From Aequorivita soesokkakensis (GTDB taxonomy: Bacteria; Bacteroidota; Bacteroidia; Flavobacteriales; Flavobacteriaceae): a stretch of DNA of 45,388 bases. The notes beneath the pieces are model-generated. The model did not search any database and was not told the origin of the DNA. It saw only the letters and a list, made by a program, of their open reading frames with translations. Both the position numbers and the translations under genes were made by a program. Positions 1-45,388 of the stretch are shown piece after piece (the first letter of the stretch is position 1; each line of letters opens with the position of its first letter). The stretch is from NCBI RefSeq assembly GCF_001641085.1, contig NZ_LXIE01000022.1:1-45388 (forward strand). The letters run 5' to 3'.

Positions 1-43
1 TGTTCAATGTTCAATAAAAAAAATTCATTTTTAAAAAATTCGA

Positions 44-391
44 ATGAAAAATAATATAGTTGAGGAATTTAATGCTTATCGAGAAAAGATGAACGAGAAG
101 ATGCTTGCTGACAACAATAAAATCATCAAGCGAATTTTTAATCTGGACACCAATGCCTATATGGAAGGCGTGCTTCCGAAGAAAACAAAGGAGCTTTTAG
201 GATTGGGCAATTCGTTGGTGCTTCGTTGTGATGATTGCGTTCGTTATCATTTGGAGGAATGCCACAAACTTGGTTTGACAAAAGAAGAAGTGGTTGAAGG
301 GATGAGCATTTCGCTTTTGATTGGGGGAACTATCGTAATTCCTCATTTGCGCAGGGCTTTTGAATATTGGGAAGCTTTGGAAGCAAAATAA
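44..391 (+). CDS. AhpD-like / carboxymuconolactone decarboxylase family protein
   Basis: A 115-residue protein, the usual size of a single-domain carboxymuconolactone decarboxylase/AhpD-like protein. The motif CDDCVRYH (about residues 61-68) matches the CxxC...H redox motif of the AhpD branch. It is followed by a helix ending in EEVVEG and the hydrophobic segment SLLIGGTIVIPHLRRA, both typical of the family. Members with CxxC act as thiol peroxidase reductants or related oxidoreductases; the true substrate here is unknown. The ATG at 44 follows an AT-rich leader. The gene stands alone on the plus strand ahead of a repeat-bounded GxxExxY gene and shows no functional link to the polysaccharide locus. 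Confidence 0.85.
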   Translation: MKNNIVEEFNAYREKMNEKMLADNNKIIKRIFNLDTNAYMEGVLPKKTKELLGLGNSLVLRCDDCVRYHLEECHKLGLTKEEVVEGMSISLLIGGTIVIPHLRRAFEYWEALEAK

Positions 392-429
392 TAATTGCTA
401 ACTTTACCTTATAAGCTCAAAATATTTTA

Positions 430-877
430 ACCACAAAGGCACAGAGGGCACGAAGAAAGAAAATTAAATAATGACCGAAAACGAAATTTCTTCAAAAATA
501 ATAGGTGCGAGTATTGAGGTTCATAAACAACTAGGGCCTGGTTTGTTAGAAAGCACTTACGAAATGTGTTTAGGTCACGAATTAAAATTATTGGGCTTGG
601 ATGTTAAACAACAAATTCCACTTCCAGTAATTTACAAAGATATCAAGCTTAATGCTGGTTATCGAATCGATATGATTGTGGAAAACAAAGTAATTGTTGA
701 AATAAAATCAGTTGATTCTTTGGCGCCTATCCATACAGCACAATTATTAACTTACTTAAAATTGAAAGATTTAAAACTCGGACTTTTAATCAACTTTAAC
801 GAAGTAAAGGTTATTGATGGCCTAAAAAGAATTATAAATGGCAAACTATAACTTTGTGGCCTTTGTGTCTCTGTGGT
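430..877 (+). mobile_element. Candidate GxxExxY cassette bounded by 26-nt inverted repeats (copy 1)
   Basis: The left arm is 430-455 and the right arm 852-877. The reverse complement of the right arm matches the left arm at 21 of 26 positions, and four of the five differences are G/A. Each arm is made of units near NNCACAAAG (9+8+9 nt). The only gene inside fills the space completely: its ATG is 15 nt after the left arm and its stop codon ends at 851, one base before the right arm. I see no target-site duplication that I would trust. The mobile nature is inferred from this layout and from related gene-less palindromes elsewhere in the window. Confidence 0.5.
471..851 (+). CDS. GxxExxY protein, PD-(D/E)XK nuclease-like (copy 1)
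   Basis: 126 residues, the standard length of the GxxExxY family. The name motif is G24-L-L-E27-S-T-Y30. A nuclease-like core follows: D67 in GYRIDMIV, then E77-I-K79 in VIVEIKS, then Q91 in TAQLLTYLK. This reproduces the D...ExK...Q pattern of the PD-(D/E)XK fold to which the family is assigned. The cellular role of the family is not established. The gene sits exactly between two inverted-repeat arms and has a second copy at 1863-2243 with about 60% identical residues by direct gap-free count (76 of 126). It may act on the flanking repeats or on other DNA ends; that is inference. Confidence 0.85.
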
Positions 878-916
878 AAATTTATAGCATAAGCCAAGTT
901 TAAAAACAAAATCAAA

Positions 917-1657
917 ATGAAGCTAAAAGCCGAAAATTTAATGAAATCCTATAAAGGCCGAAAGGTTGTAAAAGGAATCACTGTGGAGGTAAACCAAGGT
1001 GAAATTGTGGGCTTACTTGGACCGAATGGTGCGGGTAAAACCACTTCCTTCTATATGATTGTTGGGCTGATAAAACCAAACGGTGGGAATATCTTTTTGG
1101 AAGGAACAGAAATCACCAAATACCCAATGTACAAACGTGCACAAAATGGAATTGGTTATTTGGCGCAGGAAGCTTCGGTTTTTAGGAAGTTGAGCGTTGA
1201 GGACAATATTTTAAGTGTATTGCAGCTTACGAAGCTTTCAAAAAAAGAGCAGCGCGCAAAAATGGAATCGCTTATCGAGGAATTTGGTTTGGGACATATC
1301 CGCAAGAACCGTGGCGATCTTTTAAGCGGGGGCGAAAGACGAAGAACCGAAATTGCCCGTGCCTTGGCTACAGATCCGCATTTTATTCTTTTGGATGAAC
1401 CTTTTGCAGGAGTTGACCCCGTGGCAGTTGAAGATATTCAGCGCATTGTGGCACAGCTTAAAAACAAAAACATCGGAATTCTTATTACCGACCACAACGT
1501 GCAGGAAACACTGGCAATTACCGATAGAACCTATTTGATGTTTGAAGGAAGTATCCTAAAACACGGAGTGCCGGAAGAACTTGCCGCAGATGAAATGGTT
1601 CGGAAAGTATATCTTGGGCAGAATTTCGAGCTTAGGAAGAAGAAATTGGAGTTTTGA
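917..1657 (+). CDS. lptB: LPS export ABC transporter ATP-binding protein LptB
   Basis: 246 residues. It is the cytoplasmic ATPase of the Lpt machine that extracts LPS from the inner membrane and drives it to the outer membrane with LptF/LptG. Visible motifs: Walker [10 protein letters not shown] (35-43), signature LLSGGERRR, Walker [14 protein letters not shown] and the H-loop ITDHNVQE. The LSGGERRR signature and the DEPFAGVDP Walker B are characteristic of LptB rather than of general ABC ATPases. No other lpt gene lies nearby, which is common in Bacteroidota. The ATG at 917 lies 40 nt after the right arm of the first GxxExxY cassette, so this cassette sits directly in the upstream region of an essential gene. 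Confidence 0.93.
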
Positions 1658-1676
1658 TTACAATACGGGATTTTTA

Positions 1677-1823
1677 ACCACAGAGGACACAATGGTTGCA
1701 CAAAGTTCACAAAGCTTTCATTGTTTTTTTTCCTTTCTAATTTAAACACGAGTAAATAAGGTTTTCTTAAAATTGACTGAATATACTTTGTGCTCTTTGA
1801 GCCTTCTTGGTGTTCTTTGTGTC
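1677..1823. repeat. Gene-less NNCACAAAG inverted-repeat element, 38-nt arms
   Basis: The left arm (1677-1714) and right arm (1786-1823) are each 38 nt and have the same internal layout of 9+9+11+9 nt, with every block ending in AAG, GAG or ATG. About 70 AT-rich bases separate them and hold no open frame of note. The element lies between lptB (ends 1657) and the second GxxExxY cassette (from 1836), so two related elements are almost back to back. Confidence 0.6.
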
Positions 1824-1835
1824 TATGCTTTTTTT

Positions 1836-2328
1836 ACCACAAAGATCACAAAGGTTTTAAATTCACAATGTTCCGTTTATAACTCTTTTAATACCGTGCT
1901 TTAACAGACTCACATTAAAATTTATCAGAAGCCCTAACTTAAAATCCCCAAGTCTTAAATATGTAAGGGTCTGTGCTAAATGTACGTCGTTTAATGCTTC
2001 CACACTTTTTATTTCAATAACAACCTTATTTTCAACTAATATGTCGATTCTATAACCTATCTCCAATTTCACTTCCTGGAATATAAGTGGCATAGGCTTT
2101 TGTTTTTCAACAATTAGGCCTTCTTTCATTAACTTATAAAAAAGACATTCTTGATAAGCAGATTCCAACAAACCAGGACCAAGTGCCTTGTGGACTTCTA
2201 GGGAACATCCTATAATCTTATTGGCTATTTGATTTTCAGTCATAATAAACACATTTAACTTTTATTTTGAATCACAAAGTACAGATATTACTTTGTGTCC
2301 TTTGTGCCTACTTAGTGATCTTTGTGTT
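1836..2328 (-). mobile_element. Candidate GxxExxY cassette, 38-nt upstream arm (copy 2)
   Basis: Read on the minus strand, the upstream arm is 2291-2328 (38 nt, blocks of 9+9+11+9) and the downstream arm is 1836-1854 (19 nt, two blocks). The enclosed gene is the GxxExxY gene 1863-2243. The upstream arm overlaps the 3' end of the phosphatidylserine synthase gene: its last codons and its stop (2312-2314) are made of repeat sequence. The arms match the 38-nt class seen at 1677-1823 and 7440-7520. Confidence 0.5.
1863..2243 (-). CDS. GxxExxY protein, PD-(D/E)XK nuclease-like (copy 2)
   Basis: 126 residues when started at the ATG at 2241-2243, which gives MTENQIANK and aligns with copy 1 from the first residue. 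An in-frame GTG three codons upstream (2252) is possible but less likely. GPGLLESAY carries the GxxExxY motif (G24, E27, Y30). The nuclease-like residues D67, E77, K79 and Q91 are all kept. The hydrophobic end KLGLLINFN is almost identical in both copies. Enclosed by NNCACAAAG repeat arms. Orientation is opposite to copy 1, and only lptB plus one gene-less element separate them. Function unknown. Confidence 0.85.
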   Translation of the reverse strand: MTENQIANKIIGCSLEVHKALGPGLLESAYQECLFYKLMKEGLIVEKQKPMPLIFQEVKLEIGYRIDILVENKVVIEIKSVEALNDVHLAQTLTYLRLGDFKLGLLINFNVSLLKHGIKRVINGTL

Positions 2329-3055
2329 TAAACAGAGAAAGCAATATATAAAGAAGAATTATAAAGGGGATTGCTAAAAACTTCAAGAGTACTAAAAGCA
2401 CAACACAAAGTATCAAAAATACATAGCGGACGGCGTTGCTTTTAAAATCCCACGTTTTGAATTTTAATGCGAAGAGCGGAATTTCGGCATTCAGCAAGAT
2501 GCAGCTTAGTACTGTCATTCCTATCAAAAACCATTGGTTAAGGATAATGGTTTCCGCCAATTCAGAATACTGAAATTGTAAAATTAAAGGTAAACTTAAA
2601 ATAAGAAGTGTATTTGCAGGAGTTGGAAGACCAATGAAACCCGACGTTTGGCGTGTATCCACATTAAATTTTGCCAAACGGTAGGCAGAGGCAATTACAA
2701 TCAGCAAGCCAATAAGAGGTAGATAATTTTTAAAACTTATATTCCACCCCTCCAACGAAAAGGTTTCTGTAAGTGTTTGCATTTGATGGAAATAGGACAG
2801 ATTAAACAATTGAAACATTACAATTCCCGGCGCTACCCCACTGGTAATAACATCTGCCAAGGAATCCAGCTGCAGTCCCACTTCACTTTGGGCTTTTAAT
2901 AATCTTGCCGCAAGCCCATCAAAAAAGTCAAAGAAAATTCCGAGGAAAACAAAGAAAGATGCTGTTATCAAATCGCCAGAAACCGCAAAAAGTATAGCCA
3001 CACAACCACAAAGGATGTTTAGGGAGGTGATGATGTTTGGTATTTGTTTTATCAT
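2312..3055 (-). CDS. pssA: CDP-diacylglycerol--serine O-phosphatidyltransferase
   Basis: Makes phosphatidylserine from CDP-diacylglycerol and serine, the first step towards phosphatidylethanolamine, in the inner membrane. From the ATG at 3055 the protein is 247 residues. The CDP-alcohol phosphotransferase motif is complete: D43-x2-D46-G47-x2-A50-R51-x8-G60-x3-D64-x3-D68. Several hydrophobic segments follow (for example LPLIGLLIVIA and YVFLILCVVLLVLL). A TTG at 3070 is in frame, but ATG at 3055 (MIKQIPN) is the better start. The last residues (KHKDH) and the stop codon are encoded by the arm of the neighbouring repeat element, so the native C-terminus may have been changed by it. Confidence 0.9.
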   Translation of the reverse strand: MIKQIPNIITSLNILCGCVAILFAVSGDLITASFFVFLGIFFDFFDGLAARLLKAQSEVGLQLDSLADVITSGVAPGIVMFQLFNLSYFHQMQTLTETFSLEGWNISFKNYLPLIGLLIVIASAYRLAKFNVDTRQTSGFIGLPTPANTLLILSLPLILQFQYSELAETIILNQWFLIGMTVLSCILLNAEIPLFALKFKTWDFKSNAVRYVFLILCVVLLVLLKFLAIPFIILLYILLSLFKHKDH

Positions 3056-3070
3056 ATTTATAATTAACAA

Positions 3071-3120
3071 GGTCTCGACTTTAGTTTATCCTGAGCGAAG
3101 CCGAAGGGCTCGACCAGACA
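3071..3120. repeat. REP-like hairpin (GGTCTCGA ... GGGCTCGACC type)
   Basis: A stretch at about 3071-3112 has GGTCTCGACTTTAG at the left and CCGAAGGGCTCGACC at the right, with CCTGAGCGAAG between. The ends can pair through GGTC-CGA against TCGACC. The core is related to the TTCGACTGCGCTCAG repeats near 40.4 kb and the TTCGACAAGCTCAGC copy at about 39.2 kb. It lies just upstream of the start of pssA. Confidence 0.45.
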
Positions 3121-3237
3121 AAGTTGTGTAAAAATAACAAAGTATTTCCGTCCAAAGCTATCAAAACACAATATGTGCATAAATTTAAAGTTTAGTATTC
3201 TGTAAAATAGTGCCATATTTGTTCAAAATTTTAAAGC

Positions 3238-4305
3238 TTGAAAGAAAAATTTTTACTTGTTTTAATTCTCGTTTCAGCCACGCTGAGTGCGCAGACCGTG
3301 CGTAAATATTCCAATGAATTTATGAATATAGGTGTTGATGCCGCCGCTTTCGGGATGAGCAATGCTGTGGTTGCTTCTTCAGCTGACGTAAACTCAGGTT
3401 ATTGGAACCCTGCTGGTTTGGTAAATCTTGAGGACAAACAAATTTCATTGATGCACGCCTCTTATTTTGCAAACATTGCAAATTACGATTATGCCGCTTT
3501 TGCAATGCCACTGGATGATAGAAGTGCAGTTGGGCTTTCCGTGATCCGCTTTGGGGTGGACGATATTTTGAACACAACCCAATTGATTGACGACGAAGGA
3601 AATATTTCTTACGATCGCATCAGTCTTTTTTCTACAGCTGATTATGGGGTGACTTTTTCTTACGCACGCCGGCTTCCCTTGGATGGTTTAAATTATGGTG
3701 TAAACGCAAAAGTAATCAGAAGGATTATTGGCGATTTTGCTTCCTCTTGGGGTTTTGGATTGGATGCTGCCATTCAATTTAAAAGTGACAAATGGATGTT
3801 TGGATTAATGGCAAGAGACATTACAACCACTTTCAACGCGTGGAGCATTGACAAGGAAAAGTTTGCCGAAATTCAGGGAGCCGTTGAAGGCCAAAACCAA
3901 GAATTGCCCGAGACTACTGAAATTACTATTCCAAAACTGCAATTGGGGATGGCACGAAAATTTGTGTATCACTATGATTTTTCATTGTTGGCTGAAGTTG
4001 ATCTAAATTTCCGTTTTGCTGAAACAAATGATATTATTTCTACTTCCTTTGCGAGTATTACCCCTTCCTTGGGTCTTGAATTTGCATATATAGATATGGT
4101 TTACGTTCGTGGTGGCGTAGGGAATTTTCAGAACATAAAACAATTGGACGGAGGTGATTCGGTAGGTTTTCAACCGAATATTGGCGTAGGCTTTAAATAC
4201 AAAGGTATTCAAGTAGATTATGCCCTGACAGATATTGGCGACCAAAGTGCGGCACTATATTCCAATGTTTTTTCGTTGAAACTGGATTGGGAGATTTTTA
4301 GGTAA
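3238..4305 (+). CDS. PorV/PorQ-type outer-membrane barrel protein
   Basis: 355 residues with an N-terminal signal peptide (hydrophobic LLVLILVSATLS, cleavage near SAQ). The mature part starts with RKYSNEFMNIGVDAAAFG and contains NSGYWNPAGL, hallmarks of the PorV/PorQ (FadL-like) barrel family of Bacteroidota, which includes the type IX secretion shuttle protein PorV and its PorV2 relatives. The many alternating hydrophobic segments fit a beta-barrel. The start must be TTG at 3238: an in-frame TAA lies two codons upstream and the next ATG falls behind the signal peptide. Whether this is the true T9SS component or a paralogue cannot be told here; other por genes are absent from the window. Confidence 0.75.
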   Translation: MKEKFLLVLILVSATLSAQTVRKYSNEFMNIGVDAAAFGMSNAVVASSADVNSGYWNPAGLVNLEDKQISLMHASYFANIANYDYAAFAMPLDDRSAVGLSVIRFGVDDILNTTQLIDDEGNISYDRISLFSTADYGVTFSYARRLPLDGLNYGVNAKVIRRIIGDFASSWGFGLDAAIQFKSDKWMFGLMARDITTTFNAWSIDKEKFAEIQGAVEGQNQELPETTEITIPKLQLGMARKFVYHYDFSLLAEVDLNFRFAETNDIISTSFASITPSLGLEFAYIDMVYVRGGVGNFQNIKQLDGGDSVGFQPNIGVGFKYKGIQVDYALTDIGDQSAALYSNVFSLKLDWEIFR

Positions 4306-4411
4306 AAGTAGACGAGTTGAGAAGTCGATGAGTTTAGGAATCGGCGAATTTATAAGCAATAAATCTTAAATAAGACCCAAGATTTACAACAACAAAAATA
4401 TTAGTGTATTC

Positions 4412-5596
4412 GTGGTGAAAAAAAAATACATTTTCCTTTTACTATTTATAATTAGTCTTTCCGTAAAAGCACAATTCGTTCCCTTGTCTGAAGGTTCGGA
4501 AATAAGCATCATTACTATCGGTCCGGGAGCTGAGCTTTATGATAAGTTTGGTCACAGTGCATTTCGAATTCAAGATCCTGCAACAGGGCAGGATGTAGTT
4601 TTCAATTATGGTGAATACGATTTTAACACGCCGAATTTCTACCTCAAGTTTGCCCAGGGAAAACTGCTTTATCAATTGGGTGCAGACTATTACAATTCTT
4701 TCCATTCGCGTTATGTAGCCCAAAACCGCTGGATGAAAGAGCAGACTTTAAATCTTACCCTTTCAGAAAAACAAGCTATTTCTGATTATTTGTGGAATAA
4801 TTTAAAGCCCGAAAACAAAAAATATAAATACGATTTCTTTTTTGACAATTGCGCTACCAAAATTCGCGATGTAGTTCAAAAAGTATTAGGCAATAAATTG
4901 GAATTTAAGGAAGACCATATAAAAGAAGAGCTTACTTTCCGGGAACTTATACAGCAAAATCTGCAAGCAAATTCTTGGGGAAGTTTGGGCATAGACATTG
5001 CTTTGGGCGCAGTGATAGATAGAAAAGCAAAACCCATAGAATATCAATTTCTTCCGGAATATGTTTACGAAGGAGCTGCAAATGCTGTTATAAACAGAAA
5101 TGGGGTTTCAGAAAGTTTAGTGAAACATACAGCCGTTCTTTTTGAAAACACTCCTACCCCAACTGAAAATAATTTCTTTCTGAGTCCTCTATTTATTTTG
5201 GGAATATTAGGGCTTTTGATTGTTTTTATTACCTATCAAGATTATAAAAGAAAAGTGAGAAGTCGCTATTTAGATACGTTCCTTTTCTTTTTTACGGGCT
5301 TGATCGGTGTGTTTCTTCTGTTGCTCTGGTTTGCCACAGACCACACTGCCACTGCCAATAATTATAATTTATTGTGGGCTTTTCCTATTTCAATTTTACT
5401 GATTTTTGCAATTACAAAAAAACACATTTCACCTAAAATAAAGCGATATGTCCTTCTTTTACTATTGCTTTTAGTACTTCTGGCCATTCATTGGCTAACG
5501 GGAGTTCAGATATTTGCCATTGGCTTATTGCCGCTATTGGTAGCTTTGGCAGTTCGGTATATTTATTTGATGTATTTTATTGGAAAGAAAGAGTAA
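4412..5596 (+). CDS. DUF4105 / Lnb-type periplasmic and membrane protein
   Basis: 394 residues: signal peptide (1-20), a periplasmic domain to about residue 240, then about five hydrophobic helices (from SPLFILGILGLLIVF to the end). The periplasmic domain shows the DUF4105 hallmarks: PGAELYDKFGHSAF with H48 and FFDNCATKIRD with C147, a plausible His/Cys pair. This domain has been renamed for Lnb, the lipoprotein N-acyltransferase of Bacteroidota, which N-acylates the lipidated cysteine of lipoproteins. The start is GTG at 4412 (a second GTG follows directly). It lies 106 nt after the PorV-type gene on the same strand. Assignment to Lnb activity is from family knowledge, not proven here. Confidence 0.72.
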   Translation: MVKKKYIFLLLFIISLSVKAQFVPLSEGSEISIITIGPGAELYDKFGHSAFRIQDPATGQDVVFNYGEYDFNTPNFYLKFAQGKLLYQLGADYYNSFHSRYVAQNRWMKEQTLNLTLSEKQAISDYLWNNLKPENKKYKYDFFFDNCATKIRDVVQKVLGNKLEFKEDHIKEELTFRELIQQNLQANSWGSLGIDIALGAVIDRKAKPIEYQFLPEYVYEGAANAVINRNGVSESLVKHTAVLFENTPTPTENNFFLSPLFILGILGLLIVFITYQDYKRKVRSRYLDTFLFFFTGLIGVFLLLLWFATDHTATANNYNLLWAFPISILLIFAITKKHISPKIKRYVLLLLLLLVLLAIHWLTGVQIFAIGLLPLLVALAVRYIYLMYFIGKKE

Positions 5597-5652
5597 GTTG
5601 TCCGTTGTGGGTTGTCGGTTGTCGGTTGTTGGTTATTGGTTGTTGGTTGTTG
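5597..5652. repeat. Heptanucleotide minisatellite, unit near GTTGTTG, 8 units
   Basis: Eight consecutive 7-nt units from GTTGTCC through GTTGTTG cover 5597-5652 without a break in phase. They begin directly after the stop codon of the DUF4105 gene (5596). Confidence 0.8.
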
Positions 5653-5697
5653 AAATTAAATTCTTTTCTAAGATATATCACGTATCAAATCGTTATG

Positions 5698-5733
5698 AAT
5701 TGATATGAAAAATTGGCACTTTTCATATCAATT
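5698..5733. promoter_or_regulatory. Perfect 14-bp hairpin with 8-nt loop
   Basis: AATTGATATGAAAA (5698-5711) and its exact reverse complement (5720-5733) enclose an 8-nt loop. The stem is AT-rich, so it is a poor terminator by base pairing but a good palindromic protein-binding site. It lies between the plus-strand DUF4105 gene and the minus-strand end of the polysaccharide locus. Confidence 0.55.
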
Positions 5734-5751
5734 TTAGGTAGTGTAAATTTT

Positions 5752-5777
5752 GTAGGAAAAACACACCTTTTTCTTAC
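5752..5777 (+). terminator. Possible terminator hairpin after the DUF4105 gene
   Basis: GTAGGAAAAA (5752-5761) pairs with TTTTTCTTAC (5768-5777) over ten positions including one G-U pair, loop 6 nt, followed by GTTTTAA. It could end plus-strand transcripts from the DUF4105 gene. The stem is AT-rich, so support is weak. Confidence 0.3.
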
Positions 5778-5792
5778 GTTTTAATGAACTAT

Positions 5793-5836
5793 CTATGGCT
5801 TTACTATGGCTCTACTATGGAGTAGCTATGGAGGTA
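5793..5836. repeat. Four 11-nt repeats, unit near CTATGGCTCTA
   Basis: Units at 5793, 5804, 5815 and 5826 all begin with CTATGG and keep an exact 11-nt spacing. Part of the 409-base non-coding stretch 5597-6005, which otherwise holds two heptad repeats and two hairpins and no credible gene. Confidence 0.65.
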
Positions 5837-5868
5837 GTATTTTGGACAGGAAAAAATGTTGATAATTG

Positions 5869-5917
5869 CAAATCGCAAATTCCAAATTCCAAATTCCAAA
5901 TCACAAATCACAAATTC
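5869..5917. repeat. Heptanucleotide minisatellite, unit CAAATTC, 7 units
   Basis: Seven 7-nt units (CAAATCG, three CAAATTC, two CAAATCA, CAAATTC) in unbroken phase. Second heptad array in the same non-coding stretch, with a unit unrelated to that at 5597. Confidence 0.8.
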
Positions 5918-6005
5918 AAATAGTAGCAAATCCTTCCGCCGCGACAACTTTCAAATCTGTCCCAACTGCTCCTTGAATACTGAACATTGATTGCTGACCA
6001 CTAAC

Positions 6006-7400
6006 TCACTGTCCCCTAAAAAATACAATAGTACTTAGCGTTTTAATAATAATTGTAATATCCAAAAAGAGGCTTCGATGTTTTATATAATATAAATCGT
6101 ATTGGAGTTTTTCAAGGGAATCTTCTTCACTAGACCCGTATTTCGCATTTACTTGCGCCCAGCCAGTTACACCGGGTTTTACAAGATGGCGTACTTCATA
6201 AAAAGGTATTTTCTCTATTAAATCCTCAACAAATTCAGGGCGTTCCGGGCGAGGGCCAATTACGCTCATTTCGCCTTTTATAACATTTATAAACTGCGGA
6301 ATTTCATCAAATCGGGATTTTCTTAAAAAACGACCAAACTTTGTGACGCGCCTATCTTTTAATTTTGCAAATTGGGCGCCATTCTTTTCCGCATTAATTA
6401 TCATACTTCTCAATTTATAAATCTTGAAGTGTACGCCATTTTTTCCAACTCTAGTTTGGCTGTAAAACAAAGGGCCTTGGTTTGCCAACAAGTTTCCGAT
6501 TATAAAAAAAGGCAACAAAATAAGTCCGAAAGCGAGGCCGATGATTGAAAAGAAAAGATCCAAAATTCTATTGAAAAAAAGATAGAGCTTGTTTTGATTG
6601 CTTCTACTAAACGGGAAATAGCGATAGAAATCCTTTTCAACGTGTTGCACCGGAATACGATGTGTCAATTCTTCATAAACCTGGGTGTATTCGCGAATTG
6701 GGATTCCGTTTTCGAGCAGTTTTATCAGTTGGTTGTTGAGTTCCACCGTCATTCCTTCCGAAAGCGGGGTGCCCACAACAATTTCAGAAATGGTCATTTC
6801 TTTCGTCAATAAAGCAATATCACGGATACTGATGACATCTATTTCAAGATTATTGACAATAGTTCCGTCATTTGGGCCTGTATTAAAATAACCAATTACA
6901 CGATAATTTGGATCGGATTTTTGAAGTGACTCAACAATTGCATCCACGTCTTGCGAATTTGCTATCAGCAAAACCCGCTTATAAAAACGCGGCGCCGATA
7001 TGAGGATTATATATGCATAACGCCATGCCAACATAGCAATGTTAATCGCCAAAAAGAAATAGACTATCTGCAAGCGGTTTGACGGTAACATAGGGGTGTA
7101 AAAAGGCGTCAACAAATAGAACAATACGGTAACTGAAGAAGTGATAATAACGTTTTTTACCACAACATCAAACTTGCTTGCTTTTTGAAGGTTATACAAT
7201 TCAAAAATAGTTGCGAAAACGGTAAGATATACTGCCAAAACGATTGACCAAACCCAGTGCTGGGAATTAATCTTGAAATAATCAAAATTAAAAACAGTAC
7301 CTACAACATAAAGCAATGCCAAAACACAAACAATATCCAGAATACGAAGTAATATTTTACGTTCGGATATATCGAAATGAATGCTGCTATTTTTAGACAT
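6006..7400 (-). CDS. Polyprenyl-phosphate sugar-1-phosphate transferase (WcaJ type), initiating enzyme
   Basis: 464 residues. It moves a sugar-1-phosphate from a UDP-sugar to undecaprenyl phosphate in the inner membrane and so starts the repeat unit. Layout: about four N-terminal hydrophobic segments (to about 130), a CoA-binding-like middle domain (VLLIANSQDVDAIVESL and on), a fifth membrane segment, and the C-terminal Bac_transf domain. The last carries YSQTRVGKNG, KLRSM, FLRKSRFDEIPQ, VIGPRPERPEF and KPGVTGWAQVN, all diagnostic. It is the last gene of the minus-strand locus, so the first enzyme of the pathway is encoded at the distal end. A 39-nt gap plus a large palindrome (7440-7520) separate it from the preceding gene. 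Confidence 0.93.
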   Translation of the reverse strand: MSKNSSIHFDISERKILLRILDIVCVLALLYVVGTVFNFDYFKINSQHWVWSIVLAVYLTVFATIFELYNLQKASKFDVVVKNVIITSSVTVLFYLLTPFYTPMLPSNRLQIVYFFLAINIAMLAWRYAYIILISAPRFYKRVLLIANSQDVDAIVESLQKSDPNYRVIGYFNTGPNDGTIVNNLEIDVISIRDIALLTKEMTISEIVVGTPLSEGMTVELNNQLIKLLENGIPIREYTQVYEELTHRIPVQHVEKDFYRYFPFSRSNQNKLYLFFNRILDLFFSIIGLAFGLILLPFFIIGNLLANQGPLFYSQTRVGKNGVHFKIYKLRSMIINAEKNGAQFAKLKDRRVTKFGRFLRKSRFDEIPQFINVIKGEMSVIGPRPERPEFVEDLIEKIPFYEVRHLVKPGVTGWAQVNAKYGSSEEDSLEKLQYDLYYIKHRSLFLDITIIIKTLSTIVFFRGQ

Positions 7401-7439
7401 AAGTAATCGTTTTCTGGTTTTGCTAAGGACGTCTTTTTA

Positions 7440-7520
7440 ACCACAAAGTGCACAAAGGTTTCACAATGCGCACAAAGTTTTGCTTGGTGTTCTTTGTGCC
7501 TACTCAGTGTTCTTTGTGGT
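7440..7520. repeat. Gene-less NNCACAAAG palindrome, two 38-nt arms, 5-nt spacer
   Basis: Arms 7440-7477 and 7483-7520 share the 9+9+11+9 block layout and face each other with only 5 nt between. The outer ends ACCACAAAG and CTTTGTGGT are perfect complements; the inner blocks are less well matched. Within the locus it lies between the glycosyltransferase gene ending at 7576 and the WcaJ-type gene, so polycistronic RNA would carry a long hairpin here. The 175-base gap contains nothing else. Confidence 0.65.
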
Positions 7521-7575
7521 TGTCATCTAATATTAAATTATTAACAAATGGCCAATTCTTCAAATTTACTCAAAT

Positions 7576-8598
7576 TCAATCGTCTATAAGTTTAATCCAT
7601 TTATGTTTTACCATTTCCCAATCAAGATTTTCCATTTTGGCGCGGGCATTTTTTGTGATATTTTGAACTTTTAAAGGGACGGTACATAATTCTTCAATGG
7701 CTTGCACAAAAGATTCCGGGGAGTTTGGAGACACTAAGATACCATCAATACTATTTTCAATCAAAAAAGGCATCCCTCCCACGTTTGTTGAAATAACGGG
7801 CAATCCGAGAGCCATGGCCTCCATTACGCTCACTGGCATATTGTCGAAATTGGTGGTGTTTATAAAGATGTCAAAGTCCTTGGCAAGTGCTATCCATTCT
7901 TTTTTGTTCAGCATTCCTGTAAATGTAATGGGTAGGTTTAATTCAGCGGCTTTTCTTTTACAGGTTTCCAGAGAACCATCTTTGTCTGGGCCCACCATGG
8001 AAAGAGTGACATTCAATCCTTTTTTCTTTAGTAATTCCACTATTTCCAGTGCCATTTCCGGGTTGTATATTTCTGAAAAGGAACGCACCCATAAAAGCTT
8101 TGGGGTTATTGATTGTCTAAGTTGAAAAGGGTAATCTTCTATTTCTATAGTATTTGGAATATAGATAAGATTTTCAAAGCCTCTTTTATTGAATTCTTGC
8201 AGTATATAATTGGATGGGGCTATATTCATTTTGGCTCCATTGAAAATTTTTTGGCTGGTTTTTTTGCTTTTATCCAGACGATTGGGAAGGTTTCCCCCTC
8301 TTAATATAGGAGCATAAGGTATTTTGATTATTCTACATAAAGTTGCCACAGCAACAGCGTAATAGAAATTTTGCGTGCTATAGGTATCAATTAAAACAAG
8401 AGAAACTTTATTTCTATTTAGAAATGTGGACCAGAGCATATCTAGTATTCGAAACAATTTATTTTTAAATGAAGAAACGGTAATTACAGAATATCCCTCT
8501 TGTTTAAGAAAATTTCCCAAGGTTTCAATGGATGTGACCGTACTGCCTTTTTTGGAAAGTTTGTTACCTATATAAAGTAGGTTTTTTTTCTTATTCAT
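7576..8598 (-). CDS. Glycosyltransferase, GT4 type
   Basis: 340 residues. Retaining GT-B transferase, cytoplasmic. The N-terminal half is Rossmann-like (LLYIGNKLSKKGSTVTSIE). The C-terminal donor domain holds PKLLWVRSFSEIYNPEMALE, GPDKDGS, TGMLNKKEW and the E-x7-E-type site in FDNMPVSVMEAMALGLPVIS followed by TNVGGMP. ATG start at 8598. It directly follows the Wzy-like gene with a 17-nt gap. Donor and acceptor cannot be predicted. Confidence 0.88.
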   Translation of the reverse strand: MNKKKNLLYIGNKLSKKGSTVTSIETLGNFLKQEGYSVITVSSFKNKLFRILDMLWSTFLNRNKVSLVLIDTYSTQNFYYAVAVATLCRIIKIPYAPILRGGNLPNRLDKSKKTSQKIFNGAKMNIAPSNYILQEFNKRGFENLIYIPNTIEIEDYPFQLRQSITPKLLWVRSFSEIYNPEMALEIVELLKKKGLNVTLSMVGPDKDGSLETCKRKAAELNLPITFTGMLNKKEWIALAKDFDIFINTTNFDNMPVSVMEAMALGLPVISTNVGGMPFLIENSIDGILVSPNSPESFVQAIEELCTVPLKVQNITKNARAKMENLDWEMVKHKWIKLIDD

Positions 8599-8615
8599 CT
8601 GTAAACAATATATTC

Positions 8616-9899
8616 TTAGTTGTTTTGCAAAGCTTTATTTGCTTTTATCTGTTTTTTTGGAGATCCATAGTCAATGTTTAATAAACAAAGTGCATAAATA
8701 AATGCTGGAGCTGCAATTCGCATAGAGGAATGGGCTATTGTAAGAGCCCAAAATATTAAAAAGGGATAAAAATAAATGTTTTTCCTGCCTTTCATTTTTG
8801 AAATTATTGGCGCAAAAATAAGTACCAGTAAAGCAAATATCCCAAACATTCCATGCTCTGAAAGCATTCGGGATATTTCATTATGGGTTGGAAGTTCTAC
8901 CCCAATTTCGGTTTCAAAATATGTTTTTACTTGCCCAACGCCCACACCAAATATTGGGCTTCCCTTAAAAGCATCTATTTCAGTTGAAAGTAATTCCGTT
9001 CTGCCTGTTGTTACATCTTCTTTTTCCCTTCCCAAGGCATCTTCATTAGCATAACGATTGCCTATAAGACCTCCAGTCTGAATTACCGTAAAGGCCCAAA
9101 TTCCCAAAGTAACCCCAATAATTCCAAACATTTTCAAGCTAACCTTTGCTTTGGTTTTCAAACTTGTAGAAAAGTAAAATATACCTATAAATACTATGGA
9201 AATGATAATCGCAACCAATACTCCACCCCTAGAAAATGTTAGTAATGCACGATATGCCATTAAAACCAAAAAAAACATCATTACTAAATGCACGAGTTTA
9301 TTTTTATAGGGTATTACCAAACGTGTCAATAATATAAAAACTCCTAACCCTAATACAGTTGCAACTTGATTTGGACCATAGCCCCCCGAAACTGCTGAGT
9401 TTGAAGCAGTGCTCGTAATCACATCCCTTAAATCTGGCGTATATAGAACAATATAGACCGTCATGCTTATCAAAGGATAAACTATATAATCCAATACCGT
9501 AAAAAAATCTTTTAGCTTTAAAGTTCTACCATAGCAATATACGGCCGCAATACTTAAACAAATAGGGCCGCTGATGTTGAATAACACAGCAGTCCTAAAA
9601 TCAACATCATAGCTTATTGCTTCATAAGAAACTAAAATACCCGGCATCAAAAGAAGAAGGTATAAAACATAGGGGAAGGCATTTTTTTTAAAACCCAGAA
9701 AAAACATTCCCAGAATAGCAAAAAATATCACGGAATATTTACCCGTTTCATAAAAAATAAAGGCTTTTGTCATCCTAAAAAAAACTTCAGCCCCCGTAAA
9801 ATAAGCACAGGCTAAAAAAACGACCTTTTGCTTATCCTTTTTTATAATAATAGCAAATGTAAAATACAGAAAAACCGCTATCATATAAATCAAAATCAA
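8616..9899 (-). CDS. O-antigen polymerase/ligase-like membrane protein (Wzy/WaaL type)
   Basis: About 427 residues, almost wholly hydrophobic with some 11 membrane segments, and a periplasmic-loop region containing NSAVSGGYGPNQVATVLGLG and PIFGVGVGQVKTYFE...PTHNEISRMLSEHG. The PTHN(E)...EHG pattern and GxGxG before it are typical of the Wzy_C/O-antigen ligase domain, which joins undecaprenyl-linked glycans or attaches them to lipid A. The start is uncertain: TTG at 9899 is used here, an ATG lies at 9884, and the frame stays open back to 10013 with another hydrophobic stretch but no ATG or GTG. It is the only polymerase/ligase candidate in the locus. Confidence 0.8.
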   Translation of the reverse strand: MILIYMIAVFLYFTFAIIIKKDKQKVVFLACAYFTGAEVFFRMTKAFIFYETGKYSVIFFAILGMFFLGFKKNAFPYVLYLLLLMPGILVSYEAISYDVDFRTAVLFNISGPICLSIAAVYCYGRTLKLKDFFTVLDYIVYPLISMTVYIVLYTPDLRDVITSTASNSAVSGGYGPNQVATVLGLGVFILLTRLVIPYKNKLVHLVMMFFLVLMAYRALLTFSRGGVLVAIIISIVFIGIFYFSTSLKTKAKVSLKMFGIIGVTLGIWAFTVIQTGGLIGNRYANEDALGREKEDVTTGRTELLSTEIDAFKGSPIFGVGVGQVKTYFETEIGVELPTHNEISRMLSEHGMFGIFALLVLIFAPIISKMKGRKNIYFYPFLIFWALTIAHSSMRIAAPAFIYALCLLNIDYGSPKKQIKANKALQNN

Positions 9900-10010
9900 C
9901 GGCCTATAAACCGAAGCAACAAACCCAATACCTATATGAAATAGGATTGCTGATAAAGGTTTAATATTTTGAAATCTATTTGGTTTGATATTTCTTAGTT
10001 TTATATAGAG

Positions 10011-11129
10011 TTATTTCAGAATAATCGTTTGTATTTTATGTCGGTAATTTTCAAAGGTAAAATCAACAACATCTCTATGAGCTTGAAATGCCATGGTTTT
10101 CAATTTACTTGCTTCTTCATTTAAAGCTTTCTCCAATTTATGTGTCAATTCACCTGCGGTACACGGTTCTAAAATGAATCCGTTTTCCAAACCAACGTAT
10201 TGTGTTATGCTGGAAACATTTGAAACCAAAGGCAAACAACCATAGTTCATAGCCTCGGCAATCACTTTTGGGAATCCTTCAGAAGCTGTACTGGGCAACA
10301 AGATAAAATTTGATTGCTTATAAATTTGAAAAACTTTCTTTCGCTCCATAAATCCATGGAAAACAACTGGTAATTTTAAACTATTACATTCCTCAATATA
10401 ACGTTCCATATTTTCCCCATTTCCTATAAAGTGAATGGTTTCAACTTTTTCCAATGATTTTAAATTTGCAAAAGCATCTATAATTCTTTGTACACCTTTA
10501 TCATTATCCAGCCTTCCGGCGAAACAGAATGTGAATTTGGCGCTGTAAATTTTATTTTCTATTATTTTAATTCCCTCTTGTCGTTCTTCTCCTGTTAGAC
10601 AAGGGTTTTCAAAAGTTAAACAATGTTTTGGCTGATGTGGCCAATTGCCATTTATGGTTACTTTTCTTTTTTGCTTTTTTAGCATCCATCTTTGAAAAGC
10701 ATATCCCAAAGGCGCCTTTTGTTGGTTCCAATTTCCCGCATATTTGTACCAACCCATTTTATTGTTGAAAAGCGTTAGGTAAGGAATGAGAAATACGCCT
10801 ATACCAGTAGGAGTGCGCAATTGAAAAACATCAACTTCTTTTAAAGTCTTTTGAACAGTAGCTATAATTTTAGGAGCCTGCCATATTATATTAAGTTTTG
10901 CTGCAAAATCTTTCCCTCCAACTGGTTTTAAAGAAACAAATTTTATTTTGGAAGATGTATAGGGTAAAGAACTAGGTGGCGGTACTCCCGGGTGTAAAAA
11001 AGCTATATGGATGATTTCATCAAAATCCTGTACTAGATGATTTATCTCACTAACTGTAGCTCCCCAACCAACCACTGTTCCGTCTGATTGTCTGTAGTGT
11101 TCGGTATGGGAGATGATTGCGAGTTTCAA
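10011..11129 (-). CDS. Glycosyltransferase, GT4 type
   Basis: 372 residues. The N-terminus KLAIISHTEHYRQSDGTVVGWG leads a GT-B fold. The C-terminal domain shows FTFCFAGRLDNDKGVQRIIDAF, HFIGNGENM, FHGFMERKKV and the donor-site motif ASEGFPKVIAEAMNYG. Start: TTG at 11129 (TTGAAACTC); no ATG exists before the conserved N-terminus and an in-frame stop lies shortly upstream. The 3' end is followed by the Wzy-like frame after 111 bases; the 5' side is separated from the preceding transferase gene by an AT-rich stretch with a heptad repeat. Confidence 0.86.
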   Translation of the reverse strand: MKLAIISHTEHYRQSDGTVVGWGATVSEINHLVQDFDEIIHIAFLHPGVPPPSSLPYTSSKIKFVSLKPVGGKDFAAKLNIIWQAPKIIATVQKTLKEVDVFQLRTPTGIGVFLIPYLTLFNNKMGWYKYAGNWNQQKAPLGYAFQRWMLKKQKRKVTINGNWPHQPKHCLTFENPCLTGEERQEGIKIIENKIYSAKFTFCFAGRLDNDKGVQRIIDAFANLKSLEKVETIHFIGNGENMERYIEECNSLKLPVVFHGFMERKKVFQIYKQSNFILLPSTASEGFPKVIAEAMNYGCLPLVSNVSSITQYVGLENGFILEPCTAGELTHKLEKALNEEASKLKTMAFQAHRDVVDFTFENYRHKIQTIILK

Positions 11130-11183
11130 ACTAACTATTATTTATTGTTATTTTTTATTATTTATTACCATTGTTATTTGTTC

Positions 11184-11225
11184 TTTACTCTTTATTCTTT
11201 ATTCTTTATTCTTTATTCTTTATTC
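11184..11225. repeat. Heptanucleotide minisatellite, unit TTTATTC, 6 units
   Basis: TTTACTC followed by five perfect TTTATTC units at 11184-11225. The last unit contains the stop codon (TAA, 11220-11222 on the minus strand) of the neighbouring glycosyltransferase gene, so slippage here would sit at the very end of that protein. Confidence 0.85.
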
Positions 11226-12308
11226 ATTTAAAATTTTCAAATAAGTCTCGATTACTTTATCCCAAGTAAAATTCTGCGACCAGTTTTTAGCTTCTTTGGA
11301 ATAGCTTTCATAATTGTTCAAAATTTCTTCCAAAGCTCCAACAAACTCTTTTGAATCTTTATTATTAATTAATTTTCCCGAGATCCCTTCATTAATGGCA
11401 TCCTCAATTCCACATCCCTTTGCCCCAATTGCTGGAACTCCAAGCGAATTTGCTTCAAGGATTGCAATCCCAAAGCCTTCGGCATCACCTGATTTTGTGG
11501 TTTCGCTCAACATAACGAAAACATCGGCCTGTTGTAGCAATTCAGTTTTTTCATCTTCCGAAACTTTTCCAAAAAAAACCACCGCATTTTCAATCTTTAA
11601 ATTTAAAATTAATTTTTCCAACCTACTCTTTTCTGTTGGTATGCCAACAATATGGTATTTTAGGTCGGGGAATTTTTTTAAAAGAGATGGCAAAGCGTTG
11701 ATAACATTATGTTGCCCTTTTCTCTGGGTAACGTTACCCACTGTAATTATAACTGGTATCGGTTCACTTTTTTCCCTATAGCCATTAGGGGCTTCCATTT
11801 TAAAACCATTTGGAACGACTTCAATATTTTTTAAGTTAAGGTGGGAAACCAGGGATTTTGTATAATTACTAACTGCAATAATTTTATCAAAACGTTTCAA
11901 TGAAATATCGGTAAACTTTCTCAATATGAAATTTGGAAGCTTTAGCTCACTGCCATGAATTACCGCAATAAATTTCCTTTTAAAAAAAAATGAAAGGAAG
12001 GCGCCCATCCAAATTGAAAATTTACCCGAAGAAATTATTATTTCATTGTTTCGGCTGAAGGAAAAAGCCGTCTTAATCCTATCTATATAACTGAGAAAAA
12101 TAATTTGTTTTCTGCGAATTCGAATTACATCAAAGGATAGATTTTTGTCAAATTCACGTTCCTCGTTTTCATTTGTAGAACGGGTGTCACAGATTAGCTG
12201 GATGTAAAAACCATTGGCCTGTAAATTTTTTGCCAAATTTAAGGCATGATTGCCAATACCACCCGGTTGGGGAGGGAATTCGGAGGTAATTAAGAGGATT
12301 TTGGTCAT
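11220..12308 (-). CDS. Glycosyltransferase, GT4 type
   Basis: 362 residues from the ATG at 12308 (MTKILLITSEFPPQPGG); a TTG directly before it is less likely. The FPPQPGGIGNHALNLAKNL start is the classic acceptor-side motif of GT4 enzymes. Further motifs are VPNGF, ITVGNVTQRKGQHNVINA, HIVGIPTEK and the donor-site stretch SGDAEGFGIAILEANSLGVP. Cytoplasmic, retaining. It lies just downstream of the 26-nt palindrome at 12346-12410. Confidence 0.9.
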   Translation of the reverse strand: MTKILLITSEFPPQPGGIGNHALNLAKNLQANGFYIQLICDTRSTNENEEREFDKNLSFDVIRIRRKQIIFLSYIDRIKTAFSFSRNNEIIISSGKFSIWMGAFLSFFFKRKFIAVIHGSELKLPNFILRKFTDISLKRFDKIIAVSNYTKSLVSHLNLKNIEVVPNGFKMEAPNGYREKSEPIPVIITVGNVTQRKGQHNVINALPSLLKKFPDLKYHIVGIPTEKSRLEKLILNLKIENAVVFFGKVSEDEKTELLQQADVFVMLSETTKSGDAEGFGIAILEANSLGVPAIGAKGCGIEDAINEGISGKLINNKDSKEFVGALEEILNNYESYSKEAKNWSQNFTWDKVIETYLKILNE

Positions 12309-12345
12309 CAAATTTAGAAAATAGATAGCATCATTTTATTTTTTC

Positions 12346-12410
12346 ACCACAGAGACACAGAGGGCACGGAGTGTATAATCTTTTCTTTGTGTTCTCTGTG
12401 CCTTTGTGGT
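12346..12410. repeat. Gene-less NNCACAAAG palindrome, two 26-nt arms, 13-nt spacer
   Basis: Arms 12346-12371 and 12385-12410 agree at 20 of 26 positions when one is reversed, and all six differences are G/A. These are the same 26-nt arms (9+8+9) that bound the first GxxExxY cassette, but here only 13 nt lie between. The right end touches the stop codon (12411-12413) of the upstream glycosyltransferase gene. As RNA of the plus strand five of the six differences would still pair as G-U. Confidence 0.7.
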
Positions 12411-13745
12411 TTATAGATCCAGTTCCCCAATCATTGCCCCTTCCCTTAATTTCTTCGTCGCCAACCTCCAAGAAATAAAAACCTGCAAAACTACGAACGG
12501 AAACAAAAATAGCGAGATTAAAAGACCCAAGACCAACATTTTTTTGTTTTTCTTGTAGCGGTATGGGATAATGGATTGGGGTACACTTCTCAAAATGGCC
12601 AAAAAGGCTCTTTTTTTGCCAAAGTATTTTCTATATAAATAAAGCACGCTTGGGATGGGGCGCGGGGCAAAGAGTTTTTTGGGTCTAAATGCATCCCAAC
12701 TCCCCATTTCCCGAAGGCCGCCAGAGCCCACTTTTAAATGGATTCTTCCTGCAAAAGGGTTGGATATATTTTTATAGTTATTTAAAAAGGAACGCAAGCC
12801 AAACTCACCATCGCCCATACGCTGTTTTTCAAATTGCCTGTCGAACAGCCCTATTTCCCTAAAAATTTGCTTTTTCAATAAAACATTTCCTGTATCCAAC
12901 TGACTTGATATTCTAAAAAAAGAATAATGTGCTGGCACCTCAGCACCAACTTTAGATATAGAAACACCTGAGGAAATATCGGCTTTAAAGAAATCAAGAC
13001 ATTTTAAGTGGTTGCTTATCCAGTTAGGTTCCACTCTGCTGTCATCATCAAACAGCAATAAATATTCACCTTTGGATGTTTCAATAGCGCGATTTCTTGC
13101 AAGCCACAATGCACGCTCGGTTTGATGGATAAGTTTTATTTCAAGTTTGAACTGACTGTAAAAATCTTTCTGAAATGGATTGGATTGGTCCACAACAATT
13201 ACTTCAAAATTTTTATAATCCTGTTTTTGTAAATCTTCCAAAACATCTTTTAGATATTCATATCTGTTCAATGTTGGAATTACAATACTTATCAATGGAT
13301 TTTCGGCAATCAAAGATGACTGAAAATCACTCCAATTTGAATAATGAACTGGGGTTTTTAGATAATTACTGCGTTTTACATTTCTACTATTTTTCCAAGC
13401 TGCTATTTCTTTAAAAGGATTTTTAAAGGAAATTATCCGCAACATCAAAACGTAAAAAACCCAAACCGGATTGAAATATTTTCGCAGAAAACGGTATTCG
13501 TCAATTATTGGCAGTTTCTGGAAAGAAGTATAAGTTTCTGAATTGCCAATATATCCTTTATGAATCGCCTGCCAAGAAAGGTCGTATTCTTTAGCTTTTT
13601 CACTTTTAAACCGCTGTTCTGGTTCCAACTGGCTGATAACTTCGGGCGGTAGGGTTTCAAATATTGGGAAAATGGAACTCCCATCCTTTCTGTATAATTG
13701 AAAGTAATGTGTTGGCTGCAAGTATTTTAGAAAGGAAAAAAGCAT
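12411..13745 (-). CDS. Glycosyltransferase, GT2 type, with extra N-terminal region
   Basis: 444 residues from ATG 13745 (a TTG at 13751 is in frame but less likely). The GT2 domain starts only at about residue 150 with ISIVIPTLNRYEYLKDVLEDL and continues through FEVIVVDQSNP, the metal site LLLFDDDSRVEPNW and the acceptor region RMGDGEFGLRSFL. A hydrophobic segment near the C-terminus (VLGLLISLFLFPFVVLQVFI) suggests membrane association. The roughly 150-residue leader (PTHYFQLYRKDGSSIFP and on) is not recognised. The gene begins 6 nt after the stop of the methyltransferase gene and probably is translationally coupled. Confidence 0.85.
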   Translation of the reverse strand: MLFSFLKYLQPTHYFQLYRKDGSSIFPIFETLPPEVISQLEPEQRFKSEKAKEYDLSWQAIHKGYIGNSETYTSFQKLPIIDEYRFLRKYFNPVWVFYVLMLRIISFKNPFKEIAAWKNSRNVKRSNYLKTPVHYSNWSDFQSSLIAENPLISIVIPTLNRYEYLKDVLEDLQKQDYKNFEVIVVDQSNPFQKDFYSQFKLEIKLIHQTERALWLARNRAIETSKGEYLLLFDDDSRVEPNWISNHLKCLDFFKADISSGVSISKVGAEVPAHYSFFRISSQLDTGNVLLKKQIFREIGLFDRQFEKQRMGDGEFGLRSFLNNYKNISNPFAGRIHLKVGSGGLREMGSWDAFRPKKLFAPRPIPSVLYLYRKYFGKKRAFLAILRSVPQSIIPYRYKKNKKMLVLGLLISLFLFPFVVLQVFISWRLATKKLREGAMIGELDL

Positions 13746-13751
13746 AGACAA

Positions 13752-14480
13752 TTATTTATTGAAAGCCCATACAACGTGGTCTTTGCTTAACCCATATTTT
13801 TTTAAATCCTCATTTTGATATACGTTTAGAAGTTTTGTGCTAAAACCAACTTTTTCAAACCTTTTACAATAATCCATACCACAGCTTCTACAATGGTCGG
13901 GATGTCCATGGACTTTCATATAATCTTCATAAGGAATTGATGGATCTTCATAGGTAACCATATTTCCTTTTGGATATATTGGCACGCTCATCAATAGGTT
14001 TCCCTTTGGTTTTAAGATTCTGTAAATTTCGGAAGCTGCTTTTTCATCATCGACAATATGTTCCAAAACATGCCAAACAATTACGAGGTCGTATGTATTT
14101 TCGGCAATATCTGTTTTGGTAATATCCTGTTCCATGTTAATGTGCGGTACAGCCCGGATATTTAACCTATCGTATTGTTTAATATTTTGAAAGGTATTTT
14201 TTACATAATTGTATTCATTTAGGTTTGGTGCAATGTGCAAAATGTTCAGATTGTTTTTTATTAAACCGAAATGCCGAAGGGAAAAAGGAATTAGTCGAGT
14301 TCGTGGAAGACTATTGCATTTTGGACATTTACCATTAAAAAACCCATTTCCGTTCCAATTACATATTTCGCAATGCACTTTATTGCCTTTACTAAAATAG
14401 ACACGGAGCTTGTTCTTAATTTTTTCCGATGCTGCAATAGCATAGGGTTTTGGGTTTTTTATTAAGTTGTTGAAATTCAT
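13752..14480 (-). CDS. SAM-dependent methyltransferase with zinc-ribbon
   Basis: 242 residues. A four-cysteine zinc-ribbon (CEICNWNG...KCPKCNSLPR, residues 37-59) precedes a class I methyltransferase fold. It shows ILHIAPNLNEYNYV as motif I variant, DLVIVWHVLEHIVDDE as motif with the HVLEH signature, and RILKPKGNLLMSVP. A second cysteine cluster, HCRSCGMDYC, lies near the end. Such proteins occur in surface-polysaccharide loci and may methylate a sugar hydroxyl or a lipid-linked glycan; the substrate is unknown. It is embedded between an FkbM methyltransferase and a glycosyltransferase. Confidence 0.82.
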   Translation of the reverse strand: MNFNNLIKNPKPYAIAASEKIKNKLRVYFSKGNKVHCEICNWNGNGFFNGKCPKCNSLPRTRLIPFSLRHFGLIKNNLNILHIAPNLNEYNYVKNTFQNIKQYDRLNIRAVPHINMEQDITKTDIAENTYDLVIVWHVLEHIVDDEKAASEIYRILKPKGNLLMSVPIYPKGNMVTYEDPSIPYEDYMKVHGHPDHCRSCGMDYCKRFEKVGFSTKLLNVYQNEDLKKYGLSKDHVVWAFNK

Positions 14481-14510
14481 GTTTTCTGTAAAACGCTTTC
14501 AAATTAGATT

Positions 14511-15344
14511 TTAAATTGACTCTGGAAGTGGCATATTTTGCTTGATGCCCACAAGATATTCTGGATATGGTTTATCCTTTGGAAGAAGCAGGAGATGGCA
14601 TTTTCCTCTTTCCTTTACAATTTCTCCGTTAACAATTTCTTCCCCTGTTTTTAAATACCATACTTTGTAGTCATTATTTTTTGCCCAATCAATCATTATG
14701 TTTGCAGCATTTTCCATTCGTAAATCCGCAACATCATGCATTTCAATAAAAAAAGTACATTGTGTTTCTGTAGCTAATTTAGAAGCACCTTCCATTACTA
14801 AAGTTTCGGCTCCTTCAACATCAATTTTTACAAAATCGGGCTTTAGCTTGTAATAGGAATACAAAAAATCAAGGGTTACCGTGAAAACATTCTTAAACGA
14901 ATTAACCGCAGCGGCAGATTCGGCATGACTTGCATGCATACTTCCAGCTGCGCCGGCTCCAATGGTGTAAAACTTTACAGTCTCGTTATTTTTATTGCTT
15001 ACAAAAGCTGCATAGTAATTTGCTTTAAACCCCATATTATTATTCAATAAATTACCTTGGGCCTTTTGCAGTGCCAATGGGTTTGGATCTACAAGCAGAT
15101 ATTCCCTATCGGGCTGCTGGATCATTGCAAGCAATGCCGTGTAACCCACATTTGCACCAACATCAAAAATAATTTTATGGTTTTTTGCCAAATGAAAAAA
15201 CCAAGCATCATCTTGATCTGTTTTTTTTCTTACAGTTCCCGGAAATGTTTTTAATGGAATACCGCAAAGAGTAGAGTTTACAAGTTGATCCCCTTCTTTT
15301 TTAAAGGAATAGAAAATTCCTGAAAGTAACTTTTTAATCTTCAT
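14511..15344 (-). CDS. FkbM family methyltransferase
   Basis: 277 residues. SAM-binding core HKIIFDVGANVGYTALLAM (motif I) and the FkbM hallmark PDFVKIDVEGAETLVMEGA. These enzymes usually O-methylate sugars or polyketides. ATG at 15344 directly abuts the stop of the exostosin-like gene (15345), so translation is likely coupled. A second FkbM gene is at 30425-31195; the two differ strongly outside the motifs, which suggests two different methylated positions. Confidence 0.88.
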   Translation of the reverse strand: MKIKKLLSGIFYSFKKEGDQLVNSTLCGIPLKTFPGTVRKKTDQDDAWFFHLAKNHKIIFDVGANVGYTALLAMIQQPDREYLLVDPNPLALQKAQGNLLNNNMGFKANYYAAFVSNKNNETVKFYTIGAGAAGSMHASHAESAAAVNSFKNVFTVTLDFLYSYYKLKPDFVKIDVEGAETLVMEGASKLATETQCTFFIEMHDVADLRMENAANIMIDWAKNNDYKVWYLKTGEEIVNGEIVKERGKCHLLLLPKDKPYPEYLVGIKQNMPLPESI

Positions 15345-16397
15345 TTATTTAATTCTAAATGTTTTGAAAAACCCATTCAAAGTTAACCTTTCATTCCAAA
15401 GGGTTCGGTTTGCATTTTGTAAATCTATAAAATCATTGGAAGATAAGGCACTATGAAAGTCTTTTACTTTTTCTGCAATGTTTTTTATTTCTTTTTTTTC
15501 TATCCAAACAACATGCCTTTTCCAATCAATTTCGTTTTCCAAGGGCAGCGCACAATCTGTATTTACAAAAATTGGAATGCGACCCATTGCCAGAGTCTCA
15601 TAAAATCTTATTGAAAAATTCCCTGCGCCACGTACGCAAACCACATAATCGGAACTATTTATGTTTTCATAAAACTCAAGCGTCGTCTTGTGGGTTTCTT
15701 TTTGCTTTTTGACCCCAGCGCGATATTGCTTTCTAAATATAAAATTGCTGGTAACCAAACTTGATTTCTGTAATGACTTTAAAGCAGATGCTCTTAAATA
15801 AGAAGTTGAAAGCAACAGTTGTGGATCGTTTTTGGAGATACCAACGTGAAATTTAAAATTCCGTAGAAACGTTTTAAAAGTTTCCTTGACAGCATTTATT
15901 TGTGAAGAATTCGCTTGCCCACAAAAACCAATGGTGGCTTTTGGATTATAGGGACGCTGTATGATTTCATTTGAATTAAAATATTGTGGAAGTGGGTCTT
16001 CGATAAAAGCAGGCATGGAATACTCATTTTTGGAAAATTTGGATTTATAGCCGCTGGGACGTAAAACAATCAAATTATCAAAAATTGGAATATTCACCCC
16101 AAAATCGCCGGCGTTAAAAGCAATTACTTTTTTGTTCAATAATTCACATTGCTTTACAAAAGAGATTGCTATATCTTTCCGATCTGTATTTACATAATAA
16201 TTCCAGGCCATGGTTAAAAAAACCAAATCGGCTTCTTCCAAAACCTCGGTAAAAATAAAATCGTTTTCTGAAATTCCATATAACGCAATCCGTTCCGCGT
16301 CAGTAAAGTTTTCCCCTTTAATAAATGGTTTTAGCAAAGGAAATACCAACGTCCTAAAATTTTCATTATAATGTGCTTTTGGGTAGTAGAGTTTCAA
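15345..16397 (-). CDS. Exostosin-like glycosyltransferase (GT47 type)
   Basis: 350 residues. The C-terminal half has the exostosin pattern: DYVVCVRGAGNFSIRFYETL, AMGRIPIFVNTDCALPLE and DWKRHVVWIEKKEI. The N-terminal half contains EEADLVFLTMAWNYYV. Exostosin-like proteins are best known from heparan sulfate synthesis in animals and also occur in bacterial polysaccharide loci, where they act as inverting glycosyltransferases. The start is TTG at 16397; no ATG precedes MKLYYPKAHYNENF. Its presence beside several heparan-type sulfotransferase folds is notable but does not prove a glycosaminoglycan product. Confidence 0.82.
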   Translation of the reverse strand: MKLYYPKAHYNENFRTLVFPLLKPFIKGENFTDAERIALYGISENDFIFTEVLEEADLVFLTMAWNYYVNTDRKDIAISFVKQCELLNKKVIAFNAGDFGVNIPIFDNLIVLRPSGYKSKFSKNEYSMPAFIEDPLPQYFNSNEIIQRPYNPKATIGFCGQANSSQINAVKETFKTFLRNFKFHVGISKNDPQLLLSTSYLRASALKSLQKSSLVTSNFIFRKQYRAGVKKQKETHKTTLEFYENINSSDYVVCVRGAGNFSIRFYETLAMGRIPIFVNTDCALPLENEIDWKRHVVWIEKKEIKNIAEKVKDFHSALSSNDFIDLQNANRTLWNERLTLNGFFKTFRIK

Positions 16398-16413
16398 CTT
16401 TCGATTGGTTTTA

Positions 16414-17583
16414 TTAATTGTAAAAATTTAAAAATTCCTGTTGCTGTTTTTCAATATTAAACTCTTTTTCTACTCTTTTTCGTGCGTTTTCAGATATTAA
16501 TTGTTTTTCATTATTTGATAAGCTTAAAACCCTTAGCATCGTATCCGCTAAGCATTGTGCGCTGTAATCTGGAAATATCCATCCCGTTTTCCCGTCCACA
16601 ATATTTTCCGGTAAACCTCCTTTGTTTGAAACTATACACAATTTGCCCATTGCCTGAGCCTCCAAAACAGCATTGCAAAAACCCTCATTCAAACTAGGTT
16701 GAATATATATATCTGCCTTTTTTAATTCCTCCAAAGTATCCCTGTGAGTCATTTTTCCGCAAAATACAACTTCATTTTGCAAACCAAATTCATGCACCAT
16801 ATATTTATAGCGCTCGGTTTGTTTTTGGTCGCCATCGCCAATTATGGAATACTCAAAATCAATCTCTTTCTTTTTTAAAATTTTCATTGCCGCTATTGCC
16901 AAATCAAGACCTTTAATCCAATTAAGTCTTGCAATGGTGACAATTTTAAGAGTTTTCGGAATTTCAATACAATCGGTCTTTGGCAACAAATCCAATTGAA
17001 CTGCAGGCGTTATTATTGCAAAGGGGACATTTTCATTCAACCCCATGTGTTGAACTTTAAGCAATAGATAATTCGAAATACTATGCACTTTATCAATGTG
17101 TTTCCACAGTTTCGCATAACAGCCGGGATTTTTAATTGGGTAAACATTTATATCAAACCCCCTAAAGCTCACCGCCATTTTTGCATTTATGGCTTTTGCA
17201 ACCGTTTCGCTGCCTATGGCTTGTGTTGCAAACCCAAAGTGAAGCCAGTCCAATTCTGCTTTAAGCAAATGGGCATTCAGATAAATTTTCTTTAAAATTT
17301 GGGATAACGTGCTGCCTTCTTTTTTTTCCAGTTTAATATATTTTAAAACACGTTTAAGATAAAATAGCAATAATAAGTATTCCTTTATAAAATAAAATCC
17401 CTGCAATAACGGGTTGGAGCTTACTTGCGGCCCAACCACTACTGGGCAGAGATTGAACTTTTTATCTTTCTTTTGGCAATACAGTATTACTTCAAAACCA
17501 TTCCTTATAAGTCCCTCAATCTTGGATCGAAAAAAGGTTTCGGAATATGCCGGGGTGCTGGAAAGTACAATACCTATTCGCAT
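16414..17583 (-). CDS. Glycosyltransferase, GT4 type
   Basis: 389 residues. MRIGIVLSSTPAYSETFFRSK at the start is the 'P..SETF' pattern of one GT4 subgroup. Then VSFRGFDINVYP, KVHSISNYL, TIARLNWIKGLDLAI, SIIGDGDQK, FCGKMTHRDTL and the donor-site NEGFCNAVLEAQAMGKL with SNKGGLPENIVDGKTGW. Complete for the family. ATG at 17583, 15 nt after the sulfotransferase gene. Acceptor unknown. Confidence 0.9.
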   Translation of the reverse strand: MRIGIVLSSTPAYSETFFRSKIEGLIRNGFEVILYCQKKDKKFNLCPVVVGPQVSSNPLLQGFYFIKEYLLLLFYLKRVLKYIKLEKKEGSTLSQILKKIYLNAHLLKAELDWLHFGFATQAIGSETVAKAINAKMAVSFRGFDINVYPIKNPGCYAKLWKHIDKVHSISNYLLLKVQHMGLNENVPFAIITPAVQLDLLPKTDCIEIPKTLKIVTIARLNWIKGLDLAIAAMKILKKKEIDFEYSIIGDGDQKQTERYKYMVHEFGLQNEVVFCGKMTHRDTLEELKKADIYIQPSLNEGFCNAVLEAQAMGKLCIVSNKGGLPENIVDGKTGWIFPDYSAQCLADTMLRVLSLSNNEKQLISENARKRVEKEFNIEKQQQEFLNFYN

Positions 17584-17598
17584 TATTTGGAAGTGATT

Positions 17599-18450
17599 TT
17601 ATTCAACTATGGGGTATAATTTACATTCAAAAAGTTTCAACATCCCATTTATCTGCCGCATTTCTTCCACGGTGAATTTTTGATCATTTTTGGCATTATC
17701 AATTATTGTGCTCTTAGGATGTGTTTTTGAGGATGGGCGTTTGTACTCACTTTCAATATTGGTTATTGGAGTTATATTAAAATCCTTACAAAGATTGAGA
17801 AAAACCTGTAGATCATTCCGCAAATCCTCGTGTTTAATTACGCGATGTTTGTATTGATAGGGCTCAAAAACCTGCAATGACAATACGTTCTCCAAGCACC
17901 AACGCAAGGTAAGAATTTCTAAAGCGCTTAAATTTTCAGTTTTTAGAAGGTCAAAATTGAATTTTTCCTTTACTAGTTTTACCAATTCCGGTTGACTTTT
18001 GAAGTGATCCAAATTATACAACCATGGAAATTTTACACGCTGTTGGGAAGCAATAACATCGTACGGGTTTCTGATTATATGAATTACTGGAATTTTAAAC
18101 GTTTCACTCATGTATTTCGCAGAAAGATTGGCCCGCACAAATTTGATGATGTATTTTTTGGGAAGAAAAGGCCAAAGATGCATTTTGTATTTGCGGTTGC
18201 TCACCTGCCCTATCCAATCACTGTCCACACGATTACTGAAAACCTTTTTTAAATATTGATGCACTTTTGGAGCTTCTTCTTTACGTTTTATCCATCGGTC
18301 ACAGAGCAGTTTTCCTTTTTCTGTATTGAATTCGTGCTCCGGTTCAAAAAGCATTCTATATCGAAATTGGCGCGCAATTACTTCACTCAACCAACTGGTT
18401 CCGCTTCTGGCCGAACCCGTAATGATTAAATGTTTGTTGAAGCGCTTCAT
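17599..18450 (-). CDS. Sulfotransferase (PAPS-dependent)
   Basis: 283 residues. The 5'-phosphosulfate loop is TGSARSGTSWLSEVIAR (about 11-27). The 3'-phosphate-binding part is IIRNPYDVIASQQR (about 130-143), with the conserved Arg and Ser. It resembles the Sulfotransfer_1/3 group that uses 3'-phosphoadenylyl sulfate to sulfate carbohydrates. Complete and uninterrupted. It sits between two GT4 genes (gaps 15 and 4 nt), so it belongs to the same transcript. One of five sulfotransferases here. PAPS-making genes are not in the window. Confidence 0.85.
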   Translation of the reverse strand: MKRFNKHLIITGSARSGTSWLSEVIARQFRYRMLFEPEHEFNTEKGKLLCDRWIKRKEEAPKVHQYLKKVFSNRVDSDWIGQVSNRKYKMHLWPFLPKKYIIKFVRANLSAKYMSETFKIPVIHIIRNPYDVIASQQRVKFPWLYNLDHFKSQPELVKLVKEKFNFDLLKTENLSALEILTLRWCLENVLSLQVFEPYQYKHRVIKHEDLRNDLQVFLNLCKDFNITPITNIESEYKRPSSKTHPKSTIIDNAKNDQKFTVEEMRQINGMLKLFECKLYPIVE

Positions 18451-18454
18451 AAAT

Positions 18455-19507
18455 TTATTGTGTCAATTTTTTATATAAAGCTTCATAAGCTCTAACTTCC
18501 TTTTCCAAAGAATGATTTTCTTGAATAGTTTGAACTCTTTTTGCTGCTAAAACTTCTCTTTCTTCTTCTTCCAAATTGTAAATCTTCATTGTTTTTTCAA
18601 CCAATTCACTGGTGTCTTTTAACGAAAAAATACTTTCAGAATCCAACAAATATTTCGCTCCGCCACCCGAATCTGAGCTCAGTACAGGCACACCGCAGGC
18701 CAAAGCCTCCAATATGGAAACAGGCATTCCTTCTTGAAAGGAAGCAAGCATAAAGACATCCAGATTTCTGAAAAATTCCGGCAGCTCTTTGTTTTCAATA
18801 AATCCATGAAACTGAACACGATTTTTTAAATTGTATTTAAATATATGTTTATCCAAAAGCTTTCTGTATTCCTCTTCTTCATTTCCATACAAGTGCAAAA
18901 CCACATTTTCTGGAAGATCTTTTAATGCTTCAACTATAAAAAGTTGGTTTTTATTAATGCCTATATTCCCGATACATCCAATATTAAAGGTTTGACGCAG
19001 CATTTTTTCCAAAGGCCTAAAAACTTCAGTATCTACACCGTGGGGAATGAAAGTAATTTTTTTTCCAAATAAAAATGAATCAAAAAACCGCTTTTTCATC
19101 TCGGGATTGTCATAAGCAATATGGTTTGCCAATAAACTTTTCAGTTTCCATCTTTTGGACCAAGCATTATTCTTTTTAGTATATAGATATTTCACATTTG
19201 AAAACCTGCAAGCCAAAGGTTCCAAATAATTGGATTTGTAGTCCCAGGAATGAAGAATGTCTATGCTATTTTCCTTTAAAATTTTACGTAAACCAATAAT
19301 ATCCTTTTTTTTATTTCCAGTAAATTCAAAGGTAAGGCGACGATCAATAGGAAATACATTTGGAATATTTTCAGGAAATTTTTCAACGCATATATAGGGA
19401 TCAAAAAGCGTTTTATCTATTTTATTGAAAAGTGACAACAAAACATATTGACTACCTGCTGTTTTAAAATTAGGAATAGTATATAAAATCTTTATCCGCT
19501 TATCCAT
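18455..19507 (-). CDS. Glycosyltransferase, GT4 type
   Basis: 350 residues. KILYTIPNFKTAGSQYVLLSL at the start, FIPHGVDTEVFRP, NIGCIGNIGINKNQLF, LHLYGNEEEEYRKL, FHGFIENKELPEFF and the donor site FQEGMPVSILEALACGVPVL with SDSGGGAKY. Complete GT-B enzyme. ATG at 19507 overlaps the end of the asparagine-synthase-like gene by 8 nt, a sign of translational coupling. Confidence 0.9.
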   Translation of the reverse strand: MDKRIKILYTIPNFKTAGSQYVLLSLFNKIDKTLFDPYICVEKFPENIPNVFPIDRRLTFEFTGNKKKDIIGLRKILKENSIDILHSWDYKSNYLEPLACRFSNVKYLYTKKNNAWSKRWKLKSLLANHIAYDNPEMKKRFFDSFLFGKKITFIPHGVDTEVFRPLEKMLRQTFNIGCIGNIGINKNQLFIVEALKDLPENVVLHLYGNEEEEYRKLLDKHIFKYNLKNRVQFHGFIENKELPEFFRNLDVFMLASFQEGMPVSILEALACGVPVLSSDSGGGAKYLLDSESIFSLKDTSELVEKTMKIYNLEEEEREVLAAKRVQTIQENHSLEKEVRAYEALYKKLTQ

Positions 19508-20888
19508 TTTTCCTGTTTTTGTTCCAAACTGCCAAGGTAAGCAACATGCTTAAAGGATGGGAATACTTTACGGCATCCACATTTTTAAAGTGATTGTAAA
19601 ACTTCGCAATTAAGGGTTTCGAAATAAAAGGATGCAAATTTTCGGAAAAAAGATGATCCTGTAATTTTTCGTCGTTCTCCATACCCAAAAACTGAAGCTC
19701 CCAATTGCGCTGCACATAAGGTTTCCCTATTGCTTCTTTGATTGTTCGATTCAACTTATTTCCAGCTCGATAAGGCAAATTATGTGGCGTTATATTTTTT
19801 TCAAAAGTATAAAGGTTGAAGGGCTTTTGGGCTTCCCAAGTTATTTTTGCCAATTGCGGATTTTGCTGTTTTATATAGGCAATCTGCAACCTTCTATCTG
19901 CCAAAAACTCTTCTGGAACTGTACAGATAAATTGACACATTCTATCATCGTAGTACGGAAGGGAAATAGGATGCGCAGCTTCAAAAACTGAAAGATTTAT
20001 GGAAGTCCACCGTGGCGCCCAATACATACTTTTAAAGGCTCTGAACTTGGCGCTTGTATTTTGAATGTCAATTTTATTAAGCAAAGTCGCGATCCTATCT
20101 TTTAAATACGAGTCAAAATCGCCATCCAAGCTCCATTCGTCCCAAAGCGCTTGGGCGAGTTCCATCCCTCCTTTTTTAACTACCTTTTTTAAAATCATGG
20201 GCATCAATTGTTCGCTGGCAATTCCTTCGGGAGCTCCACGGTCAAAAAGCACATCGCCCCAATGGCCCAGGGAAAAAACACCTTCCATTTTTTTGAAGTC
20301 TTCCAAAACAGCCATTTGCCGTGGATGTGTAAATTCGGAATAGCAATTATTTATTGCAACCAGCTCCTCTAAGTTTGGCCATAGGTACCCAGCCTCAATT
20401 TTAAATTCCTTAAAATCAAACCCGCAACTTTTGGCAATTTTTTTTGCAATATTACTTTCGGGATATCCTCCCTTAAAAGAGTAACTATAGGAAGTTACTG
20501 AATTCTTTAATTTTGAGATCGCGATTGCCTGCGTTCTACTGTCCAACCCGCCCGAAAGGGGGAGGATTACTTTATTATCTTGAAGTTGTTCCGCAATAAT
20601 TTGCTCGAAAAGGGAAGTAAATTCCTCTAAAGCCTTTTCAAAAGTAATATCCCGCTGATTATATTGCCATTGGAACCAAGGTTTGCTTTCAATCAAAATA
20701 CCGCTTTCATCAACCAAATTTTGGGAAGCAGGCGCCAAAACTTTTTGATTTTTCCAATAGGTATCCGTATCCAAAAAAAAACCCGTCGCAACAAAAATAC
20801 AAATAGCTTCCTTGTCCAATTCTTTATCCCCTTCCACTTGAACAAAGTGTTGGCGGCTGGGAATTATTGGGGTTTTAATAGTTGACAT
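19500..20888 (-). CDS. Asparagine-synthase-like amidotransferase, glutaminase domain reduced
   Basis: 462 residues. The ATP-pyrophosphatase loop LSGGLDSRTQAIA (SGGLDS at 112-117) and the later RWTSINLSVFEAAHPISLPYYD match the synthase domain of AsnB-type proteins. Only about 100 residues precede the loop, and the catalytic Cys-2 of the N-terminal glutaminase is missing; VATGFFLDTDTYWK looks like the remnant of its end. Such truncated AsnB relatives occur in polysaccharide loci and are thought to amidate uronic acids or similar acids. With a TviB-type dehydrogenase upstream, an amidated hexuronic acid is a reasonable guess. Free ammonia or a partner glutaminase would be the nitrogen source. 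Confidence 0.82.
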   Translation of the reverse strand: MSTIKTPIIPSRQHFVQVEGDKELDKEAICIFVATGFFLDTDTYWKNQKVLAPASQNLVDESGILIESKPWFQWQYNQRDITFEKALEEFTSLFEQIIAEQLQDNKVILPLSGGLDSRTQAIAISKLKNSVTSYSYSFKGGYPESNIAKKIAKSCGFDFKEFKIEAGYLWPNLEELVAINNCYSEFTHPRQMAVLEDFKKMEGVFSLGHWGDVLFDRGAPEGIASEQLMPMILKKVVKKGGMELAQALWDEWSLDGDFDSYLKDRIATLLNKIDIQNTSAKFRAFKSMYWAPRWTSINLSVFEAAHPISLPYYDDRMCQFICTVPEEFLADRRLQIAYIKQQNPQLAKITWEAQKPFNLYTFEKNITPHNLPYRAGNKLNRTIKEAIGKPYVQRNWELQFLGMENDEKLQDHLFSENLHPFISKPLIAKFYNHFKNVDAVKYSHPLSMLLTLAVWNKNRKNG

Positions 20889-20970
20889 TGGGTTTTGTAA
20901 TATTCGTAAAAGTAATTAATAATTCTCTGTGAAAATAAAAAGTATTGCCGTGAAAAACAGCGATATTGTT

Positions 20971-22164
20971 TTACAAACTATCCAAAATCCTGAAATATAA
21001 AACCTCCATTTCATCTATCATTTGAGCTTCATTATGCTGAGCTTCTACCTTTATCCGAGCTGATTTACGAATATCCTCCAACCTATCTTCAGAAACCAAT
21101 AAAAAGGAAATAATTGCTTTTGCGAACGCTTCCGGGCTTCGTACAGAAACCAACCAACCCGTTTCATTGTCAACAATCAATTCCTCTACGCCACCACATT
21201 TTGTTGAAATAACCGGAAGACCCACGGCCATAGCCTCCACGGCAATGTTTGGCAAGCCTTCTATTACTGATGGCAACAGCAGTAAATCGCTTTGCCGCAT
21301 CATTTCGTAAACTTGTTTTTGGGGAACTCTTCCTGTAAACTGAACATATTCTTTTATTCCTAAGTCATCAACCAAAAACTGCAGCTCCTCATTTCCTTGT
21401 CCGCCCACGATAGTATATTCAAAACTGATATTCTTCTCTTTTAAAATAGCACAGGCCCGTAAAGCATATTCATACCCTTTGACCCAGTGTGGCCTCCCGA
21501 TGGAAAGCAATTTTAAGGTTTGGTTTTTTCTATAATTGAAATTAAACGGCAGTTTTTCAAAATCAAAACCGGAATAAACAACTTTATCAATTTTATTTGG
21601 CGAATGAAAAATTTTGTCCCCAACCTTTGAAATTGCTTGCGATACAGAATGAAAACCATCTATATTTGGGTAGAACTTTTGCAATTCTGAATAGTTTTGA
21701 GCATCTACAAATGGGCGAACATTGTTTTGAAAACCTCTTTGGCTTAAAATAGTTTTTATTTCTGGATTTGTTATTGCATCCCTACATATTTCCAAAAGTG
21801 ATGGCCACTGAATGTGAAGTATATCTGGGTTAATTAATTGGATTGCCTTATTAAAATTTTCCCTTTTTAATCTTTCTAAATTTCTAGTGAACAAATATTC
21901 AAAAGTTTGAAAAAACTGATTGAAATCGCCAACTTTAAATAAAGTCTGTGCTGCAATTTTTAAAGAATGAAACAAAAGATCCATAGGCTTTTCTGAACCA
22001 CCCAAAGCCATATAATTAACTCCTTTTACTTTTTGTTTCAAGCTGTCATTGAAGCCAATGATATAAACGGCGTGCTTTTTTGCCAGTCCTTCTGCCAATC
22101 TATTTATAAATGGCGTGGTTTTTAGACTGCCATCAAAAAGGACTATGGTCAAGGATTCTTTCAC
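20971..22164 (-). CDS. Glycosyltransferase, GT4 type
   Basis: 397 residues. TIVLFDGSLKTTPFINRLAEGL, HIQWPSLLEICRDA, KLLSIGRPHWVKGYEYALRA, TIVGGQGNEEL, FTGRVPQKQVYEMM and the donor site VIEGLPNIAVEAMAVGLPV with STKCGGVEELIVDNETGW. Start is GTG at 22164, which overlaps the TGA of the preceding gene in a 4-nt GTGA overlap, so coupling is very likely. An 82-base gap of plain AT-rich sequence follows before the asparagine-synthase-like gene. Confidence 0.9.
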   Translation of the reverse strand: MKESLTIVLFDGSLKTTPFINRLAEGLAKKHAVYIIGFNDSLKQKVKGVNYMALGGSEKPMDLLFHSLKIAAQTLFKVGDFNQFFQTFEYLFTRNLERLKRENFNKAIQLINPDILHIQWPSLLEICRDAITNPEIKTILSQRGFQNNVRPFVDAQNYSELQKFYPNIDGFHSVSQAISKVGDKIFHSPNKIDKVVYSGFDFEKLPFNFNYRKNQTLKLLSIGRPHWVKGYEYALRACAILKEKNISFEYTIVGGQGNEELQFLVDDLGIKEYVQFTGRVPQKQVYEMMRQSDLLLLPSVIEGLPNIAVEAMAVGLPVISTKCGGVEELIVDNETGWLVSVRSPEAFAKAIISFLLVSEDRLEDIRKSARIKVEAQHNEAQMIDEMEVLYFRILDSL

Positions 22165-23162
22165 TTTTTAGGGATTATATTTTTGAAAACTCTTTGGACG
22201 GAAATTATTTCATTTAAAGGGGAAGACAATTTTTTAAATAGAAAATAAGTCTTTTCCTTTTTCAAATCTTGTACTTCCGCTTCAGTAAAAAGAAGGTTTT
22301 CCTTAAAATATTTCTTAAGTTCCCCAGAATCCATGCCAGAAGTATTAACAATATCGCGCAACAAAAGCTTTATACCTTCCACTTTGTTTCCCGATAAAAA
22401 CGTATTGGGATGCTCGCTAAAATTTGTAAATTTCTTTATAAAATCTGCAGCGTCATAGGCATGATAGTGCAATACATTTCCAGCATTTAGGGTTTCGGCT
22501 TTACTTCCATCGATTCTTTTAAATCTATGAACATTATGTGGGATAATTCCTTTTCCTATTCGAACCGCTCCCTTTCCGAGATGTTGCCCATACCACCAAG
22601 AAAACTTTTCTGAAGTTTTGGTAAATGGGTTGAAAAGGTTTTTGTGAAAATCCTCCCCTTTTTTCTGTTTCCTATTTTTTTTAAATAGCGTTTCCTCCAA
22701 AAAAACATTGCCATAGCTTTCCTTTTGCTGAAGGGCTTCAAGGGTTTTAAAATTTATAACCTCAACATTTTCATCAATTCCTTCGAAAAAAGATTTCAAA
22801 TTTGAAGATTCTTTAAAATCTGTGCAAATTAATTCGTCCGCATCCAAAGAAATCAACCAATCAATCCCTTCCTTTTCACATTGCTGTTGTGCATCAAAAG
22901 TGTTTAAACATTGTCGGGCGGTATGGTGTTCTTCTGCTTGGGATGTGAATTTTTCAAGATATTCCAAATGCGCATACTTTTTTGCAGATACCGAATCATT
23001 AATGGTCACAAAATCGAGGTCTGAAATGGATTCCTTTCCATTGTCAGTAGTATTGTCAAAATATACAAATATGCGGTCCGCGCCAATGGTTTTATGGTAA
23101 AACAAATTGTTTCGCAACAAGCGTTCTTCGTTTTTTACGGTAAGCACCACAGCAATTTTCAT
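22161..23162 (-). CDS. Glycosyltransferase, GT2/GT92-like
   Basis: 333 residues. KIAVVLTVKNEERLLRNNLFYH at the N-terminus, GADRIFVYFDNTTDNG, and the metal site DWLISLDADELI. The layout, with an early 'hkt-GAD' and a late His-rich GIIPHNVHRF and VLHYHAYDAADFIKKF, is that of the GT92-like Glyco_tranf_2_4 group, whose bacterial substrates are poorly known. It ends by overlapping the next gene by 4 nt. Confidence 0.82.
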   Translation of the reverse strand: MKIAVVLTVKNEERLLRNNLFYHKTIGADRIFVYFDNTTDNGKESISDLDFVTINDSVSAKKYAHLEYLEKFTSQAEEHHTARQCLNTFDAQQQCEKEGIDWLISLDADELICTDFKESSNLKSFFEGIDENVEVINFKTLEALQQKESYGNVFLEETLFKKNRKQKKGEDFHKNLFNPFTKTSEKFSWWYGQHLGKGAVRIGKGIIPHNVHRFKRIDGSKAETLNAGNVLHYHAYDAADFIKKFTNFSEHPNTFLSGNKVEGIKLLLRDIVNTSGMDSGELKKYFKENLLFTEAEVQDLKKEKTYFLFKKLSSPLNEIISVQRVFKNIIPKK

Positions 23163-23165
23163 GGT

Positions 23166-24038
23166 TCAATAAGGTTTCAACAATTGAAAACGATAGTAAA
23201 GATAGAGTTTCAAATAGGCAACGGACAACTTATTTTTACGGGAAACCCTATCGCGCACTCTTTTAAAAAAACGATGGATATATGGTTTTCGAGCTTTCTG
23301 CAAGGCATTATCTTTTTTGGTAGCCAGATTTATAAACTTTATATGCTCCCAAAAGTATTCAGATAGGTATTTTAAGGTTTTGGAGTCTAAATTTGAAAGG
23401 TTTTTCAATTCCTGCCGAAAATAACTTAGGGTGCTGTCATTGAAAGCCAATTTTTTGCCGTGAAAAAATTCGTGATAAAAAACCCTATCACCAATTATCC
23501 GGAATTTCCCGAATTTTGAATCGTGAAGTTTGCTCTTATCTATTTTATGAAATAATGCGGAACTCACATTAAGAACTGGGCAATACAATATCAAGTCTTC
23601 ATTTAAAATTGCTTCATTACCTTTCATAAAAGCAGGATGCGACAGTTCTTTTCCATCAATTTTTTCATTAAAAACAATTGTTTTTGCAACGCTCATATCG
23701 CAATTTTGCAATTGTTCCAATTGAGTTTCCAAGAAATTAAGCTCGCTGCGGTCATCGCTCTCAGCTATCCATATATAATCACCTTTCACCAGCTCCAATC
23801 CTTTTTTCCATTGCTTGAAGGGAGAGCCATTGTTTTTTTTATTTAAAACGAAATGCGAGACTTTTGAATGATTTTCGTAAGCTTTTAATATGGAAAGGCT
23901 ATCGTCCGTTGAGGCATCATCAAGAATTATAACTTCTATATTTTGATGAGTTTGGTTGAAAATAGTCTCCAACCGCTCCTGAAGATATGGCGCGTGATTG
24001 TAATTGGGCAGGATTATGGAAACCAAATCGTTCTTCAT
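23166..24038 (-). CDS. Glycosyltransferase, GT2 type
   Basis: 290 residues from the ATG at 24038 (MKNDLVSIILPNYN); an in-frame TTG at 24056 would add six residues unlike the family. SIILPNYNHAPYLQERLETI, EVIILDDASTDDSL and YIWIAESDDRSE (metal-binding DD) define the GT2 domain. The C-terminal third is basic (RFFKRVRDRVSRKNK). It is separated from the next minus gene (ending 25032) by a gene of opposite orientation, so its transcription must either pass through that gene or start anew at about 24.1 kb. Confidence 0.88.
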   Translation of the reverse strand: MKNDLVSIILPNYNHAPYLQERLETIFNQTHQNIEVIILDDASTDDSLSILKAYENHSKVSHFVLNKKNNGSPFKQWKKGLELVKGDYIWIAESDDRSELNFLETQLEQLQNCDMSVAKTIVFNEKIDGKELSHPAFMKGNEAILNEDLILYCPVLNVSSALFHKIDKSKLHDSKFGKFRIIGDRVFYHEFFHGKKLAFNDSTLSYFRQELKNLSNLDSKTLKYLSEYFWEHIKFINLATKKDNALQKARKPYIHRFFKRVRDRVSRKNKLSVAYLKLYLYYRFQLLKPY

Positions 24039-24159
24039 TGCCAACAAACTTAGCAAAAATGTGTCAAGACATTTCTATAAAAAAATAATTGTTGCAACAT
24101 TTTCTTCGTATAAAAGCAATAAATAATATCTTCCCCAAAGAAAATCATTTTCATAAACT

Positions 24160-25053
24160 ATGAAGAGAAATATTCTGGTTACGGGCGCCCATCGTTCCGG
24201 TTCTACTTGGACAGGCAAAATTATAGCTGAATCCAAACAAGTTCGGTATGTGCAGGAACCATTTAATCTTGCAATTAAAAAATATAAAACTCCGCTAAAA
24301 CATTGGTTTGAACATTTAAATTCTGAAACTGAGGCAAATTATCAAGAAGTGGTTAAAAGATATTTACAATCATTTTATTCAACTTCGTTTCAAACTTCAT
24401 TTCAAAATTTAAAGCAAATAAGATCTGCAACAAATCTTTATTCCTTCCTTTTGGATGTAAAAAGAAGAAACACTTGCAGAACTCTTTTTAAAGACCCTAT
24501 TGCCTTAATGGCTGCTGAGTGGTTTTACACTGAAATGAATTGTGATATAATTTTGACGATCCGCCATCCCGCAGCTTTTATAGCGAGTTTAAAAGTGAAG
24601 GATTGGCAGTTCAATTTCAACAATTTTTTAAAGCAGGATATTTTGATGCAGAAATATTTGGAAGCTTATCGGAACGAAATCGTTGAACAAGCTGCTTCCA
24701 AAAAAGATATTATTGAACAGGGAATTTTATTGTGGAATGTACTTCATTATACAATTTTACAGTATCGTGAGAAATATTGCAATGAATTGTACTTTGTGAA
24801 ACACGAGGATTTATCTATAGACCCTCTTGATGAATTTGAAAAGATTTTCAAATTTCTGCAACTTAATTTTTCTGAAGAAATAAAAAATAAAATTAAGGAA
24901 ACCACTACTTCAACTATTAATACAACCCATAAAAGGGATGCCAGACAAAATATAAAAACTTGGAAAGATAGACTCTCCAAGGAGGAGATTGGGAGAATTA
25001 AAGAAGAAACCCGTATTGTTTGGCAACATTTTTATTCAGAAGAGGACTGGTAA
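24160..25053 (+). CDS. Sulfotransferase, lone plus-strand gene inside the minus-strand locus
   Basis: 297 residues. 5'-phosphosulfate loop LVTGAHRSGSTWTGKIIAE (from about residue 6), 3'-phosphate site LTIRHPAAFIASLKVKDW (about 140), and YFVKHEDLSIDPL. Similar in type to the sulfotransferase at 17599-18450. It is the only plus-strand gene between 6.0 and 45.2 kb. Its last 22 nt overlap, tail to tail, the 3' end of the minus-strand GT2 gene 25032-25994. The 5' gap (24039-24159) is AT-rich; no consensus promoter is clear. Its base composition looks slightly more AT-rich than its neighbours, by eye only. Confidence 0.85.
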   Translation: MKRNILVTGAHRSGSTWTGKIIAESKQVRYVQEPFNLAIKKYKTPLKHWFEHLNSETEANYQEVVKRYLQSFYSTSFQTSFQNLKQIRSATNLYSFLLDVKRRNTCRTLFKDPIALMAAEWFYTEMNCDIILTIRHPAAFIASLKVKDWQFNFNNFLKQDILMQKYLEAYRNEIVEQAASKKDIIEQGILLWNVLHYTILQYREKYCNELYFVKHEDLSIDPLDEFEKIFKFLQLNFSEEIKNKIKETTTSTINTTHKRDARQNIKTWKDRLSKEEIGRIKEETRIVWQHFYSEEDW

Positions 25054-25994
25054 AAATTCTTTCCCGACAAAACCTTGGTCTTTAAACTCGCTAATTTTGG
25101 CAATGCATTGGAAAGTGGCAATTTTGTAACAAAAACAACATAAGCATAGAAACGTTTTCCTTTCCATTTCCGTAATTCTGAAAACAGTAGCTTCACAAGT
25201 TTTTTGTCAATATTTTCGCAGCTCATCACAGAAATCATATTGCTTATTATGTGTGATGTAACGCCTCTACTCACACGTTCATCTGTTTTAAAATTTGAGT
25301 TGAATAATGCCTCAGAAATTATTTGGAACGACTTCAATTTTTCGCCAATCATTTTAGTTTCACCCTGCCCTGAAAGTTTATCTGCACCTGAACTGTCATA
25401 ATAAACCAACGCTTCTTCCAAGCCAACTATTCTATTATGCTGAATCGCTACAGTAATATCAAATGCATAATCTTCCCACGATCTATTATTTAGCCACTGC
25501 AAACCATTTATTTTATGACAATCCCAAAGACATCCGCCCGTGCCCCATGGTCGGGCCTTTAAAAGCACATATGGCAGAATATGCTTTACAAATTTCGTGT
25601 TTCCACGTCTTGTTCCGATTTCCTTTTCGTTCACGTCTATCTCAATACCTTGGGCATAAACCATAACAATTTCTTTTTGTTCAGAAAATGGCTTTAATGC
25701 TTTTTCTAAAAACTCTGGATGCCAATAATCATCACAATCCAAAAAAGCAACAAAATCGCCTTTTGCAATTGCCAAACCTTGATTTCTGGAATAGCCGGGA
25801 CCGGAATTTTTCTTGTTTCTTATATAAATAACATCAACCCTTTCAACAGATAGTAAAACTTCGGAGCAATCATCCACAACTATAACTTCAATATTTGAAT
25901 ACGTTTGTGCAAAAACAGAATCCAAACACCGCTCAAATTTTTTGGGGCGGTTGTAATAGGGAATAATTACCGAAACCAAGCTATTTGTTTCCAT
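25032..25994 (-). CDS. Glycosyltransferase, GT2 type
   Basis: 320 residues. VSVIIPYYNRPKKFERCLDS, IEVIVVDDCSE, RNQGLAIAKGDFVAFLDCDD with the DxD-type metal site, and WGTGGCLWDCHK. A complete GT-A transferase. Its ATG lies inside the end of the preceding gene (14-nt overlap, coupling likely). Its own 3' end overlaps the convergent sulfotransferase gene by 22 nt. Confidence 0.88.
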   Translation of the reverse strand: METNSLVSVIIPYYNRPKKFERCLDSVFAQTYSNIEVIVVDDCSEVLLSVERVDVIYIRNKKNSGPGYSRNQGLAIAKGDFVAFLDCDDYWHPEFLEKALKPFSEQKEIVMVYAQGIEIDVNEKEIGTRRGNTKFVKHILPYVLLKARPWGTGGCLWDCHKINGLQWLNNRSWEDYAFDITVAIQHNRIVGLEEALVYYDSSGADKLSGQGETKMIGEKLKSFQIISEALFNSNFKTDERVSRGVTSHIISNMISVMSCENIDKKLVKLLFSELRKWKGKRFYAYVVFVTKLPLSNALPKLASLKTKVLSGKNFYQSSSE

Positions 25995-26976
25995 AAGGCC
26001 GAAATGGATTTGTTACAAAATAGTAAAAATAAATAGCCGATTTTTTAATTGGAAAAATTAACCAACTGAGGGATTTTGATTTTGGTGAAAATTCAAAATA
26101 TTTTTTTAAACCTAAAAAAAAATGGTTTCCAACTGGGTTTTTGGCTGTGAGTGTCAAATACTTTTGAATCGTTTTAACCCCTTGCAGATTGAAATAAGAA
26201 ACTGTTTCGTTGTCTTTCAGCTCCCTATAATAGCTGATGCAATTTTCATAAAACCGGAGTCTTAAACTTATTTTTTCCAGTTGTTTAATGGACGTCCACA
26301 TTCCTCCACTATGTTGTCTGTGAACGGAAGGAACTATTTCATCCATGTATTTTCCATCGCCGTAATTTCCCAACATACTGATAATGAAAGAGTCCCCATT
26401 GATTACTTCGTAGAATTGTGATGGAAATTCTTTAAGCACATTACGATAGCACATTGAATGGAAAATCAATAAAGGTGCCTTTTTCAAAGCATTATACGTA
26501 AAGTCTTTTTTATAATTTTTTTTAAGCTTTGAATCACTCACAGCATTTCCATGCTGATCTATTACACTGGCATCATGGTAGCAAACCACATAGTTATCAT
26601 TGTTTTCAAGAAAATCTACTTGTTTTTGCAATTTTAATGGATCTGTCCAGTAATCATCACCTTCACATTGCGCAATGTATTTTCCCTTACATTCATTAAG
26701 ACAAGCTATATAATTGGCTCGCCCTGTGGGTCTGTCATTTATATAAAGTACATCTTCCCTACTTTGCAGCAAAAGTTTTATCTTTTGCGGAAATCGTTCC
26801 GCATATTCTTGGCAAATTTCACGGGTGCCATCGCTACTTTCATCTTCTCCCAAAATAATTTCAAACGGAAAATTGGTTTGTTGCATAAGGATGCCATCCA
26901 AACATTGCCCGATATAGTTTGCGTGGTTATAAGTAACCACAATCACACTAAGTAAAGGCGTGTTTTTAGTAACCAT
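25981..26976 (-). CDS. Glycosyltransferase, GT2 type (paralogue of the next upstream gene)
   Basis: 331 residues. PLLSVIVVTYNHANYIGQCL, FEIILGEDESSDGTREI, CEGDDYWTDPLKLQKQVDF, SVHRQHSGGMW. The GDDYWxDPLKLQKQVDFLE stretch is shared almost word for word with the gene at 26985-27830, so the two arose by duplication. This subgroup is common in bacterial polysaccharide loci. ATG at 26976, 8 nt after the stop of its paralogue. Confidence 0.9.
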   Translation of the reverse strand: MVTKNTPLLSVIVVTYNHANYIGQCLDGILMQQTNFPFEIILGEDESSDGTREICQEYAERFPQKIKLLLQSREDVLYINDRPTGRANYIACLNECKGKYIAQCEGDDYWTDPLKLQKQVDFLENNDNYVVCYHDASVIDQHGNAVSDSKLKKNYKKDFTYNALKKAPLLIFHSMCYRNVLKEFPSQFYEVINGDSFIISMLGNYGDGKYMDEIVPSVHRQHSGGMWTSIKQLEKISLRLRFYENCISYYRELKDNETVSYFNLQGVKTIQKYLTLTAKNPVGNHFFLGLKKYFEFSPKSKSLSWLIFPIKKSAIYFYYFVTNPFRPYGNK

Positions 26977-26984
26977 CTATAGCT

Positions 26985-27830
26985 TTATTCGGCGTTTAAA
27001 ATTCTTTTTATAAATTTCTTTACCTTTTTTTTGAAGCGTTGCAAAAACGTTTTCTTTTTCTTGTGAATTCTTCTATGTAGTATGCCCTTCACTTCTTCAG
27101 GCAAGAGCGCGTTTTCATAAACTAAGATAACCGATTTCAACGTTTTTACCTTTATAAATTCAGATGGTTTTGATGACCACATACTTGAATCATGAACTCT
27201 ATATAGCGCCATTACTTCATCAAACTTCTTAATCTTCTTATCTGCTATCATAATCATATACATACTCCAATCTCCAATAAAGGTTTCCCTAAACCAATCA
27301 GGAAGCTTAAAATTATTTCGCAATACTACTGATGCTGTATGTATATAATTTCCTCTGGCGAGTTCTGTAATATCGGTAGTTTCTGAAGTGTTTCGGGTAA
27401 TGGTATCGGTTATGATTTCGCCCGTTTCTTGGTTGAAAATATTCACTTTATGAAAACAGATGTTATAATCTTCATGTGCTTCCAAAAAATCCACTTGTTT
27501 CTGAAGTTTTAAAGGATCTATCCAATAGTCATCGCCTTCACATAATGCCAAATATTTTCCTTTGGCTACCTCAAATGTCTTTGGAAAAATACGTTCTCCC
27601 TTTGAATATTTATTTTCATCGGGGAACAATAAGGTGACGGGAAACGGCGAAGTTTCCTTAAATTTCAACAATAAATCGCGGGTAGCATCAGTTGAAAAAT
27701 CGTCATAAATAATAATTTCAATAGGAAAATTTACTTTTTGCGATGCGAAACCTTTTAAGGCATCCTTCACAAACCTTTCGTGATTGTAGGTTATAAAACA
27801 TATACTTAAAAGTGTTTTCCCACTTTCCAT
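26985..27830 (-). CDS. Glycosyltransferase, GT2 type (paralogue of the next downstream gene)
   Basis: 281 residues. LLSICFITYNHERFVKDAL, EIIIYDDFSTDATRDLL, CEGDDYWIDPLKLQKQVDF, YRVHDSSMWSS. Same subgroup as 25981-26976 but about 50 residues shorter at the C-terminus, which ends in a basic run (KKKTFLQRFKKKVKKFIKR). ATG at 27830, 5 nt after the hexapeptide acyltransferase gene. Confidence 0.9.
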   Translation of the reverse strand: MESGKTLLSICFITYNHERFVKDALKGFASQKVNFPIEIIIYDDFSTDATRDLLLKFKETSPFPVTLLFPDENKYSKGERIFPKTFEVAKGKYLALCEGDDYWIDPLKLQKQVDFLEAHEDYNICFHKVNIFNQETGEIITDTITRNTSETTDITELARGNYIHTASVVLRNNFKLPDWFRETFIGDWSMYMIMIADKKIKKFDEVMALYRVHDSSMWSSKPSEFIKVKTLKSVILVYENALLPEEVKGILHRRIHKKKKTFLQRFKKKVKKFIKRILNAE

Positions 27831-27835
27831 AGAAA

Positions 27836-28372
27836 CTAACGGATCTTTCTTACTGGCGTTCCAACGTAAATGCCACTTTCATCCAAATTTTTATTTACAA
27901 AACTAAGCGCCCCAACCGTAAGGTCATTTCCTATAATTATTCCTCCGGCAATTTTACTGCCAGCACCAATATATGTATTGTTGCCAATTGTTGTTCCGTG
28001 AACCGTTACACGTTTGTGGGTAGAACCTAAGGTAATTACATTCGGCCCAAGGAAACAGTTTTCCTTTAAAAGAACATTTGAAGTAAGAATTGTTCCATAT
28101 TTAATAACAACTTTATTTTCAATCAAACAGCTACTGCCCATTCTGATACGACCTTGAATAATTACATTATTACGAATATCGCAGTTGGAATCTATTTCGC
28201 AATAACTACCAATTACGGTATCGTTTGCAATCTTAACCCCTTTGTGCAAAATAGTGTAATTGCCAACAGAAACGTTGTTTCCAACTTCTACTCCTTCCTC
28301 AATCACACAAAAATGACCTATTTTAAAATTTTCACCACTCTTAAAATCTGAAGAAATTACATTCGTATTCAT
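27836..28372 (-). CDS. Hexapeptide-repeat (left-handed beta-helix) acyltransferase
   Basis: 178 residues made almost wholly of hexapeptide repeats (for example GHFCVIEEGVEVGNNVSVGN and GNNTYIGAGSKIAGGIIIGN), closing with SGIYVGTPVRKIR. This is the fold of WbbJ/Maa-type O- or N-acetyltransferases acting on nucleotide sugars or glycans. It directly follows the LpxD-like gene and the aminotransferase gene, so N-acylation of an amino sugar is plausible. ATG at 28372. Confidence 0.85.
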   Translation of the reverse strand: MNTNVISSDFKSGENFKIGHFCVIEEGVEVGNNVSVGNYTILHKGVKIANDTVIGSYCEIDSNCDIRNNVIIQGRIRMGSSCLIENKVVIKYGTILTSNVLLKENCFLGPNVITLGSTHKRVTVHGTTIGNNTYIGAGSKIAGGIIIGNDLTVGALSFVNKNLDESGIYVGTPVRKIR

Positions 28373-28373
28373 A

Positions 28374-29333
28374 CTATTTATCTTTTAGAAAAGGCTTTGG
28401 AGCACCTTTGGGTTTATCTTTATAATTTTCGGTCTTAATAATTTTTGCTGGCACTCCAGCCAAGGTTGCATATTCAATAGCAACACTTTTACTTACTACC
28501 GCGCCAGCACCAACAATACAGTTGGGCGCAATACTAACGTTTGAGGAAACCACACAGGCACTTCCCAAAAATGTGCGGTCGCCTATTTGGGCATTCCCCG
28601 CCAAACTAACATTATTTGCGATATGAACATGGCTACCAATATTTGAACCATGGCCAATTTTTGTTCCGTGGGCAATAATTGTATGGTCACCAACTTTGGT
28701 ATTTTCAGAAAGAGAGCCTCTTACTATGGAAATATCTGTTCCAATGATGCAATTGGCGCCAATAATAACTCCTCCCGTTTGTGGCTGTATAATGCGCTTG
28801 CCATCCGTATCCCAAATCCAAGCCATACCTCTTGCACCTATAACGGAGTTTCCTTCAATAATTGTATTTTCTTTAATCACTACATTATCGCGAAGCGTAA
28901 CATTGCTGATAAGCTGCACCGCATCGCCAATTTCACAGTTTTCAATAATGCAGAACGGACCAATATAAGCCGTTGGACTAATCTTGGCTTCTTTTGAAAT
29001 AATTGCCGTTTCGTGAATCCCAGACTTGTTTTGATTGGTAAACAATGCCGCCAATTTATAATGCACAAGCTGCGGGTTTTCAACAAAAATATAGGAATTT
29101 TTAGCATCCTTAACCTCAGATTTTTCAGCGTCTGTAAGGATTATACTTTTTGAAACATTTTCTACAGTAGAGAGATATTCTTTGCTGATGTAATAAAATC
29201 CTTCGGCAATTGGTTTTTTGGTACTTGCAAAAATGTATTCCTGTTCCATAGCAAAGTTCGAAGCTGTAATTTCTTCAAACTTAATATCGTTCCCTTTAAG
29301 GAAGTCAATAATTCTGGAGTGGGAAATTTTCAT
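28374..29333 (-). CDS. LpxD-like UDP-sugar N-acyltransferase
   Basis: 319 residues. An N-terminal domain of about 100 residues (SRIIDFLKGNDIKFEEITASN ... IFVENPQLVHYKLAALF) resembles the LpxD uridine-binding domain. It is followed by a left-handed beta-helix with TAYIGPFCIIENCEIGDAVQ, IGARGMAWIWDTDGKR, IAHGTKIGHGSNIGSHVHIA and AGVPAKIIK. The IAHG/HG segments carry the usual catalytic His. LpxD itself acylates UDP-3-O-acyl-glucosamine in lipid A synthesis; here, inside a polysaccharide locus and next to an aminotransferase, it more likely acylates an amino-sugar nucleotide. Gap to the next gene is a single base. Confidence 0.82.
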   Translation of the reverse strand: MKISHSRIIDFLKGNDIKFEEITASNFAMEQEYIFASTKKPIAEGFYYISKEYLSTVENVSKSIILTDAEKSEVKDAKNSYIFVENPQLVHYKLAALFTNQNKSGIHETAIISKEAKISPTAYIGPFCIIENCEIGDAVQLISNVTLRDNVVIKENTIIEGNSVIGARGMAWIWDTDGKRIIQPQTGGVIIGANCIIGTDISIVRGSLSENTKVGDHTIIAHGTKIGHGSNIGSHVHIANNVSLAGNAQIGDRTFLGSACVVSSNVSIAPNCIVGAGAVVSKSVAIEYATLAGVPAKIIKTENYKDKPKGAPKPFLKDK

Positions 29334-29337
29334 TTGT

Positions 29338-30417
29338 CTATCTCTTGGAATGTTGGTTTATTATTGCAGAAATAAATTCTATAACCCCAAATTCTATATC
29401 GTGGGATAAAGGTAAACATAAAATTCGCTTACTGATATTTTCAGAATGTGGCATATTAGATTTTTCAATATATTCCAAAGTATTTAGGGAAGGATAAAAA
29501 TATCTTCTGGGGTAAATATTATTCTCATTCAGCTCTTCCAAAACGTTATCTAAAACTTTTTCGGAATGCAAAATCACGGGGAAATAGCTATAATTCCATT
29601 CTGCGGCTTCCCGAATGTGCATATATTGAACAGCATCTTTTTGTAAAGATTTTTTATATGCTGAAACAGCTGCTTTACGTTTTTCAATTATAAAATCTAA
29701 GTGCGGTAAAACAGCTAGACCCATAGCTGCCTGCAATTCGCTCATTTTGGCGTTGATCCCGATTCCGTAAAAATCATCCTTGCCTTTGTGCCCAAAATTG
29801 TGGTGGTAAAACAATTTTTTATGAAGTTCCCCATCATTAGTAAACATGGCCCCGCCTTCGCCAGTGTGAAATAACTTGGTGGCATGAAAACTACAAGTAC
29901 TTACATCGCCAAAATTAAAAACACTTTTGCCTTTATAAGTAACCCCAAAACAATGGGCGGCATCATAAATTACTTTAAGGTTGTGTTTTTCGGCAATGGC
30001 TTCAATTTCTTCAACCGCACATGGATTACCGAAAACATGTGTAGCCAAAATCGCAGAAGTTTTGGAGGTTATGGCAGCTTCTATTTTTGTTTCATCTATG
30101 GTTAAATGTTTTGGGTCAATATCCACAAAAACTGGGGTACAGCCTTCCCAAACAATACTGCTGGTGGTGGCAACATAACTAAAAGGGGTTGTTATAATTT
30201 CTCCCGTTAGTCCCAAGGCTTTTATCGCTATCTGCAAAGGTAAGGTGCCGTTTGTAGTGACAATTATATTCGGAACATTTAAATGGGTTTTTAATTTTTG
30301 CTCTAGTTCCAAAACCAATTCCCCGCGATTGGTTATCCAAACCTTGTCCCAAGCGCGTTTTAAAATAGCGTTGTATTCTTCCTGTGGTGGTAAAAAAGTT
30401 TTGGTTACGTTTATCAT
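29338..30417 (-). CDS. DegT/DnrJ/EryC1-type sugar aminotransferase
   Basis: 359 residues. A PLP enzyme that aminates a keto-sugar nucleotide. VTTNGTLPLQIAIKALG, TTPFSYVATTSS, KVIYDAAHCFGV and the PLP-lysine context SFHATKLFHTGEGG are all present. The TTPFSYVATTSS form recalls VioA/DesI-like transaminases of 4-keto-6-deoxy-hexoses; the assignment is only by motif memory. With the two acyltransferase genes next to it, it forms a three-gene unit for an N-acylated amino sugar. The dehydratase that would supply the keto sugar is not in the window. Confidence 0.9.
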   Translation of the reverse strand: MINVTKTFLPPQEEYNAILKRAWDKVWITNRGELVLELEQKLKTHLNVPNIIVTTNGTLPLQIAIKALGLTGEIITTPFSYVATTSSIVWEGCTPVFVDIDPKHLTIDETKIEAAITSKTSAILATHVFGNPCAVEEIEAIAEKHNLKVIYDAAHCFGVTYKGKSVFNFGDVSTCSFHATKLFHTGEGGAMFTNDGELHKKLFYHHNFGHKGKDDFYGIGINAKMSELQAAMGLAVLPHLDFIIEKRKAAVSAYKKSLQKDAVQYMHIREAAEWNYSYFPVILHSEKVLDNVLEELNENNIYPRRYFYPSLNTLEYIEKSNMPHSENISKRILCLPLSHDIEFGVIEFISAIINQHSKR

Positions 30418-30424
30418 TTCCCTT

Positions 30425-31195
30425 TTAAATTACTTCAAATTTATCCAAAATTCCACCTCTTTTCACAAAAACCAATTCCAAAAGCCAAAGCATTTTAGGC
30501 TTAAAGGGTCTGTTCATTTCCGTAATTTCAAATAAACTGTAACCCTTTTTGTCCATAAAAGCGATCACATTCAAAGCGTTGTTTTCAATGTTTTTATTGC
30601 CAACGCCTGCCTCTACCATCAAAATCTCTGTAGTTCCAAAAAAATTGCTGGCACCTTCCAAAACTCTTAAATCCAAACCCTCTGCATCTATTTTTATTAA
30701 ATCTGGGGCTGGCTGGGCATCTTTAAACAATTCGTTTATAGTGGAAACTGCAATTTCTTTTTGTTCAAATCCTCTTGCTTTTGCTTCTTCCTCAGTAAAT
30801 CGAAAGGAGCAGCTGTCATCCCTATCAACAATGGTAAACTTAAACGACCCGACTTCAGAACCAACACCCATTGGATAGTATTTTATTTTGGGATTGTTAT
30901 CCAACAAATCCTGAAAGGATGGTTGAAGCCAATTTTGCGGTTCTATTAAAGAAAACTGTGCGGTTGGAAAGTATTTAATTGCTTCACGTGTCCAGGTTCC
31001 GTGATTGGCTCCTACATCCACAATATGTTTCGGGGTGAAACCCATCGTTTTTATATTGCTGAAAAAGTTTTCCAGCAGTTTATCTTTTTCAAAACTTGGG
31101 GCTTTTGAGCCACTTTTCTTCACATAACCAGCTTTTGTTGCAATTGGTTTTATAAGAACAGAAACAATATTTTTTAAGGATGATTTAAAACTCAT
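30425..31195 (-). CDS. FkbM family methyltransferase
   Basis: 256 residues. HIVDVGANHGTWTREAIK (SAM motif I) and PDLIKIDAEGLDLRVLEGA (FkbM hallmark). It starts 14 nt after the sulfotransferase gene 31210-31845. It differs from the FkbM protein at 14511-15344 in both ends, so it is not a recent duplicate. Likely to methylate a sugar of this polysaccharide, perhaps near the chain end if it works with the exporter; that last point is inference. Confidence 0.88.
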   Translation of the reverse strand: MSFKSSLKNIVSVLIKPIATKAGYVKKSGSKAPSFEKDKLLENFFSNIKTMGFTPKHIVDVGANHGTWTREAIKYFPTAQFSLIEPQNWLQPSFQDLLDNNPKIKYYPMGVGSEVGSFKFTIVDRDDSCSFRFTEEEAKARGFEQKEIAVSTINELFKDAQPAPDLIKIDAEGLDLRVLEGASNFFGTTEILMVEAGVGNKNIENNALNVIAFMDKKGYSLFEITEMNRPFKPKMLWLLELVFVKRGGILDKFEVI

Positions 31196-31209
31196 AGGTT
31201 CTTTTCCGG

Positions 31210-31845
31210 TTAGGATCTGGTTTTGTTTAAATGTGGGAAATCTTCATAAAGAGGTTTCTTGTTCAAAAATTTACAAAGTTGAAGATAAGAACCTTTTTCG
31301 GAAACATCCAAAGAAATAAAATTGGGTTTATCCTTAAAAAAGTGCAGCACATCTTCATTATGCCTTTTGAAGTTTTCAATAAACATTTCCTTATTATAAA
31401 CATTATCCTCCGGTGTTTTCCAAACAGCTCTGCTTGCATCCCAAACAAAACCTTTGTAGCGGTATTTTGCATTTTGTAAATCTTTCATTGTGGGAATGCG
31501 CTTTCCTCCTGCAAAAAGTTTGGAATGATAGGATGTTATGGATTCATACCATTCTTCTTCATCACGAAGCGTTAAAATAAACTTTGCGTTTGGAAAGTGC
31601 TCAAAAAGTATCAACCACGTGTAAGGCCAAGAAAAAGGAGCGTCTTGAAAAGCTTGGGCAGTTTTGCAAAATTTTACAATAGGTCCAAAATCGCTTTTTT
31701 CGTAATCTTTCAGCAAACGTTCCCCATTTGGAACATTGCCCATTTTATAACCCAAATCCCGCAAAGCTTTTTCAAGGCTTGTGGTTCCCGTTTTGTTTCG
31801 GCCAATACAGAAAATTTTATCGTTGCTTTTCTTTTTAAAAATCAT
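31210..31845 (-). CDS. Sulfotransferase family protein (short, Sulfotransfer_4-like)
   Basis: 211 residues. IFCIGRNKTGTTSLEKALRDL (phosphosulfate loop) near the N-terminus, FPNAKFILTLRDEEEWYES (3'-phosphate site) near residue 90, and SYHSKLF. The 'GxxKTGTTSLxxAL' form and the RDxxxWYxS motif are those of the small Sulfotransfer_4 subgroup, distinct from the other four copies here. First of three consecutive sulfotransferase genes that follow the ABC exporter. ATG at 31845. Confidence 0.8.
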   Translation of the reverse strand: MIFKKKSNDKIFCIGRNKTGTTSLEKALRDLGYKMGNVPNGERLLKDYEKSDFGPIVKFCKTAQAFQDAPFSWPYTWLILFEHFPNAKFILTLRDEEEWYESITSYHSKLFAGGKRIPTMKDLQNAKYRYKGFVWDASRAVWKTPEDNVYNKEMFIENFKRHNEDVLHFFKDKPNFISLDVSEKGSYLQLCKFLNKKPLYEDFPHLNKTRS

Positions 31846-31854
31846 TCGTTGCTT

Positions 31855-32682
31855 TTAGTTTTCCAACCAATCAAGTTTTAAATCGATCAATTTTTCCAAT
31901 CCTTCGTTTTTATTTTGATAATGTGCCAACAAATAACGGTAGGTTTCGTCATTAATTGGTGTTTCATATTCACTTTTATGTTTTATTTCCAAATTAAGCT
32001 TTGAACCTTCAAAATCATCTATTCCCAAGAAATCCGAAATATTGTTTAATATTTTCAAGGGTTCTTTTTTTAATTCACTTGAATCAATAAACAAAAATTG
32101 CTCTTTGGAAAAATACGAAAACCAATTTTCAATCTGCTTTTTATAATATCCTCTTTTAATGATGGAAGGCTCCAAAACACTAGTTTGTAAAATGTTCCCA
32201 ATTTCATATTCCATCCATTCTTCAAAGGATGGGAAATCATTTTTATAAAAAAATTCATATAATTTATTCGAGCTTTCCTTTTCGCCATTTTCTTTATATA
32301 TTTTTACTTTTTCAGGAAGTTTGGCGTGATTCTTAAACATATTCCAAGCGCTATAAGCTCTTTTCACAGGATTGCGCAACAAAACAATAAATTTCATTTT
32401 TGGGTTGTATTCATAAATACGCTTTGCTGCGTCTGGATAATACAAATAACTTGGCGTGGATTCAAAAGAAAGTTGGTTTGAAAAAAACCGTACTGGAAAT
32501 TGCCTATTATAATTTGAAATAGCTTCGTTCCCCATTTTATCAAAAAAATGAAGCTCTTTTTTTTCTGGGGAAATCAACCGTGGGTGTTGCAAAAGATATT
32601 TATGCAGCGAAGTGGTGCCGCATTTTTGAGCACCTATAATCATAAAAGTTGGCTTTACTCTTCCAAAATTAAGCTCGCCCAT
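31855..32682 (-). CDS. Sulfotransferase, heparan-sulfate-type Sulfotransfer_1
   Basis: 275 residues. TFMIIGAQKCGTTSLHKYLL (phosphosulfate loop), KELHFFDK, VLLRNPVKRAYSAWNMFKNH (3'-phosphate site), RGYYKKQIENWFSYFSKEQF and FLFIDSSELKKEP. This order is exactly that of heparan/chondroitin-type carbohydrate sulfotransferases, including the KRGYY..Q stretch. PAPS-dependent sulfation of a glycan hydroxyl or amine is the expected reaction. Located in the cytoplasm in bacteria, so it must act before or during chain growth. ATG at 32682. Confidence 0.87.
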   Translation of the reverse strand: MGELNFGRVKPTFMIIGAQKCGTTSLHKYLLQHPRLISPEKKELHFFDKMGNEAISNYNRQFPVRFFSNQLSFESTPSYLYYPDAAKRIYEYNPKMKFIVLLRNPVKRAYSAWNMFKNHAKLPEKVKIYKENGEKESSNKLYEFFYKNDFPSFEEWMEYEIGNILQTSVLEPSIIKRGYYKKQIENWFSYFSKEQFLFIDSSELKKEPLKILNNISDFLGIDDFEGSKLNLEIKHKSEYETPINDETYRYLLAHYQNKNEGLEKLIDLKLDWLEN

Positions 32683-32707
32683 TTTTAGATATAAATTTTA
32701 AAATAGA

Positions 32708-33502
32708 TTAATTTTCAATTGCATTCAATTCAAACAATAAAGATTCCTCTTTCAGCACTAACGCCTTTAATTCATCTGAAAAATAATCATCCACACCTTT
32801 GTCTTTTGGGGTGGAATTGTTTGTTTTTGGTGCATCCAAAATATATGCAATCCTATTCTTTTCATAGCCCATTTGCAACAGGAAATCATAAAGATCTTTA
32901 TTCAAATTTGCTTGGTCTAAAAAGTGAACTTTATAACGGTCTGCTAAATATTTCTTTTCACTTAGGTATTCAGCATCCATTTTTTTTAAAACCTGAAAGG
33001 AGTTTTTAAAGTAGAACAGAATATATTGAGAAGTAAGTGGTCCCACTGGTATTTTTCTGTTGATTTGTGGAAGATAGGAAAGCGGATTAAATTCTATCAA
33101 AAAACGCACGAATTCCTCAAAACCCAATTCTGGATATTTCGGGAATTTTTCCCTAACAATTTCCAAATCCAAAAAAGGCCATTTTTTCCAGTGTTCGTAA
33201 TTGTAAATGGAAATATAGCGTGCAAAAACGTCGCGTTTTATAGAAGCAATAGGCTTGCTTTTATGGTCTTCCGGTATTTGGTCGCAAATGCCGTGCTCAT
33301 TCATAAAGTCTTTCCTTTCAGAAATTGTCCGAATATTTGGCAGCAACAGATTTTGAAAATGTTCTTGCTTTTTTAACCCTAACTTAAATAGAATTTTGTC
33401 CCTTGTTGAGTGATTTTTGTGCAGATCCATTAAAATCTTTCTAGTGAAAGCGGTTCCCGTTTTGGGGAAATTGATCATTACAAACTTATCGGTTATAATC
33501 AT
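32708..33502 (-). CDS. Sulfotransferase family protein
   Basis: 264 residues. FVMINFPKTGTAFTRKILMDL (phosphosulfate loop at about 8-28) and SIKRDVFARYISIYNYEHW (3'-phosphate site). The rest is less conserved and rich in aromatic residues, so the sub-family is not certain. Its ATG overlaps the stop of the Wzt gene by one base (33502), meaning it is translationally coupled to the exporter. This points to a late, export-linked modification. Confidence 0.78.
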   Translation of the reverse strand: MIITDKFVMINFPKTGTAFTRKILMDLHKNHSTRDKILFKLGLKKQEHFQNLLLPNIRTISERKDFMNEHGICDQIPEDHKSKPIASIKRDVFARYISIYNYEHWKKWPFLDLEIVREKFPKYPELGFEEFVRFLIEFNPLSYLPQINRKIPVGPLTSQYILFYFKNSFQVLKKMDAEYLSEKKYLADRYKVHFLDQANLNKDLYDFLLQMGYEKNRIAYILDAPKTNNSTPKDKGVDDYFSDELKALVLKEESLLFELNAIEN

Positions 33503-34761
33503 TAGAAAAGGTTTACTTCAAAATTAGGCTGTATAATGCCGCTATTGTTTACAAATATAGTATCGGTAGCAACATTCCGTATTTGGAAGAAAATAATATC
33601 GTCTATACGCAACTGGGCTCGGCCGGCCCTGTTTTCTATTACCCTAAGTGTAATGCCGTAAATACCACTATTTATACTTGGACGTTTAATTTGGAATTTC
33701 AACTTTTGCTTTTTCCCTTTAATAATTTCAATAGGCGATTCGTCCAATAAGCCTGTACCTACGTTTGCAATCATTAAGTCCGATTCATTGATAATTGCCA
33801 CCGAAATATCTACACGGTTTGAGGTTTCCTGCATGAGGCTAAACTCCAATTCAACAGTTATATCGTCTGCTATCAAGGAATATTCCTTATCTCTATTTAC
33901 GGCAATGGAATGTATTTTGGCAAAATTGTTTCCTTTGTTCTCAAATTCCAGATAACTGGATATTTTTTGAAGTTGTTTTTTTGTGTAGAATTTTACACTG
34001 TCATTGGCAGTACCTGTAAAGGTTGTATATCCGTTTTCAAGCACCATTCCCGTTGTACACAGACTTTGCACGGAATCCATATTATGGCTTACAAACAATA
34101 CGGTTCTTCCATCTCCCTGACTAATATCCTTCATTTTGCCGATTGCCTTTTTCTGAAATTCGGCATCGCCCACGGCAAGCACCTCATCTACCACCAAAAT
34201 ATCCGGTTCCAAATGCGCTGCTACAGCAAATGCCAATCGCACCCGCATACCGCTACTGTATCGTTTCACAGGGGTGTCAACATACATTTCACAACCAGAA
34301 AAGGAAATTATCTCATCAAGCCTACTGTTAATTTCAGCCTTTGTCATTCCTAATATGGCACCGTTTAAAAAGATATTTTCCCGGCCTGTAAGTTCTGGAT
34401 GAAAACCTGTTCCCACTTCCAATAAAGAAGCTATTCTACCCTTTGTTTTTATTACTCCTGTAGTTGGGCTGGTTACTCGCGACAATATTTTTAAAAGTGT
34501 AGATTTTCCAGCACCGTTTTTCCCAATAATACCTAATACCTCACCGTATTGCACATCAAAATTTATATCCCGAAGCGCCCAAACATAATCCTCAGCAGCT
34601 TTGCTGTTTCTGTCATTTAAAGCACCTACCTTTAAATACGGATCTTCCTTGCCGCGAACCTTATGCCAAAACCTATTAAGATCATGAGAAATAGTTCCTG
34701 TACCTACTAATCCAAGGCGGTATTGCTTGCTTATGTTTTCGGCTTTTAAAATCACTCCCAT
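33502..34761 (-). CDS. wzt: Polysaccharide ABC exporter ATP-binding protein (Wzt type) with C-terminal carbohydrate-binding domain
   Basis: 419 residues. Walker A GKNGAGKST (80-88), signature YSSGMRVRLAFAVAAHL, Walker B DILVVDEVLAVGD, H-loop FVSHNMDS. A C-terminal beta-rich domain (about 275-419) corresponds to the Wzt carbohydrate-binding domain, which in some ABC-dependent O-antigens recognises the modified chain end before export. It shares one base with both neighbours (wzm upstream, sulfotransferase downstream). A modification-sensing role for the C-terminal domain is known in the family and inferred here. Confidence 0.9.
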   Translation of the reverse strand: MGVILKAENISKQYRLGLVGTGTISHDLNRFWHKVRGKEDPYLKVGALNDRNSKAAEDYVWALRDINFDVQYGEVLGIIGKNGAGKSTLLKILSRVTSPTTGVIKTKGRIASLLEVGTGFHPELTGRENIFLNGAILGMTKAEINSRLDEIISFSGCEMYVDTPVKRYSSGMRVRLAFAVAAHLEPDILVVDEVLAVGDAEFQKKAIGKMKDISQGDGRTVLFVSHNMDSVQSLCTTGMVLENGYTTFTGTANDSVKFYTKKQLQKISSYLEFENKGNNFAKIHSIAVNRDKEYSLIADDITVELEFSLMQETSNRVDISVAIINESDLMIANVGTGLLDESPIEIIKGKKQKLKFQIKRPSINSGIYGITLRVIENRAGRAQLRIDDIIFFQIRNVATDTIFVNNSGIIQPNFEVNLF

Positions 34762-35627
34762 TATACCGTATCAATAAAATTCTTCTCCGTTCTATTAAAA
34801 ACCACAAGGCCTAAAAAAAATACTCCAATACAAATAAATAAGGTATAGATAAATCCAGACCATGTAAACGTTCCCGTATTCAGCAACATATATCTAAAAC
34901 CTTCTATAATTTGTGTCAAAGGATTGTACGCCACAAAATCTGCTACAAAGGCCGGTAATTTTTTTCGGGCTTCGCTTAGTGGGTAAGGCACTGCCGATAC
35001 ATACATAAGCAACGAAACTGCAAAACCAACCAATACATTTAAATCGCGATACTTGGTGGTCATAGCTGTAATAGTCATCCCCAAGCCCAAGCCCAAAAAG
35101 GCCATCATCATTATGTAAACAGGGAACAATAATAAGTTGATATTAAGCCCAAATTGATACCCTTGGGTAAGATAATAAATATAGAAACCCATAAATATTA
35201 AAAACTGTATACCAAACTTCAACAGATTGCTAATGGTTATGGACATTGGCATAATTACGCGCGGAAAATATACCTTCCCAAAAATACTTTGGTTGCTGGC
35301 AAAGGTATTTGAAGTTTTGCTGAGGCATTCCTTAAAGTAGTTCCAAGCCGTAATACCCGCAAGGTTAAACAGAAAAGGCGGGATGCCGCCCGTTGATATA
35401 TTTCCCAAATTGTTAAATACCAAGGTAAAGATTACCGAAGTAAATAGCGGTTGTATAAAATACCACAATGGCCCCAAAATAGTCTGTTTGTAAACCGTGG
35501 TAATGTCCCGTTTCACAAAAAGAATCAGGAGGTCGCGGTAGCGCCATACTTCTTTTAAATTAAGGTCAAACGCTTTTTTTTTGGAAGAAATCTCGTAAAG
35601 CCAAGTATCTTTTTGATGGGGGATCAA
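34761..35627 (-). CDS. wzm: Polysaccharide ABC exporter permease (Wzm type)
   Basis: 288 residues with six hydrophobic segments (for example SVIFTLVFNNLGN, FLIFMGFYIYYLT, MMMAFLGLGLGMTI and TLFICIGVFFLGLVVF). The opening LKEVWRYRDLLILFVKRDI...YKQTILGPLWYFIQP is the signature of ABC-2 type O-antigen/teichoic-acid exporters. Start: TTG at 35627; no ATG or GTG is available in this frame upstream of the conserved part. It begins the second block of the locus after the terminator at 35.8 kb, so it should have its own promoter in 35628-35784, where I cannot see a consensus. Confidence 0.9.
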   Translation of the reverse strand: MIPHQKDTWLYEISSKKKAFDLNLKEVWRYRDLLILFVKRDITTVYKQTILGPLWYFIQPLFTSVIFTLVFNNLGNISTGGIPPFLFNLAGITAWNYFKECLSKTSNTFASNQSIFGKVYFPRVIMPMSITISNLLKFGIQFLIFMGFYIYYLTQGYQFGLNINLLLFPVYIMMMAFLGLGLGMTITAMTTKYRDLNVLVGFAVSLLMYVSAVPYPLSEARKKLPAFVADFVAYNPLTQIIEGFRYMLLNTGTFTWSGFIYTLFICIGVFFLGLVVFNRTEKNFIDTV

Positions 35628-35670
35628 GCTGTTGTTTTTTTGATGGGTGCTAAGATAGGAAATTTGTTGT

Positions 35671-35705
35671 TAGTCTATAGTAAGTAGTCTTTAGACTTTA
35701 GGGAC
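35671..35705. repeat. Heptanucleotide minisatellite, unit near TAGTCTT, 5 units
   Basis: TAGTCTA, TAGTAAG, TAGTCTT, TAGACTT and TAGGGAC in unbroken 7-nt phase. It lies 44 nt upstream of the wzm start, in the region where a promoter for the exporter block would be expected. Confidence 0.6.
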
Positions 35706-35782
35706 CCATAAATATTTGCTTTGTGTTTTGGAACATTTTTTACAGCGCTTATTTTACTAAAAACAAACAAATATCCTCCAAT

Positions 35783-35820
35783 AAAAAACCCTGCGTAACA
35801 AAAGCTATACAGGGTTTTAA
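35783..35820 (-). terminator. Intrinsic terminator after the two surface-protein genes
   Basis: On the minus strand AAAACCCTG (35810-35818) pairs perfectly with CAGGGTTTT (35785-35793), loop 16 nt, followed by TTATT. It lies about 30 nt after the stop of the gene 35851-37350 and separates the surface-protein pair from the wzm/wzt block. Confidence 0.7.
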
Positions 35821-35850
35821 TAATTAACCTACTAAAAATTATTATTTATA

Positions 35851-37350
35851 CTATTCTTGGTTTGCTGACTGTAAAAGAGCTGTTGTTTTTTCAGAATCAA
35901 ATTGGGCTTCCACTTTTTTGGAAGGTACTGCAACTTGCTGCGGCATATCTTCTGGTTTTAGCTCTGGAAAGCGAAGATTTTCCTTGCCTTTCCAAATACC
36001 ATAAATTTTGTAATAAACGGTTCCATTGCTTCTACCGCCTTGGTCTTCCAAAGTGAAGGATTTGGTTTCTTGGTTTCTTTTCAATTGAATATTCCCCAAA
36101 GTGTTTTCACCTCCTTGAACAAAAACCTTAAACGGTGTTTCCGTAGAAAGCACTTCCACAAAAAGAGGGTCTAACTTTACAGTTGCCTTGCCGTTTACTA
36201 ACTGGGCCTCTCCTATATCAAAAAACCAATTTTCAGGAGCCTCAGGGGCAAAAAGAATACGCTCCCCATCATTTGCTGTGCGCATTGTTGTGGATACAGA
36301 ACCACCACCTGTTCCTGCAATCTTAACATTGGTATTTGCGATTCTAGCTCCTACATATATAGTTTCTTGACTATTATTTCTACTAACATAATTACCTATA
36401 AATGTAGCTCTATTGGTTCCATTATTTCCACTTCCGGTAATGGCTGCAATACTAGTTATTCCCCATTGATTGCCTTTAAAAATACCTCCAGTATTATCGG
36501 CAAAGTTTGCTGCTATTTCAGCATCTAAGTTTAAACCATTGCCAGCGCCTGCATATCCATAACTCGGATTAGTATAAAGCGCCCAACTTACAGTACCATA
36601 TTGTGTTCCAGAAAAAGCGGCACCACTTCCAGTAGGAATTATTTTTTCCGGAACATTGTTACCTAAGCCAATTATTCCTGTTCCATTTGCATTAGTATTA
36701 ATACCTGCTAAAGCACCTACATTAGTTCCGGTATAACCAACTCCAATAGCACCTATGCTTCCTGGCGAGTCTCCTTTAACACCTTCGCCTCCTGTTGTAG
36801 TATTTTCACCATATACGCCACCACCAACACCTATACCATATCCTGCAACTGCAATATGGTCGTTAGGGCCAGTAACGCTAAACCTATCTGTAGCAGCAGG
36901 TGTATTATCATTCACCGAAACTAAACCGTCACTTGTAAAAGTAATGCGCTCAGTATCATTGGTAGCCAAAATAAAGTTTTCGGTATCAGGTGTGCCCACA
37001 TAATTTTCACCAGGCGCTGTCCCAGGAGTAGTGGGTGTATTACCAACTCTTTTCCAATCTTTTCCACCATCTATGGGTTTCCATTCGGTATCGGTTACGC
37101 TCCAATAAAAATAACCAGGCCCCGTAGCATTACTAGTGTTATAAACCATTAAACTTTCTACAGGAATTCCTGTTAATGGAGCAAATGTTGTTAAATCTGT
37201 CAATGCTATTCGCGGAATCAAAAGACCTTTATTAGCACTTTCCAATTGTAGAATGGCATCACCCTGCATATTAGTTGTGCCTATACCTACTTGCGAAAAA
37301 GCAGTAGTGGACAGCAATAAAAGAAAAAGATATAAATTTAGATTTTTCAT
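35851..37350 (-). CDS. Secreted glycine-rich repeat surface protein (paralogue B)
   Basis: 499 residues. Signal peptide (LYLFLLLLSTTAFS) then QVGIGTTNMQGDAILQLE and KGLLIPRIALTDL, the standard opening of many flavobacterial surface proteins. The middle (about 150-330) is a glycine-rich repeat with units such as GVGGGVYGENTTTGGEGVKG, likely a beta-solenoid or fibre. The C-terminal part (ERILFAPEAPENWFFDIG, GQLVNGKATVKLD-like, FKVFVQGGENTLG, LEDQGGRSNGTVYYKIYG) is a domain also seen at the ends of other bacterial fibre-like proteins. No T9SS CTD is evident. Sits 16 nt after its paralogue. Function unknown. Confidence 0.72.
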   Translation of the reverse strand: MKNLNLYLFLLLLSTTAFSQVGIGTTNMQGDAILQLESANKGLLIPRIALTDLTTFAPLTGIPVESLMVYNTSNATGPGYFYWSVTDTEWKPIDGGKDWKRVGNTPTTPGTAPGENYVGTPDTENFILATNDTERITFTSDGLVSVNDNTPAATDRFSVTGPNDHIAVAGYGIGVGGGVYGENTTTGGEGVKGDSPGSIGAIGVGYTGTNVGALAGINTNANGTGIIGLGNNVPEKIIPTGSGAAFSGTQYGTVSWALYTNPSYGYAGAGNGLNLDAEIAANFADNTGGIFKGNQWGITSIAAITGSGNNGTNRATFIGNYVSRNNSQETIYVGARIANTNVKIAGTGGGSVSTTMRTANDGERILFAPEAPENWFFDIGEAQLVNGKATVKLDPLFVEVLSTETPFKVFVQGGENTLGNIQLKRNQETKSFTLEDQGGRSNGTVYYKIYGIWKGKENLRFPELKPEDMPQQVAVPSKKVEAQFDSEKTTALLQSANQE

Positions 37351-37366
37351 AATTTACACGTTTTTA

Positions 37367-38845
37367 TTATTGTTTATCCTTTAACGGAAGTGAAGGCCCG
37401 TCTGGGGCAGGATTGGTGGCTTCTAAATTATATGTTGCAGGAATACTTTCTTTTTTAAGTTCTGGAAAGCGAAGATTTTCTTTTCCTTTCCAAATAGCGT
37501 AGATACTGTATTGGACAGTACCATTGCTTCTCCCTCCCAAGTCTTCCACCAAAAAGCTTTTTTCCTTTATGTTTCTCGTAATGCGTATGGTGCCCATAGC
37601 ACCTTCACTACCTTGAACAAATACTTTAAAGGGTTTGGAGTCCGCAATTATTTCACCAAATATTTTATCCAGATGCACCACTGCCTTTCCATTGTTTAAC
37701 TGTACTTCCCCTATATCGAAAAACCAGTTTTCAGGTGATTCAGGGGCGAAAAGAACACGCTCGCCCTGTGATGTGGACATCGTGGTAGAGACAGAGCCAC
37801 CGCCCGTGCCCAATATTTTGTAATGAGTATTACCAATACGAGCACCAACATAAACCGTTTGTTGAGTATTATCAGCAGAAACATAGCGTCCTATAAAAGC
37901 TGCTCTATCTACACCATTATAAAAAGCCCCTGAGATAGCAGCGATACCAGTAACACCCCATTGTGTACCAATAAATGAACCTCCGGCACCTACTGTACCA
38001 ATGGTAGTAACATTTCTATTATTTCCTGCTGCCGAAAGACCAACTCCATTTGATGCATTAGTTGCCCAAGAAGCTGCACCTACAGTTGCGCCTCTAAAAG
38101 CACCTCCGCTACCGCCTGTAACATATACACCTCCAAAATTATTTCCGGAACCCACAACGCCAGTACCTGCAGTATTGGTGTTAACACCGTAAACCCCTGT
38201 ACCTGTATCTGAATCAGATTCACCCTTAACTCCATTGCCACTAGCTGAAACACCGTAAATTCCAATACCTGTACCGTTATTATTTCCATAAACCCCAATG
38301 CCACTGCCTGAGGAATATCCACTAATTGCTCTTTCACCATCCTCACCTAAGGAAGTAAATCTATCGGTTGAATATAAGGGTCCTCCATTTACGGAAACTT
38401 GCCCGTCATTTTCAACAACCATACGTTCTGTACCATCGGTGGCAACTATAAGATTTGTGTTATCGCTGGTCCCCAAATAGTTTTCTCCTACACCCGTTCC
38501 TGGGTTTGTATTTGCATTACCACTAGTTTGCCAATCGTTTCCACCATCAATAGGCGTCCAACGTGAACCGTTCCAAAAGAAGAATCCAGGCCCAGTAGTA
38601 GTATTGGTATTGTAAACCAACAAACTTGTAGTTGACCCCCCTGTAACCGGAGCAATTGTAGCTAAGTTTGAAATACTCATTCTTGGCACCAATACCCCTT
38701 TAGTACTGCTAGTAACATCTAAAACAGATGCATCAGCAGGAGTTGGTATTCCTATACCAACTTGTGCAAAAGCACTAAGAGAAAAAATTGTTAAAAGACA
38801 AAAAAAAGCAAAAGCCTTTAGTTGAGGAACGTACATATTTTTCAT
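37367..38845 (-). CDS. Secreted glycine-rich repeat surface protein (paralogue A)
   Basis: 492 residues from ATG 38845 (MKNMYVPQLKAF); a TTG at 38896 would add an unlikely leader. Signal peptide ends near FSLSAFAQ, followed by VGIGIPTPADASVLDV and KGVLVPRMSISNL. The centre repeats GTGIGIYGVSASGNGVKGES-like units, and the C-terminus has GERVLFAPESPENWFFDIG, KPFKVFVQGSEGAMG and EDLGGRSNGTVQYS, matching paralogue B almost residue for residue in this region while the centres differ. Probably anchored in or bound to the outer surface, perhaps to the polysaccharide; that is inference. Confidence 0.72.
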   Translation of the reverse strand: MKNMYVPQLKAFAFFCLLTIFSLSAFAQVGIGIPTPADASVLDVTSSTKGVLVPRMSISNLATIAPVTGGSTTSLLVYNTNTTTGPGFFFWNGSRWTPIDGGNDWQTSGNANTNPGTGVGENYLGTSDNTNLIVATDGTERMVVENDGQVSVNGGPLYSTDRFTSLGEDGERAISGYSSGSGIGVYGNNNGTGIGIYGVSASGNGVKGESDSDTGTGVYGVNTNTAGTGVVGSGNNFGGVYVTGGSGGAFRGATVGAASWATNASNGVGLSAAGNNRNVTTIGTVGAGGSFIGTQWGVTGIAAISGAFYNGVDRAAFIGRYVSADNTQQTVYVGARIGNTHYKILGTGGGSVSTTMSTSQGERVLFAPESPENWFFDIGEVQLNNGKAVVHLDKIFGEIIADSKPFKVFVQGSEGAMGTIRITRNIKEKSFLVEDLGGRSNGTVQYSIYAIWKGKENLRFPELKKESIPATYNLEATNPAPDGPSLPLKDKQ

Positions 38846-38896
38846 AAATAATGGTTTTAAAAAAAAACTAAATTGTGTTAAAGAGGGGCTGTTCAA

Positions 38897-39293
38897 TGTT
38901 ACCCCATATTTAGAAAATTTGCAAGTTTTAGAGTGGTTAGTTACTGTCTTTAAAGGGGTTGTGCAAAAAGTTCAAAATATCCGTCAAGATGTTTTCTATT
39001 TTCGATAAGGGGATTTTTTATGTAGGAAAACACTTATTTTGCTGTAAGTCAAAAGAGTGGCTTTTAAAACTTTAACATTTTAAAAACTTCAATATGAGGG
39101 AAATTTCTTCCGAAAAAGGCTTTTTGTTTGGGAAAAGTGAAGGGTAAAACTTGAAGCGGGAATAGTGAATCGTGAATTGTGAATCGGGAGTTGTGTGTTT
39201 CGACAAGCTCAGCATGAAAGGTTATGGGTTAAAACTTAAAAAAATAACCGATAACTCAGAACTGTGAGTTGAGAATGGACAACGGAAAACTAC
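38897..39293. other. Non-coding stretch upstream of the surface-protein genes
   Basis: About 400 bases without a credible gene. It holds a 13-nt sequence TGTAGGAAAACAC (39021-39033) also present with one extra A at 5751-5764, a heptad repeat (39161-39195), a REP-like TTTCGACAAGCTCAGCATGA (about 39198-39217) and a small palindrome AACTCA-6-TGAGTT near 39255. The promoter of the surface-protein genes should lie at its left end. Confidence 0.5.
39161..39195. repeat. Heptanucleotide minisatellite, unit near AATCGTG, 5 units
   Basis: AATAGTG, AATCGTG, AATTGTG, AATCGGG and AGTTGTG follow each other in strict 7-nt phase. Confidence 0.75.
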
Positions 39294-40268
39294 TTAGAAC
39301 TTCTCCCATGTAATTCCCAATCCATCTTTTACTGAAAACAATGGTTCATAGCCCAGCAGCTTTCGCGCTTTGTCAATATTTGCCAACGAATCACGAACAT
39401 CGCCTTTGCGGTCTGGACCATAAATGGCGGTTATCTTTTTACCTGATATGTTTTGAAGATCATTCCAAAGGGTATTCAAGCTTATTCTTTCCCCATAAGC
39501 CACGTTGAAAACTTGGTTTACGGCTTCCTCTTCCGCAAAAAAGGCGCGCACATTTGCCTGTACGGCGTTCTGCACAAAGGTAAAGTCGCGGGTCTGCTCG
39601 CCATCGCCATTAATGGTTGGTGCTTTTTCGTCCTTTAAAGCCTGCATAAAGAGCGGAATTACTGCCGCATAAGCTCCTGTTGGACATTGGTTTGGACCAA
39701 AAACGTTAAAGTAACGCAGGCCAATGGTCTGTGTGCCGTAAGTTTTATAAAAAACATCGGCGTAAAGTTCGTTTACAAGCTTGGTGACCGCATACGGTGA
39801 AAGCGGTTTCCCTATTGTATCTTCCACTTTTGGAAGGTTTGGACTGTCGCCATAAGTAGAACTGGATGCGGCATAAACCAAACGCTTTACGGTTTTACTT
39901 TCTTTTTGCGCCACCAACATATTCAGAAAACCTGTCACGTTCACTTCATTGGAAGTAACCGGATCGTTGATGGAGCGTGGTACAGAACCCAAAGCTGCTT
40001 GGTGGGAAACATAATCAATGTCTTCCATCGACTTTTTACAGGTTTCCAGATCGCGAATATCGCCATCCATAAATTCAAAGCTGGGATTGTCTTGAAAAGC
40101 GTCAAGGTTTTTCATAAACCCTGTTGATAAATTGTCTAGTACTCGAACTTTTTTGGCGTTGTTATGCAGTAAATATTCAACAAGGTTAGAACCAATAAAA
40201 CCTGCGCCTCCGGTTATTAAGAAGGTAAGTTTTGAGAGGTCGGCTGAATGATATTTAGAAGTTTTCAA
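39294..40268 (-). CDS. UDP-GlcNAc/GlcNAcA 4-epimerase, TviC/WbpP type
   Basis: 324 residues. NAD-binding TGGAGFIGSNLVEYLL (GGAGFIG 20-26), catalytic Ser in AASSSTYGD (136-138) and Y159-x3-K163 in SPYAVTKLVNE. SVPRSINDPVTSNEVNVTGF and NVFGPNQCPTGAYAAVIP are typical of the WbpP/TviC group, which interconverts UDP-GlcNAc(A) and UDP-GalNAc(A). Start TTG at 40268; no ATG before the conserved part. Follows the UDP-sugar dehydrogenase gene after 250 repeat-rich bases. Together they should supply UDP-GalNAcA or a related acid. Confidence 0.88.
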   Translation of the reverse strand: MKTSKYHSADLSKLTFLITGGAGFIGSNLVEYLLHNNAKKVRVLDNLSTGFMKNLDAFQDNPSFEFMDGDIRDLETCKKSMEDIDYVSHQAALGSVPRSINDPVTSNEVNVTGFLNMLVAQKESKTVKRLVYAASSSTYGDSPNLPKVEDTIGKPLSPYAVTKLVNELYADVFYKTYGTQTIGLRYFNVFGPNQCPTGAYAAVIPLFMQALKDEKAPTINGDGEQTRDFTFVQNAVQANVRAFFAEEEAVNQVFNVAYGERISLNTLWNDLQNISGKKITAIYGPDRKGDVRDSLANIDKARKLLGYEPLFSVKDGLGITWEKF

Positions 40269-40301
40269 TGCGCTAATTTTTAAATAAGGTTTTATTTTTT
40301 A

Positions 40302-40371
40302 ACCACAGAGGGCACAGAGCTTTTCACAAAGATCACAAAGTTTTATTGTGCCTTTGGAGGTTTCTTTGTTA
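40302..40371. repeat. Degenerate NNCACAAAG inverted-repeat element
   Basis: The left arm 40302-40340 keeps four blocks (9+9+12+9). The right arm (about 40347-40371) is much eroded but still shows CTTTGTT and TTGTGCCTTTGG. It lies 34 nt upstream of the epimerase start. Confidence 0.5.
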
Positions 40372-40379
40372 ATAGTTAT

Positions 40380-40471
40380 GTTAATTCATTAAACTGATAC
40401 TTCGACTGCGCTCAGTATGACATTTTGTTAATTCATTAAACTATACTTCGACTGCGCTCAGTATGACATTA
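40380..40471. repeat. Tandem duplication with TTCGACTGCGCTCAG core
   Basis: Two direct copies, 40380-40426 (47 nt) and 40427-40471 (45 nt), identical but for a GA deletion and the final bases. Each ends in CTTCGACTGCGCTCAGTATG. The core is a REP-like repeat common in this phylum and is related to those at about 3071 and 39198. Confidence 0.8.
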
Positions 40472-40518
40472 GTAATATTGAAAGCCGTTATTGCAATCAT
40501 AGAACTGAGCACCGAAAA

Positions 40519-41805
40519 TTACAAACATCCGTCCACCAATTTTTTCGGAAAAAATGATTTTACGTCAAAAATAACGGAAGGAGAGGCTTTGTGGTTTTCA
40601 AGATTAAAATCTGAAAACTCTTTATGGCCAACTGCCAATATTATTGCTTCGTAATTCTTTTTTAGTTGCGATTCCTCGCTTAGTAAACGCAACCCAAATT
40701 CATTGGAAACCTCTGCTACTTTTGCCCAAGGATCATAAACATCTATATTGAGATTATATTTGCGCAATTCCTGGATAACGTCTATAACTTTACTATTGCG
40801 GATATCAGGGCAATTTTCCTTAAAGGTGATTCCCAAGATAAGCACATGCCCCCCTTTTACCTTACATTCTTTTTGAATCATTAGCTTGACAACCTCTTGG
40901 GCCACGTAATTGCCCATACCATCATTCATGCGCCTTCCCGCTAAAATAATCTCTGGATTATAGCCTTCTTCCTGCGCTTTTTGTGCCAAATAATACGGGT
41001 CAACCCCAATGCAATGCCCGCCCACAAGACCGGGTGTGAATTTTAAAAAGTTCCATTTGGTGCCTGCAGCTTCAAGAACATCCTGTGTATCAATATTTAA
41101 CAAGCGGAATATTTTGGAAAGCTCATTTACAAAAGCAATATTGATGTCGCGTTGCGAGTTTTCAATAACCTTTGCAGCTTCGGCCACTTTAATGGAAGGT
41201 GCCAAATGGGTTCCTGCCGTAATTATTGAAGCGTACAGATTATCTATGTATGTTGCAGCTTCTGGCGTGGAACCAGAGGTTACTTTTAAGATCTTGGTAA
41301 CTGTATGTTGTTTATCTCCCGGATTTATTCGCTCTGGGGAATAGCCTGCGTAAAAGTTTTTATTAAACTTCAAATTAGAATATGTTTCCAAAATTGGCAC
41401 GCAAATGTCTTCTGTTACCCCTGGATATACAGTAGATTCATAAATAACCACATCGCCTTCCTTCAAAATTTTACCAACAGTCTCACTTGCTTTTTGAAGC
41501 GGTATAAGAACGGGTTGGTTGTATTTGTTTGTAGGGGTTGGCACCGTTACAATATAAACAGTGGCGTCAGCAATCTTTGATGGATCGTCTGTAACTGTAA
41601 GCCCCGTGGTTTCGTTTTGCGACAAGGCTTTTTTCAATTCTTCGGAAGAAAGTTCCAAAGTATTGTCCTCGCCATTTTGAAGTTGCTGAATACGAGATGA
41701 ATTAATATCGAAACCAATTACTTTATATTTTTCCGCAAAGGCTGCGGCAAGCGGCAAACCTACATAACCAAGGCCTATTATTGCGATTGTGGGGTTTTGT
41801 TTCAT
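40519..41805 (-). CDS. UDP-N-acetylglucosamine 6-dehydrogenase-like enzyme, TviB/WbpA type
   Basis: 428 residues from ATG 41805 (MKQNPTIAIIG); an in-frame TTG at 41835 would add ten residues unlike the family. NAD-binding GLGYVG (11-16), the oxidation site TPGLVGGHCIGVDPYYLAQ with catalytic Cys about 265, and IYESTVYPGVTED. It oxidises C6 of a UDP-HexNAc to the uronic acid using two NAD+. FDINSSRIQQLQNGEDNTLEL fits the TviB/WbpA branch rather than UDP-glucose dehydrogenase. This makes the product polysaccharide acidic even without sulfate. Gap of 106 nt to wzc. Confidence 0.9.
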   Translation of the reverse strand: MKQNPTIAIIGLGYVGLPLAAAFAEKYKVIGFDINSSRIQQLQNGEDNTLELSSEELKKALSQNETTGLTVTDDPSKIADATVYIVTVPTPTNKYNQPVLIPLQKASETVGKILKEGDVVIYESTVYPGVTEDICVPILETYSNLKFNKNFYAGYSPERINPGDKQHTVTKILKVTSGSTPEAATYIDNLYASIITAGTHLAPSIKVAEAAKVIENSQRDINIAFVNELSKIFRLLNIDTQDVLEAAGTKWNFLKFTPGLVGGHCIGVDPYYLAQKAQEEGYNPEIILAGRRMNDGMGNYVAQEVVKLMIQKECKVKGGHVLILGITFKENCPDIRNSKVIDVIQELRKYNLNIDVYDPWAKVAEVSNEFGLRLLSEESQLKKNYEAIILAVGHKEFSDFNLENHKASPSVIFDVKSFFPKKLVDGCL

Positions 41806-41860
41806 TTTGGGTTTAAAAAGTTTGGGGAATGCCAAAGCTGTGGCAAAATATTTAAAATGG

Positions 41861-41868
41861 CAAAATTA
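41861..41868 (-). promoter_or_regulatory. Possible -7 promoter box TAATTTTG
   Basis: A match to the TAnnTTTG box of Bacteroidota, 55 nt upstream of the dehydrogenase ATG, but without a clear TTG at the -33 distance. Weak; the gene could equally be read from wza. Confidence 0.25.
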
Positions 41869-41941
41869 AGGGTTTTATTAGAAAAGGTGATGTTAAATTT
41901 AAAAACATCCTCTTTGAATGATTGTTTGAAGAAAATAGATA

Positions 41942-44392
41942 TTATTTTTTCTTAAAAACTTTCTTTACTTTTTCAATAAAGGTTGGTGGTTTAACATTTT
42001 CATGATATCCATTTCCATAGGAGCCATATCCATAGCCGTAACCATATCCATAACCGTAGCCTCTACCTGATTTTTCTTCGTAATCGTTAAGAACAAGACT
42101 AATATGTTTTACTTCTCCAGTCTTGTATTTCTCATTCACAAAAGTGAACATGTTTTTATGGGTATAATTAAATCTTGCCATATAGATAGTAGCATCTACA
42201 TGCTTCATTAATTCCAACGAATCAGAAACCAGTCCCAATGGGGGGGAATCAAGAATAATATAATCATATTCCTCCTTAAGTTTATCAATAAGTTCATCCA
42301 GTTTTTCTCCCAATAATAATTCGGAAGGGTTTGGAGGTATAGGGCCGGAAGTAATCACATCCAAATATTCAATCTGTGTTTTTTGAATAATTGCATCCAA
42401 GTCTGCTTCATTGATTAAGTAATTTACCACTCCGATGGAATTATCTTTATGAAAATCGCCAAATATTTTAGGTTTGCGTAAATCCAAGCCAACAAGTACT
42501 GTCTTTTTTTCACTTAAAGCAAAAACAGAAGCAAGGTTTATGGAACAGAAAGTCTTCCCTTCCCCGCTCACCGAACTGGTAACCAATACTGTTTTTGCAC
42601 CTTTTATCCCTTGTTTTTTATAGATGAATTGAAGGCTAGAGCGTAGAGCCCTAAACCCTTCAGCAATAGCAGATTTAGGCTTTGTTAGCACAGCAAGATT
42701 GGTATCCATGTGGCTTTGTCCTATAACGCCTAATAAAGGAATTGATGTAATTAATTCCAAGTCTTTTACATTGCTTATTTTATTATCGAAAAATGCTCTT
42801 ATAAACACAAATAAAATAGGGAACATGAGCCCAAGCAAGCCTGCCATTATATAATTAAGCTGTGTATTTGGCCCAACTTTTCCGCCACCAGTATCTTTAG
42901 CCATATCAATAACCATAACATCGCTTACATTGGCAGCTTTCACCATTCCGGCTTCACCTCTCTTTGCCAAAAAAAGATTGTAGGTGCCCTCACTTAAACT
43001 ATAACGTCTTTCAATGTTCAAAAGGTCTTGCTGTTCCTTTGGAAGTTTGCGGATTTCACCTTCATATTTCCCTATATCCTTATTTATTGAATTTAGTTCT
43101 TGATTTTTTAAGCTTTTTGAAGAACGTATATTTTCAAGCAAAACCGATTTAACAGCATCAATTTGGCGGTCAATGTCATTAAAAATTGGCGCGCTCTCCT
43201 TATACGAATACTGCATTTTATTACGCTCTTCAGCCAAAGCCACGATTCTGCCAACTCCCGTAACTACACTTTGTTCAGAAATTCCGGCAACAGAAGGAGC
43301 GGGCACGTCGCGATAATCTGAACGGTTAATTAAATAATCTTGAAGTGTATTGTAATAGTTAAGCTCTCGGTTTACGTTTTCCTTTCTTAGGTCAAGGCCA
43401 TTCAGTTTTGTGTTTATTTCGGCTCCCTCACTTTCAAGATTGAATATTGCATTTTTATTTTTAAACGTATTTAGTTCGTCTTCAACCTCGGAGAGTTCTG
43501 CAGATTTTAAGGCAAGGCTACTGTCAATAAACTTGATGGTTTTGGTGGCAAATAGGTTTTTGCGTTCCAACATATCCTGGCTCAAAACTTCAACCGACGT
43601 ATTCAAATAATCTACCAATTTAGCCTTGTTATTCCCATTGAGCTTCAATTTTAATACGGAAGATCCTTTGTTTTCTGGCTCGACGCTAATTTTAAGATAG
43701 TTTTTTACAACTGCGTTATAATTATTAAAAACAATATAATAGGGTTTTCCAGGTTTGGCAATAACTTCAGGGTTGGGCATAAAAATGCCGCTAAAAAAAG
43801 GCAACACTATTTTCTCCCCTATTTTATAGTCTTTGGAAAAATTTTCAGCTTCAATATAAATAACCGATTTTTCACTTGAAAGGTAGTCTTGAAGGGTGAC
43901 ATTCCCACCTTCAAAAACAGTGCTTAAATTAAAATTTACTGAATCCTTAAAAACAACTTTCAATTGCTTGTTGAGCATTTGAAGATGGGTGGTATCTACT
44001 TCAACAAAAAAAGGAGTTTGTTTATAGGCATCAACCTGTTGGTATTCCCCATCTTTAAGATAATCCAGATAATACTGCAGCCGCTCCACCACTTTTTCGT
44101 TGTGAGAGCGTGACTTTAAAGTAATTATTGCAGTATTTATTTTGTCAGTAGTTCCTCCCCAGTTAAATGTTAGACTGGTATTGCTTGTAAAAAAAGGGTT
44201 TTGGTCATCCTTTATGGATATAAGGTTCTCCATTTGATAGATGGGCAATTTGCGAACATTGATAAAGTACGCAATTGAAAAAGCAATAATGAATGAAATA
44301 AGAAACAACGGCCAATGCCTTAAAAGTCTAAAAAGAAAACTTTTAAAATCAAAAGTGGTATGAGACTCGTTTATATCAATTTCTTCACTCAT
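41942..44392 (-). CDS. Polysaccharide co-polymerase and tyrosine autokinase (Wzc type)
   Basis: 816 residues. Wzz domain with a first membrane helix (LFLISFIIAFSIAYFI), a long periplasmic coiled-coil region (about 270-480), a second helix (YIMAGLLGLMFPILFVFIRAF), then the BY-kinase domain: Walker A SSVSGEGKT, Walker A' VLVGLDLRKPK, Walker B DYIILDSPPLG. The C-terminal tail has eight Tyr within 18 residues (779-796), six of them in an alternating Gly-Tyr run, the expected autophosphorylation cluster. It regulates chain length and export with Wza. Begins 4 nt after the wza stop, so both are co-translated. Confidence 0.92.
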   Translation of the reverse strand: MSEEIDINESHTTFDFKSFLFRLLRHWPLFLISFIIAFSIAYFINVRKLPIYQMENLISIKDDQNPFFTSNTSLTFNWGGTTDKINTAIITLKSRSHNEKVVERLQYYLDYLKDGEYQQVDAYKQTPFFVEVDTTHLQMLNKQLKVVFKDSVNFNLSTVFEGGNVTLQDYLSSEKSVIYIEAENFSKDYKIGEKIVLPFFSGIFMPNPEVIAKPGKPYYIVFNNYNAVVKNYLKISVEPENKGSSVLKLKLNGNNKAKLVDYLNTSVEVLSQDMLERKNLFATKTIKFIDSSLALKSAELSEVEDELNTFKNKNAIFNLESEGAEINTKLNGLDLRKENVNRELNYYNTLQDYLINRSDYRDVPAPSVAGISEQSVVTGVGRIVALAEERNKMQYSYKESAPIFNDIDRQIDAVKSVLLENIRSSKSLKNQELNSINKDIGKYEGEIRKLPKEQQDLLNIERRYSLSEGTYNLFLAKRGEAGMVKAANVSDVMVIDMAKDTGGGKVGPNTQLNYIMAGLLGLMFPILFVFIRAFFDNKISNVKDLELITSIPLLGVIGQSHMDTNLAVLTKPKSAIAEGFRALRSSLQFIYKKQGIKGAKTVLVTSSVSGEGKTFCSINLASVFALSEKKTVLVGLDLRKPKIFGDFHKDNSIGVVNYLINEADLDAIIQKTQIEYLDVITSGPIPPNPSELLLGEKLDELIDKLKEEYDYIILDSPPLGLVSDSLELMKHVDATIYMARFNYTHKNMFTFVNEKYKTGEVKHISLVLNDYEEKSGRGYGYGYGYGYGYGSYGNGYHENVKPPTFIEKVKKVFKKK

Positions 44393-44396
44393 CTAA

Positions 44397-45191
44397 TTAT
44401 AGTTTGTTAAATAGCAATATAGTAGTTGCCAGCGCGGTAACGATGGTAAGTATTGTTGTGAAAGATTGAAGTCCAGTAGTTCCTGTTCCCAAGGATTTTT
44501 GTGGCAATGGATTTATCAAAATTAAATCGTTGGGTTTTACATAATAATAAGGCGAATTCATTGCATCTAGCCTTGTTAAATCTATATGATGTACTTTTTG
44601 CCCCGCTGGATATTGACGAATAATCACAACATCAGTTCTATCTCCCGTAATTGCAATATCGCCACTGTTGGCAATGGCTTCCATAATACTCACTTGATCG
44701 CGGTAAATAATCTTTGATCCAGGACTTCCTATCTCACCATTAATGGTATAACGTATTCCCGCCAGTTTCACCGTTACAAAAACATTGGCTTCGGCTTTAA
44801 AATAATCTTTTAATAAAATCTCTTCCAGTCTCACGCGAACTTCATCAACAGTATAGCCCAGCACGTTCATTTCCCCCAAACTTGGAATGCGGATATTTCC
44901 GTGGTCATCAACCACAAAACCGTCATAATACAGTCTTTCTTCCCCTGTAGCATTAGGGTTTGCATCACTTATCGGATTAAAAATACCCACTGTTTCTTGA
45001 TCCAAAGCTTTTACGCGAATGCTCAACAAATCATTTATTTGAAGTCGGTAAGGCTCCTGTCTTTTTCTTAAAAGCGCCAACGTATCGGTACTGCTGGTAT
45101 TTTCCTGTAAATAGGTAAGTTGTTTAGTGGTTACACAAGAAGTGGCGCAAACCGCAACAATCAAAAACAACAATAGATATGTAAGCTTCAT
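44397..45191 (-). CDS. Outer-membrane polysaccharide export lipoprotein (Wza type)
   Basis: 264 residues from ATG 45191 (MKLTYLLLF); a TTG at 45215 would put extra residues before the signal peptide. Signal peptide with lipobox ATSC (Cys about 19), then the Poly_export and SLBB domains (PYRLQINDLLSIRVKALD, GNIRIPSLGEMNVLGYTVDE, RYTINGEIGSPGSKI). A C-terminal hydrophobic helix (FTTILTIVTALATTILLF) would span the outer membrane as in Wza. First gene of the locus. Shorter than E. coli Wza (about 380 residues), as is usual in this phylum. Confidence 0.92.
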   Translation of the reverse strand: MKLTYLLLFLIVAVCATSCVTTKQLTYLQENTSSTDTLALLRKRQEPYRLQINDLLSIRVKALDQETVGIFNPISDANPNATGEERLYYDGFVVDDHGNIRIPSLGEMNVLGYTVDEVRVRLEEILLKDYFKAEANVFVTVKLAGIRYTINGEIGSPGSKIIYRDQVSIMEAIANSGDIAITGDRTDVVIIRQYPAGQKVHHIDLTRLDAMNSPYYYVKPNDLILINPLPQKSLGTGTTGLQSFTTILTIVTALATTILLFNKL

Positions 45192-45212
45192 AAAGGCAGG
45201 GTTGTTAATGGA

Positions 45213-45220
45213 CAAATATA
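45213..45220 (-). promoter_or_regulatory. Likely promoter of the polysaccharide locus, -7 box TATATTTG
   Basis: TATATTTG on the minus strand is a full match to the Bacteroidota TAnnTTTG box, 21 nt upstream of the wza ATG. The -33 element is only approximate (GTTTC near 45240-45244). Placement in front of the first gene of the locus supports it. Confidence 0.42.
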
Positions 45221-45266
45221 AAGTAACGTATTTAATAATGAAACATTTGGTTGTTTATTGTTTTAG

Positions 45267-45321
45267 GTTCTTAGTTTCTGTTCTTGGTTGCAGGTTGCAG
45301 GTTTCAGGTTTCAGGTTTGAG
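45267..45321. repeat. Heptanucleotide minisatellite, units near GTTTCAG
   Basis: Eight units (GTTCTTA, GTTTCT, GTTCTTG, two GTTGCAG, two GTTTCAG, GTTTGAG), seven of them exactly 7 nt. Upstream of the wza promoter region. Confidence 0.75.
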
Positions 45322-45368
45322 CTTGCCTGAATAAGGTTGCCTTTTTTTACAAGTTGGTTAATCTATGA

Positions 45369-45388
45369 ATTATTCATTATTCATTATT
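45369..45388. repeat. Heptanucleotide repeat, unit ATTATTC, cut by the window end
   Basis: Two full ATTATTC units and a partial third run to the last base. A similar two-unit heptad, TGTTCAA, opens the window at 1-14. Confidence 0.6.

Follow-up and report, generated by a model that had tools for sequence, protein, structure and literature searches.

Near the left end of a contig of Aequorivita soesokkakensis lies a small GxxExxY gene that is tightly enclosed by inverted repeats, and the question raised by this locus is whether the gene and the repeats belong together as one system and, if so, of what kind. The stretch of DNA analyzed, hereafter the window, is the whole 45,388-nt contig NZ_LXIE01000022.1 (C22) from a genome of 3.19 Mb in 51 contigs.

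The cassette in the window and its protein

The initial annotation had described a GxxExxY gene packed between 26-nt inverted repeats that lie 15 nt before the start codon and directly after the stop codon. This arrangement was confirmed (Table 1): the ATG at 471 begins 15 nt past the end of the left arm, and the TAA occupies positions 849-851. The arms are 26 nt each and complementary at 21 of 26 positions, and they are therefore imperfect inverted repeats. Their 22-nt core was matched at 5 places in the window (≤3 mismatches), as compared to 0.01 expected from shuffling. Gene-less palindromes with the same arms had also been proposed elsewhere in the window; one clear case exists, at 12346-12410, but the plural did not hold.

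Table 1. Positions of the GxxExxY genes, their arms, and the gene-less palindrome in the window
Feature	Positions	Strand	Remarks
Left arm of the clade-A cassette	430..455	+	ACC at outer end; sequence ACCACAAAGGCACAGAGGGCACGAAG
GxxExxY gene, clade A (126 aa, predicted PD-(D/E)XK nuclease fold)	471..851	+	TIGR04256, PF13366, invariant residues, AlphaFold model
Right arm of the clade-A cassette	852..877	-	Directly after the stop codon; reverse complement ACCACAGAGACACAAAGGCCACAAAG
Degenerate subfamily-B arms, downstream side of the second GxxExxY gene	1677..1853	.	By eye
Second GxxExxY gene, subfamily B	1863..2252	-	TIGR04256, E 1e-42; place in tree
Degenerate subfamily-B arms, upstream side of the second GxxExxY gene	2285..2332	.	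By eye
Gene-less palindrome, same arms as the window cassette	12346..12410	.	ACC at outer ends; 13-nt loop

The description of the encoded protein as PD-(D/E)XK-like was likewise borne out. The 471-851 protein scored far above the cut-offs of TIGR04256 (E 6.6e-45, 152.2 bits, cut-off 35) and PF13366 (E 3.1e-43, 147.3 bits, cut-off 22), and the PD-(D/E)XK residues E27/D67/E77/K79 showed no variation across 21 and across 62 sequences. To judge from its sequence, the PD-(D/E)XK active site of this protein is intact. The AlphaFold model (pLDDT 95.8) has a Cas4-like fold; Foldseek returned no match to it at E ≤ 0.001 (best, 0.004), the search by sequence found no relatives of solved structure at E ≤ 1, and PADLOC reported only weak Cas4 matches (best E, 4.6e-4). 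In the dN/dS test, 27 of 66 pairs passed the filter, with dS near saturation. In the open-access literature, where absence is no proof, we found neither a described role for GxxExxY nor a link between GxxExxY and palindromes, nor did the arm sequence strings occur there; one report places a GxxExxY gene beside a reverse transcriptase (PMC8934634).

The second GxxExxY gene, enclosed by degenerate B-type arms (window 1640-2340), is located approximately 200 nt on the far side of lptB, which thus has a different GxxExxY cassette on either side. Most of the stretch from 6006 to 45215 has the look of a polysaccharide cluster: eight proteins were scanned, and five of them, located between 6006 and 44392, belong by their matches to glycosyltransferase, sugar dehydrogenase, or polysaccharide kinase families, and the palindrome at 12346 is placed between two glycosyltransferase-like genes. 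The window matched no Rfam family at gathering score, and no PHROG phage family was matched at E ≤ 0.01. When six palindrome loci were compared permissively with Rfam, all matches fell on one locus (L012) and were to microRNA, leader, and CsrC families; they lay far below the gathering scores, and we rejected them as hairpin artifacts.

The whole genome contains three GxxExxY genes, namely, the two in the window and one on another contig (C28) that is enclosed by two full palindromes. The arm core gave 19 matches in this genome (≤3 mismatches) as against 3 for a reversed control pattern, and nine gene-less palindromes were read by eye at the places of core matches. In eight of the nine, ACC is at the inner ends, next to a short loop, and in the one in the window it is at the outer ends, as in the gene cassette. 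Several start at the preceding gene's stop codon or close to it.

Inverted arms around GxxExxY genes in the genus and beyond

Most GxxExxY genes tested are flanked by inverted arms. This was assessed with a motif-free comparison of flanks, in which control ORFs taken at the same loci set the threshold, at their 95% level. Fragments (<100 profile positions), identical proteins, copies other than the best per locus, and loci with <150 nt of flank were dropped, which left 48 genes from 69 loci in the genus, 28 from 29 in the phylum, and 75 from 80 in the all-phyla set. The genus set comprises nearly all GxxExxY places found, less fragments, with all subfamilies together. The phylum set holds the top match of each of 29 genomes, from the 120 of 247 sampled phylum genomes with GxxExxY over the cut-off, and the all-phyla set holds the 80 loci nearest to the window protein; both sets are therefore biased toward good matches. 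Inverted flanks exceeded the control level in 45/48, 25/28, and 45/75 genes, respectively. The expectation that homologs would also be flanked thus holds for most genes but not for the remaining 3/48, 3/28, and 30/75, which did not rise above the control level. Against random pairing of the flanks of different GxxExxY genes, a null that contains pairs sharing arm types and is therefore strict, 17/48, 15/28, and 34/75 genes were above the 95% level. Unit pairs in the wrong orientation were present in the upstream and downstream flanks, respectively, of 5 and 7 of the 48 genes, 3 and 3 of the 28, and 13 and 16 of the 75. One control ORF in the all-phyla set reached 53, and arm units on both sides were found in none of 160 control ORFs; the arms are thus not equally common beside unrelated genes. 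By eye, arms were recognized in Planctomycetes (L248, L257), Alphaproteobacteria (L208, L219, L237), Betaproteobacteria (L196, L259), Chloroflexota (L230), and Neomarinimicrobiota (L255), and hairpin repeats of the CACAGAG/CGCAAAG/CACGAAG type adjoin GxxExxY in several phyla.

GxxExxY matches were found in 26 of the 28 genus genomes, with up to seven per genome, many of them broken. The copies close to the window protein (clade A) carry the arm type of the window, in some cases in a GC-rich version. In intact clade-A copies, the 22-nt core ends 10 to 19 nt before the start codon (74 nt in one copy) and lies 4 to 7 nt past the stop codon. The other subfamilies have different arms on the same plan, in which 7-10-nt units such as CACAGAGG follow one another. 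Read by eye, their arms are ACCACAAAGGACACAATGG in subfamily B, a 10-nt period as in CACAGAGTTTCACAGAG in C, CTGCGATAATCTGCG in D, CCGAATTTATCCGAATT in E, GCGGATTTCGCGGATT in F, CCACGAATACACGAATG in G, and TCGCAAAGGCGCAAAG in H. The initial annotation had asked for conservation of the arms; they are conserved with the gene, but not as one sequence, since each subfamily has its own.

Arm type tracks the protein subfamily and not the genome. Among non-orthologous pairs from different genomes, drawn from 151 genes, arm similarity increased with protein identity. In the genus, arms were shared by 78% of 59 close pairs versus 2.6% of 969 others, and for all 151 genes, by 35.5% of 512 versus 5.8% of 10672; in both cases, the difference was reached in 0 of 2000 permutations. 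Paralogs within the same genome shared arms in 0 of 38 pairs below 65% identity and in 3 of 3 above. A control with the wrong orientation also rose with identity (Spearman 0.28 versus 0.36), and part of the correlation between arm and protein is therefore composition.

The genes for four-helix-bundle proteins (TIGR02436), which we had taken as a control, proved to have inverted short-unit arms too: 37 of 44 copies, a number that includes orthologous copies, were above the genus control level (loci L358, L359, and L360 of the window's genome, L264-L293, and L361-L366). The code of their arms is a different one, of which TAGTATTGAGTATTGAG and GGACAAAAGGACAAAAGGAC are examples. None of the 44 genes had the CRCNRA[GT]-type unit pair, and the arm code of GxxExxY is therefore not common to this family, whereas the layout is. 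The four-helix-bundle protein is unrelated to GxxExxY.

Turnover of cassettes and palindromes at defined sites

Clade-A cassettes occupy four genomic sites in the 28 genus genomes. The site occupied in the window has a conserved small gene on one side and lptB (TIGR04406, E 1e-110) on the other. It was readable in 23 genomes: 6 contained the cassette, 1 a left-arm remnant, and 16 no cassette, so that species without the cassette here, for which the initial annotation had asked, do exist. Two of the six cassettes have frameshifted genes, and one has an internal deletion. In 13 clade-A copies at the other three sites, all with both ends present, the similarity to the window was confined to the stretch from arm to arm, and in one of these it began at the inner end of the left arm; L081 was left out because its downstream end is missing. 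The homology of the cassettes thus stops at the arms. In other species (loci L160 and L165), this spacer upstream of lptB holds inverted CACGAATTCACGAAT / ATTCGTGTATTCGTGG arms with the look of subfamily G and without a GxxExxY gene.

Three palindrome sites were traced through the genus and were readable in 25, 27, and 27 of the 28 genomes, with types labeled by eye and with the rearranged genome G022 left out of site 2. Site 1 held A1 in 8 genomes, A2 in 5, H in 3, and C in 4 and was empty in 5; in three of these genomes (G004, G005, G024), the flanks are further apart, and the label refers to the palindrome at the end of the longer intervening stretch. Stop and start codons overlap as TAATG in four of the five empty genomes. 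At site 2, we found type A in 11 genomes, an unrelated GCAGTTTGCAGT palindrome in 8, a GxxExxY cassette with H arms in 4, C in 1, an ordinary hairpin in 2, and an empty site in 1. The gene is open in only one of the four H cassettes (G001); two are interrupted by a stop or frameshift, and one is deleted inside. The unrelated palindrome that eight genus genomes carry at site 2 (L321-L326, L328, L340) is GCAGTTTGCAGTTGCAGTATTCAGT-like and differs from the GxxExxY arms. Site 3 had A1 in 4 genomes, A2 in 5, a terminator-like hairpin in 9, no hairpin in 7, and others in 2.

On trees of the site flanks, at least 9 changes at site 1 and 11 at site 2 were required with A1 and A2 merged, and 12 and 12 with these kept apart; the trees are weak and poorly resolved, so that these counts are rough minima. 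The change of type at the same site is illustrated by G000 and G011, whose flanks are 91.8% identical and which carry A1 and C, and by G018 and G021 (92.5% identical), with A1 and GCAGTTTGCAGT. The palindromes are what varies most between genomes. The term autonomous element, as used in the initial annotation, found no support: the gene is no high-copy transposon, with clade A at its four sites and many GxxExxY copies of the genus broken. The palindromes share places with terminator-like hairpins, and selection for hairpins could therefore account for some of what is seen; the host's own use of hairpins probably matters for the gene-less palindromes.

Explanations and comparison with known systems

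We favor, with little more than even confidence, a REPIN-like system in which the GxxExxY nuclease acts on its cognate palindromes and may mobilize them. The cassette would belong to a widespread system of enzyme plus palindromes, and the small PD-(D/E)XK nuclease would recognize the two arms on either side of its own gene, as suggested by the co-divergence of arms and protein. Where the gene is missing, two inverted arms form a long hairpin; hairpins of this kind are scattered between genes, several of them immediately behind a stop codon. Cognate hairpins or cruciforms are probably cut or nicked by the nuclease, and the subsequent repair or rejoining may copy or move the palindrome to other intergenic sites, which would include sites already holding the hairpin of another family; the protein would thus be the cause of the spread. 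Movement is read here from the comparison of genomes and was not itself observed. A bolder version, which we offer tentatively and consider doubtful, is that GxxExxY proteins are the enzymes of pan-bacterial palindrome-homing systems, in which cutting of intergenic hairpins and repair from resident copies would install the enzyme's own arm type and rival families would overwrite each other, with the four-helix-bundle proteins as a second, unrelated counterpart with an arm code of its own.

The number of palindromes bears on the role of the gene. Arm hits ranged from 0 to 44 per genus genome, and the reversed-pattern control gave 0 in each of the 28. Outside cassettes, type-A numbers were not significantly higher with than without a clade-A gene (P = 0.14, 15 versus 13 genomes). 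For H arms, with those of cassettes counted in, P was 0.008 (5 versus 23 genomes), and three genomes without an H gene had 16 to 17 hits. In genome G022, we counted 44 type-A hits but found no GxxExxY gene, and G004 has 28 and no clade-A gene; the palindromes of G022 either outlived a gene that was lost once they had spread or are kept by something else. The cassette layout with gene-less palindromes of the same arms is supported; the dependence of type-A palindromes on a resident gene is weak. Strict gene dependence, tested for A and H arms, drew little support and was set aside.

These data agree with the gene being a passenger, with the hairpins spreading or being exchanged through general recombination or another enzyme and GxxExxY lodged between hairpin halves that tolerate insertion. 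The genes located between two complete palindromes (L008, its orthologue L038, and L035) point in the same direction. However, a passenger would not be expected to carry arms specific to its subfamily when the sites are non-orthologous and lie in different genomes, nor to give the same association in other phyla, and the window's genome has no HUH transposase match; we consider this explanation unlikely.

A role at the RNA level, with a panhandle in the transcript or hairpins that regulate or terminate transcription and an autoregulating nuclease, e.g., in defense or regulation, appears less probable still. The ends of the cassette RNA are paired on folding (z -5.57), the gene-less palindrome at 12346-12410 folds with a z of -7.85, four palindromes range from -4.9 to -10.7, and palindromes follow stop codons at sites common to terminator-like hairpins. 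Such a role leaves both the dispersed gene-less copies and the changes of family at one site unexplained, and the PADLOC matches to Cas4 are weak. It can be true beside the nuclease acting on its palindromes.

A third alternative, in which a RAYT (HUH Y1 transposase) moves the palindromes as classical REPINs and the nuclease is incidental, is very improbable, despite the same inverted-doublet layout and Y1 transposase matches in 19 of the 28 genus genomes: no match at E ≤ 0.001 was obtained in G000 (99.77% complete), G001, G002, or G013, G016, and G017 (only 69-89% complete), all of which have type-A arm hits. A RAYT as mobilizer is disfavored for the window's genome, which has no PF01797 match at E ≤ 0.001. 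Chance or composition has a negligible probability, although the units are simple and repetitive and the wrong-orientation control rises weakly with protein identity, and chance is excluded for the arms as such by the window matches, the reversed-pattern control, and the control ORFs.

The coupling of GxxExxY to palindromes gives a testable function to a commonly annotated family and to hairpin repeats. If the nuclease does act on its palindromes, a REPIN-like system built around an unrelated nuclease would join those described, this way of genome life would have arisen more than once, and the subfamilies would provide natural enzyme-site pairs whose specificity diverged many times.

Among known proteins, the predicted fold of the 471-851 protein resembles those of Cas4 / RecB-like nucleases and Hjc resolvases, and it has the D, ExK, and QxxxY residues in common with them. 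The likeness to Cas4 is one of fold and residues; the protein here has 126 aa and lies within its own palindrome arms. For comparison with MITEs, the clade-A cassette is found at 4 sites in 28 genomes, and inspection of the empty sites by eye gave no clean case of target-site duplication. Short intergenic unit repeats in several phyla are also known as the TAACTGA repeats of Beggiatoaceae, whose mobile component may, as their author proposes, be a repeat-binding protein (PMC4679880); TAACTGA is another unit, in direct repeats, and the main text of that article makes no mention of nuclease, palindrom, four helix, S23, or GxxExxY. The palindromic CGTC-tagged REPs are reported also from Bacteroidetes, with no dedicated transposase found in the account given there (PMC3733652), whereas a partner gene is present here and a constant CGTC tag is not, CGTC or its complement lying inside 3 of the 9 palindromes of the window's genome.

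The closest likeness claimed in the initial annotation, RAYT/REPIN logic with a different enzyme, held up in both layout and co-divergence. RAYT/REPIN systems are described with a flanked enzyme gene, inverted doublets, and a unit sequence that co-evolves with the enzyme (PMC3116915, PMC3733652, PMC8266576). Here, too, an enzyme gene, in a single copy of each kind, is flanked by palindromic units, gene-less inverted doublets that can form hairpins are dispersed in extragenic space (the nine read by eye in the window's genome), and the repeat sequence co-diverges with the enzyme. In contrast to the HUH tyrosine transposase of RAYT, the enzyme is a PD-(D/E)XK nuclease, and the arms consist of repeated 7-10-nt units that lack the GTAG tag; GTAG or CTAC occurred in 0 of the 9 gene-less palindromes of the window's genome, and among 96 gene flanks of 60 nt from the genus, 9 contained one or the other. 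The usual figure for REPs exceeds 100 (PMC2817692), as compared to the 0 to 44 hits per genus genome seen here, and, unlike in RAYT/REPIN, the palindrome family at one site changes between species. A defining feature of REPtrons was tested and is absent, and we therefore file the cassette and its palindromes as a new kind of system that is REPtron-like in its working.
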